This document shows positions 1-64,000 of a stretch of 64,000 nucleotides of DNA, piece after piece. The notes below the pieces were generated by a model that saw only the letters and a program-made list of their open reading frames with translations, did not search any database and was not told the DNA's origin. Location: assembly GCA_017548365.1 (NCBI GenBank), contig JAFZAC010000016.1, positions 62,001 to 126,000 on the forward strand. The letters run 5' to 3'. Numbering within the stretch: the first letter of the stretch is position 1; each line of letters starts with the position of its first letter. Source of the stretch: Muribaculaceae bacterium. Its GTDB lineage: Bacteria; Bacteroidota; Bacteroidia; Bacteroidales; Muribaculaceae. The position numbers and the translations under genes are program-made.

Positions 1-78
1 CACCAAGCATGAGATTCTTCGGTTTTTAATCTGTTTTTTTGAACTTTTTTTACTGTAAAATTTAAACATTGATTTACC

Positions 79-549
79 ATGGCAATTAGTTATATGACCA
101 AGGCTGGTTATGACAAAAAAATGCAAGAGCTTGCTCATTTAGAGAATGTTGAACGTCCTGCAGTTGTACAGGCAATCGTAGAGGCTCGCGAGAAAGGCGA
201 TCTGAGCGAGAATGCCGAGTATGATGCAGCTCGCGAGCGCCAAGGTATGCTTGAGGCAAAGATTGCCGAACTAAAGAACCTTATTGCCGGTGCACGCATC
301 ATTGACGAAAGCAAGATCAACACCGATGAAGTGCAGCTTCTCACAAAGGTTACAATTAAAAACCTGGGCAATAAAGCTCAGATGACTTATACCATCGTTA
401 CTGAAACCGAGTCAAACCTTAAAGAAGGTAAGATTTCGATCACCACTCCCATAGCCAAAGGTTTAGTGGGTCACAAAGTTGGCGATGTGGTTGAGATTCA
501 AGCTCCAGCCGGAACAATGAAGTTTGAAATTCTTGAAATCTCCATCTGA
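79..549 (+). CDS. greA: Transcription elongation factor GreA
   Basis: This 156-residue protein has the usual GreA length. The first ~78 residues form the antiparallel coiled coil that enters the RNA polymerase secondary channel. The tip motif GDLSENAEYDAARERQ carries the two acidic residues (D41, E44) that coordinate the catalytic Mg2+ for cleavage of backtracked RNA. The C-terminal ~76 residues, ending VGDVVEIQAP...FEILEI, are the FKBP-like polymerase-binding domain. The HIT gene follows after 15 bases, so the two are probably co-transcribed. The 78 bases upstream contain T-runs but no clear promoter. Identification is firm. Confidence 0.97.
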   Translation: MAISYMTKAGYDKKMQELAHLENVERPAVVQAIVEAREKGDLSENAEYDAARERQGMLEAKIAELKNLIAGARIIDESKINTDEVQLLTKVTIKNLGNKAQMTYTIVTETESNLKEGKISITTPIAKGLVGHKVGDVVEIQAPAGTMKFEILEISI

Positions 550-564
550 TTAAATACAAGTATT

Positions 565-960
565 ATGGCATCAATATTCAGTAGAATAGTAGCTGGCGAG
601 ATCCCTAGCTACAAGATAGCAGAAGACGAGCATTACTTTGCTTTTCTCGACATCAATCCAGTGGCACCAGGCCATACTCTCGTTATCCCCAAGCGCGAAG
701 AAGACTATATCTTTGACTTGAGTGACGATGAGCTCGCTGGCTTGATGGTCTTTGCCAAACGTGTAGCAACCGCCATCAAAGCAGCTATACCCTGCGTAAA
801 AGTGGGAGTAACCGTTCTTGGTCTTGAAGTGCCCCACGCTCATGTCCACCTAGTTCCCCTAAAGAAAGAGAGCGACATGAATTTCTTCAAGCAGAAGCTA
901 ACTCTTCCCCAAGAGGAGATGCAAGCCATTTGCAAGAAGATAAGCGAGCAATTCAAGTAA
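565..960 (+). CDS. HIT family nucleotide-binding hydrolase
   Basis: A 131-residue histidine-triad protein of Hint-like size. The signature HAHVHLVPL lies at residues 91-99, where the middle His is the expected nucleophile for hydrolysis of nucleoside phosphoramidates or dinucleoside polyphosphates. The substrate cannot be told from sequence. The N-terminal MASIFSRI has serines where zinc-binding relatives carry a CxxC pair, so no structural zinc is expected there. It follows greA by 15 bases and ends at a strong hairpin terminator. Confidence 0.93.
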   Translation: MASIFSRIVAGEIPSYKIAEDEHYFAFLDINPVAPGHTLVIPKREEDYIFDLSDDELAGLMVFAKRVATAIKAAIPCVKVGVTVLGLEVPHAHVHLVPLKKESDMNFFKQKLTLPQEEMQAICKKISEQFK

Positions 961-981
961 ATCTCTAATGCTAATATTGAG

Positions 982-1023
982 AATCAGAGCACCTTGTGTT
1001 TACAAAGTGCTCTGATTTTTTTT
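982..1023 (+). terminator. Intrinsic terminator of greA-HIT
   Basis: An 11-bp perfect stem (982-992 with 1007-1017) around a short loop is followed by a T-tract. It lies 21 bases after the HIT stop codon. Confidence 0.85.
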
Positions 1024-1071
1024 ATCTTCTGTTTAAACAAAGTGAACTCCAATTGTTCAAATGAATAGACT

Positions 1072-2292
1072 CTACCAGCTTAATCCTTCTTCTTCAAGAA
1101 ATTGCCGGGCATCTTCATTGCCTTGTCGAGCAGCTTCTTGCCACCATTCAATAGCTTTTTTTGTATTTTTCTTTACACCAGAACCATTCCAATAACACAG
1201 TCCCAAATTGGTTTGAGCAACATCATGTCCTTGTTCAGCGGCTTTTTTATACCATCCATAGGCAAGAACCATATTTTTACTTACACCATGCCCTTCTTCA
1301 TAACAATAGCCTAAACAATTCTGAGCTTCATCATACCCTTGTTCAGCTGCTTTTCGATACCAATTGACAGCTTGGTTATAGCTCTGCGACACACCTTCAC
1401 CATCATAATATAAATCGCCAAGATTGCATTGAGCGGCGGCATTTCCTTGTTCAGCAGCCTTAGCATACCACTTTGACGCAAGGTAAAGGTCTTTATCTAC
1501 CCCTTCACCGAATTCATAGCATATCCCCAATGACAATTGAGCATCTGAATCACCTTGTTCGGCTGCCTTGCGATACCATAAATAAGCTTTCTCCATATTT
1601 CGTGCGACACCTTCACCTTCTTCATAGCAAACACCCAAATCAAATTGTGCAGGAGCAAACCCAGCATTTGCTGCTTTAGAGTACCACTCAACAGCAACAG
1701 AATTATTCTCTTCGACATATCCTCGCCCATGATCATAAGTCCACCCCATTACATGCATTGCCATTAAATCTCCTTGCTTTGCCAACGACATAGCTATATT
1801 ATAGGCTTTATTAAAATGTTTTTTGGCAGCGCTCTCACTCTGATCAACCCCAAATCCATCTTGATAACACAACGCAAGGTAATAGATAGCACCACAATGG
1901 TCATGGTCGGCAGCTTTAGTTAACCATTTTATTGCCTCAGCACCATTTTCTTCAACACCATAGCCACCCAAATAATAGCATCGGCCCAAATTGTACTGCG
2001 CTTCGACGTCACCAGCCGTAGCTGGAGCAAAGTAACTTTTAGCCTCACCTGTCAAAACACTATTTTTGGTTGGTTCAGGCAAAGTGACTTTTGTTTTTTG
2101 CGTCTGCCGTTTTGGAAGTTTGAGACTCTGATTCTGCTGCTTATTAGAAGGTTTAGACCTTGTCGAAGGTTTATTCTGTCTTTGAGTTTGTGCATTCTGT
2201 GCGTTTCCTTTCTTCTGCGCCATTGCCACTTGTAAAGAAGCAGTAGTCAAAGCCATTACAAGAAAAATAGTGATTACTTTTATATTTTTCAT
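1072..2292 (-). CDS. Secreted Sel1-like repeat protein
   Basis: About 406 residues. A signal peptide (MKNIKVITIFLVMAL...ASLQVAMAQ) is followed by a basic, Gln/Ser/Thr-rich linker to about residue 75. Eight complete Sel1-like (TPR-related) repeats of ~36 residues and a partial ninth then run to the C-terminus. The consensus is QG(x)xAQxxLGxCYxxGxGVxKNxxxAxxWYxKAAE. Such solenoids bind other proteins, so an adaptor role in the periplasm or cell surface is likely, but no partner is visible. ATG codons at 2292, 2295, 2298 and 2307 are all possible; I chose the one giving the most compact signal peptide. It is divergent from the HAD gene. Confidence 0.85.
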   Translation of the reverse strand: MKNIKVITIFLVMALTTASLQVAMAQKKGNAQNAQTQRQNKPSTRSKPSNKQQNQSLKLPKRQTQKTKVTLPEPTKNSVLTGEAKSYFAPATAGDVEAQYNLGRCYYLGGYGVEENGAEAIKWLTKAADHDHCGAIYYLALCYQDGFGVDQSESAAKKHFNKAYNIAMSLAKQGDLMAMHVMGWTYDHGRGYVEENNSVAVEWYSKAANAGFAPAQFDLGVCYEEGEGVARNMEKAYLWYRKAAEQGDSDAQLSLGICYEFGEGVDKDLYLASKWYAKAAEQGNAAAQCNLGDLYYDGEGVSQSYNQAVNWYRKAAEQGYDEAQNCLGYCYEEGHGVSKNMVLAYGWYKKAAEQGHDVAQTNLGLCYWNGSGVKKNTKKAIEWWQEAARQGNEDARQFLEEEGLSW

Positions 2293-2341
2293 CATCATAC
2301 AAATCATACAAATATTAAAGTTAATAGTAATAAGACATCTA

Positions 2342-2349
2342 CAAAGATA
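2342..2349 (-). promoter_or_regulatory. -7 element for the Sel1-repeat gene
   Basis: TATCTTTG on the minus strand is a perfect TAnnTTTG match, about 50 bases upstream of the start codon and back-to-back with the HAD promoter. Confidence 0.6.
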
Positions 2350-2392
2350 TACATAATAATCCTAACATAATAACAAATAGTAAAAAAAGTAG

Positions 2393-2400
2393 TATTTTTG
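2393..2400 (+). promoter_or_regulatory. -7 element for the HAD gene, almost no leader
   Basis: TATTTTTG matches TAnnTTTG and ends only 10 bases before the ATG at 2411, implying a 5' leader of just a few bases. Confidence 0.55.
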
Positions 2401-2410
2401 CAACTAACAA

Positions 2411-3067
2411 ATGGAATTCAAACACATAATATTTGACTTCGATGGCACCATTGCCGACACCTCGCGCATTATACTTGCCACAATGCAGGCAACTATGCGA
2501 GATAGGGGACTTCGTGTGGCTACACGCGAGTCGATAAGAAAAGTTATTGGGGTGCCTCTCAAAGACTGCTTTACGCACATGTATCCTGACATGAGCGAGA
2601 TTGAAGCGCTTGAATGTGCCAGAACCTACTGCGACATTTTCGACGCCAACAAGTCATCACTAACTCCTACCCTTTTCCCCGATGTGGCAAAAACGCTTAC
2701 AAAACTGAATTATCACGGCATAACAATGAGTGTGGCGTCGTCTCGAGGCAATGCCTCACTCGTAGAGCTGCTCGAGATACTAAAAGTAAGACAATATTTC
2801 ACAATGGTGGTTGGAGTTGACAATGTAGATAAAGCCAAGCCCAATCCAGAGGCTGTGCTTTACATACTTAAGGCAATGAATGTTGATACCTGCGAAACCC
2901 TTATGGTAGGCGACATGCCTGTCGACATCGCTATGGGTAAAAACGCAAACGTCAAGACTTGCGCTGTAACCTACGGTAATTCATCAAAAAAGGAGCTTGA
3001 GAAATCGCATCCCGATTACATTATTGATAATGTAGACCAGCTTATTGATTACGTAGGGCTCGCATAG
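2411..3067 (+). CDS. HAD-superfamily hydrolase, phosphoglycolate phosphatase-like
   Basis: A 218-residue HAD phosphatase with all four motifs. Motif I is DFDGTIADTS (nucleophile D9, general acid D11), motif II is the Ser in SVASSRG, motif III is the Lys of KAKPNPEAV, and motif IV is GDMPVDIAMG. A helical cap (about residues 20-80) places it in the Gph/beta-phosphoglucomutase branch. The physiological phosphoester is unknown. The DxD motif sits so close to the N-terminus that the start at 2411 is secure. Its last 26 bases overlap the 3' end of the convergent P-type ATPase gene. Confidence 0.9.
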   Translation: MEFKHIIFDFDGTIADTSRIILATMQATMRDRGLRVATRESIRKVIGVPLKDCFTHMYPDMSEIEALECARTYCDIFDANKSSLTPTLFPDVAKTLTKLNYHGITMSVASSRGNASLVELLEILKVRQYFTMVVGVDNVDKAKPNPEAVLYILKAMNVDTCETLMVGDMPVDIAMGKNANVKTCAVTYGNSSKKELEKSHPDYIIDNVDQLIDYVGLA

Positions 3068-5006
3068 AGTTTAGGACGGCGAGAACTGTAACGCCCACGT
3101 CGGCAAATACTGCCATCCACATTGTTGCAATGCCTAAGGTGGCAAGCACCAGTACAGTAAGTTTAACTCCAATGGCAAACCATACATTCTGTCGAGCGAT
3201 TCCAAGTGTGCAACGAGCGATTGATATCGCTTTGACAATCTTTGTGGGTTTATCGTCCATCAGTACAACATCGGCAGCCTCAATAGCTGCATCGCTGCCA
3301 AGTCCACCCATCGCGATTCCCACATCGGCACGGGCAAGTACTGGAGCGTCGTTGATACCATCACCCACAAAGGCGAGCATCTTACCATCATTTTTCTCAC
3401 TAAGCAACTGTTCCACATGCTTCACCTTGTCGGCTGGCAAAAGTTGTGAGTAATACTCCACTATTCCCAGTTTGTGCGCCACATCTTCACCTACCTCGCT
3501 GCGGTCACCAGTGAGCATTACAATGCGGTCTACGCCAGCTGCTTTAATGTCGGTTATAGCTTGCGCACTATCATCCTTTATCTTGTCGTTGATAACAATG
3601 TGCCCAGCATAATCACCATTGATGGCAACATGTATAATAGTGCCCACATGGTCACAGTCTCGCCATTTTGCACCCACAGCTTCCATCATGCGGGTATTAC
3701 CCACGCATACCAAGTCGCTAGCAACTGTAGCACGTACACCCTGCCCAGCTATTTCTTCAACATCGGTAACCACACAGCCGTCGGTAGCTTCATCGGGGAA
3801 AGCATTACGCAAAGCTGCACCAATGGGATGAGTTGAATAGTGTTCAACATGAGCTGCGAGATGCAGAAGGTGATTTTCATCGCATATGTCGGGATGAACA
3901 GCTGTCACCTCAAACTGTCCATGAGTCAATGTACCTGTCTTATCAAACACAACAGTTCTCACTTGTGCAAGTGTATCCATATAATTAGCTCCCTTAATGA
4001 GAATTCCTTGACGTGAAGCCCCGCCAATGCCGCCAAAGAACGCCAACGGCACACTGATAACCAATGCACAAGGACATGACACAATCAAGAACATCAAGGC
4101 ACGATAGAGCCACGTGTGGAATGCTCCACCAAAGAAGAGTGGCACAACCGCTAACAAGACAGCAGCAATGACCACGATGGGTGTGTAAATGCGCGCAAAA
4201 CGTGTGATAAATGTCTCGGCCTTTGACTTCTTGTCTCCGCTATGCTCAACGAGTTCAATAATCTTTGACACGGTACTCTCACCAAAACTCTTGGTAGTAC
4301 GAACTTTAATTACTCCAGAGAGATTCACGCAACCCGAAATAACCTCGTCGCCAGTTACGACATCACGAGGCACGCTCTCTCCAGTGAGCGCCACAGTGTT
4401 AAGCGATGTAGTGCCATCAATCACCACGCCATCGAGAGGAACTTTCTCGCCAGGTTTGACTACAATAGTCTCACCCACCTCGACATGTTCGGGACTGATC
4501 GTTAGTAATTCTCCATCGCGCTCCACATTGGCAACATCGGGGCGAATGTCCATCAAGTGCGAGATGCTTTCACGGCTTTTGCCCTCGGCATAGCCCTCAA
4601 AGAGTTCGCCCACTTGAAAAAAGAGCATTACAAACACCGCCTCGGGAAACTGTGTCTCAGCGCCAGGCAAGAAGCCGATGCACAAGGCGCCTATAGTTGC
4701 TATCGACATAAGGAAATGTTCGTTGAAGGCATCGCCATGAGCAAGTCCCTCGGCAGCTTCTTTAAGGGTTCCATAACCTACGAGCAGGTAAGGAACTAAA
4801 TAAATGAGCAGTAATTGCCATGTGGGCAGATTGAACGACTTCTCGATATAAACAGCAATTGCCAACAATAAAGCTGTAGCACATATTAATATAAGCGTCT
4901 TCTTGGTGCCATGTTCATGATGATGATGGCTGTGATCATGGCTATGCTCATGATGCTTGTGGCTATGATGGTCATGCGAGCAGTGATTGCAATGGTTGTG
5001 TGTCAT
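3042..5006 (-). CDS. P1B-type heavy-metal-exporting ATPase (ZntA/CadA type)
   Basis: About 654 residues from the ATG at 5006. The first 33 residues are a His-rich metal-binding tail with two Cys, replacing the usual CxxC heavy-metal-associated domain. Membrane helices follow. The actuator motif TGES is at ~208-211, the ion-site CPC motif at 311-313, and phosphorylation motif DKTGT starts at the acceptor Asp ~355. The P1B-specific HP (THPIGAAL) and hinge GDGINDAP come later. CPC plus a His-rich tail points to Zn2+/Cd2+/Pb2+ export across the inner membrane. A GTG in frame at 5027 is unlikely because it lies upstream of the transcription start expected from the promoter at 5030-5037. Confidence 0.92.
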   Translation of the reverse strand: MTHNHCNHCSHDHHSHKHHEHSHDHSHHHHEHGTKKTLILICATALLLAIAVYIEKSFNLPTWQLLLIYLVPYLLVGYGTLKEAAEGLAHGDAFNEHFLMSIATIGALCIGFLPGAETQFPEAVFVMLFFQVGELFEGYAEGKSRESISHLMDIRPDVANVERDGELLTISPEHVEVGETIVVKPGEKVPLDGVVIDGTTSLNTVALTGESVPRDVVTGDEVISGCVNLSGVIKVRTTKSFGESTVSKIIELVEHSGDKKSKAETFITRFARIYTPIVVIAAVLLAVVPLFFGGAFHTWLYRALMFLIVSCPCALVISVPLAFFGGIGGASRQGILIKGANYMDTLAQVRTVVFDKTGTLTHGQFEVTAVHPDICDENHLLHLAAHVEHYSTHPIGAALRNAFPDEATDGCVVTDVEEIAGQGVRATVASDLVCVGNTRMMEAVGAKWRDCDHVGTIIHVAINGDYAGHIVINDKIKDDSAQAITDIKAAGVDRIVMLTGDRSEVGEDVAHKLGIVEYYSQLLPADKVKHVEQLLSEKNDGKMLAFVGDGINDAPVLARADVGIAMGGLGSDAAIEAADVVLMDDKPTKIVKAISIARCTLGIARQNVWFAIGVKLTVLVLATLGIATMWMAVFADVGVTVLAVLNSMRALRNQ

Positions 5007-5029
5007 AGTTTCTTTGTTTTTATCCACTG

Positions 5030-5037
5030 CAAAATTA
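5030..5037 (-). promoter_or_regulatory. -7 element for the metal ATPase
   Basis: TAATTTTG on the minus strand ends 24 bases before the ATG at 5006. This position favours that ATG over the upstream GTG. Confidence 0.6.
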
Positions 5038-5092
5038 AGTCAAAAAGCATGCAACCAAGTTGCAAAAAGCTAAACAGTTGTGGCTATGCGTG

Positions 5093-7168
5093 TTATTTTT
5101 TCTTACGACGCATTTTTTTGACTTGCTGCTGACGTCGCAGTTGCTTGGCAATATCAATGTGCTCCTGAGCTAAATCATCCAACCCAATAACCTCGTAGAT
5201 GCGTGCCAGCTCAATAGCACTCCTTGATGCACGAATAGCTCGCTTATAGGCCTTTATTGCCTCTGGTGTATCCTTTTCTTTTTCATAAATAAACGCTAAC
5301 ATCATGATAGCCTCATAACAATTCCTTTTGTTTCGCAATATGTCTTCCAGCAAATCAACAGCTTGCAGAGTCTCTCCTATAGTATCCATTAAGCGTGCCT
5401 TCCCCAACAAAGCCGGCGCATAGCCTGGCGCAAGCTTTAAAGCCTTGTTATAGTTGGCGAGCGCCGATTTAATGGCGATCTCGTCTAGATGCTGCTGACC
5501 ATTACCATAGGGGACTTCATCTTCTTGCGCCAAAGAGCCTAACCCCATTGACTGGTCGCCCATGGCTGTAAACTCACTTGCCAGATCGAGAAGCATCTTG
5601 TTTTGAGAATCTATAACGTCCTCAAGATTTTTAATCTTTTTGTTCAGCTTGGCAAACTTATTGAATTTTAGCTTGATGAAACGTTTCGCAATTGATGTGC
5701 TTACCACATTGTGTATTTCCATCGCCTGAGTAAAACAGTCGACACATCGCGAGAAATCATCATTATCAAAAGCAATAGATGCCATGGCGTAGAGCCCATT
5801 GGCTTTTTCTACCAAAATTGCATCATTAATTGCAGCTTGGTTGTTGAATTGACGGCTGAAATCGACAATTGCGGTGTTAACTATAATGTCACGTTGAGAC
5901 AGAGGTTTGAGGAGCGTGATACCCTCAAGAGAGGTGCATCTCGAGAGAGCGACATAGGTTTGTCCACTTGAGAAAGCGCCTCCTGCGAAGTCAATGACTA
6001 TGTTATTGAATGTTAAGCCTTGGCTTTTATGCACTGTAAGCGCCCAAGCAGGCTTAATAGGATATTGCCTGAAAGTGCCCACCACATTCTCAATGACCTT
6101 CTTTTCTTTCTCATCGTATGAATATTGTACATTCTCCCAAATTTCCTGGTCCAGAACGTAGCCCTCGCCGTTTTCCAATTCCACCTTTATTCCACTATCA
6201 TCCAGTTTTGAAACCTTGCCCAAAGTGCCATTAACCCATCTTCCATCCTTGTCATTGCGAATGAAAATGACCTGAGCCCCTTGCTTGAGAACAAGTTCTT
6301 TATTGGTTGGAAGATCATTGTCGGGGAAGATATCAGTCACGATACCGGTGAAGACATACTCGGGGGTGTCGAGAGCCTGCATGTGGTCATCGTTAATAGA
6401 ATCGACAGTTTCACGCCTTGTAGCAAGCGTCATCACCAAACCATTATCGGGTTCCTTGTAATCGGGGTTGCAACGACTATTGAGCAACTGCATATCGTGG
6501 TAAGAAGCATGACTTACCCTTACTCTATCGAGCATGGATATAAAGCTTGAGTCGGTCTGACGATATATTTTACGCAATTCGATGGGAATGAGTCCAAGCT
6601 GATTAAACACCCTTGCGTTGAAAAAGAAGAATTGCTTGTAGTATCGTCGCAAGATGTCGCGCATGTCACGAGTGATTACCGGTTCTAGTTGAAAAATGTC
6701 ACCCACAAAAAGCAGCTGTTTGCCCCCGAAAGGTTCACGCATGTTCTCTGAGTAGATGCGCAACACTTTGTCGATGAAATCAATGATGTCGCATCGCACC
6801 ATTGATATCTCATCGATAATAATAAGTTCGAGCTTGCGAATAAGTTTCACTTTTTCGGCCGAATAGCGCAATGTCTTGCGAATTCGTCTTGGAGAAAAGT
6901 CTGGGTCATCAGGCAACAACGGTTTGAAAGGAATCTTAAAGAAAGAGTGCAACGTTTGTCCTCCCACATTGACAGCAGCTATTCCCGTTGGTGCAAGGAC
7001 CACGTGCTTCTTGGCAGTATTGGCACAGATATACTTGAGAAAGGTGCTTTTTCCTGTACCAGCTTTTCCAGTAAGGAAGACCGAGCGGTGAGTGTTGCGA
7101 ATCAAGTTCCAAGCGTTTTGGAACTCGCTGTTGTCAAGGTCAATATTCTCGAGATTAATAGAATTCAT
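5093..7168 (-). CDS. PIF1-like/RecD-fold helicase with C-terminal TPR region
   Basis: 691 residues. The N-terminal half is a superfamily 1 helicase: Walker A GKAGTGKS at ~34-41, Walker B IIIDEIS near 115, motif V ALTVHKSQGLTF and motif VI VALSRCTS. This matches the PIF1/Dda group of 5'-3' DNA helicases. From about residue 480 it has a coiled-coil segment and then TPR-like helix pairs (LAPGYAPALLGKARL, YEAIMMLAFIYEKEKD) and a lysine-rich tail. The TPR part suggests protein contacts beyond simple unwinding. It has its own promoter and stands alone. The helicase call is firm; the biological role (replication or repair) is not shown. Confidence 0.88.
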   Translation of the reverse strand: MNSINLENIDLDNSEFQNAWNLIRNTHRSVFLTGKAGTGKSTFLKYICANTAKKHVVLAPTGIAAVNVGGQTLHSFFKIPFKPLLPDDPDFSPRRIRKTLRYSAEKVKLIRKLELIIIDEISMVRCDIIDFIDKVLRIYSENMREPFGGKQLLFVGDIFQLEPVITRDMRDILRRYYKQFFFFNARVFNQLGLIPIELRKIYRQTDSSFISMLDRVRVSHASYHDMQLLNSRCNPDYKEPDNGLVMTLATRRETVDSINDDHMQALDTPEYVFTGIVTDIFPDNDLPTNKELVLKQGAQVIFIRNDKDGRWVNGTLGKVSKLDDSGIKVELENGEGYVLDQEIWENVQYSYDEKEKKVIENVVGTFRQYPIKPAWALTVHKSQGLTFNNIVIDFAGGAFSSGQTYVALSRCTSLEGITLLKPLSQRDIIVNTAIVDFSRQFNNQAAINDAILVEKANGLYAMASIAFDNDDFSRCVDCFTQAMEIHNVVSTSIAKRFIKLKFNKFAKLNKKIKNLEDVIDSQNKMLLDLASEFTAMGDQSMGLGSLAQEDEVPYGNGQQHLDEIAIKSALANYNKALKLAPGYAPALLGKARLMDTIGETLQAVDLLEDILRNKRNCYEAIMMLAFIYEKEKDTPEAIKAYKRAIRASRSAIELARIYEVIGLDDLAQEHIDIAKQLRRQQQVKKMRRKKK

Positions 7169-7187
7169 GCCAAGAAGAAAATGTGGT

Positions 7188-7195
7188 CAAAGATA
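7188..7195 (-). promoter_or_regulatory. -7 element for the PIF1-like helicase
   Basis: TATCTTTG on the minus strand, 19 bases before the start codon at 7168. Confidence 0.6.
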
Positions 7196-7221
7196 GCCAA
7201 AAAGCATAACACAGCAAAAAC

Positions 7222-7255
7222 ATTAGGAGGCATTTTATTAACAATGCCTCCTAAT
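7222..7255 (-). terminator. Terminator of the OmpP1/FadL-like gene
   Basis: A 13-bp perfect stem (7222-7234 with 7243-7255) with an 8-base loop. On the minus strand it is followed by GTTTTTG. It separates the outer-membrane protein gene from the helicase promoter. Confidence 0.75.
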
Positions 7256-7303
7256 TATCACTATTTCTTTGCGCTCAATGGCGCGATAATCAAATGTGCT
7301 TTA

Positions 7304-8881
7304 TCAGAAACGGAATCCGATAGTTAAAGCGACCTTATTATTGTTGTCCTTCACCTCCTCGCCTTGCTCTCCAGGGAATGCATGATATTGGCTAGTGCGA
7401 GTTTGATGAACGTAAGCAGCGTCGGCATAGAACTTTTTGTAACGATATCCAAGACCACAAGTGATATACTGGTTGCTCTTGTCATACTGATACATATAGT
7501 TGCTTGAAACCACATCTACATCATTGTTTGCAACACCTTTCACTTCATCTTTCACAGGCGAAGACTGATAGGAGTAACCGGCTCTAATGCTGAAGTTGGA
7601 AGATGGGCGAACCTCGGCACCTACACGGAGGATGTGAGATGGTTGCAGCTGATTTTTAATTTTTTCTTCGGTGTCGCCATAATTGTAGCCACCTGCGTCA
7701 CCGCAGCGAATAGTGTTGGCACCAACATACTCATAATCCAAGCTAAGCATACCCTTGCTGTTAGGCACCACGGCAAGGCTGCCGATGAAACGCCAAGGAG
7801 TCTTGATGGTGTAACGATACTCATCGTAGTAACCCTCTTCGCCTGTTTCGGTGTTGCCTTGATACATCTCGGAATCACCATTGGCGAGCAAGTCAAATCC
7901 ACACTGAACCTTGTAAAGATCCTTCATGTCATAGTAAGTGGGAGTGTGGAATGCAGCACCGATTCTTAATTGATTAATGGGCTTCACAATAACACCCATC
8001 TTGAAGTTATAACCTGTACCACGAGTTTGCTGATATGCCTGGAAGTCATATCCGGCATAACCCATAGTAGTGCTACCATCATCGTAATTATAGTTGTATA
8101 TTTCGGCATTGTCAAGGTCCTCACCATAGTACTGATAGCTATCAAAGTAAAGGTCGGTTATGCCAAAGTTCAAACCCCAGTAAAAGACGTTCTTGAAGTT
8201 ACCACCGAGTGTAATATTGTACTCGTCGGTGTGTCCTAATTCGTCTACATAGAAATTAGCAGTTCCAGTAGTAGCATCGGTAGATAGACCTCTCAAAGAG
8301 CCATCGTAGTTGCCATTAATCAAATAGGACTGATAGGCAAGAATTCCGAGCCATGGAGCATTGCTCTCATAGTATATGTTACCATCATAGTTATTCACTG
8401 ACAAGTCTTGATCAATCCAATTGCCATTGTTAAGATTATCGGCAATCTTATTGGTAAGAGAGTAACCAGTGTTATAACCACCTTGATAACGGCGTTTAAA
8501 TGAGTTAATGCGATTGAACGAGAATCCCCAGTTGAAATACTTAAAGAAATCACTGTTGATTTTCATCGAACCAACATAAGAGACATTATTGAAAAAGAAT
8601 TTTGTATCGGTCAGGTTTTGATACTCACCGCTCTTAGTAGAGAGGAAGTTGAGGTTCATCGTTGCATTTATTTCGCTGCTACGATATACACCAATGCCAC
8701 CGGGGTTTTGAATTACTGCCGAAGCATCTCCACCAAGAGCACCGAAAGCACCAGCCATCGACATATATCGAGAGGTTCCGCTGAGTTCGGTCTCGGACAT
8801 TTTCAGTACGTCAAAAGTTGCTTGTGCGCTTGCTATGAGTGAAGCTCCCCCAAGCAATAATGCAATATATATTTTTTTCAT
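7304..8881 (-). CDS. OmpP1/FadL-like outer membrane transport protein
   Basis: About 525 residues from the ATG at 8881. A signal peptide (KIYIALLLGGASLIASAQA) precedes an N-terminal plug-like segment with MAGAFGALGGDASAVIQNPG, typical of the FadL/OmpP1/TodX family. There Gly-rich NPAG-like motifs form the hatch inside the barrel. The rest alternates aromatic-rich beta strands and ends in TIGFRF, a classic outer-membrane barrel C-terminus with terminal Phe. These proteins import hydrophobic compounds such as fatty acids; the substrate here is unknown. It lies 55 bases after the Trp/Gly-rich gene on the same strand with no promoter of its own seen, so co-transcription is likely. The four-codon extension to 8893 is not needed. 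Confidence 0.88.
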   Translation of the reverse strand: MKKIYIALLLGGASLIASAQATFDVLKMSETELSGTSRYMSMAGAFGALGGDASAVIQNPGGIGVYRSSEINATMNLNFLSTKSGEYQNLTDTKFFFNNVSYVGSMKINSDFFKYFNWGFSFNRINSFKRRYQGGYNTGYSLTNKIADNLNNGNWIDQDLSVNNYDGNIYYESNAPWLGILAYQSYLINGNYDGSLRGLSTDATTGTANFYVDELGHTDEYNITLGGNFKNVFYWGLNFGITDLYFDSYQYYGEDLDNAEIYNYNYDDGSTTMGYAGYDFQAYQQTRGTGYNFKMGVIVKPINQLRIGAAFHTPTYYDMKDLYKVQCGFDLLANGDSEMYQGNTETGEEGYYDEYRYTIKTPWRFIGSLAVVPNSKGMLSLDYEYVGANTIRCGDAGGYNYGDTEEKIKNQLQPSHILRVGAEVRPSSNFSIRAGYSYQSSPVKDEVKGVANNDVDVVSSNYMYQYDKSNQYITCGLGYRYKKFYADAAYVHQTRTSQYHAFPGEQGEEVKDNNNKVALTIGFRF

Positions 8882-8936
8882 TGTAGATATCAATTTTACT
8901 AGTTATTCTTATATAATAGTTCTCACACTCTGTCAA

Positions 8937-10100
8937 TTATCTACGGCCACCGTGGCTTCCGCCACCTCCACCGTGACTACCGCCGCCACCGCCGTGACTG
9001 CTACCGCCACCGCCACCATGGCTTCCACCTGAATAGCCACCGCTACTGCGACTGCCACCAGAATATCCACCACTGCTGCGGCTACCGCCTGAGTAACCTC
9101 CAGTGCTGCGTCCACTACTTGAAGGTGTGTAACTGCGTCCTGCACTTGAAGGTGTGTAAGAGCGAGAACTAGAGCTATTGTAAGTGCCCGAAGAGCTACG
9201 TCCTGTGTTTCCGTGAGCCGAGCGCCCACCAGGTTGCATAGTAGAGCGTCCATTAAATCCGTTGCCACCAGTAGTAGCATTGCCTATATTACCATGATTG
9301 GCATATCCAACGACATTGCCTTGACGTCCTCCATTTCTACCTGGAGCAGCAGCTGTTCCGTGATTAGGCATATTTCCAGTGTTACCACGATTGCCATGAT
9401 AATTCATGCCTGGACGACGTCCGTTGTAACCACTGTTGTAGTGATGGCCATTATGTCCATACCAACCATTATCCCAATGATATGGTCTGCCCCAGTGACT
9501 GCCACCCCAATAGCCGCCCCAGTAGCCACCCCATGGGCGTCCCCAATATGACCAAGGATGATAGCGATAGCCACCATACCAGCCCCAATCATACCAAGAA
9601 CTATAATACCAGGGGCTATACCAACCCCATCCCCAGCTATACCAAGGATCGTAATAAGCGGAACGCCAGCCCCATCCCCAAGAAGGTCCCCAACTCCAGC
9701 TAGAACCCACAATGAGGTTGACCTGAGGAGTACTATCGAAATAATACTCAATCAAGTCAGGATCGTTAGAACGAATCACGATATCGGGATTGTAGAATTT
9801 CTCAATGCGCCTAGTGTTGGCAAACACATCATCATCAAGAATCACAGTGTCGTCTTCATTATAATAACCATCAATGCGACGATTATACTCATCAACGTCA
9901 CGTCCATTCACTATTCCATAAACTGGAGGTGTAGGAACCACCGTACTGCTTGTAACCGTCTGTTGTCTTTTTTCAACAACTTTAGGCTTAGCAGGTTCAG
10001 ATTTGCCATCATAATAGATGTCGTCCTCATAGTCTTGCGCCATTGCACAGCCACAGCCGAGCAACAGGGCACCAATTAAAGACAAAAATTTGTAGTTCAT
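8937..10100 (-). CDS. Secreted Trp/Gly/Tyr-rich low-complexity protein
   Basis: 387 residues; no enzyme family recognised. A signal peptide (LIGALLLGCGCAMAQ) is followed by a conventional segment to ~130 with charged motifs (YYDGKSEPAKPK, RDVDEYNRRIDGYYNEDD). A block at ~131-220 is dominated by Trp, Gly, Tyr and Ser (SSWSWGPSWGWGW and similar). A Gly/Asn/His-rich stretch follows, and the C-terminal third is built of near-tandem GGYSGGSRSS and GGGGSHG units. It may be a surface or matrix protein. The repeats are imperfect at DNA level. It has its own promoter and precedes the FadL-like gene. Confidence 0.8.
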   Translation of the reverse strand: MNYKFLSLIGALLLGCGCAMAQDYEDDIYYDGKSEPAKPKVVEKRQQTVTSSTVVPTPPVYGIVNGRDVDEYNRRIDGYYNEDDTVILDDDVFANTRRIEKFYNPDIVIRSNDPDLIEYYFDSTPQVNLIVGSSWSWGPSWGWGWRSAYYDPWYSWGWGWYSPWYYSSWYDWGWYGGYRYHPWSYWGRPWGGYWGGYWGGSHWGRPYHWDNGWYGHNGHHYNSGYNGRRPGMNYHGNRGNTGNMPNHGTAAAPGRNGGRQGNVVGYANHGNIGNATTGGNGFNGRSTMQPGGRSAHGNTGRSSSGTYNSSSSRSYTPSSAGRSYTPSSSGRSTGGYSGGSRSSGGYSGGSRSSGGYSGGSHGGGGGSSHGGGGGSHGGGGGSHGGRR

Positions 10101-10183
10101 AATGTTATGTTTTTGTTAATAATTATCTTAATAATAATAATTAGACTATATGTGATAATAAAAGTTTAAAATAAAGCACATTG

Positions 10184-10191
10184 CAAAATTA
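10184..10191 (-). promoter_or_regulatory. -7 element for the Trp/Gly-rich protein operon
   Basis: TAATTTTG on the minus strand, 83 bases before the start codon at 10100. It probably also serves the downstream FadL-like gene. Confidence 0.5.
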
Positions 10192-10362
10192 CACAAAGTA
10201 TTTGAAAAAGAAGAACATGAGCGATGATAAAATCACATTTTTTCCTTCATTTTCACCCACTAAACAACAATTAGGTATAAATACTGCACAGGCGCGCGAG
10301 TGATTTAACTATATTTAACGATTTTCTTTGACGATGCAAGGTCATTGCCCGTCATTATTTTG

Positions 10363-10370
10363 TTACTTTG
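10363..10370 (+). promoter_or_regulatory. Probable -7 element for the S1 protein
   Basis: TTACTTTG differs from TAnnTTTG at one position and lies 24 bases before the ATG at 10395. The in-frame TTG at 10368 falls inside it, so that codon is not a credible start. Confidence 0.4.
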
Positions 10371-10394
10371 CAATTGAATAAAAACAAACAGAAA

Positions 10395-11222
10395 ATGAAG
10401 ATAGGACAATACAACAAGTTAATGATTAACAGGTTTGTCGACTTTGGCGCATACTTGATTGATGGAAACAACAACGAAGTGCTACTTCCAAAACGATATC
10501 TTACTGGTGAGGAAGAGCTTGATGACATAATTGAGGTTTTCATATACAATGACTCGGAAAACCGCCCTGTAGCGACCACTGAGCATCCTTTTGCGACCGT
10601 TGGTCAGTTCTGCTTGATGCGTGTGAAAGCAGTCAATGCCATTGGTGCATTCCTCGACTGGGGTCTTGTTGCTAAAGACTTACTAGTTCCGTTCAGCGAA
10701 CAACGAGTGCGCATGCAGGCTGGTCGAAGCTATATCGTGTATATCTATGAGGATCCCAGCAGTCACCGCATAGTTGCCAGTGCCAAGCTCGACAAATTCT
10801 TGAACAAGAGCCTTCCCGACTATTATCATCGCCAAAAGGTTGATGTGTTAATTACTCAACAACAGGAAATTGGTTATCGAGTGATTGTAGATGGTCAATT
10901 CTGGGGGATGATATACAACAATGAGCTATACCAAACTGTAAACATAGGCGAGCACCACATGGGCTTTATCAAGCAGGTGCGCGATGACGGTAAAATTGAT
11001 GTCACACTATCAAAGATTGAAAAAATGCGAGTTGACGATGTCGCTGATGTTATTCTCCAATATTTGCAAGAAAACGGCGGCTCAATGCCTCTCAACGACA
11101 AATCATCGCCCAATGATATAATGCGTGTTTTCAATTGCAGCAAGAAGGACTTCAAGAAGGCGCTTGGGTTACTCTACAAACAGCACAAAGTAACACTGGG
11201 TGAGAATGTTATGCTTGTTTAG
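10395..11222 (+). CDS. CvfB-like S1-domain RNA-binding protein
   Basis: About 275 residues from the ATG at 10395. It resembles the CvfB/YitL family: tandem S1-like OB folds and a C-terminal winged helix. The first OB (residues ~1-65) contains FGAYLIDGNNNEVLLPKRYL. The second contains GAFLDWGLVAKDLLVPFSEQ, a typical S1 signature. The third contains GYRVIVDGQFWGMIYNNELY. The C-terminal ~60 residues (GGSMPLNDKSSPNDI...SKKDFKKALGLLYK) match the winged helix. The family binds RNA and affects virulence-factor expression in staphylococci; the role here is unproven. The gene ends at a bidirectional terminator. Confidence 0.85.
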   Translation: MKIGQYNKLMINRFVDFGAYLIDGNNNEVLLPKRYLTGEEELDDIIEVFIYNDSENRPVATTEHPFATVGQFCLMRVKAVNAIGAFLDWGLVAKDLLVPFSEQRVRMQAGRSYIVYIYEDPSSHRIVASAKLDKFLNKSLPDYYHRQKVDVLITQQQEIGYRVIVDGQFWGMIYNNELYQTVNIGEHHMGFIKQVRDDGKIDVTLSKIEKMRVDDVADVILQYLQENGGSMPLNDKSSPNDIMRVFNCSKKDFKKALGLLYKQHKVTLGENVMLV

Positions 11223-11420
11223 AGACAAAAATAATTACAGCTATTTGACTCAATTGACTTTTAAAAATATAATTATAAGATAAATTAAGTGTAATCACCG
11301 TACTCAGTGTAATCACCAAATCACTGATACTTTTTCACTTTTCATATCTTGGAGGTGCAGTATGTCAATGAACTTATGTGCATGCAAATATATGGGATGA
11401 GTATTATGGAGAACAACATT

Positions 11421-11455
11421 AAAAAACACCGCAAGGTATACCTTGCGATGTTTTT
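11421..11455. terminator. Bidirectional terminator between the S1 and hexa-cohesin genes
   Basis: The 18-base palindrome CGCAAGGTATACCTTGCG at 11430-11447 is extended by an A-run on the left and a T-run on the right, so it can terminate both converging genes. Confidence 0.8.
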
Positions 11456-11477
11456 ATATTGATATGGGGTATTCCAA

Positions 11478-14222
11478 TTAATTGCCCATGAGAATTGAGT
11501 ATATCATTGTAACATCGGAACTTGTTACCGAGCCGTCTCCGTCCACGTCGCTTGTAGCAATAAATGTCTCGTCTCCGTTTAGCAGGTAGTTATAGAGCGC
11601 TGTGATGTCAGCACTTGTTACAACGCCGTCACAATTCACGTCGCCAATTACATGATCGCTAGCCTTGACTGCGGTTACCATAACCACAAAATCGGGAACT
11701 GAGATTTCGGTTTGAGCGTCGGCTGTAGTCATAACCACATTCTTCACAGTGAATTCAGTTGTTCCTATGAAGCTCTGTATAGCTTCAAAGTCAATATTCA
11801 TTATTGCTCCACTGTTTCCTGAGAAATCGGCAGGCGGGAAGCTCACAGCCACTACGCGGATATCTCCATTGGCCTTGGGATTAGCGATAATGTAGTGATT
11901 GTCGCTCATGCGCTCAGTAAGAGCCATGCTGTAGTCACCATTATCGGCTTGCGGGATAGAAAGTTCTAAAGGCAGAGAGATATCAAACTGTACCGCTGCA
12001 ATATTGGTAATTTCATTGTCCATCACAACTGGAACAGTCATTGTCTTTCCCTGTTCAATGCTGAAGTCATCAATGTAGAGGGTATCGACAGGAACATAAG
12101 GTCCACTTGCAGTAACCACAACAGCAAAGTCGTTAACAGTGATGTCACCTTCATTAGTCTTAAGTACCACATTCTTCACATTGATGACGGCAGAACCCGT
12201 GAACTCTCTTGTTGCATTAACTTTCAAATACATTATATTGCCGTCATCACCAGTGAAAGCAGCGGCAGGAACGGCTGCCTCAACAACGTGCATCAGTGAG
12301 CCTTGATCTGAAATGGTAACCATGTGCCCGTTGGCACGCTCCCCAAGCCTTGCTTGATTAGCCACTGTAAGCTCTTGAGGCACTTCAAGGTCAAACTCTA
12401 CAGCGTTGACCACGACAGTCTCGTTGGTGAGTACCACTGGTACTTGCATAGAGCGTCCAGGAGCGATTGCAAAGTCGCTGATGGAAAGGTTATCGCTTGG
12501 AACATATACACCATTGGCAGTTACATTCACATCAAAGTCTTCAATAAGAGTCTCAACCTCATCGGCACTGGTAAGAACCACATCAGCAACATGAATCACG
12601 GCAGTGCCCGAGAAATCGCGGCTTGCAGTGACATTTATGTACATAATGTCGCCCGAGTTTCCAAAGAAATTGACTGTTGGAAAGCTAAACGCAGCGATCG
12701 ATACAGTATTACCACTGGTATTTGCCACCACCTGATGAGAATCACTCTTGCGGTCACTCAGAGTTGCACCATGAACAGTGAGGCCCTCAGGCATCTCCAA
12801 CTTGAGCTGGAAGCCAGCGACAGGAGTAGCCTCGTTGTCCATAATCACTGGCACTTGCATAGTTTGTCCTGGTGTAATCTCAAAGTCGTTGATATAGAAT
12901 AGATTCTCAGGCACATACACGCCATCGGCAGTCACTGTGACATCAAAGTCATCGAGTGTCGTGATGTCGCTGTTAGGCTCAATGAGCCGTACATTGCTCA
13001 CATTGATAACAGTCTGTCCCTCGAATGTGCGGTCGGCAACCACCACAATGTTGAGCACAGCGCCTTCGGTGCCATTAAAGATTCTGCCATATTTGCCATG
13101 GACATCAACCTTTAAGGCATCATCTCCAAGAGGTGTAACTGTCAAGGTATGATTGGGGGCCCTATCGGTCAGTGTAAACGCATCTTCTGTGATTGTTAGC
13201 CCTTGTGGAATAGTCATTTCGAAGCTAAACGAGCAGAACTGAGTCACTTCGTTCTCAAGAAGCACAGGCATAACAACAGTTTTGCCTGGCTTTATTGAGA
13301 AATCTTCAATTGTAAGACGGTCGGTAGGCACATACACACCATTGGCAGCAACGTTAACGTCAAAATCATCAACCGGGCTATCGTGAGCATCGCTAGTGGC
13401 AAGCATCACGTTACGGAATGATATCACAGCACTGCCAGTAAATGACTTGCTCGCCGTGAAATCGATGAACATGATATCACCGCTGTCACCACTGAAGTCG
13501 GCTGTGGGGTATCCAAATGCCACCACGCTCCAATGGTCGCCATTCTTGTTGGCAACCAACTGGTGAGTTTCGCCCTTGCGGTCGCTCAATGTGAACGAGC
13601 TAGCTGTAGTGGTAATGCCTTCTGGCAGATACATGTCGAACTGGAATCCAGCAATTGCACTCGCATGATTGTCGAGAACAACCGGCACATGCAGAGTTGT
13701 TCCAGGGGCGATCTCGAAATCGTCCATGTAAAACTCATTGCCAAGCACTATAAAACCTTGTGCAGTTACTGTCACCGTCAGGTCGGGATGAGAGTGCTCA
13801 TGAGCATCGCTTGTTGTGAGTGCGATATTCTTGACATTAATAACAGCTTGACCTTCAAAGTCTTCGGCAGCCACCACGTCAATGGTCAACACTGCCCCAC
13901 TATTCCCTGTGAAATTAGTGGCAGGAAAACTAAATGCCATCACCGTAATGTGGTCGCCATTAACATTTGTCATCAGTTGGTGCGAACTTGACGCACGCCC
14001 ACTCAACCTGAACCCACCATCGGCGACGCTAAGTCCTGACGGCATGTAAAGGTCAAACTGGAATGCGGCAAAGTCGGTATCAGGATTATCAAGCAAGACC
14101 GGTACTGTGACAGTATCGCCCGCCTTGATTGAAAAATCATCGATGTGCAACTGATTAGCCGCTTGAGCATGCATAGCTACAACCACTAACATTATAGTTA
14201 TAATATGAAATAGCTTTTTCAT
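11478..14222 (-). CDS. Six-module cohesin-like protein with C-terminal dockerin
   Basis: 914 residues: signal peptide, then six ~138-residue beta-sandwich modules at about 24-155, 163-294, 302-434, 441-571, 578-707 and 714-852. Each opens with (I/M)xDFxIxPGxTxxVPVxLDN and contains AxFQFDxxxPxGL, then FSGNSGxIMxI and a final xDFxVxVTAxGxYVP. This is the layout of cohesin domains. Residues 860-914 are a dockerin with two calcium loops (DVNCDGVVTSAD, DVDGDGSVTSSD), ending ILMGN. A chain carrying both cohesins and a dockerin has the architecture of a cellulosomal scaffoldin. No T9SS tail or catalytic domain is visible. It is the last gene of a four-gene secreted-protein locus. Module identity is confident; actual binding to dockerins is inference. 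Confidence 0.85.
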   Translation of the reverse strand: MKKLFHIITIMLVVVAMHAQAANQLHIDDFSIKAGDTVTVPVLLDNPDTDFAAFQFDLYMPSGLSVADGGFRLSGRASSSHQLMTNVNGDHITVMAFSFPATNFTGNSGAVLTIDVVAAEDFEGQAVINVKNIALTTSDAHEHSHPDLTVTVTAQGFIVLGNEFYMDDFEIAPGTTLHVPVVLDNHASAIAGFQFDMYLPEGITTTASSFTLSDRKGETHQLVANKNGDHWSVVAFGYPTADFSGDSGDIMFIDFTASKSFTGSAVISFRNVMLATSDAHDSPVDDFDVNVAANGVYVPTDRLTIEDFSIKPGKTVVMPVLLENEVTQFCSFSFEMTIPQGLTITEDAFTLTDRAPNHTLTVTPLGDDALKVDVHGKYGRIFNGTEGAVLNIVVVADRTFEGQTVINVSNVRLIEPNSDITTLDDFDVTVTADGVYVPENLFYINDFEITPGQTMQVPVIMDNEATPVAGFQLKLEMPEGLTVHGATLSDRKSDSHQVVANTSGNTVSIAAFSFPTVNFFGNSGDIMYINVTASRDFSGTAVIHVADVVLTSADEVETLIEDFDVNVTANGVYVPSDNLSISDFAIAPGRSMQVPVVLTNETVVVNAVEFDLEVPQELTVANQARLGERANGHMVTISDQGSLMHVVEAAVPAAAFTGDDGNIMYLKVNATREFTGSAVINVKNVVLKTNEGDITVNDFAVVVTASGPYVPVDTLYIDDFSIEQGKTMTVPVVMDNEITNIAAVQFDISLPLELSIPQADNGDYSMALTERMSDNHYIIANPKANGDIRVVAVSFPPADFSGNSGAIMNIDFEAIQSFIGTTEFTVKNVVMTTADAQTEISVPDFVVMVTAVKASDHVIGDVNCDGVVTSADITALYNYLLNGDETFIATSDVDGDGSVTSSDVTMIYSILMGN

Positions 14223-14255
14223 ATCTAAAAGAGCTTTTCAATTAAGGAGTGCAAA

Positions 14256-15974
14256 TTATTTTACAAGCACTTTTTTGCCATTTATTACATAGACACCAGT
14301 AGGCAGCCCCTTAGTGGCCTCGGCTGGATCAACGCCTTGACGCAGGAGTACGCCCTTCATGTCATAGACATTAACTCCCTCGCCATCAGTGCCCACTTGG
14401 GCAATAGCTGTAACAACCGAGTTGGTGGTAACATTAGGTAGCACACTCTCCACCTCATTGTACTGAGTGAAGAAAATGTCACTGATGTTCACACTATCGC
14501 TTGAGTCAAGCAAAGATGTAGCTTTCACCTTAAGAATGATAATAGTATCGTTGCCACACGATATTTCATTATTATCGAGCGAGAAGCCAAGTAGACGGAT
14601 AGAGCCATCTGGGTTAACTCCAGTCATCAGGGTATGAGAAGCAGCTCTACCTGTGAGCACTGCGCTCTCCAATGTAAGACCTTGTGGAAGAGTTACATCC
14701 ATCTGGAAACCAGCGTAAGGAGTAGCGTTGTCAAGACTAATAGCTAACGTGCTCGTTTCTGGATCATAGTCACCAAGGCTCAGCACATCGTTGGTAGCAG
14801 CCTTTGGAGCATTGAGCGCAGGCGCTGACGAATTGCCCACAGCGATATTGGCGATTGCAATAAGGTCGGTTATATTAATAGAACCGCTTGCATTCACATC
14901 AGCTGCTTCCTCTACAAACACTTCGGGAGAGATACCCACGATATAGTTGGCCACGCACATAACATCGGTTACATTAACTTTCTTGTCGGCATTCACGTCG
15001 CCAGGGATAGGCAACTCCTCAAATGGCAATGTGCCGCTCTCGAGCACAATCTTAGCATTGCCGCCAATGAATCCCATGCCGTCGCGAACCATGTCGGCAA
15101 GAGTGATATTGCCCATATCAAACACAGTCTCGGAAGTTACCATAGCTTGAGCATACAGATTTGTAAGCACGTCGGCATAACCATCGGCATTGGTTTCCCA
15201 ATTGTAAAGGCAGAAGTGATAAGTAATACCCGTCTGATTGTCCTTATATTGTGCAAGCTCTTGGTTTGGGTTCTCCCAGCTGTTCTTGCCCTCGCTTGGA
15301 GTGTATTCAGGTATAAAACCATAGTCAAGGAAGTTGTAAATTGTCACCTTATTATTATAGTAGTACAAATACACGGGGAACGATACAACTTCGCCAGTAT
15401 TGTAAACGTGGTCATCACTGTCGAAATCAACCTCATCGTAGGTCATAGTAGCGTTGCTTGCGATAAACTGGGTGAACATACCGTTATCGTACATTGCACC
15501 TGCGTTAACGTAAGAATCACTATCAGGGTCATAATAGATGAGAGCCAGATTCCAAGTAGTGGAAATAGTGAAACCGCTAGAGTTAACACGTCCCGAAAGA
15601 CTGGTATTAAGAACGGTGTTTACATCACTATTGTTCACAACCGACTGTGCAACCACATAGAGGTAGCAGGTATAACTTTGATACTGATAGGTGTAAACAC
15701 ACTGTGGCAAGAATGAAATAGTATTAGCACCCCAGTTCACACTGAAAGAGAGATCGCTGCCTTGAGCGAAATAGTTTGACACTGTGACGCGGCTGGTACC
15801 TCCAGTGTAGGCCATTGAAACACGGTTACAACCAATGTTGCCGCCTGTGTAGATGTCACGGTCCATCTCGATGTTAATGCTTGCTAGCTTCTCGGCAGTG
15901 AATGCCGAAGCAGCACGCGACACATTTGCCGTCGCCAGCGCAAGCAAGATGATTGTGAAAAGATATTTTCTCAT
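14256..15974 (-). CDS. Secreted protein with dockerin, cohesin-like domain and T9SS sorting tail
   Basis: 572 residues. After a signal peptide, an unrecognised beta-rich N-terminal region runs to ~320. A dockerin-like pair at ~325-381 (DVNADKKVNVTD, DVNASGSINITD) comes next; the calcium ligands of both loops are partly changed. A cohesin-like module at ~397-526 (YAGFQMDVTLPQGLTLESA) follows, similar to those of the next gene. The last ~43 residues (VNVYDMKGVLLRQG...GLPTGVYVINGKKVLVK) are a type A T9SS C-terminal sorting domain. The protein is thus predicted to be exported through type IX secretion and anchored at the surface. It is 33 bases upstream of the hexa-cohesin gene and 16 bases after its other neighbour. 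Confidence 0.85.
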   Translation of the reverse strand: MRKYLFTIILLALATANVSRAASAFTAEKLASINIEMDRDIYTGGNIGCNRVSMAYTGGTSRVTVSNYFAQGSDLSFSVNWGANTISFLPQCVYTYQYQSYTCYLYVVAQSVVNNSDVNTVLNTSLSGRVNSSGFTISTTWNLALIYYDPDSDSYVNAGAMYDNGMFTQFIASNATMTYDEVDFDSDDHVYNTGEVVSFPVYLYYYNNKVTIYNFLDYGFIPEYTPSEGKNSWENPNQELAQYKDNQTGITYHFCLYNWETNADGYADVLTNLYAQAMVTSETVFDMGNITLADMVRDGMGFIGGNAKIVLESGTLPFEELPIPGDVNADKKVNVTDVMCVANYIVGISPEVFVEEAADVNASGSINITDLIAIANIAVGNSSAPALNAPKAATNDVLSLGDYDPETSTLAISLDNATPYAGFQMDVTLPQGLTLESAVLTGRAASHTLMTGVNPDGSIRLLGFSLDNNEISCGNDTIIILKVKATSLLDSSDSVNISDIFFTQYNEVESVLPNVTTNSVVTAIAQVGTDGEGVNVYDMKGVLLRQGVDPAEATKGLPTGVYVINGKKVLVK

Positions 15975-15990
15975 TTGATTAATATATTAT

Positions 15991-17910
15991 TTATTTATAA
16001 AATTTCTTGAAGGTAGAGCGGTTACCGTTGTCGAAAATCGTGACTACAATGTTCACACCACTGAATGGTGTAGCACTCTCAATGCCCATCATGTTGTAAT
16101 ACTTAACGTCAACAACCTTGCCAGTGCTCTCTATTGTGTTAATGGAAGTAGGCACATCATAGAGTCTAAGAGGATAAACTAGGTAGTCGGCCGAAGCATT
16201 AGCAGTATTAGGTGTTCCTGTAGCTCCATCCTTGAGACTTGGCGCATTGCTTGAACTAGGCACTTTACGCAAAATAGCATCAAACTCATAAATGTAACCG
16301 TTTTGGGGATTGCCACTAGGCAGATAGTCCCAATTAACAGCGATGCCACCAGTCATGTCGCTTGGTGTTTTCTCTGACGGCACATAGAACTTGCCATCAG
16401 CAGCGTTGTAACATGCCCAAGTGATATTAGCATACTCCTGTACCTTAGGAGCAACAAAGAAATATTTGCTTGTTGGCTGATAATATGCTTCGTTAAAGCT
16501 AGGCATGATATAGAGGTTGGGGTCGTAGTTATGTGCTTCACCCATTTTGGGGTTAGAAGTCACAGCGATAGTCGGGTTAACCTTGTCAACAAGTTTACCT
16601 GTAATGCTCTTGCCTTTTATTATCTTGCCTACATAGTTATTGGCATTGGCAACACCGGTGAGCATCACCCAATTGCTTTGGTCATAGTTAGCTGCTGGAT
16701 GCTTGCCAACTTCACCCATAAATTCAGCGTTCACATTACCCATAAAGTCAATTTGATTCTCACCTAGCACTGATGGGTATTTATACTTGCCCATGTCTTT
16801 AGCAAAAAGCACGTCACCCATTGTTACTGGATAATCATTGCTTGAGGGACCATAACGGTTAGAATTAACATAATCCCATCCACCTTGGTCATTGTTTTGC
16901 GCCAGAGCACTTGTTATACTGAAATAGTTCTTGTTGTTGCTTCCACCATTGAAGTTTACTACAACGCTATAATGCACACCGTCAGTGGTCTCCATGGGCT
17001 GACCAACAGTAGGATTCCAGCTATTACCGTTAGCCTCTCCTAAAACATAGTAAGTAGGATAACTGCCATTATTAACATAACCTGTCACCTGTTCGGCACT
17101 TTGAGACACAGTGAGCGCGTTGGCACTCAAATCCAAGTCAAGTCTGTATCTGCCCTTGTCAATCTCAAATGTGTTTTGATTTTTGCTCACTCCCATAGGA
17201 GCACTCAGCACACCGTCAACAGTGGCGACACCAACAAGGTCATCGTTGACGGTGTATTCCTCACCAGGTTCTCCGTCGTTAACGATGTCAACGAGATTAG
17301 TAGCGGTAAAAACTGAATGTTCAAAATACTCTACAACACGAGAACTACTTGGGGTATACCAATAAGTTCCTTGTGCCACAACCAATCCCCATGGATCGTC
17401 AAGAGTAATTTCTCCTTTTTCAAGGTCAATGGTACCATGACAATCGGCACCGCCATCGTAAGTGTAATAAACTCTTTGATTATATATAGTAGTAACTCCT
17501 TGTTGATAATACTTCATATGAGCAACCAAAGCATGTTGATAGCCAGTATAACCAAATTTAGTGGTCTTGCCTAAATATGCAACACGCCATGTAAAACTTG
17601 CTTTTGTATCACTCTGCCATGTCAAACTAGTAGCACTCACACCATAATTAATAGGCAGATTCACCATAGCTGAAGTGCTACTAACCACATCTGTATTCCA
17701 ATAAAAATGATTGAATGTCAGTTGCTCAGTCGCAGCATCCCAAACCACAGTTACCTTATTGGTTCTTACAATTTCACTACCTCGATAGTCTTTTTGCAGA
17801 TAAATCTGTGTAAATGACTCTGGCTGCGCTTTTGCGCTATTATTTGGCGCAACTGTTGAGAATAATGACATTGCGGCAAATAATAATGAATAAGTAAATA
17901 ATTTTCTCAT
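15991..17910 (-). CDS. Secreted protein, long paralogue of the neighbouring 271-aa protein
   Basis: 639 residues with a signal peptide ending near NSAKAQ. Residues ~34-215 closely match the whole mature 271-residue protein encoded just upstream in the operon. Shared motifs are QPESF, DYRG, VVWDAAT, LTWQSDTKASFTWR, GGADCHGTIDLEKG and VVEYFEHS. The last ~50 residues (VKYYNMMGIESATPFSGVNIV) also match and resemble a T9SS sorting tail. Between them lies a ~370-residue stretch absent from the shorter copy, rich in aromatic and Asn residues. I do not recognise the N-terminal domain. Likely surface-exposed; function unknown. Confidence 0.78.
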   Translation of the reverse strand: MRKLFTYSLLFAAMSLFSTVAPNNSAKAQPESFTQIYLQKDYRGSEIVRTNKVTVVWDAATEQLTFNHFYWNTDVVSSTSAMVNLPINYGVSATSLTWQSDTKASFTWRVAYLGKTTKFGYTGYQHALVAHMKYYQQGVTTIYNQRVYYTYDGGADCHGTIDLEKGEITLDDPWGLVVAQGTYWYTPSSSRVVEYFEHSVFTATNLVDIVNDGEPGEEYTVNDDLVGVATVDGVLSAPMGVSKNQNTFEIDKGRYRLDLDLSANALTVSQSAEQVTGYVNNGSYPTYYVLGEANGNSWNPTVGQPMETTDGVHYSVVVNFNGGSNNKNYFSITSALAQNNDQGGWDYVNSNRYGPSSNDYPVTMGDVLFAKDMGKYKYPSVLGENQIDFMGNVNAEFMGEVGKHPAANYDQSNWVMLTGVANANNYVGKIIKGKSITGKLVDKVNPTIAVTSNPKMGEAHNYDPNLYIMPSFNEAYYQPTSKYFFVAPKVQEYANITWACYNAADGKFYVPSEKTPSDMTGGIAVNWDYLPSGNPQNGYIYEFDAILRKVPSSSNAPSLKDGATGTPNTANASADYLVYPLRLYDVPTSINTIESTGKVVDVKYYNMMGIESATPFSGVNIVVTIFDNGNRSTFKKFYK

Positions 17911-17947
17911 ATAGATATATGTTTTTATTCACATCAAGATATCAATA

Positions 17948-17995
17948 AGAGGGTGTGCCAAAATGCAAGATTGTCAACATTTTGAAACACCCTCT
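17948..17995 (-). other. Long intra-operon hairpin
   Basis: AGAGGGTGT pairs with ACACCCTCT, and after a two-base internal loop CAAAATG pairs with CATTTTG, leaving a 12-base loop. No T-tract follows on the minus strand, so it looks more like an mRNA-stabilising or processing hairpin, or a partial terminator between the two paralogous genes. Confidence 0.6.
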
Positions 17996-18011
17996 GTACG
18001 ATAATTAAATA

Positions 18012-18827
18012 TTATCTCATTAGTTGCTTAGTAACAGTTTTTTGTCCGTTGTCAAGCTCATTAACAATAATGTTCACACCATTGAAAGGAGTAGACGATT
18101 CAACACCTAGAGTGTTATAGTAACGAGTATTCACTACTTGAGCATCGCTGTTGACATTATTAATGGCTGTGTTGACACGTGTCATCTCTGACCTCTCAAA
18201 GTACTCAATTACAACTGTAGCACTCATGGTGTTCCAATTGTTATTGCCAACCACGCACCCCCAAGGGTCGGTAATTTCAATAGTTCCTGCGGCAATATCG
18301 ATAGTACCATGACAATCTTGTCCACCATAATAAGCATAATAGCTGGTTGGGTCAATGGTGTTAGCTACAGGGTCATAAATTCTAACAGGATTTCCCACAT
18401 GTTGGAACCTGCTTACTACAGCATTCTTATAGTTCTTGAAACTGCTGTAAGAGAAAGGCAAACTCTCTAGCACATCACTCTGACCCATATAGCAAGCGCG
18501 CCAAGTGAAATTTGCCTTGGTGTCGCTTTCCCATGTCAAAGTAGTTGGACTTGAAGTTTCGGTAGCATAAGAAGGAAAAACAAGATTTACAACTTGATCG
18601 TTCACCAAGTCGTTAGCATAGAAGTTGTTGAACGTCAACACACCAGTAGAAGCGTTCCACACAACATTGAGAGTATTAGTTCTTACCAAATCTTCACCGC
18701 GATAGTCTTGCTGAGTGAAGTTGTAGTTAAACGACTCGGGCTGTGCACTTGCCGTGAAACCCATAAATTTACCCCCTGCTACAATTAATAGGGCCATTAA
18801 TCCAGATAGAGTAAAAAATCTTTTCAT
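18012..18827 (-). CDS. Secreted protein, short paralogue with sorting-type tail
   Basis: 271 residues, the first gene of the minus-strand locus that continues to the cohesin protein. It has a signal peptide ending near FTASAQ, a mature domain (~30-215) of unrecognised family and a tail (TRYYNTLGVESSTPFNGVNII...NGQKTVTKQLMR) resembling T9SS-associated C-terminal sorting sequences. It is homologous to both ends of the 639-residue neighbour. The Cys in QDCHGTID is conserved in both. Secretion is well supported; activity is unknown. Confidence 0.78.
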   Translation of the reverse strand: MKRFFTLSGLMALLIVAGGKFMGFTASAQPESFNYNFTQQDYRGEDLVRTNTLNVVWNASTGVLTFNNFYANDLVNDQVVNLVFPSYATETSSPTTLTWESDTKANFTWRACYMGQSDVLESLPFSYSSFKNYKNAVVSRFQHVGNPVRIYDPVANTIDPTSYYAYYGGQDCHGTIDIAAGTIEITDPWGCVVGNNNWNTMSATVVIEYFERSEMTRVNTAINNVNSDAQVVNTRYYNTLGVESSTPFNGVNIIVNELDNGQKTVTKQLMR

Positions 18828-18882
18828 GTGATGTAAAATTTAGTTATTAAAGTTATAGAATTGAATTAATACAAAAATCGAG

Positions 18883-18890
18883 CAAAGTTA
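18883..18890 (-). promoter_or_regulatory. -7 element for the cohesin/dockerin locus
   Basis: TAACTTTG on the minus strand, 55 bases before the start codon at 18827. No comparable element was found in the short gaps before the next three genes. Confidence 0.55.
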
Positions 18891-18995
18891 CTAAAAACTG
18901 TAAAAACAAACAAGAATTAATTCATTATTTTATATAGTCTATTTTATTAATCGCCATTTTTCATTTTATTCTATTGCCTTGTCAACGATTTTGTG

Positions 18996-19003
18996 TAAAT
19001 TTG
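18996..19003 (+). promoter_or_regulatory. -7 element for trpS
   Basis: TAAATTTG, 40 bases before the ATG at 19044. Confidence 0.6.
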
Positions 19004-19043
19004 CAAATCTTTTTTGAAAAATAAAGTAATTAACGATAACAAT

Positions 19044-20132
19044 ATGGGAAAAGTTATTCTAACTGGCGACCGCCCAACAGGCAAGCTCCACTTGGGGCAC
19101 TATGTGGGTTCGTTGCGCCGACGCGTGGAGCTGCAAAATGCAGGTGATTATGAGAAAATGTTTGTCTTTATGGCCGATGTTCAAGCTTTGACTGACAATG
19201 CAGACAACCCTGAGAAGATTCGTCAAAACATTATCGAGGTTGCTCTCGACTACCTTTCGGCAGGTCTTGACCCCGAGAAATGCATCATTTTCATTCAGAG
19301 CCATATCCCTGAACTAGCCGAACTCACCACCTACTTGATGAACCTCATCACAGTGAGCCGCGTGGAGCGCAACCCAACGGTTAAGACCGAGATAAAGATG
19401 CGCAACTTCGAGGCAAACATTCCATTGGGATTCTTCTGTTATCCAGTAAGCCAAGCTGCAGATATAACCTTATTCAAAGCCGATATCGTACCCGCCGGCG
19501 AGGACCAGAAGCCTATGCTTGAAATAACACGCGAGTTGGTGCGCCGCTTCAACAGCACCTATGGCGAAGTGCTCGTTGAGCCCGACATCATGCTGCCTGA
19601 GAACGAGACAGCACGACGCCTGCCTGGCACTGATGGAAAGGAGAAGATGAGCAAGAGCTTGGGCAACTGCATCTACCTGAGTGACGATGCCGACACCGTT
19701 TGGCAGAAAGTTCGCTCTATGTTCACCGACCCCAACCACTTGAACGTGAGTGATCCTGGCACAGTGGAAGGCAATGCTGTATTCACTTATCTAGACGCTT
19801 TCTCGTGCGATGAACACTTTGCAAAATATCTTCCTGACTACCAGAACTTGGACGAGATGAAAGAGCACTACCGCCATGGTGGATTAGGCGACATGAAATG
19901 CAAGAAACTGCTCAACAGCATCCTCAACGAGATGCTTGAGCCCATACGCCAACGCCGCCATGAACTGGAACAAGATATCCCCGAGATTTATAATATCCTG
20001 CGCCGTGGCACAGAGAAAGCTCGCGAAACCGCAGCCAAGACTATGGATGAAGTGCGTAATGCAATGAAGATAAACTACTTTGAAGACGCCGAACTAATAC
20101 GCCAGCAGTCTGAATATTTCCGTGCGAAATGA
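19044..20132 (+). CDS. trpS: Tryptophan--tRNA ligase
   Basis: About 362 residues, class I aminoacyl-tRNA synthetase of bacterial TrpRS type. The HIGH-equivalent is in [15 protein letters not shown] near the N-terminus and the KMSKS loop is in [11 protein letters not shown]. The family motif [14 protein letters not shown], which helps bind tryptophan, is present. It charges tRNA-Trp in the cytoplasm. The start is set at the ATG before [10 protein letters not shown]; an upstream in-frame TTG at 19014 would add ten implausible residues. Monocistronic, followed by a shared terminator. Confidence 0.97.
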
Positions 20133-20164
20133 ATTAACCTTTATTGGGTGTAATTTATACAATA

Positions 20165-20200
20165 AATAAGAGGGGCTTCAAATGAATTCCCTCTTATTCT
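20165..20200. terminator. Terminator shared by trpS and the DUF3109 gene
   Basis: A 10-bp stem, AATAAGAGGG (20165-20174) with CCCTCTTATT (20189-20198), then CTTTTATA. It overlaps the last codons of the convergent DUF3109 gene. Confidence 0.75.
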
Positions 20201-20784
20201 TTTATATATTGCTTAATATATAGTTCACAATTAGCAACCAACTCGTCGTACCATTTTTTTCCAAAACGCCTAATTAGCGGTGCCTTTAAGAATTGATAGA
20301 CACGTATTTTCTTGCTTCGTCCCAGAACTTCGGCACTCTTGCAAATTTTCCATCTATGATAATTTACTGCCACATTGCCATTGCTCAATTTCTTAAGTCG
20401 TAAAGGATATAGTGCACAAGAGATAGGTTTGATGAAACTGATGCGCCCTTCACGGTAGGCTTTTTCAATAGCGCAGATGCACTTGCCACCAGGAGCGTAA
20501 CAAGAGAACACGCAGTTGCTGTTGTCGAGAATCTGCGTCACAAGTTCTCCTTCGGGATCAAGATAGGACAGGCCATTCTCTTCTATCTCTTGTTGTGCAC
20601 GTGGAAGCAGGTCATTCCAGATTTCGGGCAAAACCTTCTTTATTTCTTGCTCTTCATCGGGAGTGAGAGGCGCTCCAGCATCGCCATCAATGCAACATTG
20701 CCCCAAGCAGGTGTCGAGGTCACAGCAAAAGAAGCGCTCAACCACGTCGAGCGTTACAAGAGTATTATCATTGATAAGAAACAT
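20194..20784 (-). CDS. DUF3109 family Cys-rich protein
   Basis: 196 residues of a family widespread in Bacteroidetes and unassigned in function. Cysteines cluster in FFCCDLDTCLGQCC near the N-terminus and in CVFSCYAPGGKCICAI in the middle, with a later Cys in SCALYPL. This suggests bound metal or an iron-sulfur cluster, related to the YkgJ-type cysteine pattern. It starts five bases after the cdaA stop and is probably translated from the same mRNA. Confidence 0.8.
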   Translation of the reverse strand: MFLINDNTLVTLDVVERFFCCDLDTCLGQCCIDGDAGAPLTPDEEQEIKKVLPEIWNDLLPRAQQEIEENGLSYLDPEGELVTQILDNSNCVFSCYAPGGKCICAIEKAYREGRISFIKPISCALYPLRLKKLSNGNVAVNYHRWKICKSAEVLGRSKKIRVYQFLKAPLIRRFGKKWYDELVANCELYIKQYIKE

Positions 20785-20789
20785 CGCTG

Positions 20790-21554
20790 TTAAACAATAA
20801 GTTTAGAGAGAGCATGCTCAAGGTCTGTGCTAGAGAGTTTGAGATGCATCTCGCCACGATGTGCGTAAGAGATGTTTCCAGTTTCCTCACTCACTACGAC
20901 TGCTATGGCATCGGTGGCTTGTGAAATACCCAATGCTGAGCGATGGCGAAGGCCAAGATACTTGGGCAGAGTGGTGTCGTGCGACACAGGAAGAATGCAT
21001 CCAGCAGCCTTAATCTTGCCCTCATCGATAATCACTGCACCATCGTGCAAAGGACTATTCTTAAAGAAAATATTTTCAAGCAAGCGATTGTTTACCTCGG
21101 CATTGATGATATCGCCCGAATGCTCATAGTCTTCAAGTGAAAAAGTCTGCTTAATAACTATCAATGCACCTGTTTTGGATTTCGACAAACTCATGCAAGC
21201 ATAGACAATGGGCATAATCCATTTTTTTTGCTCGCCTTTGGACTGATCACTATGCCATAACCGGGCCAACGATTTCCATCCTCGTTTCGAGCCAAGCTCA
21301 GTAAGGAATCGCTTTATCTGGTCCTGGAAAATGATGATAAGGATGAAGATACCGCTCTCAATAATTCGGTCCATAATAGTGCCGAGCAGCTTCATGTCGA
21401 GAATCTTGTCGACCACAACCCATGCCACAATGAAAGCGAAGACACCCACAAAGATGTTTAGCGCTCCACTCTCCTTCATTGTACGGTAGATGTAGTAAAG
21501 CAAGACTCCTACAAGCAGAATATCTATTATGTCTTTGATGCCAAATGGAATCAT
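20790..21554 (-). CDS. cdaA: Diadenylate cyclase CdaA (c-di-AMP synthase)
   Basis: 254 residues. Three N-terminal membrane helices (~10-80) are followed by a DisA_N catalytic domain. The hallmark motifs are intact: DGA at 171-173 and RHR at 203-205 (GLRHRSALGISQATDA). It condenses two ATP into the second messenger c-di-AMP, which governs osmolyte transport and envelope homeostasis. The gene lies directly downstream of folP, not of cdaR-glmM as in Firmicutes, a layout I associate with Bacteroidetes. It has its own promoter at the folP 3' end. Confidence 0.95.
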   Translation of the reverse strand: MIPFGIKDIIDILLVGVLLYYIYRTMKESGALNIFVGVFAFIVAWVVVDKILDMKLLGTIMDRIIESGIFILIIIFQDQIKRFLTELGSKRGWKSLARLWHSDQSKGEQKKWIMPIVYACMSLSKSKTGALIVIKQTFSLEDYEHSGDIINAEVNNRLLENIFFKNSPLHDGAVIIDEGKIKAAGCILPVSHDTTLPKYLGLRHRSALGISQATDAIAVVVSEETGNISYAHRGEMHLKLSSTDLEHALSKLIV

Positions 21555-21616
21555 TTAGATGTCAGTTATAAGATTATAGTTATCAGAATTCAATTGTAAG
21601 TTTTATTATGAAATTG

Positions 21617-21624
21617 CAAAGTTA
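21617..21624 (-). promoter_or_regulatory. -7 element for cdaA
   Basis: TAACTTTG on the minus strand overlaps the folP stop codon and lies 62 bases before the cdaA start. Confidence 0.55.
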
Positions 21625-22476
21625 CTGATTTATTGTGAAAGAAACAAGAGTGCGAGCCTCGACAGCTGCTTTCACATCATGAACACGCAAGATGTGAGCG
21701 CCCTTCATCATAGCAATGGTATTGATGACTGTTGTGCCGTTAAGCGCTTCTCCTGCTGTACAGTTGAGAACTTTTTGAATCATGGATTTGCGTGACACTC
21801 CCACTAACAGAGGCACTTCAAGAGAATGAAACACCTCAAGGCATGACAGCAAGCGATAGTTCTGCTCTACAGTCTTGGCGAAACCAAATCCTGGGTCAGA
21901 TATAACGTCATTAACACCCAACTGATGCAGAGCGTCTATTTTATGTGCTAAGTCTTCAAGTACAACTGCCGCAACGTCGCCGTCATAGTCAGTGAGTTGC
22001 TGCATGGTAGCTGGCGTGCCACGCATGTGCATCACGATGTAAGGAACTTGCAGCTGAGCAACAGAGGCGTGCATATCAGTGTCTAAATCTCCACCTGATA
22101 TGTCATTTATGATGTCTGCACCAAGTTGTTCCACGCAATGTCGTGCCACGTCGGCACGGTAAGTGTCAATGGAGATTATCATACTGTCACCTGCCGCTTT
22201 ACGTGCCGCTGCTACAGCGACATTAAGGCGTTCCATCTCTTGCTCGGCTGTTGCGACCACGGCACCAGGACGTGTTGAGCATGCGCCAATGTCGATTATG
22301 TCAGCCCCCTGCTCAACCATTTCTCTCACACGAGCTTCAATAGCATCAAAATCCAGAACACGACTACGGTCATAGAAAGAATCGGGAGTTGCATTGACAA
22401 TTCCCATAACCAGTGGTTTGTCAATCTCCACCAGACGACCCTTTATATTGAGACTATATTTCTTAAATTCAAACAT
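21622..22476 (-). CDS. folP: Dihydropteroate synthase
   Basis: About 284 residues. The diagnostic pterin/diphosphate-binding motif MGIVNATPDSFYD and the second motif GADIIDIGACSTRPGA are near the N-terminus. Later signatures are DPGFGFAKT, GVSRKSMIQ and a C-terminal HILRVHDV. It joins 6-hydroxymethyl-dihydropterin diphosphate to p-aminobenzoate in folate synthesis and is the target of sulfonamides. I start it at the ATG at 22476, four bases after the transporter stop; a GTG at 22491 would overlap that gene. Confidence 0.96.
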   Translation of the reverse strand: MFEFKKYSLNIKGRLVEIDKPLVMGIVNATPDSFYDRSRVLDFDAIEARVREMVEQGADIIDIGACSTRPGAVVATAEQEMERLNVAVAAARKAAGDSMIISIDTYRADVARHCVEQLGADIINDISGGDLDTDMHASVAQLQVPYIVMHMRGTPATMQQLTDYDGDVAAVVLEDLAHKIDALHQLGVNDVISDPGFGFAKTVEQNYRLLSCLEVFHSLEVPLLVGVSRKSMIQKVLNCTAGEALNGTTVINTIAMMKGAHILRVHDVKAAVEARTLVSFTINQ

Positions 22477-22480
22477 CACT

Positions 22481-23830
22481 TTAAATAACACCTACATAAT
22501 ACAAGAAAATCAGAATGATAGCAATCGGTGCAATGTAACGCAAGCAGAAGATAATGTAAGGCTGCACAAACCGTGAACGATGCATACCTCCATTTGTCAA
22601 CTGGTCATGTACTACATCCTTATTTAGAATCCATCCAACATAAATCGCAGTTACCAATCCACCAAGCAACATAAAGAAGTTAGGGCCAACGTAATCAAGG
22701 AAGTCAAAGATATTTCTGTCAAGCAGCTTCACATCGCTCAATACGCTGAACGACAGAGCGCTTACCACGGCTATGGCAGTCATAAGGACTGCAGTTATGA
22801 TCAAGGCCTTGCCACGTGAGATTTTGTACTCATCAATTAAGAATGTTATAGGAATCTCGCTCAATGAGATGGTCGATGTGATGGATGCAAAGAACAACAA
22901 AACAAAAAACAAAACAGCCCAAATGGTTCCACCAGGCATCTGTTGGAAAATGGTAGGCAGTATCTCAAATATCAGCTTAGGACCGGCACCAGGCTCAAGT
23001 CCGAAAGAGAAGACAGCAGGAAATATCACTATTCCTGAAAGAATCGCAACCAACGTGTCAAGGGCAGATATTGTCACTGCATCCTTCATGAGTTTGCTGT
23101 CATCATTGAAATAAGAGGAATAGGTTATTAGGCATGTCACACCAAGCGACAGAGACATGAATGCTTGCCCCATTGCATCTACCACACCTTCCCATCCCAA
23201 GTTGCCGAAATCCACATTAAACAGGAATTCCATGCCTTTGCTTGAACCGGGAAGCATCAACGAATTAACGCAGAACACTATCAACAATACAAAAAGCAAT
23301 GGCATCATAATGTTGGCAATTCGCTCAATTCCGTTCTTAATTCCCCTACTCAATACAAGGAAATTAAGAACCATGAAAAGAATTGTCCAGATTACACAGC
23401 GTTGAGGTGAACCAATAAAATTAGTAAAAATACTGCTATATTGCTCAGGTGTGTGTCCTAACAATGTTCCATCGGCAGATGTCCACAAATATTCAATTAC
23501 CCAGCCGCATACCACGCTATAATAACCGCAAATGAGCACAGCGCCAAAAACACCCACATAGGCAAACAACTTGAACGGCGAACCTGGAGTGAGTTCTTCA
23601 ATGGCACCTTTCATGCTTTTGTGGGTTGAGCGTCCGATTATGAATTCCGACATAATAATGGGAACACCCAGCAACAAAATACATATCAAATAGACAAGAA
23701 TGTAGGCGCCGCCGCCATTTTCTCCAGCTTGATATGGGAAACGCCAAATATTACCAAGCCCCACGGCACTTCCAACAGTTGCTGCAATGGCACCCATTCG
23801 CGTTGTAAATCCTGTTCTTTTCTCTTTCAT
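22481..23830 (-). CDS. Sodium-dependent neurotransmitter-symporter (NSS/SNF) family transporter
   Basis: 449 residues with about 11-12 membrane helices. The family-defining first helix is present: GFTTRMGAIAATVGSAVGLGNIWRFPY-type sequence, in which the unwound GSAVGLGN segment forms the Na+ and substrate site. Bacterial NSS proteins (LeuT, TnaT, MhsT) import amino acids with Na+; the substrate here cannot be read. It lies between tatC and folP on the same strand. A short stem-loop precedes it. Confidence 0.9.
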   Translation of the reverse strand: MKEKRTGFTTRMGAIAATVGSAVGLGNIWRFPYQAGENGGGAYILVYLICILLLGVPIIMSEFIIGRSTHKSMKGAIEELTPGSPFKLFAYVGVFGAVLICGYYSVVCGWVIEYLWTSADGTLLGHTPEQYSSIFTNFIGSPQRCVIWTILFMVLNFLVLSRGIKNGIERIANIMMPLLFVLLIVFCVNSLMLPGSSKGMEFLFNVDFGNLGWEGVVDAMGQAFMSLSLGVTCLITYSSYFNDDSKLMKDAVTISALDTLVAILSGIVIFPAVFSFGLEPGAGPKLIFEILPTIFQQMPGGTIWAVLFFVLLFFASITSTISLSEIPITFLIDEYKISRGKALIITAVLMTAIAVVSALSFSVLSDVKLLDRNIFDFLDYVGPNFFMLLGGLVTAIYVGWILNKDVVHDQLTNGGMHRSRFVQPYIIFCLRYIAPIAIILIFLYYVGVI

Positions 23831-23855
23831 ATTTGTTTTTATTCTTTATTAAATG

Positions 23856-23874
23856 GTTGCGATGAAATCGCAAC
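23856..23874 (-). terminator. Weak hairpin after tatC
   Basis: GTTGCGAT pairs with ATCGCAAC around a GAA loop, between tatC and the NSS gene. No strong T-tract follows, so it may only partly terminate tat transcription. Confidence 0.45.
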
Positions 23875-23892
23875 ATACAGAGCAATTTAAAC

Positions 23893-24690
23893 TCATTTCT
23901 TTACCAGCCAAGCGCTCAGCTCATAAAGGAAGTAGATGGGAAGGAACACAATGGTGAGCGTAAATGGATCACCGGTGGGAGTGATAAATGCCGCAAGTAT
24001 CAGCAGGACCACAATGGCATGACGACGATATTTTTTAAAAAAGCTACGTTTAAGCACCCCTATTTTCCCTAACAGCCATGCCAGTAGCGGTAACTCAAAG
24101 ATGATACCCATGATAAAGATAAGCATCAAGAATGAATCCATATAGCTGTCAAGCGAGATTTGGTTGGGAACCATTGCGCTCACATGATAATCGGCAAGGA
24201 AACGCAAAGTAACAGGAAACACCACAAAATAGCCTACTGCAACTCCCAGGAAAAACATAAGGTTTCCAAAACCAAAAGCCCTCTTTATTCCACGTTTCTC
24301 GTGTTCGTAAAGAGCAGGCGAAACAAAAGTCCAAAGCAAGTATATTACTATCGGGAATGAGAATACTAACGCTAGCCAGAACGAAGTGCTCATGTGAATG
24401 AAAAACTGCGAAGCTAGCTGGATGTTAATCAACTCAACATGAAATCCTTCGGTAGTGAACTGTGGCAAGCCTGGTATGCCTGCTGTTAGTTTCTCAAAAA
24501 GTTGATAGAGGACAAAGTCGCCTTTACAAGGAGCAAGAATCACATTGTCGAAGATGGTGGGCATCAGGGCAAAAAAAACTATTGCCAACACCACTAACAC
24601 TACGGCAATCTTAATGAGCACACCCCGCAACACGTCGAGGTGCTCCCAAAATGACATCTCCTGCAATTGTTCCTTGCTTTCTTCTGACAT
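23893..24690 (-). CDS. tatC: Sec-independent protein translocase TatC
   Basis: 265 residues with six predicted membrane helices and the usual TatC order. The conserved N-terminal MSFWEHLDVLRGVLIKI is the signal-peptide-binding segment. SPALYEHEKRG, GIIFELPLLAWLLGKIGV and TPTGDPFT are also typical. TatC recognises twin-arginine signal peptides of folded proteins and works with TatA, encoded 8 bases upstream. No dedicated TatB is seen, as expected for minimal TatAC systems. Confidence 0.96.
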   Translation of the reverse strand: MSEESKEQLQEMSFWEHLDVLRGVLIKIAVVLVVLAIVFFALMPTIFDNVILAPCKGDFVLYQLFEKLTAGIPGLPQFTTEGFHVELINIQLASQFFIHMSTSFWLALVFSFPIVIYLLWTFVSPALYEHEKRGIKRAFGFGNLMFFLGVAVGYFVVFPVTLRFLADYHVSAMVPNQISLDSYMDSFLMLIFIMGIIFELPLLAWLLGKIGVLKRSFFKKYRRHAIVVLLILAAFITPTGDPFTLTIVFLPIYFLYELSAWLVKK

Positions 24691-24698
24691 GAGAAGGC

Positions 24699-24944
24699 TT
24701 ACTTAGTGCTTTCTTCTGATTCAGGCTCTTTCTTTTTATCTTTATCTGATGCTTCTTCCAGAGGCTTTCCAATCTCATCCTTTACCTCGTCCATGCCTTC
24801 TTTGAAGCTACGCACACCCTTGCCTATTCCTTTCATCAGTTCGGGAATTTTCTTCGCGCCAAAGAGCAACAAGATGATAAACACAATAATTATCAACTCG
24901 GTTGTGCCCAGGTTACCAAAAAGCAATAATATTGAATTCAACAT
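24699..24944 (-). CDS. tatA: Twin-arginine translocase TatA/E subunit
   Basis: 81 residues: one N-terminal membrane helix (TELIIIVFIILLLFGAKKIPEL with the hallmark FGxKKxPEL hinge), an amphipathic helix (MKGIGKGVRSFKEGMDEV) and a charged tail. It forms the translocation pore with TatC. It starts the minus-strand run and has its own promoter. Confidence 0.95.
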   Translation of the reverse strand: MLNSILLLFGNLGTTELIIIVFIILLLFGAKKIPELMKGIGKGVRSFKEGMDEVKDEIGKPLEEASDKDKKKEPESEESTK

Positions 24945-24972
24945 GATAGTATAAAGTTTTGGTTATAACTTG

Positions 24973-24980
24973 CAAATTTA
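24973..24980 (-). promoter_or_regulatory. -7 element for tatAC
   Basis: TAAATTTG on the minus strand, 28 bases before the tatA start. Confidence 0.6.
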
Positions 24981-25084
24981 AACAGAAAAGATGAGATTAC
25001 AAAGACATTAGGTTATTTTGTAATCAATCAACAATGATTTTAATGATTAATAATAGAAAAGAGCATTATATAATACAAAAATCG

Positions 25085-25092
25085 TATATTTG
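25085..25092 (+). promoter_or_regulatory. -7 element for the DASS transporter
   Basis: TATATTTG, 17 bases before the ATG at 25110. Confidence 0.6.
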
Positions 25093-25109
25093 CACAAAAA
25101 ATAAACAAT

Positions 25110-26633
25110 ATGAATAACAACAGTAATTCTTTTGACAACAGGCGCCGAGCCATAGGTGCTATTTTGGGGCCTATTGTGGCTATATTTCTTTGGTATCTTC
25201 CTATTGAAGCACTTTCGGCTCCCGCTCACCACCTGCTTGCCATCATGTCGCTAGTAGCTATATGGTGGATTACAGAGCCAGTGCCCATCCCCGTGACCTC
25301 GTTACTTGGCCCAACTTTATGCGTGATTCTTGGCGTGGCAGAAGTTGACAAAGCATTTGCCAACTTTGCCAATCCCATGATTTTCTTGTTCATGGGGGGA
25401 TTCCTGCTTGCCAAGGGCATGATGGTCAATGGCTTGGACAAACGCATTGCCTATGGCATCCTTTCAATGAAATGGGTGGGAGACTCCCCTCGACGCATCT
25501 TCCTTGCCATTGGATTGGCATGTATGATATGCTCGGGATGGATAAGCAACACTGCCACAGCAGCGATGATGTTTCCAATTGCGTTAGGTCTGCTTGAGGC
25601 AATCCGCGATATGATGGCAGCCAACGGCAAGACCATCGACTTGGGCAAATACAAGTATTCTACAGGCTTAATGCTCATGACCGCTTACGCCTGCTCGATA
25701 GGCGGCGTACTCACCCCTATAGGCACCCCACCTAATATCATGATGATAGGATTCCTAGACCAATTAGCGCCCGATGCGCCTTCTATCTCATTCTTCCAAT
25801 GGATGATATGGGGATTTGTGGCAATGGTACTCTATTTTATTGTTGCCTATTTTGTGTTATGGCGCATGTTCCCTTCTGATGTAAAGCACATCGAAGGAGC
25901 AAGGGAGTTCATCCGCTCACATGTTGATGATTTAGGTAAATGGACGCGCGCGCAAGTCAACACCCTTATCGCCTTTGGCGTGGCAGTCTTACTATGGGTG
26001 GCGCCCAGTGTGCTTACACTTATTCATGGTCCTCACTCCGAAATCATGAAATTCTACGACAGCCATTTCCCAGAGTGCATCGCTGCTTTAGTGGGAGGAT
26101 TGCTGCTTTTCTTCCTGCCAGTTAATCTCAAGAAGAATGAGATGACATTAAGCTGGAAAGAAGGCATGTCTGGCATTGACTGGGGGACTCTCCTACTCTT
26201 TGGTGGCGGACTGGCTTTGGGAAGCCTGATGTACACAACCGGCCTTTCGGACTGGATAGGCAAGGGCATCAAAGCCGCTATGGGAGGTAATCCTTCGGAG
26301 TTAGTATTTGTCGCAGTATTCTGTACCACAGCCCTATTGCTTGCAGAGTTCACTTCTCATACAGCCGCCATCAATCTGATAGGAACAATTTCTATTGGCA
26401 CCGCTCTGTCGCTGGGTTTCAGTCCAATTCCTGTTGCTGTGGGTATTGCACTTGCGTCATCTCTTGGATTTATGATGCCGGTTTCTACGCCACCAAATGC
26501 CATTGTCTATGCGTCGGGTTATGTTCCCATCACCAAGATGATAAAGTCGGGTGTAATTATCGACGCCATTGGCGTTTTCTGTATCACGATTCCCATTGTC
26601 TTAATAGTTGTAAAAGCAATTATGGGAGTATAA
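25110..26633 (+). CDS. DASS/SLC13 family sodium:anion symporter
   Basis: 507 residues with about 11-13 membrane helices in two inverted halves, as in VcINDY. Each half shows the Ser-Asn-Thr type substrate/Na+ motif: SNTATAAMMFP in the first and SHTAAINLIGT in the second, with TPIGTPPNIMMIG and VSTPPNAIVYASG completing the two re-entrant sites. Members take up di- and tricarboxylates such as succinate or citrate, or sulfate; which one is not determinable here. Monocistronic with its own promoter. Confidence 0.92.
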   Translation: MNNNSNSFDNRRRAIGAILGPIVAIFLWYLPIEALSAPAHHLLAIMSLVAIWWITEPVPIPVTSLLGPTLCVILGVAEVDKAFANFANPMIFLFMGGFLLAKGMMVNGLDKRIAYGILSMKWVGDSPRRIFLAIGLACMICSGWISNTATAAMMFPIALGLLEAIRDMMAANGKTIDLGKYKYSTGLMLMTAYACSIGGVLTPIGTPPNIMMIGFLDQLAPDAPSISFFQWMIWGFVAMVLYFIVAYFVLWRMFPSDVKHIEGAREFIRSHVDDLGKWTRAQVNTLIAFGVAVLLWVAPSVLTLIHGPHSEIMKFYDSHFPECIAALVGGLLLFFLPVNLKKNEMTLSWKEGMSGIDWGTLLLFGGGLALGSLMYTTGLSDWIGKGIKAAMGGNPSELVFVAVFCTTALLLAEFTSHTAAINLIGTISIGTALSLGFSPIPVAVGIALASSLGFMMPVSTPPNAIVYASGYVPITKMIKSGVIIDAIGVFCITIPIVLIVVKAIMGV

Positions 26634-26677
26634 CGCTAATTTATAGAGTTAAAATTTGCCGTAATAGAAAAAATGTG

Positions 26678-26685
26678 TACTTTTG
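26678..26685 (+). promoter_or_regulatory. -7 element for fabD
   Basis: TACTTTTG, 56 bases before the ATG at 26742. Confidence 0.6.
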
Positions 26686-26741
26686 CGGTCGATTTTTAAA
26701 TTAAAGAAATTTTTCGACAATTAAAAATAACAAGTTTTAGT

Positions 26742-27620
26742 ATGAAAGCATTTGTTTTTCCTGGCCAAGGTGCACAGTTTGTGGGTATGGGAAAAGACCT
26801 TTATGAGAACAACGCCGAAGCCCGTGAAATGTTTGAGAAAGCCAACGAAGTGCTCGGTTTTCGCATCACTGACCTTATGTTTGAGGGCACCGAGGACGAC
26901 CTGAAACAGACTAAAGTAACTCAACCCGCTGTGTTCCTGCACAGTGTAATACTTGCCAAAACACTTGGCGATGACTTCAAGCCCGACATGGTAGCCGGTC
27001 ACTCGCTGGGAGAGTTCTCGGCTCTCGTTGCAGCTGGCGTACTGCCGTTTGAGCAGGGCCTTAAGCTCGTTGAGACCCGTGCACTAGCAATGCAGAAGGC
27101 TTGCGAAGCCACTCCATCTACTATGGCAGCAATTATTGGCATGGATGATGACAAGATAGAGGAGATTTGTGCCAGTGTTGATGGTGTGTGCGTTCCCGCC
27201 AACTACAACAGTCCAGGTCAAGTAGTAATCAGTGGCTCATTTGAGGCAATTGAAGAAGCTTGCGCTAAGTTTAAAGAAGCTGGTGCCCGCCGTGCTCTGC
27301 CATTGAAGGTTGGTGGTGCTTTCCACTCTCCACTTATGGAGCCTGCGCGCGAGGAGCTTGCCAAGGCTATCTACGAGGCAAACTTCAGCGAGCCCATTTG
27401 CCCTATCTATCAGGATGTTGATGCCAAGCCTCACACCGACCCTGAGGAAATCAAGGAGAATCTCATCAAGCAGCTTACCGCCCCTGTGCGCTGGAGCCAC
27501 ATTGTAGCCAATATGGCTGCTGACGGCATGACCGAGGCTGTAGAGCTTGGTCCCGGCAAGGTGCTTCAAGGCTTAATTGGCCGCACTTGCAAGGATGTGG
27601 AAGTGAGCGGAATGCAATAA
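26742..27620 (+). CDS. fabD: Malonyl-CoA:ACP transacylase
   Basis: 292 residues, acyltransferase fold. The N-terminal oxyanion motif FPGQGAQFVGMG, the nucleophile elbow GHSLGE (S88) and the catalytic His in GGAFHSPLM (H195) are all present. It transfers malonyl groups from CoA to acyl carrier protein to supply fatty-acid elongation. It stands alone between its promoter and a strong palindromic terminator. Confidence 0.97.
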   Translation: MKAFVFPGQGAQFVGMGKDLYENNAEAREMFEKANEVLGFRITDLMFEGTEDDLKQTKVTQPAVFLHSVILAKTLGDDFKPDMVAGHSLGEFSALVAAGVLPFEQGLKLVETRALAMQKACEATPSTMAAIIGMDDDKIEEICASVDGVCVPANYNSPGQVVISGSFEAIEEACAKFKEAGARRALPLKVGGAFHSPLMEPAREELAKAIYEANFSEPICPIYQDVDAKPHTDPEEIKENLIKQLTAPVRWSHIVANMAADGMTEAVELGPGKVLQGLIGRTCKDVEVSGMQ

Positions 27621-27650
27621 TCAATGCATATTCATAATGCATAATTTAAA

Positions 27651-27680
27651 ACATTGCCTGAATTCAGGCAATGTTTTTTT
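27651..27680 (+). terminator. Terminator of fabD
   Basis: A perfect 24-base palindrome (27651-27674) centred on GAATTC, followed by seven T. Confidence 0.88.
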
Positions 27681-27733
27681 AATTGTAATGAATTTTTATT
27701 GGATAATAATCATCTACCTAATTAAAATTTCAT

Positions 27734-27741
27734 TATTTTTG
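27734..27741 (+). promoter_or_regulatory. -7 element for the Ca2+/Na+ exchanger
   Basis: TATTTTTG, 26 bases before the ATG at 27768. Confidence 0.6.
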
Positions 27742-27767
27742 CAGTCAATTACATGCAATAATAAATC

Positions 27768-28745
27768 ATGATGGATTATCTTCTTTTATTCTTAGGATTG
27801 GGATTGTTGTTGGTTGGTGCTAATTATTTGGTTGATGCATCGGTTGCAATAGCGCAAAGAGCAAAGATTTCAAACTTTATAATTGGTCTCACAATCGTAG
27901 GCATAGGCACCTCGGCACCCGAGCTTTTCATATCTATCCAGAGTGCGCTAACTGGGCATGGTGACATCGCTATGGGCAACGTGCTTGGCTCTAATATCGC
28001 CAATGTGTTCCTGATATTGGGTGTGACAGCAACCATACTACCCTTCTCCATCGACAAGATGCAACAAAGGCGTGACATTCCAGTGGGCATTGGTGCTGCA
28101 ATACTTGTGCTCCTTCTCGCCAACGACAGCCTTATACCTGGTATTAGCGAGAACACAATGTCAAGAATTGACGGTATTTTCTTGCTACTCGTGTTCATTG
28201 TCTATATGTCGTTTGTAATTCTCAGAAAAGGTAAAGATCCAAAGCAAGCGATTGCCGAAGCCGACGAAGAAACCAAATCTCAACTCGCTGGCAAGAATGT
28301 AATATTACTTTGGATAATAGCAGCCACATCACTTGGTGCGTTGCTTTGGGGCGGCAACATGTTCCTTGACTCAGCCAAGAGTCTTGCCAAGACTTGGGGC
28401 ATGAGCGAGGCAGTAATCTCTATTACCATAGTGGCTATTGGCACTTCACTACCCGAGCTTATAACTGCTATCATCGCTGCATGTAAGAAGAACCCACAGT
28501 TGGCATTGGGCAACGTTATTGGTTCAAACGTTTTCAACCTGCTTATGATACTTGGCGTGTCGTCAACAGTACATTCCTATAATTTAGAAAACATCAGTAT
28601 AGTTGACTATTCAATGGCTATTGTGGCAGCCATTTGCATTTTCATTACCATCTACACCTTTAAAAAACAGAAATTCGACCGTATAGAGGGTATTTTCTTC
28701 CTCGCTATTTATATTGGATATACTGTTTATCTATTAATGAGATAA
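27768..28745 (+). CDS. CaCA-family calcium/sodium antiporter (YrbG type)
   Basis: 325 residues, ten predicted membrane helices in two inverted repeats. The alpha-1 repeat reads GIGTSAPELFISIQSA with GNVLGSNIANVFLILG. The alpha-2 repeat reads AIGTSLPELITAIIAA with GNVIGSNVFNLLMILG. The Glu residues of both PEL motifs line the cation site. These proteins exchange Na+ or H+ for Ca2+ across the inner membrane. The next gene begins four bases downstream. Confidence 0.94.
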   Translation: MMDYLLLFLGLGLLLVGANYLVDASVAIAQRAKISNFIIGLTIVGIGTSAPELFISIQSALTGHGDIAMGNVLGSNIANVFLILGVTATILPFSIDKMQQRRDIPVGIGAAILVLLLANDSLIPGISENTMSRIDGIFLLLVFIVYMSFVILRKGKDPKQAIAEADEETKSQLAGKNVILLWIIAATSLGALLWGGNMFLDSAKSLAKTWGMSEAVISITIVAIGTSLPELITAIIAACKKNPQLALGNVIGSNVFNLLMILGVSSTVHSYNLENISIVDYSMAIVAAICIFITIYTFKKQKFDRIEGIFFLAIYIGYTVYLLMR

Positions 28746-28749
28746 ATCT

Positions 28750-29436
28750 ATGGATAAAGAATCCTTTTCACTAACACCAATTAAAATCATTATTGCTATT
28801 GTCTTTGTTGTTATTGGCTACCTTTTTTACTATTATGATTTTGAGCCAAACTTAATAAAGGGAGTATCATTAGTTGTTGTTCCAACAGCTCTCATTGCCC
28901 TTCTTCTCTATTATTGGCCATTTTCTAAAAAACGGGAGAATGCTTTAGATAACATCGAAGAAGAAGCAACTAATAGCTATAGTCTTATCCTTGTCCAAAA
29001 CATGAGCGAGAACGAGATAAATGATGCAATAGAATCGTTTAAGAAAATGGGCAAGGAAGAGGATGAGAACTTTGAATACTATACGCCACAAATAAAGACT
29101 AGGGGCAAAGATTTTATGCTACTATTTTCCCCTACTATTAACTATCGCGATTTCTGCTTCTGGGTGAATTACCTTGTTTATAGCAATAAGAACAAACGTC
29201 ACAACAACGACATCACAGGGTGGTATGAAGTGGGAAACACGTCAAATAACCATCCACTCTCAAACAAGATTCTCATGTTGTTCATTCCTGAGAGTGACAA
29301 AGAATTTGACAACGTGTATCTCGTTGACAATTTCAACAACTGCTATAAACAGGAATTTGCTCTTGATGAGAAAATAATCCCACTAAATGAATCGATAATC
29401 AGGTATAAAGAAAAACCTGATTATCGGCCTGAGTAG
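28750..29436 (+). CDS. Unknown membrane-anchored protein
   Basis: 228 residues; no family recognised. Two hydrophobic helices (~12-30 and ~37-55) are followed by a basic FSKKRENA stretch and a soluble mixed alpha/beta domain of ~165 residues with aromatic-rich motifs (FMLLFSPTINYRDFCFWVNYL, WYEVGNTSNNHPLSNKILM). It is probably co-transcribed with the antiporter. Its last 16 bases overlap the 3' end of the convergent DUF5103 gene, and the shared region folds into a hairpin. Confidence 0.75.
   Translation: MDKESFSLTPIKIIIAIVFVVIGYLFYYYDFEPNLIKGVSLVVVPTALIALLLYYWPFSKKRENALDNIEEEATNSYSLILVQNMSENEINDAIESFKKMGKEEDENFEYYTPQIKTRGKDFMLLFSPTINYRDFCFWVNYLVYSNKNKRHNNDITGWYEVGNTSNNHPLSNKILMLFIPESDKEFDNVYLVDNFNNCYKQEFALDEKIIPLNESIIRYKEKPDYRPE
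29393..29426. terminator. Hairpin inside the overlapping ends of two converging genes
   Basis: A 12-bp perfect stem (29393-29404 with 29415-29426) and a 10-base A-rich loop. It lies within the last codons of the plus-strand unknown gene and across the stop codon of the minus-strand DUF5103 gene. It may act as a shared terminator or 3'-end stabiliser; T-tracts are poor. Confidence 0.55.
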
Positions 29437-30683
29437 ATAATCCCGAAGCCTACAAAGTGGTCGTAGCGCTCGCCGAAGGGACGGTCGTAGACTTTAACAA
29501 GATATTCATTGGTTGTTTGGTATTTATCACCTTCAATTTTGCCTGTCTGCCCCACTCCACTGCCGTTTGGCACCCATAGGAACTGATAGTTGTAGGCACC
29601 TTGCTTGAGCAGAATGTCACAGTTGTAGGTGCCATAATTAGAATCGTAGCGCATGAGGCACTGCTCGGCAGGCATTCCAAGTGTGAACTCCCCTTGAACA
29701 AAAAGGTTTCCCCCTTCTAGTTTTTCACCCGTATAGAGTGTAAAATGAGTGACGATATAGTCGCTCTCTACCATAGAGTCATAAGCTCCCGATGTCCTAA
29801 TAGTAAAACGTCCAAACTGAGTCTTATCATAGAGATATTGCCCATCGACGCGTGGCTCATTAGTATAGAGCGTGGCATGATAGTAAGGCTCGAAATACTG
29901 GATTTTTTCCACTCCCATATTCATTGAGTTGATATTCACCATCTCGATGCGCCTGTACTCATTGCCTGCAGGGAAAATCAAGTTGCGATTGTGTTCAAAA
30001 GTAACCTTGTTGCCGCTCACCATCAAAGGCTTGGTTACCATAACCTCGTTATCGGGGCGGGAGTTCTGAGTCACTATCGCAGCCAACTCGTTATAGGGAT
30101 CGCTGATACGTCCGCCGTCACGAGTAGTAACCACAAAGTTCACCTGTTGATTGTGAGCATTGTAGTCCACATCGGTGTTAGTGCTCACCTCGGCATATAC
30201 TCCCATCGTGTTCTCGCACACTGAGAATCGAGTCTGGAACAGCACGTCGTCAGGATCGTCTTGGCGATAAACCTTGAGCAAATAGTTGCCACTCTTGGTA
30301 ATTATGAAATTGTTGTTTGGGATACAGAAATCATAGTTAAAATAGTGCACAAAGGTTGCCTCACTTGGCTTGTAGTCCTCTATGTCGGCCTGGTTGAATC
30401 CGTCAATGTACTCGCTCTCCACCAACTGTGATGGCTGCCAGTTAGCATCGCAATGAGTGACACTATAGCGCAGATACTGGATATCGAGGTCCAAGTAGTC
30501 GAAATTCACGTTAAGCACATCATCACTCCCCAGAACATAAATCGGCGGGAAATACATGTTGCTGATAGGTGCTATTTTTAACGACTTCACATTTGAGTCA
30601 AAAATGTTTATCTGTGTGTCATCGGCTGCAACCTTAGTCACTGCAACAAGGCACATTATAATATTAAATACAAAACGTTTCAT
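29421..30683 (-). CDS. DUF5103 protein, type IX secretion system plug-like
   Basis: 420 residues with a signal peptide (FNIIMCLVAVTKVAA). The mature protein fits DUF5103: an N-terminal beta domain with LNVNFDYLDLDIQYLRYSV, HCDANWQPSQL and YNFDFC-like pairs, then several Ig-like beta segments ending GERYDHFVGFGIIYSG. The family includes the Plug protein that seals the SprA translocon of type IX secretion. Its presence fits the T9SS-tailed proteins at 14-19 kb. It is divergently transcribed from the methionine sulfoxide reductase. Confidence 0.82.
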   Translation of the reverse strand: MKRFVFNIIMCLVAVTKVAADDTQINIFDSNVKSLKIAPISNMYFPPIYVLGSDDVLNVNFDYLDLDIQYLRYSVTHCDANWQPSQLVESEYIDGFNQADIEDYKPSEATFVHYFNYDFCIPNNNFIITKSGNYLLKVYRQDDPDDVLFQTRFSVCENTMGVYAEVSTNTDVDYNAHNQQVNFVVTTRDGGRISDPYNELAAIVTQNSRPDNEVMVTKPLMVSGNKVTFEHNRNLIFPAGNEYRRIEMVNINSMNMGVEKIQYFEPYYHATLYTNEPRVDGQYLYDKTQFGRFTIRTSGAYDSMVESDYIVTHFTLYTGEKLEGGNLFVQGEFTLGMPAEQCLMRYDSNYGTYNCDILLKQGAYNYQFLWVPNGSGVGQTGKIEGDKYQTTNEYLVKVYDRPFGERYDHFVGFGIIYSGR

Positions 30684-30708
30684 ATTGTAAAATTAATTTG
30701 AGGTTTGA

Positions 30709-30716
30709 CAAAGATA
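30709..30716 (-). promoter_or_regulatory. -7 element for the DUF5103 gene
   Basis: TATCTTTG on the minus strand, 25 bases before the start at 30683. Confidence 0.6.
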
Positions 30717-30758
30717 CGATAATTTGGTTTAAAATGCCGAAATTTTACAAAGAATAAT

Positions 30759-30766
30759 TATATTTG
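30759..30766 (+). promoter_or_regulatory. -7 element for the fRMsr gene
   Basis: TATATTTG, 16 bases before the ATG at 30783. Confidence 0.6.
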
Positions 30767-30782
30767 CACAAAAATCCATATT

Positions 30783-31247
30783 ATGATAAAGCAAGAAAAA
30801 TATGAAGAACTGCTACCACAAATGATAGCAATGATTGAAGGAGAGACTAATCCCGTGAGCGTGATGGCAAATGTTGCAGCTGCGCTACACGAAGCGTTTG
30901 GCTGGTGGTGGACAGGTTTTTACACTGTCAGTGGCGACCAACTCGAACTGGGACCATTTCAAGGTCCAGTGGCCTGCTATCGCATCAAGCGTGGACGTGG
31001 AGTGTGCGGAACTGCATGGGACCGTAACGAGACAGTAATTGTTCCTGATGTAGAGCAATTCCCTGGTCACATTGCCTGCAGTAGCCTCTCTCGCAGCGAG
31101 ATAGTTGTGCCAATGCACGATAATGAGGGTAACGTAGTAGCTGTGCTCGACATCGACAGCAAAGACCTCAGCACGTTTGACGAGACCGACCAACAATATT
31201 TGGAAGAAATTGTAAAAGCCATCTCAAAAGAGGTGAAATGGAAATAA
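30783..31247 (+). CDS. msrC: Free methionine-(R)-sulfoxide reductase (GAF-domain fRMsr)
   Basis: 154 residues, a single GAF domain. Three cysteines at C65, C75 (GVCGTAW) and C99 (HIACSS) have the same 10- and 24-residue spacing as the catalytic and resolving cysteines of yeast and E. coli fRMsr. WWWTGFYTV and VLDIDS are family hallmarks. It reduces free methionine-R-sulfoxide with thioredoxin. Monocistronic. Confidence 0.93.
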   Translation: MIKQEKYEELLPQMIAMIEGETNPVSVMANVAAALHEAFGWWWTGFYTVSGDQLELGPFQGPVACYRIKRGRGVCGTAWDRNETVIVPDVEQFPGHIACSSLSRSEIVVPMHDNEGNVVAVLDIDSKDLSTFDETDQQYLEEIVKAISKEVKWK

Positions 31248-31327
31248 ACACTGTCCTAAATTTCTATACAAATAGTCAAAAACATGTTATAAAACATATT
31301 TTTCTTGGTCATCTCATAAAAAATAAC

Positions 31328-31335
31328 TAATTTTG
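31328..31335 (+). promoter_or_regulatory. -7 element for the 41-codon gene
   Basis: TAATTTTG, 70 bases before the small ORF at 31406; expected transcription start near 31343. Confidence 0.55.
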
Positions 31336-31356
31336 CAGCGTGAAAAAAATAGTAAT

Positions 31357-31392
31357 ATGAGCCAAGCAACAATGCTTGGAAATATTAATTAA
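31357..31392 (+). other. Possible 11-codon leader ORF with hairpin
   Basis: ATG AGC CAA ... TAA could encode MSQATMLGNIN between the promoter at 31328 and the 41-codon gene. A stem CCAAGC/GCTTGG (31362-31379) lies inside it. It could be a leader peptide or simply chance; no recognised attenuator family. Confidence 0.25.
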
Positions 31393-31405
31393 AATGTATT
31401 AGAGT

Positions 31406-31531
31406 ATGAAAAACAACACAACAAAAAGGGGTATCATTAAGGTGCACGAGTTGCCCAATCACGCATTTCACCCCAACGTGGCATTACGCCACCAGCAAGC
31501 AAAAGGCTACATAGCATGGCCCGAGAAATGA
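31406..31531 (+). CDS. Small 41-residue protein gene, unknown
   Basis: The ORF starts MKNNTTKRGIIKVHELPN and ends GYIAWPEK. Its codons have G/C-rich third positions like neighbouring real genes, while the flanking DNA is AT-rich. It has its own TAnnTTTG promoter at 31328, an AAAGTC-GAAA-GACTTT tetraloop hairpin at 31540-31555 just after the stop, and a terminator at 31589. There is no signal peptide or membrane helix; it is basic and His-rich (five His). I recognise no family. Because the ~270-nt transcript is well structured, a dual coding/regulatory RNA is an alternative. Confidence 0.55.
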   Translation: MKNNTTKRGIIKVHELPNHAFHPNVALRHQQAKGYIAWPEK

Positions 31532-31588
31532 AGAACACCAAAGTCGAAAGACTTTCTAAACAAGACAACTAGTTATTAATGATAAAAC

Positions 31589-31624
31589 GAGGATGCACCA
31601 CACAGGATGCATCCTCAATTTTTA
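31589..31624 (+). terminator. Terminator of the 41-codon gene
   Basis: GAGGATGC (31589-31596) pairs with GCATCCTC (31609-31616), then AATTTTTAAAAA. Confidence 0.7.
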
Positions 31625-32068
31625 AAAATTCAGTATTTTCTGTAAAAGTAGCTTCTCGTTCCGAAATTACCATTTTTTATAACATTGTGAAAGCGTTTCC
31701 AAACTATTTGTAACAAATCTTGCATACAAACAAAAAAATGTATAACTTTGCAACAATTCAAGCAATCTCATGGAGTTGAGCTCTTACTTGAAGACATAAA
31801 AGAAGCGTTTTTGCATTATCCTGATTCTGAAATCGGCAAATTTCAACACTCAAGGGTAAAGCAGTCAAAGAATGCCTTCGCTTGCCATTATCCACCTCGC
31901 GTTAGAGGTTCGATATATCGGCTTGGCGTGGGGTGGACTGTTTATTTGAGTGTGGGCATGCCGAGCCTCAGAATCAATAATCAGACAAGTCTCCACGCTA
32001 TCTTTTTATAATCAATTAATTAACAACACCTTGATTTGGGAGACTAAAAAGGGAATATAATTGTTAAT
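31625..32068 (+). other. Non-coding or degenerate stretch with one promoter-like element
   Basis: About 440 bases without a convincing gene. TAACTTTG at 31743-31750 is a good -7 element. After it, an ATG at 31769 gives only nine codons. Another frame stays open from a TTG at 31748 (inside the promoter) to 32011, 87 codons containing ACHYPPRVRGSIYRLGVGW, with no proper start. GGCTTGGC at 31920-31927 can pair with GCCGAGCC near 31970, and CCTC/GAGG with a 6-base loop occurs near 31893. It may be a gene remnant, a structured leader for the downstream cassette, or a repeated intergenic element. Confidence 0.4.
31743..31750 (+). promoter_or_regulatory. Promoter element upstream of the AT-rich cassette
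   Basis: TAACTTTG perfectly matches the -7 consensus. The next confident gene starts at 32069, which would imply a ~310-base leader. Confidence 0.45.
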
Positions 32069-32755
32069 ATGAGTTACTTTAAGCCTATCTTTAAACTCCC
32101 TTATCCTAGAGTCGGAATCATTTTATCTTGTTTTATCTTAAGTAGCTTACTACTTAATTGTAAAATATTCAGTAAGAAAGAGCACGAAGACGAAAAAAAA
32201 ACAGAGAATCTGTGTAGTTATGTGTTCAACAATTCATTCGAGATTAAAATTCCCAATTATTTAAAACTTGATTCAGATATTGGAAATTTTAAGTTGGTTA
32301 AACATGACAAAACAAACAATACTTATTATTATAAAATAGAGGACGAGGACCGCTTTATAACATTTACTAATGACACGATTGATGCTAAAATAATCATTTT
32401 TTTGGGTGACATGTCAGATGCAAGTAATGAGTTTAAAAAAGATTCTCATCATTCTAATAAATTTGCAAGTCTTGCTTTTAATAAAAAAATATTTGAAAAT
32501 AGATTTGATGATATCGATGATGTAGAAAATTATCTTAATTATCAATATATGGATGTGGGAAAAAGCAAAGCGTTTCATATAAATTATGATGAAAAAGTCG
32601 GTCTAGCAACATATCAAATAAACCATATATATGAATTATGGAATTACGATGAAAGAGTCCATATTAGCTTGGATTATTATTCCAACATAAATAAAAACAT
32701 AAAAGATGAATGTGAAAGTATTATAGACAATTTCAAATGGATAAATCCTAAATAA
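32069..32755 (+). CDS. Unknown membrane-anchored protein, first gene of AT-rich cassette
   Basis: 228 residues. A hydrophobic segment (VGIILSCFILSSLLLN) ends at Cys31, but the residue before the Cys is Asn, so the lipobox is atypical; it may be a lipoprotein or a simple membrane anchor. The rest is polar, rich in Asp, Lys, Asn and Phe, with no recognised motif. Base composition is clearly more AT-rich than housekeeping genes nearby, suggesting a different origin. It is followed after eight bases by an interrupted membrane ORF. Confidence 0.7.
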   Translation: MSYFKPIFKLPYPRVGIILSCFILSSLLLNCKIFSKKEHEDEKKTENLCSYVFNNSFEIKIPNYLKLDSDIGNFKLVKHDKTNNTYYYKIEDEDRFITFTNDTIDAKIIIFLGDMSDASNEFKKDSHHSNKFASLAFNKKIFENRFDDIDDVENYLNYQYMDVGKSKAFHINYDEKVGLATYQINHIYELWNYDERVHISLDYYSNINKNIKDECESIIDNFKWINPK

Positions 32756-32763
32756 CTATTAGT

Positions 32764-32973
32764 ATGCAACTTTTCAATCAAGATACAAACAATAGTTGTG
32801 GCTGTGTGCCAATCTTATTTGAACTTATTGTAGCTGGTGTGGGTTACTTATTGTGTTCACTTATCAGTCTTAGTTTCAATTACAACGAATGGAATATCAT
32901 TTAACATGTGGTGAAATGGATTGCAATCGTAATTTGTGAATTAGCATTCAGTTCGATGTTTAGTAATGACTAA
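32764..32973 (+). pseudogene. Small membrane-protein ORF split by an in-frame TAA
   Basis: From the ATG at 32764, 46 codons (MQLFNQDTNNSCGCVPILFE ... NYNEWNII) run to a TAA at 32902-32904. The same frame then continues for 22 sense codons (HVVKWIAIVICELAFSSMFS) to a TAA at 32971-32973. Both parts read as membrane helices. The second stop lies three bases before the next ATG, matching the tight spacing of this cassette. So the original gene was probably ~68 codons with two helices, broken by one nonsense change. The 46-residue product may still be made; read-through is possible but unsupported. Confidence 0.5.
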
Positions 32974-32976
32974 AAT

Positions 32977-33387
32977 ATGGAAATCAACATTCAATATCTT
33001 ATCGCCTTACTAGTAACGTGGATTCTTACTGGCTGGCTCGTTCTCCTTGAGAAGGATAATGTGAGTAGCAGTTTTTGGGGTATGACTCATTATGTTGACA
33101 TTATGGATTCCTGTTTATGGCAATTGCTCAAAATTATTCCAGTTTTAGCGGTTATTATATCTTTAGTTATAAATGGCATAATGATTGATTGGATTCAGAG
33201 TTTGTGTTATTTGGGCATATTAGTGGGAGCTATTTTCGTAAACTGGATTATTTATGGTCTTTACACAAATGTGTTGGGAACAGATGGAATTGCTGTATTT
33301 ATACCTGTAATACTCGTACCATTATCAGTAATATATCTATTCATAGCACAATTTGTACTACCTGTAATATCTTATACAATTAAATAA
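32977..33387 (+). CDS. Small multi-pass membrane protein, unknown
   Basis: 136 residues with about four membrane helices (starting IQYLIALLVTWILTGWLVLLE). Only short polar loops, no motif recognised. AT-rich, and the next gene begins two bases later, so it is translated as part of the cassette. Confidence 0.7.
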   Translation: MEINIQYLIALLVTWILTGWLVLLEKDNVSSSFWGMTHYVDIMDSCLWQLLKIIPVLAVIISLVINGIMIDWIQSLCYLGILVGAIFVNWIIYGLYTNVLGTDGIAVFIPVILVPLSVIYLFIAQFVLPVISYTIK

Positions 33388-33389
33388 TC

Positions 33390-33809
33390 ATGAAAACACT
33401 AAGAAAAATAGGTTTAATCATAGGAGGATTCTTATATACTATAGTTTTTCCATGCTTGATGACATTATTAATTTCAGTACCATATTTATGGATGTGGGAA
33501 ACGCATTCTTTTTGGGTTTATATGATAATGTTTGTTATAGAATTTGGATTTCTCATTTATCTTCTGATTATGTTGTCTATGATTTCAATAAAATCATTGA
33601 GAATTATCTCTGATTTAGAAAAGTCTTTAAATCATTTTACAGCAACACTGATGGTGTTTGGTGTCATTATGATCGCAATAGTATATGGTTGCAGTATTTA
33701 TTATCTTTTTACAACAAGACCCTTTGAAGCAAGTACTTTTAACTTAATTATAGTTTCTATTGCTCATGCGATTTCTTTCTTTCTAAGTTTTCTTGGTTTT
33801 GAAGATTAA
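33390..33809 (+). CDS. Small multi-pass membrane protein, unknown
   Basis: 139 residues with about four membrane helices. Its N-terminus (MKTLRKIGLIIGGFLYTIVF) resembles that of the next protein (MKDFFKVIGAFLYSLVQAIL), and both have the same size and helix layout, so they may be diverged paralogues. No functional motif recognised. Confidence 0.7.
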   Translation: MKTLRKIGLIIGGFLYTIVFPCLMTLLISVPYLWMWETHSFWVYMIMFVIEFGFLIYLLIMLSMISIKSLRIISDLEKSLNHFTATLMVFGVIMIAIVYGCSIYYLFTTRPFEASTFNLIIVSIAHAISFFLSFLGFED

Positions 33810-33843
33810 TAAATATTATTGTTTTAATTAATTATAACTAATT

Positions 33844-34284
33844 ATGAAAGATTTCTTTAAAGTCATTGGGGCTTTTTTGTACTCTCTTGTACAAGCCATA
33901 TTGATCGACTTGTTTTTTATCGCCTTAATGTTTTGTTTTGGCAAACTTTTATTTTGGCTGATACCGCACATTTTGTCCTGGGGAATATTCATTTTTATAC
34001 CCATACTTCTATTAATAGTTTTACTTTGGTGGGCAATATCTTTTTTTACAACAATAACGAGTATTCCTTATGGAAAGCTAAAAGGTACTGATAATTCCAT
34101 CATGTTTTTAATTCTTCCTATAATCACATTAATACTAAATGCTATTATATTCTGTTATAGAGAATGGACATTCACCGGGATTGATGCCCCCAAATCTTAT
34201 GTTATTACTTACAATGTTATAGCCACGATATTAATAGTAATCATAACTTTGTTCTCTATTGTTGGCATGTTATCGGATGAATAA
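33844..34284 (+). CDS. Small multi-pass membrane protein, unknown
   Basis: 146 residues with about four to five membrane helices, possible paralogue of the preceding gene. It is last in the AT-rich cassette and is followed by a terminator. No family recognised; small membrane immunity or transport-accessory proteins can look like this, but nothing in the sequence proves it. Confidence 0.7.
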   Translation: MKDFFKVIGAFLYSLVQAILIDLFFIALMFCFGKLLFWLIPHILSWGIFIFIPILLLIVLLWWAISFFTTITSIPYGKLKGTDNSIMFLILPIITLILNAIIFCYREWTFTGIDAPKSYVITYNVIATILIVIITLFSIVGMLSDE

Positions 34285-34300
34285 CATTTCTTGTATAAAA

Positions 34301-34334
34301 GATGCGCCACTCTCACTGATGAAAGTGGCACATC
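34301..34334. terminator. Bidirectional terminator between cassette and nfnB
   Basis: GATGCGCCACT (34301-34311) pairs with AGTGGCACATC (34324-34334) with one mismatch. T-rich sequence lies on both sides. Confidence 0.65.
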
Positions 34335-34352
34335 ATTTTCTTTACTTGGAAA

Positions 34353-35810
34353 TTACTCGCCCAGGAGTTGCTTTGCCATGTTCTGAGCGGCACGGCGGCC
34401 ATCGCCCATGGCGAGGATTACAGTGGCACCGCCACGCACGATGTCGCCACCGGCGTAAAGATCTCCAATATTGGACTGCATGGTCTCTTCGTTGACAACT
34501 ATAGTATTGCGGCGACTCACGTCAAGCCCCTCAATAGAGCGAGGCACAAGCTGATTTGGTGATACACCTACAGCCACAATCACGATGTCAACAGGAATTT
34601 CCTCTATTGCTCCCTCAACAGGCACTGGCGAGCGGCGTCCGCTGGCGTCAGGTTCACCAAGCTCCATACGCTGGATGCGCATTGCTTTGATATGTCCCTT
34701 TTCATCGCCAATGTACTCGATAGGATTGTGAAGAGTCATGAACTCAACGCCCTCTTCCTTGGCATGTCCAACCTCCTCACGACGAGCAGGCATCTCCTCC
34801 TCGCTGCGACGATAGACGAGAATAACACGTTTAGCACCCATTCGCAGAGCAGTGCGGGTAGAGTCCATTGCAGTGTTACCACCACCAATTACGGCAATTG
34901 TATCACCCTTCATAACGGGAGTGTCACCACCACGACCGGCACTCATCAAGTTGATGCGGGTGAGGTACTCATTACTTGACATAACACCAATTAGGTTCTC
35001 GCCTGGAATATCCATGAAACGTGGGAAGCCAGCACCAGAGCCAACGAACACTCCCTTGAAGCCCTGCTCGTGCAGGTCATCGTAAGTAATGGTCTTGCCA
35101 ACGAGCACGTCTTTCTCAAACTTCACGCCCATCTTACGCAGGCCTTCGATTTCATAATCCACGATGCTGTTTGGCAATCGGAACTCGGGGATTCCATACT
35201 TGAGCACACCTCCTATCTCGTGAAGAGCCTCAAATACTGTAACATCAAATCCTTGCTTTGCCATGTCACCAGCAAATGAAAGTCCTGAAGGACCACTACC
35301 GATAACGGCAACCTTGATGCCATTGGCAGGTTTCATAGGTGGAATCTCTTGCTCGGTGTTGTTGCGCTGCCAGTCGGCAGCAAAACGCTCCAGATAGCCA
35401 ATTGCCACAGCTGGCTGTTTCATCTTCAAGCGTATGCACTTGCTCTCGCACTGCTTCTCCTGAGGACACACTCGACCGCATACTGCTGGGAGCGAACTTG
35501 TCTCTTTGAGGGTAGCAGCAGCTTGGGCGAACTCGCCACGCTCAATATTCTTGATGAACTTGGGAATATTTATGCCCACAGGGCAACCAGTGACACACTG
35601 AGGATTTGGGCAGTCGAGACAACGGGTAGCCTCAAGGACTGCCTGCTCTTCATTGATGCCCTGGTTCACCTCCTCATTGCAAGTGATTCGGTAGGCAGGA
35701 TCGAGTTGTGGCATTTCCACACGCTCTATATTGTTTCTCTCTTTTGCTGTCTTCGACTTGCGCAATTCTTCGCGCCAAGCCTCATTGCGAGATTCGTTAT
35801 AGTTTTCCAT
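34353..35810 (-). CDS. nfnB: NADPH-dependent oxidoreductase, NfnB/GltD-like large subunit
   Basis: 485 residues, homologous to glutamate synthase small subunit. N-terminal cysteine sets CLDCPNPQCVTGCP and CGRVCPQEKQCESKC bind two [4Fe-4S] clusters. GSGPSGLSFAGDMAKQG binds FAD, and VIGGGNTAMDSTRTALRMGA binds NADPH. No glutamate synthase large subunit gene is adjacent. Instead the gene lies 23 bases downstream of an FAD/[2Fe-2S] protein, the pairing of NfnAB, the electron-bifurcating NADH-dependent ferredoxin:NADP+ oxidoreductase. That reaction is inferred from the pairing; a generic GltD annotation would also fit this chain alone. Confidence 0.88.
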   Translation of the reverse strand: MENYNESRNEAWREELRKSKTAKERNNIERVEMPQLDPAYRITCNEEVNQGINEEQAVLEATRCLDCPNPQCVTGCPVGINIPKFIKNIERGEFAQAAATLKETSSLPAVCGRVCPQEKQCESKCIRLKMKQPAVAIGYLERFAADWQRNNTEQEIPPMKPANGIKVAVIGSGPSGLSFAGDMAKQGFDVTVFEALHEIGGVLKYGIPEFRLPNSIVDYEIEGLRKMGVKFEKDVLVGKTITYDDLHEQGFKGVFVGSGAGFPRFMDIPGENLIGVMSSNEYLTRINLMSAGRGGDTPVMKGDTIAVIGGGNTAMDSTRTALRMGAKRVILVYRRSEEEMPARREEVGHAKEEGVEFMTLHNPIEYIGDEKGHIKAMRIQRMELGEPDASGRRSPVPVEGAIEEIPVDIVIVAVGVSPNQLVPRSIEGLDVSRRNTIVVNEETMQSNIGDLYAGGDIVRGGATVILAMGDGRRAAQNMAKQLLGE

Positions 35811-35833
35811 ATCTTGTCTTTCTTTAAGCTAAT

Positions 35834-36610
35834 TTACATTTTCAAGCGCATTAACAACTCGTCGAAGTCAATCTCATGAGCATCGAATTCTGGACCCTCT
35901 ACACACACAAAACGGGTCTTGCCGCCTACTGTCACACGGCAAGCGCCGCACATGCCTGTGCCGTCGACCATAATAGCGTTGAGCGATGCCTCGGTTGGTA
36001 CCTCATACTTTTTAGTAAGCAGCGACACGAATTTCATCATGATGGCAGGACCGATTGTCACCACCTTATCAACTTTCTCACGCTTGATAACCTCTTCTAC
36101 TCCGACAGTAACAAGACCTTTGTTACCATAGCTACCGTCGTCGGTCATAATAATCACGTCGTCGCTCGAGGCACGAACCTCATCCTCAAGGATAATAAGA
36201 TCCTTGGTGCGGCCGGCAAGTACGCTGACTACTCGGTTTCCTGCCTCTTTCATGGCGCGGATAATGGGCAGCAAAGGAGCAACACCCACACCACCGCCGC
36301 AGCAAAGCACGGTGCCGTATTTCTCGATGCGTGTAGCCTGTCCCAGAGGTCCTACCACGTCGGTGAGGTATTCGCCCGGCTCAAGAGCACAAATTTTGCG
36401 GGTTGAATCACCGACGCTTTGAATCACTAGAGTGATGGTGCCAGCTGCAGGGTCGCTATCGGCGATTGTCAAAGGAATTCTCTCTCCCTTCTCACCGCAG
36501 CGCACAATCACAAAGTGACCAGCACGGCGAGCTTTAGCAATAAGGGGAGCTTCAACAACGAGTTTTGTAACATTCTCGCTGAAACGTTGTTTACTTACAA
36601 TCTTATTCAT
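35834..36610 (-). CDS. nfnA: NfnA-like ferredoxin-NADP+ reductase small subunit
   Basis: 258 residues. An N-terminal FAD-binding barrel is followed by an NAD-binding fold (VLCCGGGVGVAPLLPIIRAM). The C-terminus carries the [2Fe-2S] cysteines DGTGMCGACRVTVGGKTRFVC, as in PyrK, sulfide dehydrogenase subunit B and NfnA. Together with the downstream partner it should balance NADH, NADPH and ferredoxin pools. First gene of the pair, with a promoter at 36681. Confidence 0.88.
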   Translation of the reverse strand: MNKIVSKQRFSENVTKLVVEAPLIAKARRAGHFVIVRCGEKGERIPLTIADSDPAAGTITLVIQSVGDSTRKICALEPGEYLTDVVGPLGQATRIEKYGTVLCCGGGVGVAPLLPIIRAMKEAGNRVVSVLAGRTKDLIILEDEVRASSDDVIIMTDDGSYGNKGLVTVGVEEVIKREKVDKVVTIGPAIMMKFVSLLTKKYEVPTEASLNAIMVDGTGMCGACRVTVGGKTRFVCVEGPEFDAHEIDFDELLMRLKM

Positions 36611-36680
36611 TGTTTATAGTTAATGTGAATTAGTTATTCTCTATATAGGTGGCCAAAATCGGCCCCATTTATTGAACGTG

Positions 36681-36688
36681 CAAAGGTA
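36681..36688 (-). promoter_or_regulatory. -7 element for nfnAB
   Basis: TACCTTTG on the minus strand, 70 bases before the nfnA start. Confidence 0.55.
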
Positions 36689-36773
36689 AATAGAATTTCT
36701 GAAATAGAACTCCTATATTTAATAAACTTTTCAACAAACGTTTTTGTCGACACTCCTAATTTTGGACTGTGGG

Positions 36774-37982
36774 TTAATCACCGCAGAACTGTCCTGCCAG
36801 CAGGATGGCGTGTGTGTACTCGTCATAAACGAAATAAAGGAAAGGATGGTTGGCTGTAAATTGTGAATGCATTGCTTTGACAATGAAACTTTGGACAGTC
36901 ACGCCGCTAGCCTCAGTACCGTATTCGTTGACAGTTATTTTTGTATCTTGTGTAAATCGGTTGATGTATGACTCCGCATTGCTGAGCCTACTGAAATTTG
37001 CATTCTCGTTAAATGCAGTGGGCATCAGAGTCATTAACATCTCTTGCAAATCCAGATTGCAAGTTGTTGAGAATCGAGGCAAATTGAGGTCAATCACTGA
37101 CGATGTTGCTTTAAGGCTTGAGATTATGCGATTGAATTCACCAGCATTCATTGTCTCTACAAAATTGTTTATTTTCATGTTTTTAGGCAGAACAATGAGC
37201 ATGCGGAATTCGCTGTTGTCATATTTCATTGATATGGCTTGACATTTGTCGTTTTCGTAATAGAGCTCTCGGAAATATTGGAACATAGTAGGCACTTGCG
37301 TGGTGATTCCGTCATCGTTGGAAAAATCCATATCATGAGTTAGGCTCTTGTCAAAAGGATTCTTCCACAATGCCTTAAATTTCAAGTAATTGATGAGATA
37401 GACAAGTTCATTAACATTAGTCTGCTTGATTATGTCGTCAAATTCGCCATTCGATTGTTGTTTAATCCAGTCATTTATTTGCCGAGTTGCATCAGTAGTG
37501 CCAAAATCGAGATTGCTCATTTGGGCATTATAGTTGCCTTCAATCGACTTGATGAAATCCTGATTAATAATGAAATTCTTGTTTATAACCAAATAATTGC
37601 TCATAACGACCGAAGGAGAGAAATAAGCGACATATCTGCCATAAAAGGAATTTGCCTTTGCCGATGGACCAGTTAAAGCCTCAATTTCTTGAAGAGTTGC
37701 AGCGCTGGCACCATTGCTTGCCATAGCAAGTGCACAACTCACGCTCAATGGTGAGAATGTAAAACTTTTATAAGGGTCCTTCTTTGACTGTTTATTCAGA
37801 AGAGTAAAAGTCAGAGCATTATTTTTATCAACACACTGCCTGTCATCATCACTCATAACCAATGTTTGGTTATTTTGAGTGACTTGTGAGTTTGCACTGA
37901 CCTTAATCCCCCTAGTGTTCTTAGCGCTACAAGAACATGACAGAGAGAGGATCATCATAATAATAGGAAGAACTTTTTTCAT
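36774..37982 (-). CDS. Secreted serpin-family protease inhibitor
   Basis: 402 residues with a lipoprotein-like signal (ILSLSCSCSAK). The serpin core is complete: NALTFTLLNKQSKKDPYKSF, SPLSVSCALAMASNGA, INYLKFKALWKNPFD, and the C-terminal hinge NEYGTEASG followed by NHPFLYFVYDE. Counting from hinge Gly as P15, as in alpha-1-antitrypsin, gives P1 = Lys369 and P1' = Ala370. The P11'-P12' Pro-Phe falls exactly where it should. The small-residue hinge supports an inhibitory serpin aimed at trypsin-like proteases. It lies 21 bases after the RelA gene on the same strand, so it may share that transcript. Confidence 0.9.
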   Translation of the reverse strand: MKKVLPIIMMILSLSCSCSAKNTRGIKVSANSQVTQNNQTLVMSDDDRQCVDKNNALTFTLLNKQSKKDPYKSFTFSPLSVSCALAMASNGASAATLQEIEALTGPSAKANSFYGRYVAYFSPSVVMSNYLVINKNFIINQDFIKSIEGNYNAQMSNLDFGTTDATRQINDWIKQQSNGEFDDIIKQTNVNELVYLINYLKFKALWKNPFDKSLTHDMDFSNDDGITTQVPTMFQYFRELYYENDKCQAISMKYDNSEFRMLIVLPKNMKINNFVETMNAGEFNRIISSLKATSSVIDLNLPRFSTTCNLDLQEMLMTLMPTAFNENANFSRLSNAESYINRFTQDTKITVNEYGTEASGVTVQSFIVKAMHSQFTANHPFLYFVYDEYTHAILLAGQFCGD

Positions 37983-38003
37983 TGGTTTTTTATATCTAAT
38001 TAG

Positions 38004-40220
38004 TTAGTAGCTTGTGCGTTGAACTTCTTTTACTCCTTTGAGATTTTTAATTTTCTTGATAAGCTGGTCAAGGTTGTCTAGACTGTTGATGCCTATTACC
38101 AGGTGACCCTCAAATAGTCCACCAGTACTATTGATAGAGACGCTGCGAAGAATTGCGTCGCCCTCCTTGTTAATTAGCGATGTGATGTTGGAAACAATTC
38201 CGATGTCATCGTTGCCAACCACCTTTAGAGTGGCTGCAAACTGTTTGCCAACTTTTCCGCTCCATTTAGATTTTATAATGCGATAAGGATACTTGGCAAG
38301 CAAATGCCTTACATTACCACAGTCGCGACGGTGAATCTTTATAGCACCATCGCTGGCAATAAATCCCACAATAGCATCACCATATATAGGGTTACAGCAC
38401 CGTGATAACTTGTAGTTAATGCCCTTCACATTGTTGCCAATCACAAGTATGTCGTCGCTTGAACGGTCATCTTCATCGGCCTTGTGCTGCAAAACAAAGT
38501 TCTCGGCTGTTTCGTGGTTTTTAGTAGACTCTTGCTGCTTTGCCAAAAACTCAAGATAATCTTCAACCAAAGTGGCTATATCGATCTTTTCCTCATCAAT
38601 AGCTACGTAGAAATCGGTCATTGTTTTATAGCCTTTCTTAGAGATGAATCGGCTCATGGTGGGTTCGTCAATCTCAATCTTTCGGTTCTTGAAACGGCGT
38701 TGCACAAGTTCTCGACCCATATCGGCATGCTTCGACTGCACCTCGTTGATAGCGAGCCTGATTTTATTGCGTGCCTTGCTTGTCACCACCCAGTTCAGCC
38801 AATCGATGCGCGGCACTTGAGTTGATGAAGTGATGATTTCCACTGTATCACCGCTTCGTAACCTATAGTTGATTTTTTGATTCTTTCCATCAACCTTAGC
38901 GCCCATGCAAGTACATCCCACACGAGAATGAATGCGGAAAGCGAAGTCGAGCACCGTTGCCCCCTTAGGGAACTGGAACACATCGCCACGAGGAGTGAAC
39001 ACAAAGACCTCTTCATCATAGAGGTTCATGTGCATATTGCGTATGAGATCCATTCGATCTTTGCTACCCTCTTCGAGCACTTCTCGCACATTGTTCATCC
39101 AACGGTCTATGCCACCATCGGCCTTCACTCCTTTATATCTCCAGTGAGCAGCAAGTCCCATCTCGGCGACCTCGTCCATGCGCTCGGTACGGATTTGCAC
39201 CTCTACCCACTTGTCGTCCTTACCTTTGAAAGTGCCATGCAGCGATTCATAGCCGTTGCTCTTGGGCATAGTTATCCAATCTCTCAAACGGGAGGGATTG
39301 GCCTGATAAATGTCTCCCACCAGTGAGTAGGCATACCAGCAATCACGTTTTTCGTATTCAGGCGGTGTATCGATAATGATGCGGATCGCAAAAAGGTCGT
39401 AAATGTCATTCATATCGACCTTCTTGGTTTTCATTTTATTCCAGATGGAGTTGATTGACTTAGTACGCCCCTTCACATGACACTTAATGTGCTCACGATC
39501 TAAAACCTGCTTGATGGGTGCTGTAAATTCCTCAATGTACTGGTCTCGCATCTGCTTAGTTTCATTAAGATGAGCTGCAATCTTGTTATACACATCGCGT
39601 TGCAGATACTTGAGCGACAGGTCTTCTAGCTCAGTCTTTACTTGATACAGTCCTAACTTGTGTGCCAAAGGAGCATAAAGGTAACGAGACTCAAGCGAGA
39701 TATCGCGCACAAACTTCTCATCACCATGATTATTGATATTTCTCATTAGCCCCAGTCGGTCAAGAATCATAATGATTACCACACGAATGTCCTCGGCAAA
39801 TGTGACAAGGAGCTTGCGGAAATTCTCGTCATCAACAGCTGCCTGTTTCTTATAAAGTTGTGAAATCTTGATGAGCCCATGCACCAACTTTGCCACATCT
39901 TCACCAAACCACTCGCCTATCTCCTGCTCGGTAATGTGCCCATTGCGGCATAAGTTGTAAATGAGTACCGCAATTGTCATATTACGGTCATGGGCGATGA
40001 AGTCATGGATGAGTTCGGCAGTAATAAGTGATCTTATCACGGGGTTTATTCCATACTTGTCACGGCGGTATACACCCTGATTCACCCCGCTTGAAATGAT
40101 TGAATGCAATCGCCATAAATCGTCAATTGTGGCATCGAATCGCATATTGTTCCACAATTTGCGTACAATGCGTAGCAATTCGTCTCGCTCATTATTATGA
40201 AAATATCTTAATTCTGCCAT
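38004..40220 (-). CDS. RelA/SpoT-family (p)ppGpp synthetase with degenerate hydrolase domain
   Basis: About 738 residues from the ATG before AELRYF (40220; 40229 also possible). Order: HD-type N-domain, synthetase, TGS (VFVFTPRGDVFQFPKG), linker and C-terminal ACT (QFAATLKVVGNDDIGIVSNI). The synthetase retains GRTKSINSIWNKM, NDIYDLFAIRIIID, MPKSNGYESLH and EVQIRTERM. The hydrolase site is lost: the HDxxED motif reads YNLCRN, the His of the HP motif is Asn, and the HN of DRLHNMR is GL. Expected activity is therefore synthesis only (RelA-like). The far-upstream start at 40292 is not credible. Confidence 0.93.
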   Translation of the reverse strand: MAELRYFHNNERDELLRIVRKLWNNMRFDATIDDLWRLHSIISSGVNQGVYRRDKYGINPVIRSLITAELIHDFIAHDRNMTIAVLIYNLCRNGHITEQEIGEWFGEDVAKLVHGLIKISQLYKKQAAVDDENFRKLLVTFAEDIRVVIIMILDRLGLMRNINNHGDEKFVRDISLESRYLYAPLAHKLGLYQVKTELEDLSLKYLQRDVYNKIAAHLNETKQMRDQYIEEFTAPIKQVLDREHIKCHVKGRTKSINSIWNKMKTKKVDMNDIYDLFAIRIIIDTPPEYEKRDCWYAYSLVGDIYQANPSRLRDWITMPKSNGYESLHGTFKGKDDKWVEVQIRTERMDEVAEMGLAAHWRYKGVKADGGIDRWMNNVREVLEEGSKDRMDLIRNMHMNLYDEEVFVFTPRGDVFQFPKGATVLDFAFRIHSRVGCTCMGAKVDGKNQKINYRLRSGDTVEIITSSTQVPRIDWLNWVVTSKARNKIRLAINEVQSKHADMGRELVQRRFKNRKIEIDEPTMSRFISKKGYKTMTDFYVAIDEEKIDIATLVEDYLEFLAKQQESTKNHETAENFVLQHKADEDDRSSDDILVIGNNVKGINYKLSRCCNPIYGDAIVGFIASDGAIKIHRRDCGNVRHLLAKYPYRIIKSKWSGKVGKQFAATLKVVGNDDIGIVSNITSLINKEGDAILRSVSINSTGGLFEGHLVIGINSLDNLDQLIKKIKNLKGVKEVQRTSY

Positions 40221-40310
40221 TTTTTTCATTCTTTTACTCGAAAAAGCATTCAAAATTAATTTATTCTTCGTAACTTTACAAATTAATTCCACATTATTAG
40301 CAAATAATCA

Positions 40311-40318
40311 CAAAATTA
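40311..40318 (-). promoter_or_regulatory. -7 element for the RelA-like gene
   Basis: TAATTTTG on the minus strand, 90 bases before the start at 40220. Confidence 0.5.
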
Positions 40319-40326
40319 CATAAACC

Positions 40327-41847
40327 ATGTTTACTGACCAAGACAAACAATTAATTGAAAGAAAAGGCATAACGGCCTCAATGCTTGAAGAACAAGTGAA
40401 ACGTTTTGAGAAAGGTTTCCCACAATTGCGCATCCACTCGGTTGCAACGGTTGGGAACGGTATCATGCGTCTGAACGAGAAAGACATCAACCACTACATC
40501 AAAGTGTGGAGACAGTCGCAACAAGAAGGCACGACAATTGAGAAGTTTGTGCCTGCCTCGGGCGCAGCAAGCCGCATGTTCAAGAATATGTTTGCCTTTA
40601 CAACCTCGGGCAGGACAGCTCCTGAGACCGACTTTGAGAAGACCTATTTTGACAACATTGGGCATTTCGCGTTCTACACATCGCTTAACAAGGCATGTGA
40701 GCGCCTCTACAAAGCTCCCATCCCCAAACTAATAGAGGAAGGCAAATATGTTGAGATTGCAAAGGCTATGCTTGAAAAAGATGGGCTTAACTATGGATTC
40801 CTTCCTAAAGCACTGCTTCAATTTCACAAAGCCACTGGCGGCAGCGTTCATACCTCGCTCGAGGAACATCTTGAAGAAGGAGCACAATATGCAGCTAACA
40901 ATAAACGCCAAGTCAATATCCATTTCACCGTATCGCCTGAGCACCGAAAAGAGTTTGAAAAAGTTCTTAAAGCCAAGCGTCCAAAGATGGAGATGGTTTG
41001 GGGCGTGAAATATAATGTTACAATGAGCGAGCAAAAGCAATCGACTGACACAATTGCAGTGAACCTCGACAACACGCCCTATTGTGACACCAACGGTGAC
41101 CTATTCTTCCGTCCTGCAGGTCATGGCGCGCTCATTGAGAACCTCAACGAACGTAATGCCGATGTGGTATTTGTGAAAAATATTGATAATGTGGTGCCAT
41201 TGAGGTTGCGCAACGCGACAGTTCGTTACAAGAAGGCAATTGGAGGCTACTTGATTGATGTTCAGCGTACCATCACTAAGCACTTAACAACACTTGACAA
41301 TGGTGCTAATGCCAACGAGTTGAAGAGTATTCTGAGATTTGTAGAAAACCGCCTGTGCACACGCAATGAAGCGACAGCTAGTATGGATGACAAGCAACTT
41401 GCCGAATACTTGCGCAGCAAGCTTAACCGCCCAATCAGGGTTTGCGGCATGGTGCTCAACGAAGGAGAGCCAGGTGGAGGTCCTTACCTCGCCTATAATG
41501 CCGACGGCAGCTACTCACCGCAGATCCTCGAGGCGGCACAAATCGATGAGAACGACCCAGCGGCTGTTGAACTGATGAAGAGCGGCACACACTTCAATCC
41601 AGTAGATTTAGTGTGCTATATCAAGGATTACAAGGGCAACAAATTTGACCTCAAGCAGTTTGTAGATCAAGAGACAGGCCTCATATCAATGAAGTCGACA
41701 GGCGGAGTGGAGATTAAAGCTCTCGAGCTGCCTGGCTTGTGGAACGGTTCTATGAGCGACTGGAACACTGTATTTGTTGAAGTGCCCATTGAGACCTTCA
41801 ACCCAGTGAAGACTGTCAACGACCTCCTTCGTCCACAGCATCAGTAA
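40327..41847 (+). CDS. DUF4301 family protein
   Basis: 506 residues, resembling the DUF4301 family known mainly from Bacteroidetes and without assigned function. Motifs seen are FVPASGAASRMFKNMFAF near residue 76, FRPAGHGALIENLNE, VFVKNIDNVVPLRLR and RPIRVCGMVLNEGEPGGGPY. The VKNIDN and GHGAL patterns recall sugar-nucleotidyltransferase folds, but I cannot assign a substrate. Cytoplasmic, divergent from the RelA-like gene. Confidence 0.8.
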   Translation: MFTDQDKQLIERKGITASMLEEQVKRFEKGFPQLRIHSVATVGNGIMRLNEKDINHYIKVWRQSQQEGTTIEKFVPASGAASRMFKNMFAFTTSGRTAPETDFEKTYFDNIGHFAFYTSLNKACERLYKAPIPKLIEEGKYVEIAKAMLEKDGLNYGFLPKALLQFHKATGGSVHTSLEEHLEEGAQYAANNKRQVNIHFTVSPEHRKEFEKVLKAKRPKMEMVWGVKYNVTMSEQKQSTDTIAVNLDNTPYCDTNGDLFFRPAGHGALIENLNERNADVVFVKNIDNVVPLRLRNATVRYKKAIGGYLIDVQRTITKHLTTLDNGANANELKSILRFVENRLCTRNEATASMDDKQLAEYLRSKLNRPIRVCGMVLNEGEPGGGPYLAYNADGSYSPQILEAAQIDENDPAAVELMKSGTHFNPVDLVCYIKDYKGNKFDLKQFVDQETGLISMKSTGGVEIKALELPGLWNGSMSDWNTVFVEVPIETFNPVKTVNDLLRPQHQ

Positions 41848-41918
41848 TTAATTGATTCTCTTTAAACTTTTAAAAGTTTTTTCTATCTAAGAATAAAATT
41901 CATTTTAATATATAAAAC

Positions 41919-42332
41919 ATGAAAAAAACTTTATTGATTTTAGTGGCAATATTTACCATGTGTAGCATTGCCAACGCACAGACCGATAATAAGGTAAAAG
42001 TAATTAACCAAGATGAATTTGTTGCACTATTCGATATGGAAACCGGAGCTATAGCTCAACCTTCGGTTTTCGACTTCAATGCCACTTGGTGCGGTCCATG
42101 CCGTCGTCTCGCACCAATCCTAGAAGAACTTGCAGCAGAATATGAAGGTCGTGTGAACTTCTACAGTATTGATGTTGACAACAATAGAGAATTAGCACAA
42201 ATGCTTCAAATTCAGAGCATACCTTACGTGCTATTTTTTAACATCAATGGAGACGACCCTGAGGAGCTAATAGGTTTGGCATCAAAAGAAGAAGTTAAAG
42301 TATATATAGAAAAAATATTACAAACTAAATAG
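41919..42332 (+). CDS. Exported thioredoxin-fold protein
   Basis: 137 residues: signal peptide to about ANAQ (residue 21), then a single thioredoxin domain with active site WCGPC at 57-61 and the cis-Pro in IQSIPYVLFF. It is predicted to be a periplasmic thiol-disulfide reductase. The next gene starts eight bases later and is probably co-transcribed. Confidence 0.9.
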   Translation: MKKTLLILVAIFTMCSIANAQTDNKVKVINQDEFVALFDMETGAIAQPSVFDFNATWCGPCRRLAPILEELAAEYEGRVNFYSIDVDNNRELAQMLQIQSIPYVLFFNINGDDPEELIGLASKEEVKVYIEKILQTK

Positions 42333-42340
42333 ATACCACT

Positions 42341-42859
42341 ATGAAAAGAATAATCTTAGGACTACTACTTATTGCTGTTGTTACAGCAATGCCAAGCACC
42401 ATTGATGCTAAAAAGAGAACCACTCGTAAAACTGTTCAAGAAGAGAAATATGATAATCTCTCGGCTCTCGAACGTAAGATTGTGGGCAAACACATGCTCA
42501 GCCTGCAGTGGATTTCATGGAAATACTTTGGCTCGGTTACCATCAAGAAAGAAGCTGATGGAACTATCACTTGCAAAGGTGAACAACTGGCAATAAACTG
42601 CAAGGATTCAGACGATGATTGCAAAACTAATGGTGACTACTTGAAGATAGACGGCATCATAGACATTGTTGATGCCAAGCATCTTGTTTTCATTGGAGAA
42701 ATACGAGAGAAAATCTATCACATGAACAATGGACAGGAAGTGTTGAGGCAAGGCACCTTCCACTTTGAAGCAACTGGCAACCGCAAGTACTGGCGAATGC
42801 AAGAAATGCGAAATCCAGTGGACGAGTGTGTAGACTACATCGACATTTACTTTAAGTAA
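42341..42859 (+). CDS. Secreted protein of unknown family
   Basis: 172 residues with a signal peptide (IILGLLLIAVVTAMPSTIDA) and a mature domain containing ALERKIVGKHMLSLQWISW, then alternating beta strands. Three cysteines in the middle (TCKG, NCKDSDDDCK) and one near the end could form disulfides, which fits the adjacent thioredoxin gene. The layout suggests a lipocalin-like beta fold, but this is only a guess. Confidence 0.7.
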   Translation: MKRIILGLLLIAVVTAMPSTIDAKKRTTRKTVQEEKYDNLSALERKIVGKHMLSLQWISWKYFGSVTIKKEADGTITCKGEQLAINCKDSDDDCKTNGDYLKIDGIIDIVDAKHLVFIGEIREKIYHMNNGQEVLRQGTFHFEATGNRKYWRMQEMRNPVDECVDYIDIYFK

Positions 42860-42878
42860 TAGTTAATTGGTTAATTAC

Positions 42879-42915
42879 AAGGGGACAGGCTAAAGTGGCC
42901 TGTCCCCTTATTTTT
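42879..42915. terminator. Terminator shared by the thioredoxin operon and rarA
   Basis: A 12-bp perfect stem (42879-42890 with 42898-42909) with a 7-base loop, then ATTTTTATTATT on the plus strand. Confidence 0.85.
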
Positions 42916-42919
42916 ATTA

Positions 42920-44197
42920 TTAATCTTTACCCCAGCGCCGCTCTTGACGTTCTTTGATTTTTGCTTCGGAAGTTGTGTGAGGCTGAGGATTCCAAATTTT
43001 TGTGCCTTTAAGTCCCTCGGGAAGGTAATCCTGGTTTACAAAGTGTCCCGGGAAGTCGTGGGCATATTTGTAATCGGCACCGTAGCCAAGATCTTTCATC
43101 AGCTTGGTGGGGGCGTTGCGCAAGTGTAGTGGCACGGGCAGGTTCCCAGTCTGCTCCACAAGTTGCAGCGCATCATCGATAGCGAGATAAGCGCTGTTGC
43201 TCTTTTCGCTGGTTGCAAGGTATATAGCACACTCACTCAGCGGTATGCGCCCCTCGGGCCAGCCAATCTTGTTTATAATGTCAAAAGTGGCATTAGCAAG
43301 CAACAGAGCGTTAGGATTAGCTAGTCCGATATCTTCGGCTGCGAGGATACACAAACGACGTGCGATAAACTTAGGATCTTCGCCGCCTGCGATAAGACGT
43401 GCCAGCCAATAAACAGCAGCATCTGGGTCGCTGCCCCGTATCGACTTAATGAAAGCCGAGATAATGTCGTAGTGCATTTCGCCGTTCTTATCAAAGGCGA
43501 GTGGATTCTGCTGCAAACGATCGGTGACAATCTTGTCGTTGATGACAAAAGCCTCGTGTACATCAAGCGACTGGTATATCAAATCGAGAATGTTTAGCAG
43601 CTTGCGTGCATCACCACCGCTATAGCGCAACATCGCTTCTGTTTCCTCTACCCTAACCTCACGATCCTTAAAGATTCGGTCGGTTTTGATAGCACGCTCA
43701 AGAAGCTGCAACAGGTCATCATTGGTGAGCGGCTCAAGCACATAGACTTGGGCACGTGAGAGCAGCGGACGAATCACCTCAAACGAAGGGTTCTCGGTTG
43801 TTGCACCAATGAGCGTCACCGTTCCATTCTCCACAGCACCGAGCAACGAGTCCTGCTGCGACTTGTTGAAACGATGAATCTCGTCGATGAACAGAACTGG
43901 CCGTCCCTTGGTAAAGATGCTGCCAGCATCGGCACGGCAGCGGTCGAGTACCTCGCGCACCTCTTTCACACCACTAGTCACGGCACTAAGGGTGTAGAAG
44001 GGAACTTGAGTCTGCTCGGCAATGATTCGCGCCAAGGTAGTTTTACCCACACCTGGTGGTCCCCACAAGATGAACGAAGAGATGTTTCCACTCTCAATCA
44101 TTCGGCGTATTACAGCCCCTTCACCCACCAGGTGTTTTTGCCCTATGTAATCATCGAGCGATTTGGGCCTCATGCGCTCAGCTAGTGGTTCATACAT
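42920..44197 (-). CDS. rarA: Replication-associated recombination protein RarA (MgsA), AAA+ ATPase
   Basis: About 425 residues from the ATG of MYEPLAERMRPKSLDDYIGQ. Walker A is WGPPGVGKTTLARI, Walker B VLFIDEIHRFNK, sensor 1 IGATTENPSFEV, and the C-terminal tetramerisation domain includes GSDPDAAVYWLARLIAGGED and GYGADYKYAHD. It acts at stalled replication forks with SSB. The frame is open to 44311, but the promoter at 44232-44239 lies between the two starts and favours 44197. Confidence 0.95.
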   Translation of the reverse strand: MYEPLAERMRPKSLDDYIGQKHLVGEGAVIRRMIESGNISSFILWGPPGVGKTTLARIIAEQTQVPFYTLSAVTSGVKEVREVLDRCRADAGSIFTKGRPVLFIDEIHRFNKSQQDSLLGAVENGTVTLIGATTENPSFEVIRPLLSRAQVYVLEPLTNDDLLQLLERAIKTDRIFKDREVRVEETEAMLRYSGGDARKLLNILDLIYQSLDVHEAFVINDKIVTDRLQQNPLAFDKNGEMHYDIISAFIKSIRGSDPDAAVYWLARLIAGGEDPKFIARRLCILAAEDIGLANPNALLLANATFDIINKIGWPEGRIPLSECAIYLATSEKSNSAYLAIDDALQLVEQTGNLPVPLHLRNAPTKLMKDLGYGADYKYAHDFPGHFVNQDYLPEGLKGTKIWNPQPHTTSEAKIKERQERRWGKD

Positions 44198-44231
44198 AAA
44201 CAATCCTTCTATATTTGAAAAATAGTAAGCA

Positions 44232-44239
44232 CAAAGATA
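44232..44239 (-). promoter_or_regulatory. -7 element for rarA
   Basis: TATCTTTG on the minus strand, 34 bases before the start at 44197. Confidence 0.6.
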
Positions 44240-44282
44240 GTGATTTATTAATGTATATGATACATTATTCCCAAAAAAATTG

Positions 44283-44290
44283 TAAATTTG
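44283..44290 (+). promoter_or_regulatory. -7 element for cdsA
   Basis: TAAATTTG, 37 bases before the ATG at 44328. Confidence 0.6.
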
Positions 44291-44327
44291 CACGTATTTT
44301 TTTAACATCACACAAAGATACTTAAAA

Positions 44328-45179
44328 ATGAATATTGCAACACGCGCACTCTACGGAGGCATATATGTGGCACTGATAGTAGCCTCGCTGCTTCTTTGGG
44401 ACACCAGCAAGATAATGTTCCTTATTCTGTTTGCTTGCTTTGTAATCTTTGGAATGCTTGAAGCTTCAAGGCTCTTCAATCACGATGGCAAACCATTACC
44501 AAAATCCTCCATGATAGTAGATGCCGCAGGAGGTGTGTGTATGTTCTTTTCTCTTTTCCTGTATTATAATTCACAGACAAGGTATGGATTGTTCCTGTTG
44601 CCCGTTCCTATATACATGTTAATAAGACTCACCATGCAACTTTACATGCCTGAACGCGATGCCATAGCCGATGTGCGACAATCGCTTAGCGCTTTGATTT
44701 ATGTTGCATTACCGCTGGCTCTTCTTAACACGCTTGCCAGCGAATTCTCCCCAATGCTTGTTCTTTGCCTATTCATTTTCTTGTGGCTTTACGACACAGG
44801 GGCATTTCTAGTGGGATGTGCAATAGGCAAACACCGTCTCTTTGAGCGTATCAGCCCCAAGAAATCTTGGGAAGGTGTTGTGGGTGGAGCTGCCGCTGTA
44901 GTTGCTGCCGCAATCGTAATTTCCCAAGTTGAAATGGTGGGTCACTTGCTAAATCCCTTGGAAATAGGCTTGGATTCATGGATAGCCTTGGGATTGATTG
45001 TGGTGATAGCCGGCACTATTGGCGACCTCTTTGAGTCGTTGCTAAAGCGCACAGCAGGCGTTAAGGATTCGGGCAACCTCATTCCCGGGCATGGAGGAAT
45101 CCTAGACCGTATCGACAGTCTGCTCTTTGCTGTACCAGCTGCCGTTATCCTTCTCGAAGTGGTGTCTTCAATACAATAA
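44328..45179 (+). CDS. cdsA: Phosphatidate cytidylyltransferase
   Basis: 283 residues with about eight membrane helices. The C-terminal signature is complete: ISPKKSWEGVVGG, then GDLFESLLKRTAGVKDSGNL and IPGHGGILDRIDS, which hold the metal- and CTP-binding Asp residues. It makes CDP-diacylglycerol for phospholipid synthesis in the inner membrane. Confidence 0.95.
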   Translation: MNIATRALYGGIYVALIVASLLLWDTSKIMFLILFACFVIFGMLEASRLFNHDGKPLPKSSMIVDAAGGVCMFFSLFLYYNSQTRYGLFLLPVPIYMLIRLTMQLYMPERDAIADVRQSLSALIYVALPLALLNTLASEFSPMLVLCLFIFLWLYDTGAFLVGCAIGKHRLFERISPKKSWEGVVGGAAAVVAAAIVISQVEMVGHLLNPLEIGLDSWIALGLIVVIAGTIGDLFESLLKRTAGVKDSGNLIPGHGGILDRIDSLLFAVPAAVILLEVVSSIQ

Positions 45180-45230
45180 AAACCTATTGTTATCAGTTAT
45201 ATCAATAGTGGAAACACATTATTTACTCCA

Positions 45231-46721
45231 ATGAAACTGATAAAAGCACTTATATCTCTCATCCTGCTTACAGCGTTACTAGTTTCATGCTCGAGCAAAA
45301 AGGACGGACAAGACAAGGAGGATCGCACTGCGTCGCTTCCCACTATCAAGGTGAAGCACGAATTCCCCGACACGCTGGTGGTTGGCACAATCTATAGCCC
45401 TGCCAGTTTCTTCACGCTCAAAGGCGACACATTGGGCTATGATTATGAGCGCATTTGTCGTTTTGCCCGTCAAAACAATATGAAAGTAAAGTTTCATATT
45501 GCAACCAGCATGAAGGAGCTCATCAGTTTTGTCGAGAACAACAAGGTTCACGTTGCGGCCTATGAGATTCCTATTACAGCCGAATATAAGCAGCACGTGA
45601 TTCACTGCGGCGAACAAAATGTCACTTATCAAGTCCTTGTTCAACCCTTGTCAAAGGACTCCATCACCAATGTGATACAACTCATAGGTAAAGATGTGTA
45701 TGTGATACATGGGTCCAGCTACGAAGCTCGACTGCGAAACCTCGACAGCGAAATAGGTGGAGGTATCAAGATTCATGCTATCGACAATGACTCACTGCTA
45801 AGTGAAGATCTTATCAGCATGGTGGCATCACATCGCCTACCATTAACAATTGCCGACAGCGATATAGCTCAAATCAACAAGACCTATAACGACAGTATCA
45901 ACATAAGCCTTAAAGTTGGATTCCCTCAACGCGCATCGTGGGCAGTGGGAAAAGACTGGAAATGGCTTGCCGACACCATCAACACTTGGGCAAAGAACAA
46001 TCAAACTATTGCCAGCGCTCGACAAATCAGGCAGAGATATTTTGAGATGAACAAGCATCACCTCGATTCGATGCGAGCCCTCAGTGATTCAGTTTCCACA
46101 ATTATCGAACAGGCTAAGAAGCAATCAGGCACCATCGACTATGCCAAGCTATACAAACGTGGCACTGGCGACATTTCGGCCTACGATCGTCTGTTTAAAA
46201 AATATGCCGCTACTGCTGGAGTCGAATGGACTGTACTAGCGGCTGTAGCCTATGTTGAGTCAAACTTTAACCCTTCGGCTGTGTCGTGGGCAGGAGCAAG
46301 AGGATTAATGCAAATTATGCCAAAGACCGCTGCTGGCTATGGATTCACCGAAGAAGATCTTGCCGACCCCGAGAAGAGCGTCTATATCGCTAGCCTCATT
46401 CTTTCTAAAAGCGACAAATTCTTGCAAAGCTATATTGGCAACAGAGCAGAACGTTTGAGATTCCAATTGGGCGCTTATAACGCCGGCATGGGGCACGTGA
46501 CCGACGCTATGAGACTTGCACAGAAATATGGAAAGAAACCGCAAGTGTGGTATTCCAATGTAGAAGAAGCTGTCTTGTGGAAAATGAGGCCTGAATTCTA
46601 CAACGACCCTGTGTGCAGCTATGGATATTGCCGAGGAACCGAGACCGTAAATTATGTTCGCCAAGTGGAAAACGCTTATCGCGTATTCCGCCAATATGAC
46701 GCCAAGCAGCATAAAAAGTAA
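45231..46721 (+). CDS. MltF-like lytic transglycosylase lipoprotein
   Basis: 496 residues. The lipobox LLVSC predicts a lipoprotein. Residues ~40-270 are a periplasmic solute-binding-type domain (DTLVVGTIYSPASFF, GYDYERICRFARQ). Residues ~310-480 are an SLT lytic transglycosylase with catalytic Glu in AAVAYVESNFNPSAVS, then GARGLMQIMPKTA and LGAYNAGMGHV. This is the MltF layout, where the first domain regulates cleavage of peptidoglycan glycan strands. It follows cdsA by 51 bases. Confidence 0.92.
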   Translation: MKLIKALISLILLTALLVSCSSKKDGQDKEDRTASLPTIKVKHEFPDTLVVGTIYSPASFFTLKGDTLGYDYERICRFARQNNMKVKFHIATSMKELISFVENNKVHVAAYEIPITAEYKQHVIHCGEQNVTYQVLVQPLSKDSITNVIQLIGKDVYVIHGSSYEARLRNLDSEIGGGIKIHAIDNDSLLSEDLISMVASHRLPLTIADSDIAQINKTYNDSINISLKVGFPQRASWAVGKDWKWLADTINTWAKNNQTIASARQIRQRYFEMNKHHLDSMRALSDSVSTIIEQAKKQSGTIDYAKLYKRGTGDISAYDRLFKKYAATAGVEWTVLAAVAYVESNFNPSAVSWAGARGLMQIMPKTAAGYGFTEEDLADPEKSVYIASLILSKSDKFLQSYIGNRAERLRFQLGAYNAGMGHVTDAMRLAQKYGKKPQVWYSNVEEAVLWKMRPEFYNDPVCSYGYCRGTETVNYVRQVENAYRVFRQYDAKQHKK

Positions 46722-46814
46722 CCCCTTGCTTCTTGCGTTTCACGAGATGTGATCGTAATTGAGAATCGATATTGGAACTTAAAACTATACACTTAACATT
46801 TAACACTTAAAATT

Positions 46815-47531
46815 ATGGCTACCCCTCACATCAATGCCCCTGAAGGGGCGTTCGCCAAGACCATATTAATGCCTGGCGACCCACTGCGTGCAAAATACAT
46901 TGCCGAGAACTTCCTTGACAACCCCGAACTCGTGACAACGGTAAGAAATGTTCTTGGTTTCACCGGCACCTATAAAGGAATGCCTGTATCGGTAATGGCT
47001 AGCGGAATGGGAATGCCAAGCATTGGCATTTACAGTTATGAGTTATTCCAGTTTTATGGTGTTGAGAATATCATCCGCATTGGTTCAGCAGGAAGCTACA
47101 ATCGAAACCTCAAGGTGGGCGATGTGGTGCTTGCCAGCTCGGCCTATAGCCAATCATCTTACGCAATGGTTCACAACCAGGAAAACAGCCACGATCTTTT
47201 CCCAAGCAAACACATCAACGATATCATTCTTGCCAAAGCCAAAAAGCTGAACATTGACTGCACTCCATGCAAAGTGTATTCTAGTGATGTGTTTTATGGA
47301 GGCCCCAAAAGCGAAGCATGGCAAAACATACGTGAGAGAACTGGTGTAGACTGCGTGGAAATGGAAAGTTTTGCTCTTTTCCACAATGCTAGTGTTATGG
47401 GAAAAGGAGCTGCATGCCTGCTCACTATCAGCGACTCATTAGTAGATTTCACCGCAATGAGCGCTGAAGAACGTCAGACATCGTTCCGCACAATGATGAA
47501 ACTCGCCTTAGAGGCAGCCATAGCATTATAA
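46815..47531 (+). CDS. deoD: Purine-nucleoside phosphorylase, DeoD type
   Basis: 238 residues, hexameric NP-I family. Motifs: MPGDPLRAKYIAENFL (phosphate/ribose binding), GMGMPSIGIYSYEL, RIGSAGSYNRNLKVGDVV and the substrate-binding VEMESFALF. The catalytic Asp is in SDSLVDF. It converts purine (deoxy)nucleosides and phosphate to base and (deoxy)ribose-1-phosphate in salvage. Confidence 0.95.
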   Translation: MATPHINAPEGAFAKTILMPGDPLRAKYIAENFLDNPELVTTVRNVLGFTGTYKGMPVSVMASGMGMPSIGIYSYELFQFYGVENIIRIGSAGSYNRNLKVGDVVLASSAYSQSSYAMVHNQENSHDLFPSKHINDIILAKAKKLNIDCTPCKVYSSDVFYGGPKSEAWQNIRERTGVDCVEMESFALFHNASVMGKGAACLLTISDSLVDFTAMSAEERQTSFRTMMKLALEAAIAL

Positions 47532-47568
47532 TTTCCTTTAATCAAAAAACTTCTATACCATTGTTCCT

Positions 47569-48888
47569 TTATTGCGCAGCGCGGTGATAAAGGAAAACTG
47601 CTATTATGGTGTATATAATATTAGGAATCCACATTGCCAGGCGCGGCGAGGTATATCCACTGATGGCAAAGGTTTGCGTCACTGTCATAAAGAGGATATA
47701 GGAGAAGCTCAGCAAGAGTCCTATACCTATATTGAGTCCCATACCTCCCCTCACTTTGCGTGACGAGAGTGACAAACCTATCACCGTGAGGATAAAAGCT
47801 GCGGCAGTCATGGCAAAGCGTTTCTCATATTCAAGCTCAAACTGCTGCAAGTTGGCGACTCCTCTAGCCTTCTGCTTGTTGATATAATCCCGAAGTTGTG
47901 GCGAAGTGAGCATCTCCTGATCATTCTTTGCAATGAGGAAGTCGCGCGGCTCGATGTTCAGAGTAGTGTCGAGCGTTTTTCCCTTAGTATAAGTCTCCTT
48001 GAGCCCATCAAACTGCCTTATGCCATAATCATTTAGTTTCCATCGTCCCAATGTGTCATATCTTACATCCTGGGCTGTGATGCGCGACACAAGAGTGTTG
48101 TTGCTGAACTGCTCCATAGTGAAGCGGAATCCACGTTTGGTAGTGTTATCATAACGTGATAGATAGGCCATAACGCCCGGACGCACTTGCAACTGGATGT
48201 TATCGCCAAAGTCCACTCGTTTGTTCTTCACCCACTGATTGGTGTATTCAATTCTCTTGACATTGGCTGGAGGTATCACATAAAGGGCTAAGATAAGGGT
48301 GAAAACAGCGATAATAGTCGCACTCACCAGATATGGCACCATCAACCTCTTAAAACTGATTCCACTAGAGAGCATTGCTATTATCTCGCTGTGGTCAGCT
48401 AGTTTAGATGTGAAGAAAATCACCGAAATAAACACAAATAGCGGGGCAAACTGATTGGCGAAATAGGGCAAGAAGTTCATGAAATACTTGAACACGGTCT
48501 CCTTGAGAGGTGCCGTGAGCATTGCATCAAGCTTCTCGTTGATATCAAACATCACCACAATCGCCAGCAGCAGCAAGATGGCAAAGAAAAAAGTTCCAAG
48601 GAATTTCTTGATGATGTATCGGTCGAAATGCTTGATCCATGGTCCGCCTTTTTTCTCTTTCTTAACCTTTTCTTCGAGTTGAGGGGGCTCTGGAATTTCC
48701 TCGAGTGGTGCGGTATTAAGAGTTGCTTGTTCTTGAAGGTTCTCGACAGGAATCTTAGGGACCTCCATTTGAGTGAAATCATATTCGGAACGCACAGTTG
48801 GTGTGTTCTCGCTTATTAATTCCCACTGCTTGTCGGAGTTCTGCAGCAAGGTGTCAGACCCTTTTTTGAACCTTCTAGATATTGCCAT
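47569..48888 (-). CDS. LptF/LptG-family lipopolysaccharide export permease
   Basis: 439 residues. A ~90-residue Pro/Glu/Lys-rich cytoplasmic N-terminal extension precedes the typical YjgP/YjgQ permease: FDRYIIKKFLGTFFFAILLL, three more helices and SDLADHSEIIAMLSSGIS-like coupling region. A periplasmic beta-jellyroll (to ~350) and two terminal helices complete it. It would form the inner-membrane part of the Lpt transporter that extracts LPS. The N-terminal extension is unusual for LptG. It lies five bases after tgt. Confidence 0.88.
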   Translation of the reverse strand: MAISRRFKKGSDTLLQNSDKQWELISENTPTVRSEYDFTQMEVPKIPVENLQEQATLNTAPLEEIPEPPQLEEKVKKEKKGGPWIKHFDRYIIKKFLGTFFFAILLLLAIVVMFDINEKLDAMLTAPLKETVFKYFMNFLPYFANQFAPLFVFISVIFFTSKLADHSEIIAMLSSGISFKRLMVPYLVSATIIAVFTLILALYVIPPANVKRIEYTNQWVKNKRVDFGDNIQLQVRPGVMAYLSRYDNTTKRGFRFTMEQFSNNTLVSRITAQDVRYDTLGRWKLNDYGIRQFDGLKETYTKGKTLDTTLNIEPRDFLIAKNDQEMLTSPQLRDYINKQKARGVANLQQFELEYEKRFAMTAAAFILTVIGLSLSSRKVRGGMGLNIGIGLLLSFSYILFMTVTQTFAISGYTSPRLAMWIPNIIYTIIAVFLYHRAAQ

Positions 48889-48893
48889 TGTTC

Positions 48894-50024
48894 TTATAGT
48901 CGACGTGTAACTTTTTCAACCATTGTTGTTTTCCAGCTCTTGAAATCGCCGTCAATTATGTGCTTTCGAGCCTCGCCCATGAGCCAGAGATAGAACGCTA
49001 AGTTATGGATGCTTGCAATCTGCATCGCTAACAGTTCGTTTGCTATAAAGAGGTGGCGAACATAAGCCTTGCTGTAAACATGGTCGACTACTGATGCCCC
49101 GTCTTCCTGTAACGGGGAGAAGTCATCGGCCCACTTCTTGTTACGCATGTTCATGATGCCATGTTGAGTAAAGAGCATACCGTTGCGGCCATTGCGGGTG
49201 GGCATCACACAGTCCATCATATCCACACCTCGATCTATCGCTTCTAGCATATTGGCCGGTGTGCCCACACCCATCAAGTAGCGAGGACGGTCTTCGGGCA
49301 ATATCTCGTTCACAATCTCAATCATGTCATACATCACCTCTACCGGTTCACCAACGGCAAGTCCACCAATAGCGTTGCCCTCGGCGCCGAGGTCGGCAAC
49401 GTGCTTTGCTGCATCGCGTCGCAAGTCCTCGTAGGTGCAGCCTTGCACAATGGGGAAAAACGCCTGGCTGTGACCATAACGCGGCTGTGTCTCTTTGAAA
49501 TGTTTCCAACCGCGTTCCAACCAGTGCTGGGTGAGTCGCAGCGACTTCTCGCTGTAACGGTAGTCGCTAGTGCCTGGAGGACACTCGTCGAGTGCCATCA
49601 TGATATCGCTGCCAATGCTTCGCTGTATATCAACCACTTTCTCGGGAGTGAACAGATGTTTAGAGCCGTCTATGTGACTGCGAAAGGTCACTCCCTCCTC
49701 CTTAAGCTTGCGGTTTTCACTAAGCGAAAACACTTGGAAGCCTCCGCTGTCGGTTAAAATTGGGCGATTCCAGCTATTGAACTTGTGCAATCCCCCCGCT
49801 TTCTCAATAATGTCCATACCAGGACGCAGATACAGATGATAAGTATTGCCCAGAATTATCTGAGCCTTGATATCATCCTTGAGCTCACTCATGTGAACCG
49901 CCTTTACACTACCCACAGTGCCCACAGGCATGAATATGGGAGTCATTATCTCGCCGTGATCAGTGGTAATAACACCAGCACGAGCCTTAGTATCGTTATT
50001 TGTAGCTACTACTCTGTAGTCCAT
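48894..50024 (-). CDS. tgt: tRNA-guanine transglycosylase, lacking zinc cysteines
   Basis: 376 residues, bacterial Tgt length. Active-site motifs are intact: ILGNTYHLYLRPG, TDSGGFQVFSL (Asp for general acid), DIMMALDECPPG and the nucleophile region DMMDCVMPTRNGRNG. It exchanges G34 of GUN-anticodon tRNAs for preQ1 or queuine. The C-terminal CxCxxC that with a His binds Zn2+ in E. coli/Zymomonas Tgt is replaced by G309, S311 and D314, while H340 (SIHNL) remains. First gene of a tgt-lptG pair. Confidence 0.93.
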   Translation of the reverse strand: MDYRVVATNNDTKARAGVITTDHGEIMTPIFMPVGTVGSVKAVHMSELKDDIKAQIILGNTYHLYLRPGMDIIEKAGGLHKFNSWNRPILTDSGGFQVFSLSENRKLKEEGVTFRSHIDGSKHLFTPEKVVDIQRSIGSDIMMALDECPPGTSDYRYSEKSLRLTQHWLERGWKHFKETQPRYGHSQAFFPIVQGCTYEDLRRDAAKHVADLGAEGNAIGGLAVGEPVEVMYDMIEIVNEILPEDRPRYLMGVGTPANMLEAIDRGVDMMDCVMPTRNGRNGMLFTQHGIMNMRNKKWADDFSPLQEDGASVVDHVYSKAYVRHLFIANELLAMQIASIHNLAFYLWLMGEARKHIIDGDFKSWKTTMVEKVTRRL

Positions 50025-50043
50025 AATTTATGAATTCAACATA

Positions 50044-50051
50044 CAAAATTA
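50044..50051 (-). promoter_or_regulatory. -7 element for tgt-lptG
   Basis: TAATTTTG on the minus strand, 19 bases before the tgt start. Confidence 0.6.
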
Positions 50052-50218
50052 CTACATCTGCAACTAACCACAAAATCCAAAGTAAAGTTTTAACAAATAA
50101 TGTGAGTTAACGGCAATTCAGCCTATTGACTTCATACGTCATTTAAAGTAAGTGGTTGTGTAATTACAAACAAGAATGTACATAAACAAAATTATTTTCA
50201 TAATAAGCATTTTTTATA

Positions 50219-50226
50219 TAACTTTG
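50219..50226 (+). promoter_or_regulatory. -7 element for lpxB
   Basis: TAACTTTG, 25 bases before the ATG at 50252. The in-frame TTG at 50231 is too close to be the start. Confidence 0.6.
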
Positions 50227-50251
50227 TAAGTTGAAAAACGAAAAAGAAACA

Positions 50252-51382
50252 ATGCGATATTTTATCATAGCTGGCGAAGCGTCGGGTGATATACATGGCA
50301 GCGCACTAATCGATGCTCTCAAGGAGCATGATCAGGAAGCACTAATTGACTTTCTGGGCGGTGACCTCATGGCACGCAGTGCCGGCCACAAGCCTCTCAT
50401 CCACTACCGCGATATGGCGTTCATGGGCTTCATCGAGGTGTTCAAACACTTGGGCAGTATTCTCGGTTTCATGAAAAAAGCCAAACAAGCAATGACAGCC
50501 CAGCGCCCCGATGCTCTTGTCCTTATCGACTACCCATCGTTTAACCTAAAGATCGCGAAGTGGGCAAAGAGTCAGAATATGCCTGTATTTTACTTCATAT
50601 CACCTAAGGTGTGGGCATGGAAAGAGTGGCGAGTTAAGGACATCAAGCGATATGTAGACCGTATGTTCTCGATTCTGCCCTTTGAGACCGATTTCTACCG
50701 CAAGCATGACTATGATGTGGAGTATGTGGGAAATCCTACGGTGAAGGAGATTGCCACAGCACTAAAGCAAATGCGCAGCGAGAACGACTTTCGTCAAGAT
50801 AACGGCCTCAATCCAAGCAAACCTATCATTGCCCTATTGCCTGGCTCTCGCATGAAAGAGATACGCGACAACTTGCCTACCATGATTGCCGCTGCTAAGC
50901 TACACAACAGCTGCCAAACAGTAATTGCAGGAGCGCCGAGTATTGACGATGACGCCTACTCTCTCGCAATTCAAGGCAAGAAGATACCCGTATTGCGCGA
51001 CCAAACATTTGAACTAGTGCGTCATGCCCGTGTAGCACTTGTTACCTCGGGCACTGCCACACTCGAAACAGCACTGATAGGAACTCCACAAGTGGCATGT
51101 TACCGCATGAACGGCAGCAAACTCGTTTACAAGTTCTACAGTATGCTTATCAAGGGCAAATATGTGACACTACCCAATCTAATTGCCGACGAACCCATCA
51201 TTCCCGAACTGCTGTTGCACTATTGTAGCGTAGAAAATGTTGATGATCATCTTACGCAACTACTCAATGATAGCGAAGAGCGCAGAGCTATGTTAGATGG
51301 CTATGAAAAAATGGCACAGATCCTCACAGACAAAGACTGCGCTGATATTACAGCCAAACGCATAATAGACCAACTGAAATGA
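50252..51382 (+). CDS. lpxB: Lipid-A-disaccharide synthase
   Basis: About 376 residues, GT19 family. N-terminal FIIAGEASGDIHGSALI, central VFYFISPKVWAWKEWR and YVGNPTVKEI, then LLPGSRMKEI and TSGTATLETALIGTPQV are diagnostic. It joins UDP-2,3-diacylglucosamine and lipid X in lipid A synthesis, confirming an LPS-bearing Gram-negative. Its stop codon overlaps the next start by four bases. Confidence 0.95.
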   Translation: MRYFIIAGEASGDIHGSALIDALKEHDQEALIDFLGGDLMARSAGHKPLIHYRDMAFMGFIEVFKHLGSILGFMKKAKQAMTAQRPDALVLIDYPSFNLKIAKWAKSQNMPVFYFISPKVWAWKEWRVKDIKRYVDRMFSILPFETDFYRKHDYDVEYVGNPTVKEIATALKQMRSENDFRQDNGLNPSKPIIALLPGSRMKEIRDNLPTMIAAAKLHNSCQTVIAGAPSIDDDAYSLAIQGKKIPVLRDQTFELVRHARVALVTSGTATLETALIGTPQVACYRMNGSKLVYKFYSMLIKGKYVTLPNLIADEPIIPELLLHYCSVENVDDHLTQLLNDSEERRAMLDGYEKMAQILTDKDCADITAKRIIDQLK

Positions 51383-52470
51383 ACGACAAATATAACGACA
51401 TAGCTGCATTTCTTGAGAAAGAGATAGTGCCACGCTACGACGCCTTTGATGCCGGACATCGCCGTGACCATGCGCATTATGTTATGAATGAGAGCCAACG
51501 ACTTGCGCAGCACTACCCCACTGTGGACCGTGCTTTGCTCCTTGTAGCAGCTGCCTACCATGACCTAGGATTAGAGATTGACCGTAAAACTCATCACATT
51601 GAGAGCGCACGCATTGTACGCGAAGATGAGCGTCTGCTGCAATGGTTTACCGCCAACGAGATTGAGACAATCGCTCAAGCCGCCGAAGACCATAGAGCTT
51701 CGAGCGACCATGAGCCACGAAGCATCTATGGGCGAATAGTTGCCGAAGCCGACCGTCAGATAGACGGAGACACAATTGTGCGCCGAACCATCCAGTTCTC
51801 ATTTAAGCATTACCCAGGTATGGACCGCGAAGAGAACTACCAGCGTTTTATGGAACATATGGCTGAGAAATATGCCGAGGGCGGCTACTTGAAGCTTTGG
51901 ATTCCCGAGAGCGAAAATGCACGCCGCCTTGCCGACTTCAGAGCCATACTTAAAAATCCAAAAGCGATTAGAGAAATCTTTGACAAGATATTTGACAAAC
52001 TAACAACACAAAACGATATGACAACCATTTTAAAACCTGGAATCCCTGTGGCTCTGTGCAGCGACCATGCCGGATATGCCACCAAGCAAGCAGTTATAAA
52101 CTACTTGAAAGAAAACAACATCGAGTTTAAGGACTTTGGCACATATAACGAAGATAGTTGCGACTATCCCGACTATGCACATCCATGTGCTCTTGCTGTA
52201 GAGAGTGGCGAGTGTTATCCCGGCATTGCTGTTTGCGGCAGTGGCGAGGGTATCAATATCACCCTCAACAAACACCAAGGTATTCGCTCTGCTTTGTGCT
52301 GGCAGCCTGAGCTGGCACGCCTTGCACGACAGCACAACGATGCCAACGTTCTTTCAATGCCAGGACGTTTCGTCACTAACGAAGAAGCTATTGAAATGGT
52401 GAAAACATTCCTTTCAACACCATTTGAAGGCGGCCGCCATCAAAAACGCGTTGACAAAATACCAGTTTAA
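51379..52470 (+). CDS. rpiB: HD-domain protein fused to ribose-5-phosphate isomerase B
   Basis: 363 residues in one open frame. Residues 1-~205 form an HD-fold phosphohydrolase-like domain: GHRRDHAHYV (H27, H31), AAYHDLGL (H61-D62), EDHRAS and a late EADRQID. Residues 214-363 are a full-length RpiB: VALCSDHAGYATK, catalytic Cys286 in VCGSGEGIN and the base in RQHNDANVLSMPGR. RpiB interconverts ribose- and ribulose-5-phosphate. An ATG at 52018 could also give free RpiB. It is translationally coupled to lpxB. The HD substrate is unknown. Confidence 0.88.
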   Translation: MNDKYNDIAAFLEKEIVPRYDAFDAGHRRDHAHYVMNESQRLAQHYPTVDRALLLVAAAYHDLGLEIDRKTHHIESARIVREDERLLQWFTANEIETIAQAAEDHRASSDHEPRSIYGRIVAEADRQIDGDTIVRRTIQFSFKHYPGMDREENYQRFMEHMAEKYAEGGYLKLWIPESENARRLADFRAILKNPKAIREIFDKIFDKLTTQNDMTTILKPGIPVALCSDHAGYATKQAVINYLKENNIEFKDFGTYNEDSCDYPDYAHPCALAVESGECYPGIAVCGSGEGINITLNKHQGIRSALCWQPELARLARQHNDANVLSMPGRFVTNEEAIEMVKTFLSTPFEGGRHQKRVDKIPV

Positions 52471-52528
52471 GAGCGGCTAGGAGTTATTGGGAATAACTAG
52501 GAATAATGCATTATAAATTATGCATTTA

Positions 52529-53404
52529 TTAAAGGCTGCCAATGATTATCAAAGTCATACCTGCGATGAGGATTATCTGATCGATAATTTTGAGTCGCAG
52601 GTTTTTCTCTTTGAGAGCAATTGCACCATAGAAGAATGCCACGAGTGCACTGCCTCGACGTATCATCGATGCAATCGAAACTAACGACTCGGGATAAGAC
52701 AAGCTATAGAAATAGGCAAGGTCGGCAATGATTATGAACACCGAAATCACGATGATGTTCTTGTTCCAGTGGAAACGATCGATGCTTTGCTTGTGAGAAT
52801 GTTCAATCACTATTATCACAGTCATTATCACGGTTTGATAAAATGGATACCATGCCTCTATGGCGAGTGGTGTATAGTTATTGCTCAACAGCCACTTGTC
52901 GTAGAGTCCGCTAGCTGCCCACAGCACAATTGAGAGAATGCCAAATACTATCCATAATCCCAGACCTTTCTCGGTTTTCTCTCGACGACCAATGAACCCA
53001 ACCCACAATAGTGATACAAAACCAAGAATGATTCCAGCCCACTGTATAGCATTAGGGCTCTCGCCAAAGATGGCGATAGCGCCCACCAGCACCAAGATAG
53101 GACGGGCAGCATTGATGGAGCCACTTATACTTAATGGCAGATATTTCATTGAGGCAAAACCCAATAACCACGAGATTGTGACAATGAGCGACTTAAGGGC
53201 TATCAGTGCATGGCCCTGAGCCGTGAGGGCGCACTCAGGCTTACCCATGAGTGACATAACTGTGAGTGGACTCACCAATATTGCACAAAGCAAAACATTG
53301 AACAGTAACACAACAAATACATTGTTGCGCTCGAGCGAGAGTTTCTTGAATACATCAAAGAAACCCAGGCTAATTGATGATATGACTGCCAACAGAATCC
53401 ACAT
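52529..53404 (-). CDS. EamA/DMT-family transporter
   Basis: 291 residues with ten predicted membrane helices in two EamA repeats (repeat 1 about 1-135, repeat 2 about 150-291). Family-like segments are FASMKYLPLSISGSINAARPI and DLAYFYSLSYPESLVSIASMIRRGSALVAF. It is probably a metabolite or drug exporter of unknown substrate. Monocistronic. Confidence 0.88.
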   Translation of the reverse strand: MWILLAVISSISLGFFDVFKKLSLERNNVFVVLLFNVLLCAILVSPLTVMSLMGKPECALTAQGHALIALKSLIVTISWLLGFASMKYLPLSISGSINAARPILVLVGAIAIFGESPNAIQWAGIILGFVSLLWVGFIGRREKTEKGLGLWIVFGILSIVLWAASGLYDKWLLSNNYTPLAIEAWYPFYQTVIMTVIIVIEHSHKQSIDRFHWNKNIIVISVFIIIADLAYFYSLSYPESLVSIASMIRRGSALVAFFYGAIALKEKNLRLKIIDQIILIAGMTLIIIGSL

Positions 53405-53424
53405 GACGTATCATTTTGAGGGTG

Positions 53425-53432
53425 CAAAGGTA
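53425..53432 (-). promoter_or_regulatory. -7 element for the DMT transporter
   Basis: TACCTTTG on the minus strand, 20 bases before the start at 53404. Confidence 0.6.
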
Positions 53433-53492
53433 CAAATAAAATCGTAAATGACCAATTTTTATAAGTCCGCCATTAATTATAAACTTAATGAA

Positions 53493-53526
53493 CAAAAAAA
53501 TAGCGGCTATCATGGTGATAGCCGCT
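53493..53526 (-). terminator. Terminator of the PQQ-propeller lipoprotein gene
   Basis: An 11-bp stem (53502-53512 with 53516-53526) with a TGG loop is followed on the minus strand by seven T. Confidence 0.88.
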
Positions 53527-53550
53527 TAGCTCTTAGATTATAAGCAACAA

Positions 53551-55134
53551 CTATTCAACATGGAAGCGATATATGCCTCCATCACGAGCACCCACAACAA
53601 AGATGTTATCCTTAACAATGGGAGACGACTCGAAGTTACTAGCCATCACTTGGTTGAAGAGAATTTCACCATCTTTGCCACGAATAAGATATAAGTGACC
53701 ATTAGAATTGCCTATTACTATATATAATTCATTCTTCTCGTTATAGAACCCTATTGGAGAAGACCATGCATAAAACTCCAATGGCTTGCGATAAAGAAGT
53801 TTGCCAGTATTTTTATCAAAAGCAAAGAAGTCGGCATTGCTGGCATTATCTGGTTGATTGAGTGAGAAGAAAATCATTCCCTTGCAGTTACCGTCGCCAA
53901 TCAAAGGAGTGCAATAGAGCCCTCCATCAAAATGACTTTTGCCGCTCTCGCTTCGGCGACTTGGACATGACCACTCCCACAGTTTATCACCATTCAAGCC
54001 ATTAAGCTTCACAAAATAGGTGCGCTTGTCTGAACCTGACTGAAGGTCGACCTCACATCCACTAAAAAGGTAAGGCACTCCATTCTCAACTTCGATGACA
54101 ATAGAGCCATCTATATCGTCATGATTGTCATAATGCCAAACCGGCTTCATGGTGTTTAGATTTATACACAAGATATCACCATGATTATCACCAAAATAGC
54201 CATAATTCTTGTAGATTGCCATACTCGACTCAACTCCTGCGCCGTGATCGCCCTTGACCACATAACGGAGCGCGCTATGCATCTTGAGTTGTCCATTACC
54301 CAGTCGCTCATATTTGTAGATAGTACCATTCTCTCCTGGCCAGAACAGGAACTGTCCCGCGCATACTGGCGATGAATCATAAGCGCCCCAGTTGCGTTTT
54401 GCTTTTGGATCGCGGTCCCACATATAACCTATCTCATGCTTGTAAAGATTAATGGCCATGTGTCCAAATGGGCTATTCTCGGGAACACCTTGCCCCACAT
54501 AAAGACTTCCATTGAAAGCAGGATCAAGCGAAACCGAGCCTTTTACTGGATTACCCACCTCGATTGGAGTGCGGCTCTCTTTTCCATTGGCAAAATTTAT
54601 GAAATACAATTTCTGGCAAAGCGAGCCCACGATAATCTCTTCCTCGCCAAAGTCGGCCGTCAATCCAGGCGACGATTGACGGAATTTATCCATCTGCTGC
54701 TTGGGCCACTTGACGTAGACTGGTTGACCGTTCCATCCAGTTCCTCCACCCCATTTGCCCTTTGCCGATGTCTTGTACACCCAATCTTGTACAATCCTGG
54801 TGGGCTCACCCTTAACCTTGCCGCTAAAAGTTCGTGCATCGCGACGTTGTCCTCCACGGAAAGTGAAATTACCGGGCACAGAGTCATAAGGATTTCCAAG
54901 AGAATTCAGTTCCCCCGATGTCACAGTGTCGAGAATCTCAATATCATAAGTTAAATCATTGACCGAAGCAAACATAGTGTCGGGAAACATTATTTTCTCT
55001 TCCTCGGCTTTTTTAATACTATCTGAATCCTTAGCGTCCTTATTGCTTGTTGTTCCACTGCATGAAGCAAACGCAACACTCATTAGCGCCACTATTACCA
55101 CACAAGCAATACAATTAATTTGTTTTTTAACCAT
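53551..55134 (-). CDS. PQQ-like beta-propeller lipoprotein
   Basis: 527 residues. Lipoprotein signal with lipobox AFASC. The mature protein consists of repeated beta blades with VYVGQGVPENSP, YGYFGDNHGDILCINLNTMKPVWHYD, GDKLWEWSCPS and GHLYLIRGKDGEILF, the alternating Trp/Gly pattern of BamB/PQQ-like propellers. Cofactor-binding residues of dehydrogenases are not evident, so a binding or scaffold role at the envelope is more likely than an enzyme. Monocistronic between its promoter and a strong terminator. Confidence 0.85.
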   Translation of the reverse strand: MVKKQINCIACVVIVALMSVAFASCSGTTSNKDAKDSDSIKKAEEEKIMFPDTMFASVNDLTYDIEILDTVTSGELNSLGNPYDSVPGNFTFRGGQRRDARTFSGKVKGEPTRIVQDWVYKTSAKGKWGGGTGWNGQPVYVKWPKQQMDKFRQSSPGLTADFGEEEIIVGSLCQKLYFINFANGKESRTPIEVGNPVKGSVSLDPAFNGSLYVGQGVPENSPFGHMAINLYKHEIGYMWDRDPKAKRNWGAYDSSPVCAGQFLFWPGENGTIYKYERLGNGQLKMHSALRYVVKGDHGAGVESSMAIYKNYGYFGDNHGDILCINLNTMKPVWHYDNHDDIDGSIVIEVENGVPYLFSGCEVDLQSGSDKRTYFVKLNGLNGDKLWEWSCPSRRSESGKSHFDGGLYCTPLIGDGNCKGMIFFSLNQPDNASNADFFAFDKNTGKLLYRKPLEFYAWSSPIGFYNEKNELYIVIGNSNGHLYLIRGKDGEILFNQVMASNFESSPIVKDNIFVVGARDGGIYRFHVE

Positions 55135-55158
55135 TATAACCTCTTTTTATTTTGGTTG

Positions 55159-55166
55159 CAAAGTTA
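55159..55166 (-). promoter_or_regulatory. -7 element for the PQQ-propeller gene
   Basis: TAACTTTG on the minus strand, 24 bases before the start at 55134. Confidence 0.6.
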
Positions 55167-55249
55167 TATGTAAAAATGTAAAAAACGGCCTTTTTTCCCA
55201 TTTTTCTTCAAAATAGAAGTAACAGAATCGTTTTTTGAAAAAAAAATTG

Positions 55250-55257
55250 TAATTTTA
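55250..55257 (+). promoter_or_regulatory. Possible -7 element for the NAGPA-like gene
   Basis: TAATTTTA differs from the consensus at the last base; 61 bases before the ATG at 55319. Confidence 0.35.
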
Positions 55258-55318
55258 CACGTCATTTAGTGAAAACTCAAGAATTATTATTAAAACCTCC
55301 ATAAATAAAAACCATATT

Positions 55319-57748
55319 ATGAAGAAAGCATTACTGTTAATTACATTATCACTAAGCCTAAGCTGCAATTTGATGATGGCTGGGATAAACATTGGTGGCA
55401 CAGTATACAACGCCGACACCATCATGCGCCGCCAAGTGGGACCGGGTATCTACAACACAATCATCCGCATTCCCGATTATCCGCTTAACGTCTATCTACT
55501 TGAGGCCGACATGACTAATCCTTACAACCGTGTAGAAACAACTATCGGATACAACACATTAGGCCGAACAGAACTGCTCACAAACGCCTATCACCGCAAT
55601 CGCACTGAAACACGCCGCCCTATCGCAGCTTGCAATGCTAACTTCTGGTGCGTGACAGGCAATGGTTCGCCCACGATGGACTTTGAACTCGGCGACCCAT
55701 TTGGCGCTGTGGTCCGTAACGACAGTGTGTATCTCAATACTGAGACCAATGCCGATGCTTGGAACGGAGGTCCTTCACGCACTGGCGCTTGCGCCATCAC
55801 TCAAGACAAAACTCTTTACTTCGGACACTTCAATTGCGGAGGAACATTATCCTCGCCAAAACTAGCTGCTGCTGCACCATTGAACACGGTGAACCGCCGC
55901 AATCTGCCTCACACCGCAGTACTATGGACACCTGCCTTCACCCGAACTCGTGAATTTGAGACCAATTGGGTGGATTACAACGAGAAAGGCGTTGCCGATG
56001 CCGACAACTATTATCTCACTTTCAACGAAGGCAGCCGTTGGCTCGTAAACCAGGATATGCATTTCACTATAGCCCATGTGGTGAAGAATGCCGACCGCCA
56101 GACTCTGGGCGACTACGATGCATGCATCACTGCCACAGGGTTGATGAAAGACTACCTCGCCACTCTCGAAGAGGGAGATGTCATTACAATCAACCATGGA
56201 TGGACCTATAATGAGGAGAACCAGTTTACGCCACTCATCGAGAACATGGTAGAAGGAAATGCCCCTGTAATGCACAACGGCGAACTCACAGGTCGCAACA
56301 ACGACGAGAGCTATAACTCGATGATCTACAGCCGCACAGCCTACGGCTGCGATGCAACTGGAAAGAAGCTCTACATGATTGTCATCGACAAATCGACAAG
56401 CAGATACTATGGCACCAGCGCCGGTTGCTCCACAACTGTGATGTGCCAAATTCTTAAAGACCTCTACCCTGACATTAGCGAAGTTGTTAACATGGATGCT
56501 GGAGGCTCGGCCGAGATGATGGTAGACGGAAAAATCATTAATACCACAACCGAAGGCACTCCTCGCTCTGTAGCATGCGGATGGATGCTTGAGACAGAGG
56601 CACCAGCCGACAGCACTATTACATCTATCCAATTCTATGACTACCGTGCCGACCTGCCTATCTACTCGTCATATACCCCTCGAATTGTGGGATTTAACCA
56701 ATATGGTGAAGTGGTTGACGACAATGTATCAGGCTTTACCCTGTCCTGTGATGAATCAATGGGTATTACCGAAGGGTCAACACTAAACTTAGGCGGGAAT
56801 GTTGGTGAAGGCATTCTTACAGCTGACTTGAATGGTATGACTGCTTCAGTGCTTGTAAGAACACTTGAGGCGCAACCTGCTATTGCCATGAAGCCCATGA
56901 TTTATGTCGACAGTCGAGAATTCCCCATTGAAGTGAGTGCCACGATTTATGGTAAAAAATACTATTATGACGGAGCCAAACTCACTTGGGATATTGATGA
57001 CCCAAGCATCGCAAGTGTCATTGATGGCAAAATCAAAGGCATTAAGAACGGCAAAACGGCACTGTCGTGTATAATAGGCAACTATATAGATAACGACAGC
57101 ATCACAGTTGAAATTAGCAACAAAGAATACATTGAGCAAACATGGGACGGATGGGCACTAAAAGGTGCAGGAGCCAAGAATCTTATACTCGATGAGGATG
57201 GCAACCTGTCTTTCACCTATAGCTCCAATCGCGCTCCCTACATACAGCTTTCTAAAGATATCACTTTCTACAGCTTACCAGATAGTATCTCATTGACATT
57301 CACAAGCACACTTCCAATGCAATATGTCCAAATTGATGTGAGAAACACCGTCCTGAACAAGCTCAATTATCTTGAGTTTGGAAAGAACACTGGTTTTGAA
57401 GCCAATCAGGAATATACCCTGAATTTTGACCTAAATGCCATGGGCGGACTTGACAATCTGCTCACCTATCCCTTGAGCCTTCACACAATCAAGTTTACAC
57501 CAGTGAAGAGTAACTTTGGTGAACACGTTATCCAACTAAAGTCGCTAAAAGCACATTATCCTGTTGTAAGCGCTACGCCTGGTGATGTAAACGGTGACGG
57601 CATTGTGTCAAGTGTTGACGTGACAGCACTTTACAACTATTTGCTTAACGGCGACAGCAGCGCTATTGTCAATGGCGACCAAGATGGCGACGGCATCATC
57701 ACCTCGGTTGATATTACCATTATTTATAATATATTGCTTGGAAATTAA
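55319..57748 (+). CDS. Secreted NAGPA-like phosphodiester glycosidase with dockerin
   Basis: 809 residues. A signal peptide is followed by a phosphodiester glycosidase (NAGPA/DUF2233) domain to ~430, with NANFWCVTGNGSP, the DAGGSAEMMVDGKIINTTTEG hallmark and PRSVACGWML. A Big2-like Ig domain (~540-600: LTWDIDDPSIASVIDGKIKG), a beta-rich module and a C-terminal dockerin at 755-809 (DVNGDGIVSSVD, DQDGDGIITSVD, ending NILLGN) complete it. NAGPA-type enzymes cleave GlcNAc from phosphodiester links; the bacterial substrate is unknown. The dockerin is closely similar to that of the hexa-cohesin protein. sodB starts 14 bases later. Confidence 0.88.
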   Translation: MKKALLLITLSLSLSCNLMMAGINIGGTVYNADTIMRRQVGPGIYNTIIRIPDYPLNVYLLEADMTNPYNRVETTIGYNTLGRTELLTNAYHRNRTETRRPIAACNANFWCVTGNGSPTMDFELGDPFGAVVRNDSVYLNTETNADAWNGGPSRTGACAITQDKTLYFGHFNCGGTLSSPKLAAAAPLNTVNRRNLPHTAVLWTPAFTRTREFETNWVDYNEKGVADADNYYLTFNEGSRWLVNQDMHFTIAHVVKNADRQTLGDYDACITATGLMKDYLATLEEGDVITINHGWTYNEENQFTPLIENMVEGNAPVMHNGELTGRNNDESYNSMIYSRTAYGCDATGKKLYMIVIDKSTSRYYGTSAGCSTTVMCQILKDLYPDISEVVNMDAGGSAEMMVDGKIINTTTEGTPRSVACGWMLETEAPADSTITSIQFYDYRADLPIYSSYTPRIVGFNQYGEVVDDNVSGFTLSCDESMGITEGSTLNLGGNVGEGILTADLNGMTASVLVRTLEAQPAIAMKPMIYVDSREFPIEVSATIYGKKYYYDGAKLTWDIDDPSIASVIDGKIKGIKNGKTALSCIIGNYIDNDSITVEISNKEYIEQTWDGWALKGAGAKNLILDEDGNLSFTYSSNRAPYIQLSKDITFYSLPDSISLTFTSTLPMQYVQIDVRNTVLNKLNYLEFGKNTGFEANQEYTLNFDLNAMGGLDNLLTYPLSLHTIKFTPVKSNFGEHVIQLKSLKAHYPVVSATPGDVNGDGIVSSVDVTALYNYLLNGDSSAIVNGDQDGDGIITSVDITIIYNILLGN

Positions 57749-57762
57749 AATATTTTACAACT

Positions 57763-58344
57763 ATGTATCAATTAATCGACCTCCCTTTTAGAGAGAATGA
57801 ACTGGAGCCAGTGATTAGTGCCGAGACTATTGCTTTGCATCATGGCAAGCATCTGGCTACCTATGTGAACAACCTCAACAACTTACTGCCTGGAAGCGGT
57901 TTTGAAGAACTGCCATTGGAGGAGATTGTGAAAAAAGCAACTGGCGGCATTTTCAACAACGCCGGACAAATTCTCAACCACAACCTCTACTTTGAGCAGC
58001 TTCAGGCTCCAAACGACGACAACCGCCCCGTGGGAGAAATCGCCAAGGCAATTGACGAACAATTTGGCTCTTTTGATGCATTTAAAGAGAAATTCACTGC
58101 AGCAGCAGTAACCCTCTTCGGTTCTGGTTGGGCATGGCTTGCCAGTGATGTTGACGGCAAGCTCCACATTTTGCAAGAGCCCAATGCCGGCAATCCTGTG
58201 ACTAAAGAGCTTAAACCACTGATGACCTTCGACGTTTGGGAACACGCTTATTACGTTGACTACCGAAACCGCCGTCCTGAGCACATTGCCGCAATGTGGA
58301 AACTTGTCAACTGGCAGGAAATTGACCGTCGTTACAAATTGTAA
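57763..58344 (+). CDS. sodB: Iron/manganese superoxide dismutase
   Basis: 193 residues, FeSOD/MnSOD family. Metal ligands are H26 (LHHGKHLATYVNN), H73 (NHNLYFEQL), D157 and H161 (FDVWEHAYYVDYRNRRPEHI). FGSGWAWL is also typical. It dismutes superoxide in the cytoplasm; Bacteroides homologues can use either metal, and sequence alone does not fix which is used here. It is 14 bases after the NAGPA-like gene, with a strong terminator behind. Confidence 0.96.
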   Translation: MYQLIDLPFRENELEPVISAETIALHHGKHLATYVNNLNNLLPGSGFEELPLEEIVKKATGGIFNNAGQILNHNLYFEQLQAPNDDNRPVGEIAKAIDEQFGSFDAFKEKFTAAAVTLFGSGWAWLASDVDGKLHILQEPNAGNPVTKELKPLMTFDVWEHAYYVDYRNRRPEHIAAMWKLVNWQEIDRRYKL

Positions 58345-58349
58345 CAAAT

Positions 58350-58387
58350 AATAATAGACTCACCAATTGGTGAGTCTATTATTTTGA
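58350..58387 (+). terminator. Terminator of sodB
   Basis: A 17-bp perfect inverted repeat (58350-58383) centred on CCAATTGG, running into TTTT. Confidence 0.85.
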
Positions 58388-58500
58388 GATGAAGTTGTGT
58401 TTCAAACTGCTTGGAGTAATATCATTGAATAATCAAAATAGAAAAGTGACACACTCCATAGCCATTATTGCGACTATTATGACAATAACAACCATAGTGG

Positions 58501-58788
58501 CTATTCAACTTTAAGGTAGTCGCTCAATGCGATAACATATTCTTCAAACGCTTCCTTGCCAAAATCGGTCACGCTGCACAAAGTGAGCGGTTTCTTTCCC
58601 TGGAATTTTTTCTCGACAGTGATATACCCAGCCGCCTCCAGTTTGTCGAGCTGAACACTCAGGTTGCCGGCTGTTGCCTGTGTCTGCTCCTTGATATAGA
58701 CGAAGCTTGCCTCCTCGCAGTTCATCAAGATTGACATAATGGCCAGCCGCAATTGTGAGTGCAATAGCGGGTTAAGTTCCTTTAGCAT
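58501..58788 (-). CDS. Small winged-helix transcriptional regulator
   Basis: 95 residues. One winged-helix domain of the HTH_34/MarR-like type: HSQLRLAIMSILMNCEEASF, recognition helix region TAGNLSVQLDKLEAAGYI and wing EKKFQGKKPLTLCSVTDFG. Its start overlaps the end of the upstream membrane-protein gene by seven bases, so the two form one unit. It probably represses its own unit, as such pairs often do, but no operator was identified. Confidence 0.85.
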   Translation of the reverse strand: MLKELNPLLHSQLRLAIMSILMNCEEASFVYIKEQTQATAGNLSVQLDKLEAAGYITVEKKFQGKKPLTLCSVTDFGKEAFEEYVIALSDYLKVE

Positions 58789-59417
58789 TGTTTCTTGGCT
58801 TTAGCGTTCAACACATGACCTGGTATAATCATCATGACAATGAAGCAAACAATGAACAATGGAATAACCCAATAAACCGCCAACTTCACTCCCGACAGTA
58901 CGCAGCATAGCACAAAGGTTCCAACCACTAAGCTGAAGGCTCCGCCTGCCACCATCGACTTCTCTTGAATGATGTAACCTTGCATTGTAGAGCCAAATCC
59001 AGCCAACAAAAAGCCGAACACTAGCATAACAACCCAAGTGTCTTTGCCAAAGAATTGAAAACCTATCGACATCAGCGTTCCTAAAACAAACATCCAGCCG
59101 ATAGTACCCCACAAATTGCTTGAGATACGGTCAACATAAGTAAAAGGCTCCTTCTCGATACGGTTCTTGTCCTTGCGCTTGATTACCAACATGCCGATGC
59201 CACCTATTATCCAAATGAGGAACCATAGCCAGTTACATGCTGGATTGCCATTAGTCAGTAGTAACGACAATCCAACGAGGAGCCCCACGATAGCACTTGT
59301 GTAACCCCACCACAGCAGCAAGTTGCCCTGTCCAACGTGAAGTTTACGCTTTGTCTGGTTGATCATTAATGTAATCAACTCTAAACTCTCTTGATTGTTC
59401 AATTTCTTGTCTTCCAT
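58782..59417 (-). CDS. Membrane protein paired with the small regulator
   Basis: 211 residues. A cytoplasmic N-terminal stretch (LNNQESLELITLMINQTKRKL) precedes five to six membrane helices in two clusters (~32-75 and ~105-205). No catalytic motif. The first 25 residues resemble those found in other Bacteroidetes membrane proteins located next to HTH_34 regulators. Function unknown, perhaps a sensor or target for the regulator. Confidence 0.75.
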   Translation of the reverse strand: MEDKKLNNQESLELITLMINQTKRKLHVGQGNLLLWWGYTSAIVGLLVGLSLLLTNGNPACNWLWFLIWIIGGIGMLVIKRKDKNRIEKEPFTYVDRISSNLWGTIGWMFVLGTLMSIGFQFFGKDTWVVMLVFGFLLAGFGSTMQGYIIQEKSMVAGGAFSLVVGTFVLCCVLSGVKLAVYWVIPLFIVCFIVMMIIPGHVLNAKAKKQC

Positions 59418-59478
59418 ATTTTCCTTACATAACTTAAATGGTGAATAAATAAAATGTTTTTATCGCGAATAGTTTAAA

Positions 59479-60174
59479 CTAATCCTTAACGGTTTTATTA
59501 ATGTAAAATGTGTAACCTAAGCATGAAATCACTAAGAATATAGAAACGATATAAAGCATATTGTTTGTCTCTACTTTAAATATGCTTGAAGCATTAATAA
59601 ATATATGAGCAAGTATACATGGTATCAGAGACTTGCTTTTATAGAAGATAGTAACAAATAAGTAACCAATGGCAATAGCATAACATATTTGCATTAATGT
59701 GGAGAATACTTCCGCTCCATTCAGCAAATTAACTATATGACCTATGCCAAATGTGATGGAACTTACAATAATGGCTGTTTTAAGATTATCTTTAGCCATC
59801 ATTTTAAACAAAAAACCTCTAAAGATTATCTCCTCAAGAAAACCAACATTGATCATTGTTAATATATGGAACACTATTTCATTCTTTGTATGATTGGTGT
59901 TTATACCATTCCATAAATTAACAGAAAAGATAATCACTAAGGGAATAAAATAAAGATATTTTTTAGGATCTTTTGCCTTAGTAAGACCATAATACTCTAT
60001 TCTTTTTAATAAGAACATCAGTATTATCAATAGTATTGACATTATTGTAAGAATAACAGAAGTTCTATAATCTGCTATTCCATAATTTTGTATGCAATAG
60101 GAATTAACTACTATGTATACCACTATTAATAGTATACAAAATAATGTCTCATGCTTTTTAAATGTTTTTTCCAT
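59479..60174 (-). CDS. CPBP-family intramembrane metalloprotease
   Basis: 231 residues with about seven membrane helices. The three catalytic motifs of the CPBP/Rce1 family are present: EEIIFR (E114, E115, R119), FGIGH (F142, H146) and HIFIN (H190, N194). It probably cleaves within the membrane; in Gram-positives relatives process bacteriocins or confer immunity. AT-rich relative to its neighbours. Monocistronic. Confidence 0.9.
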   Translation of the reverse strand: MEKTFKKHETLFCILLIVVYIVVNSYCIQNYGIADYRTSVILTIMSILLIILMFLLKRIEYYGLTKAKDPKKYLYFIPLVIIFSVNLWNGINTNHTKNEIVFHILTMINVGFLEEIIFRGFLFKMMAKDNLKTAIIVSSITFGIGHIVNLLNGAEVFSTLMQICYAIAIGYLFVTIFYKSKSLIPCILAHIFINASSIFKVETNNMLYIVSIFLVISCLGYTFYINKTVKD

Positions 60175-60237
60175 TTTATCAACACCTGTATTAAAAATCT
60201 TACCGTGATATAATCAGTTGTTTTTATAAATACATTG

Positions 60238-60245
60238 CAAAGATA
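60238..60245 (-). promoter_or_regulatory. -7 element for the CPBP protease gene
   Basis: TATCTTTG on the minus strand, 63 bases before the start at 60174. Confidence 0.55.
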
Positions 60246-60326
60246 AACTAGTTTATTTTATAAACCAAATATTTTTGCCACTTTTTTTGAAAAAAAACGA
60301 AAAACTACCATTTTTAGTGGTTTACA

Positions 60327-60377
60327 GGAAAAGAAATAAGCATTTCAACCTCACATATATCGTAAGATTGAAATGCT
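60327..60377 (-). terminator. Terminator of the 136-aa lipoprotein gene
   Basis: AGCATTTCAA (60339-60348) pairs with TTGAAATGCT (60368-60377). On the minus strand a T-rich tract (TATTTCTTTTCC) follows. Confidence 0.65.
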
Positions 60378-60400
60378 AATGAACTGTTGAAAACTATACT

Positions 60401-60811
60401 CTATTTTTTCTTTTTGAGATCCTTTATTCGCATTCCTTTTTTATCAAGAGCGTCTTTAAACATCTTCTTGATATCATCGCCGAAAATACTATTCATTTTA
60501 GCTTCGGCCTCTTCTCTTCTTTTTGAAATCTCGGGATCATTATCAAGTTTCTCAAGTTCCTCATTGAATTTTTGCAACTCCTCCTCACCTTTTGATTTAT
60601 AATAATTCTCATATTTGTTCTTTATCTCAAGCAGATCGGTCTGGGCTTCTCGTGCTTCATCAAAATCATCAACATTATTCATAATGCTAATAGACTCTTC
60701 TATCGAAGCTCTTGCATCTTTTGAAGGGTCTCCGCACGGACCTTTCTCGCATCCAGTAAACATTAAAACAACTGAAATAGCCGTCATCAATGACAATAAT
60801 TTGGTTTTCAT
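60401..60811 (-). CDS. Small helical lipoprotein, unknown
   Basis: 136 residues with a clear lipobox (MFTGC, mature N-terminus Cys21). The mature part is highly charged and predicted alpha-helical, with a coiled-coil-like stretch (EEELQKFNEELEKLDNDPEI) and a basic KDLKKKK tail. No family recognised. It has its own promoter and terminator. Confidence 0.75.
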   Translation of the reverse strand: MKTKLLSLMTAISVVLMFTGCEKGPCGDPSKDARASIEESISIMNNVDDFDEAREAQTDLLEIKNKYENYYKSKGEEELQKFNEELEKLDNDPEISKRREEAEAKMNSIFGDDIKKMFKDALDKKGMRIKDLKKKK

Positions 60812-60877
60812 ATTAATAGAGACTTAATATCGTGACACCTACTCCCTTTAAAGCGTTTCGGTTTTTTCTTAATTATG

Positions 60878-60885
60878 CAAAATTA
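60878..60885 (-). promoter_or_regulatory. -7 element for the 136-aa lipoprotein
   Basis: TAATTTTG on the minus strand, 66 bases before the start at 60811. Confidence 0.5.
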
Positions 60886-61004
60886 GTTCTATTTTTCGCT
60901 TTAGCAATGAGATTTTCTCTTTTATTTCAAACTAAATATTATTTGCTTTTAACTATTATCATAAAAAATCAATGCTCGTCAATTCTGCGACTGTTTTTTG
61001 GGCG

Positions 61005-61044
61005 CATAAAAAGAGAACCAACAACTTAGAAAACAAGTTGTTGG
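61005..61044 (-). terminator. Terminator of tRNA-Arg
   Basis: CCAACAACTT (61018-61027) pairs with AAGTTGTTGG (61035-61044) around a 7-base loop. On the minus strand CTCTTTTTATG follows. It lies 12 bases past the tRNA 3' end. Confidence 0.8.
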
Positions 61045-61056
61045 CAACAAATCTCG

Positions 61057-61128
61057 TAGACCCATGGGGAGTCGAACCCCAATCGAAGGAACCGGAATCC
61101 TTTATTCTATCCATTGAACTATGGGTCC
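61057..61128 (-). tRNA. tRNA-Arg (anticodon CCG)
   Basis: A 72-base cloverleaf read on the minus strand. Acceptor GGACCCA pairs with TGGGTCT (first pair G-U), the D stem is GTTC/GAAT, and the anticodon stem AAGGA/TCCTT encloses the loop TTCCGGT, giving anticodon CCG for CGG codons. The T arm is TGGGG-TTCGACT-CCCCA and the discriminator is A. CCA is not encoded and must be added enzymatically. Its own promoter and terminator flank it. Confidence 0.93.
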
Positions 61129-61192
61129 TTAATGATAGATTAGAAATCTCATTAAAAATTTATATGATTCTAATTTCTCCTTTTTTGCGGTG

Positions 61193-61200
61193 CAAAAGTA
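61193..61200 (-). promoter_or_regulatory. -7 element for tRNA-Arg
   Basis: TACTTTTG on the minus strand, 64 bases before the tRNA 5' end and 12 bases from the divergent ung element. Confidence 0.5.
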
Positions 61201-61212
61201 GTGAATAATTTG

Positions 61213-61220
61213 TATCTTTG
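61213..61220 (+). promoter_or_regulatory. -7 element for ung
   Basis: TATCTTTG, 35 bases before the ATG at 61256. Confidence 0.6.
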
Positions 61221-61255
61221 CAAAAATCATTAATCAATTTTCACTCATCAACACT

Positions 61256-61918
61256 ATGACAGTAAGAATTGAAGAGAGCTGGCTGAAAGAGCTCGCCGAC
61301 GTATGGGAAAAAGACTATTTTGTGCGACTCACACAATTTGTGCGTGAGGAGTATCGTCGAGGTCAAGTGTTCCCTCCTGGGAGGCAGATTTTTGCGGCAT
61401 TTGATGCAACCCCTTTCAACGATGTTAAAGTAGTAATTCTTGGACAAGACCCATATCATGATGTGGGCCAAGCCAATGGATTGTGTTTCTCGGTAAACGA
61501 TGGCATACCTTTTCCTCCATCACTTCAAAACATCTTCAAGGAAGTGCATGACGACACAGGAGCCCCAATCCCAACCAGTGGCGACCTCACCCGCTGGGCA
61601 CAACAGGGTGTACTGTTGCTCAACGCCACGCTTACCGTTCAGGCACATCGTGCAGGCTCTCACCAAAACCGCGGTTGGGAACTTTTCACCGACGAAGTGA
61701 TAGCTCATCTCGCCAAGCATCGTGAAAACCTTGTGTTCATCCTGTGGGGCAGCTACGCAATAAGAAAAGGATCGTTCATTGACCGTACTCGCCATTTAGT
61801 GTTAACCTCGCCTCACCCATCGCCCTTGAGCGCTTATCGCGGATTCTTTGGTAATCATCATTTCTCACTTGCAAATGATTATCTGCGTAATCACGGCAAG
61901 CAACCTATTGCTTGGTAA
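61256..61918 (+). CDS. ung: Uracil-DNA glycosylase
   Basis: 220 residues, family 1 UDG. The water-activating motif GQDPYHD (D65, H68), FPPSLQNIFKE and the leucine-loop motif HPSPLSAYRGFFG (H187) are intact. It removes uracil from DNA to start base excision repair. Monocistronic. Confidence 0.97.
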   Translation: MTVRIEESWLKELADVWEKDYFVRLTQFVREEYRRGQVFPPGRQIFAAFDATPFNDVKVVILGQDPYHDVGQANGLCFSVNDGIPFPPSLQNIFKEVHDDTGAPIPTSGDLTRWAQQGVLLLNATLTVQAHRAGSHQNRGWELFTDEVIAHLAKHRENLVFILWGSYAIRKGSFIDRTRHLVLTSPHPSPLSAYRGFFGNHHFSLANDYLRNHGKQPIAW

Positions 61919-61962
61919 GCATTTTTATTACTTATTAAGGTGAATTATTGGCAAGAAATACC

Positions 61963-61970
61963 TAACTTTG
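61963..61970 (+). promoter_or_regulatory. -7 element for typA
   Basis: TAACTTTG, 22 bases before the ATG at 61993. Confidence 0.6.
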
Positions 61971-61992
61971 CAGTTTGAAAAGAAAATAAACT

Positions 61993-63810
61993 ATGCAAAA
62001 TATTAGAAACGTCGCTATAATTGCTCATGTGGACCACGGCAAGACCACACTTGTCGACAAGATGCTCGCTGCTGGCAACCTTTTCCGCGATAACCAAGTG
62101 GTAGGGACGCAAATCCTCGACAGCAACGATCTTGAGCGTGAACGCGGCATCACAATCCTGTCAAAAAACGTATCAATCAACTATAAAGATTATAAAATCA
62201 ACATCATTGATACCCCGGGTCACAGCGATTTTGGTGGTGAGGTGGAGCGAGTGCTAAACATGGCTGACGGATGTCTGCTGCTCGTTGATGCCTTTGAGGG
62301 ACCTATGCCACAAACCCGCTTCGTGTTGCAGAAGGCAATTCAAATAGGTCTCAAGCCCATTGTTGTCATTAACAAGGTTGACAAGCCTAACTGCCGCCCC
62401 GACGAAGTCCAAGAGGCAGTCTTCGACCTGATGTTCAATCTCGAGGCCACCGAGGACCAACTTGACTTTCCAACCATCTTTGGCAGCGCCAAGAACGGAT
62501 GGATGAGCAATGACTGGCGAACTCCCACCGACAATATCACTGCTGTTCTTGACGCAATTATTGATCATATTCCAGCACCTAAAATGGTGGAAGGAGATCC
62601 ACAGATGCTCATCACTTCGCTCGATTATAACACCTACGTGGGACGTATTGCAGTGGGACGCGTTCATCGTGGCGAACTACGCGACGGCATGGACGTGGGG
62701 CTGTGCAAGAAAGACGGCACCGTTGCACGACAGCGCATCAAGGAACTGCGAGTGTTTGAGGGAATGGGACAAAAGCACGTTGACAGCGTGCAGTGTGGCG
62801 ACATATGTGCTATTATAGGGCTTGACGGCTTTGAGATTGGCGACACAGTCACCTGTCTTGAAAATCCCGATCCCCTACCCCGCATCGCCATCGACGAGCC
62901 CACCATGTCAATGCTCTTTACCATCAATGACTCGCCATTTTTTGGCAAGGAAGGAAAATATGTTACCTCACGGCACATACACGACCGTCTAATGCATGAG
63001 CTCGATAAGAACCTCGCTCTCAGGGTAGAGAAAAGTGAGGACGATGACTCATGGATAGTATTTGGGCGTGGAGTTCTCCACCTGAGCGTGCTCATCGAGG
63101 AAATGAGACGTGAGGGTTATGAGTTGCAAGTGGGTCAACCACAAGTCATCATCAAGGAGATTGACGGCGTGAAATGCGAACCCATCGAAACTTTGACCAT
63201 CAATGTTCCCGAGGAATATTCAAGCAAGATGATTGACATGGTTACCCGCCGCAAGGGCGAGATGACCATGATGGAGACTCAAAACGATCGCATTCACATG
63301 GAGTTCAAGATTCCGTCACGCGGTATAATAGGTCTGCGCACCAATGTGCTCACTGCAAGTGCCGGCGAGGCAATTATGGCACATAGGTTCTCGTGCTATG
63401 AACCCTGGAAGGGCGAAATTGTGCGTCGTGTAAATGGCTCCATTATCGCCATGGAAGGTGGCACAGCATTTGCCTACAGCATTGACAAACTTCAAGATCG
63501 TGGCAGATTTTTCATATTCCCACAAGAGGAAGTATATGCGGGCCAGGTCGTTGGAGAACACACTAAAGAAAAAGACCTTGTTGTTAATGTCACTAAGAAC
63601 AAGAAACTAACCAATATGCGTGCCAGTGGTGCTGACGACAAAATGCGCATTATTCCACCCATTGTATTCAGCCTAGAAGAGGCTTTGGAGTACATCAAGG
63701 CTGATGAATATGTCGAAATCACTCCTGGACACCTGCGCATGCGCAAGATAATCCTTGACGAGATTGAGCGCAAGCATCAGGCAAAACTGAGGGGTGAAAC
63801 CGAAGAATAA
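61993..63810 (+). CDS. typA: Translational GTPase TypA/BipA
   Basis: 605 residues, full length. GTPase motifs: G1 AHVDHGKTT at 11-19, G2 RERGITI, G3 DTPGHSDF, G4 NKVD and G5 SAKNG. EF-G-like domains II, III and V follow ([20 protein letters not shown]), then the BipA-specific C-terminal domain ([16 protein letters not shown]). It acts on ribosomes, supporting assembly of 50S subunits at low temperature and stress adaptation. Confidence 0.97.
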
Positions 63811-63843
63811 GCATTTTTATTAACTCCTAATAACAATACTATT

Positions 63844-64000
63844 ATGAAGAATTCAAAAAAATTATTAAGCATCATAACACTATTTGCCTTGGTTGCAATG
63901 GTGTTTGCCCCAGAAGCACAAGCTCGCAAGAAGCGCGACCTGAAGAAAGAGGCTATTGAAGACCTGATAAGAGAAGGCAACAAGTGCTATGAAGAGGGCA
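63844..64000 (+). CDS. Exported protein, cut by the window end
   Basis: The first 52 codons only. A signal peptide (MKNSKKLLSIITLFALVAMV ... PEAQA) is followed by a basic helical start (RKKRDLKKEAIEDLIREGNKCYEEG). The EGNKCYEEG end looks like the start of a TPR helix, but too little is present to call a family. It starts 33 bases after typA and may be co-transcribed. Confidence 0.7.
   Translation, partial: MKNSKKLLSIITLFALVAMVFAPEAQARKKRDLKKEAIEDLIREGNKCYEEG

Follow-up and report, generated by a model that had tools for sequence, protein, structure and literature searches.

The window analysed here, a stretch of 64,000 nucleotides from a Muribaculaceae bacterium, holds genes that we read, with a probability of roughly 0.68, as parts of a system by which a bacterium with an outer membrane displays proteins through cohesin-dockerin docking. 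It would be a variant of the cellulosome principle in which the sockets are anchored through the type IX secretion system (T9SS). In this system a few genes that combine cohesin sockets with a T9SS tail would set the sockets on the cell surface, and a six-cohesin scaffold would plug its own dockerin into these tailed sockets to multiply their number. About 90 Sec-exported dockerin proteins, comprising adhesins, proteases and some glycosidases, would dock on the anchors or on the scaffold, with these cohesins binding these dockerins at what we infer to be their final place, the outer surface. Retention by docking would replace a tail of the protein's own, the dockerin of the proteases taking the position that a T9SS-type tail has in sister genera.

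The scaffold gene (positions 11478..14222 of the window, minus strand) encodes a protein of 914 amino acids in which a signal peptide is followed by six cohesins and a dockerin; it has no T9SS tail, and no CBM was found in it. The six modules are 136-143 aa each and share 33-53% identity with one another. On the same strand, M1 (residues 23-161) occupies 13740..14156 and is followed by M2 at 13323..13739 (45% identity with M1), M3 at 12906..13322 (42%), M4 at 12495..12905 (46%, and 53% with M2), M5 at 12087..12494 (38%) and M6 at 11658..12086 (45%). The C-terminal dockerin (residues 860-907; 11502..11645, minus strand) matches PF00404 with 47.3 bits (E 2.5e-12). The first-pass annotation had described this chain as six cohesin-like modules with a terminal dockerin, an architecture confirmed by the dockerin match, by the homology of the modules and by the match of M1 to the Pfam Cohesin family. 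Its suggestion to search each module singly against PF00963 was borne out for M1, which at 29.4 bits exceeds the curated cut-off of 24.1 bits, but not for the others: M2 falls just under it at 20.9 bits, and M3-M6 and the module of the neighbouring anchor gene gave no PF00963 match when searched singly with Pfam, though they are homologous to M1.

Structure prediction places M1 among the cohesins. The AlphaFold2 model, which rests on an alignment of 44 module sequences, has a pLDDT of 96.2 and a pTM of 0.87 and shows the jelly-roll beta-sandwich of the cohesin fold. When it was compared with the PDB by Foldseek, all 50 matches listed were cohesins, and the top matches among these 50 (TM 0.77-0.79) came from cohesin-dockerin complexes. 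Placement of the modules in a different Ig-like fold, which had been named beforehand as the result that would overturn the proposal, is ruled out for M1 by these 50 matches, and the comparison favours cohesin. A sequence-profile search of the PDB with the modules gave weak matches (E 0.002-0.02), the best five being a scaffoldin cohesin and NagJ cohesin-like modules. A strand motif, [AG]-F-Q-x-D, is kept across the modules (Q in 40/44, D in 37/44) at what we take to be the position where type I cohesins touch the dockerin.

The neighbouring anchor, or socket, gene (14256..15974, minus strand; 572 aa) combines an N-terminal region of no assigned family with a dockerin, a cohesin and a T9SS-like tail. 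Its dockerin (residues 324-375; 14850..15005, minus strand) scores 40.1 bits against PF00404, and its model matches the dockerin 6kgf_B with a TM of 0.90 (1.2 A over 59 columns). The sequence is divergent (GDVNADKKVNVTDV...) and departs from the consensus of the scaffold and enzyme dockerins. The cohesin module (14433..14792, minus strand) has 20-29% identity with the scaffold modules, and the cohesin part of the model matches the cohesins 2xdh and 2jh2. The model of the full chain is poor, with a mean pLDDT of 52 and an N-terminal half without confidence. The C-terminal tail (14259..14390, minus strand) resembles the T9SS type A signal and is of a kind common to three paralogous dockerin-cohesin genes. 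Thus, of what had been proposed for this gene, the dockerin and the cohesin-like module stand, but the tail, T9SS-like as it is, reaches only 16.9 bits with TIGR04183 against a curated cut-off of 23.

The anchor and scaffold are the last two of four genes that run on one strand from 18827 to 11478 with gaps of 101, 16 and 33 bases. Cluster gene 1 (18012..18827, minus strand; 271 aa) and cluster gene 2 (15991..17910, minus strand; 639 aa) had no match in Pfam and NCBIfam searches. Gene 2 ends in a T9SS-tail-like sequence, GVNIVV...DG...KK, and gene 1 has a tail of the same kind. The fuller motif YYN..G.....PF.GVNIVV..YDNG....KK recurs at the C-termini of both cluster genes, of a C10 protease of the same genome (L258:1411-6627) and in a related genome (G079, L259:3023-4120). 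It looks like a further variant of the T9SS tail that the curated models miss.

Dockerins extend far beyond the window. A genome-wide PF00404 search returned 100 matches, with 96 genes or fragments above the cut-off; adding one just under it, we read about 97 dockerin ORFs, a count that was taken from the best 150 of 160 candidates and may be slightly low. The system is therefore far larger than the first-pass annotation, which had proposed such a count, had it. The dockerin lies at the C-terminus in 66 of the ~97 ORFs and right behind the signal peptide in about 13; the remainder have it internally or are truncated at a contig end. Two calcium loops are present in 92/97, spaced by 31 aa in 84 of those. 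Nearly all complete dockerin ORFs have a signal-peptide-like start, and a simple pattern search saw no lipobox in them, which speaks against lipoprotein anchoring of the dockerin proteins. The cohesin profile found ten modules in five genes of the genome. Besides scaffold and anchor these are three contig 2 genes, each with a dockerin, a cohesin and a T9SS-like tail. All five cohesin genes carry a dockerin and four of the five a T9SS-like tail; the scaffold itself and most dockerin proteins have no T9SS tail. The T9SS machinery is represented by SprA (TIGR04189, 2710 bits). At one locus (L064, G000:C41:52243-69406) seven dockerin genes form a same-strand run in which three encode related C10 proteases.

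Within the window, the dockerin cargo is represented by a NAGPA-type phosphodiester glycosidase (55319..57748, plus strand; PF09992 E 7.8e-13, PF00404 E 2e-10). Its dockerin (57578..57739, plus strand; C11:119578-119739 in the genome) scores 41.2 bits with PF00404, is C-terminal and belongs to the same class as that of the scaffold, as had been noticed from the letters. The loops of the scaffold dockerin are of the class of the enzyme dockerins in general, and since it shares their consensus, one specificity common to scaffold and enzyme dockerins appears likely from the loop comparison. The cargo families include BspA-type LRR, Peptidase C10 with Spi inhibitor, FGE-like, CotH, CBM26, amidase_3, M6, S8 and NAGPA; BspA-type LRR proteins, C10, M6 and S8 proteases, FGE-like and CotH proteins make up most of the cargo. 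Glycosidases are few, namely GHL10, GH13, GH18 and GH53 besides NAGPA. The complete family lists (E 1e-7), drawn up for the cargo other than C10, FGE and most LRR proteins, show no GH5, 8, 9, 10, 11, 26, 43 or 48 and no cellulase or xylanase family. FGE-sulfatase-like (SUMF1) domains are fused to a dockerin nine times in the genome, often directly behind the signal peptide (L243, L246, L247, L248, L251, L252, L255, L257 and others).

The C10 proteases allow their C-termini to be compared across genera. Homologues occur in 116 of the 149 genomes of our family sample, which includes ten of the organism's own genus. Eight of the nine C10 proteins of the genome carry a dockerin and one (C19, L258) a T9SS-like tail, of the kind found on cluster genes 1 and 2. 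Elsewhere in the genus, the best loci gave five complete C10 proteins with a terminal dockerin (L179, L180, L181, L184, L186); L182 has a terminal dockerin too, but Pfam counts make it an S8-type protein, not C10. In G079 (L259) the C10 frame lacks a terminal dockerin and the overlapping next ORF bears the other tail, a split that is perhaps a frameshift. In other genera, none of 16 complete C10 proteins has a dockerin; eight match TIGR04183, six match PF18962, and further C-termini are T9SS-like by eye. The two forms can be close relatives: within the organism's own genome, L163, with a T9SS-like tail, and C20:91312, with a dockerin, share 58% identity over 451 aa. There was no pure exchange of tails, because the two forms also differ in the domains that lie between catalytic part and C-terminus, and an all-or-none swap is ruled out by L258 with its T9SS-like tail and L259 without a dockerin. 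The idea that T9SS tails are rarer in the genus than in its sister genera is unsupported, the 3-12 matches to PF18962 lying inside the family range.

These C-termini also bear on where the dockerin proteins reside. The scaffold and most of the cargo have a Sec-type signal peptide alone, as would be expected if dockerin proteins assembled in the periplasm on the tail-less scaffold. We consider such a location improbable: C10, M6 and S8 proteases, BspA-type LRR adhesins and GH13 and GH53 enzymes are typically extracellular, the tails on four of the five cohesin genes are T9SS-like, and the C10 homologues of sister genera bear T9SS-type tails. Slightly less probable again is that the type IX machinery recognises the dockerin directly as a sorting signal, the cohesins being incidental. 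The very C-terminal dockerin of those 66 ORFs and its presence in place of a T9SS-type tail in most C10 proteases of the genus would fit such a signal, but the roughly 13 dockerins behind the signal peptide and the further internal ones would not. Moreover, the dockerin has an EF-hand-like fold, different from the beta-sandwich of the T9SS tail, and dockerins and cohesins are found together in every one of the sampled genus members.

In a search with the scaffold protein as query, the nearest named genomes are MAGs labelled Muribaculaceae, Prevotellaceae or Bacteroidales bacterium, several of them from projects on the rumen (goat, water buffalo, red deer, RUG). Orthologues of the scaffold (71-84% identity) and of the anchor (74-90%) were found in nine species, and in these the four genes follow one another as gene 1, gene 2, anchor and scaffold; cluster gene 1 was seen upstream in 8/9 loci, the L149 locus starting inside the cluster. 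One scaffold (L156:8555-10453) has 632 aa against 914 and, not counting the anchor module, four cohesin matches, so the number of modules differs among species. All ten sampled genomes of the genus have at least 39-40 dockerins and 2-15 cohesins. The family's other genomes have 0-6 dockerins each, except G001, of another genus, with 30; more than six occur solely in the genus and this one further genome, which rules out dockerins as a family-wide trait. Cohesin-like modules are also present in 24 family genomes that are poor in dockerins, and the module may therefore have an older role. These genomes, and the existence of cohesin-like modules that have no known dockerin partner, lend something to the view that the modules are structural or adhesive repeats that do not bind these dockerins, but we give it as little credence as a directly read signal, since cohesins track dockerin numbers in the family (12/13 against 24/136 genomes) and in the order, and the [AG]-F-Q-x-D motif is conserved.

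The order-wide comparison covered 51 hand-chosen genomes. Cohesins were detected with profile A6 in 9/19 genomes with at least three dockerins versus 1/32 with fewer (p 2e-4), and in 6/13 versus 1/31 after collapsing by genus (p 0.0014). The sample is hand-chosen, relatedness is left in and cohesin genes often bear a dockerin themselves, and we therefore regard this co-occurrence as supportive only. In the dockerin-rich G001, G241, G342 and f119 genomes profile A6 found no cohesin; these may have different sockets, overlooked cohesins or partnerless dockerins. Dockerin-rich genomes appear sporadically in further Bacteroidales families, and cohesin scaffolds of five to at least ten modules were observed in other families as well (L228, L229, L230, L232, L233, L234, L237), so that a trait unique to the genus is ruled out. 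L228 (G151) holds two complete scaffolds, with eight and five cohesins, both with T9SS-like tails at the end. In L232-L234, from three genomes of one genus, a gene with a dockerin and a T9SS-like tail directly precedes a five-cohesin scaffold.

How the tail-less dockerin proteins might be exported is a guess: they could travel piggy-back, with or through the tailed cohesin anchors. A wider proposal, which we put forward tentatively and rate well below the display system itself, is that the dockerin serves the genus as a general surface tag beside T9SS tails, with export by or with tailed cohesin proteins, and that similar systems arose in several Bacteroidales families.

The genes were first noted for following the logic of a cellulosome, and that comparison holds in part. 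As in the cellulosomes of C. thermocellum and R. flavefaciens, there are a multi-cohesin scaffold with a dockerin, a cohesin predicted to lie at the cell surface and many dockerin proteins. Unlike in those systems, the envelope has an outer membrane, no cellulase families were seen in the cargo, glycosidases of the plant cell wall are not its main component and the scaffold has no CBM. Clostridial cellulosomes keep the anchoring specificity separate through type I/II pairs, whereas the scaffold dockerin here shares its class with the enzyme dockerins and by sequence gives no sign of a separate anchoring specificity; the anchor dockerin differs from both. Few cohesins serving many dockerins recalls the R. 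bromii amylosome and R. albus, in which a single cohesin is thought to keep separate enzymes on the surface (PMC6118326), but both are Gram-positive, and the present system is set apart by its T9SS link and its broad, mostly non-GH cargo.

The nearest precedent is the cellulosome-like complex predicted for Candidatus Stygibacter of the Cloacimonadota, which has a scaffoldin with tandem cohesins and a T9SS C-terminal domain, and whose secreted peptidases and glycoside hydrolases bear dockerins at the C-terminus; there too the cargo, by prediction only, is proteolytic and directed at chitin and starch, not cellulolytic (PMC8542988). Ca. Stygibacter has a handful of named dockerin proteins and one scaffoldin of 3,755 aa with CBMs and its own tail (PMC8542988), in contrast to the ~97 dockerins, the tail-less scaffold with its own dockerin, the separate tailed socket genes, the conserved four-gene cluster and the dockerins in place of relatives' T9SS tails described here. 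Bacteroidetes bins from a camel rumen metagenome have dockerins, about 11 per listed bin, with cohesins in certain Bacteroidetes, and the portions of that report available to us describe no mechanism, gene cluster or T9SS link (PMC6071333). A study of T9SS Bacteroidetes did not find cohesins or dockerins, in keeping with other Bacteroidetes genomes (PMC5831590), and in the Hungate1000 paper cellulosomes are mainly a feature of Ruminococcaceae. Cohesin-dockerin systems in outer-membrane cells are barely described in the open-licence literature, although a published account may exist elsewhere.

Cellulosomes have been described mainly from Clostridiales. A genus with ~97 dockerins, cohesin sockets and a T9SS would carry cohesin-dockerin assembly into a dominant rumen phylum and would also widen it to non-cellulolytic cargo. 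It would raise a testable question as well, namely by what route about 90 dockerin proteins that lack a T9SS tail cross the outer membrane.
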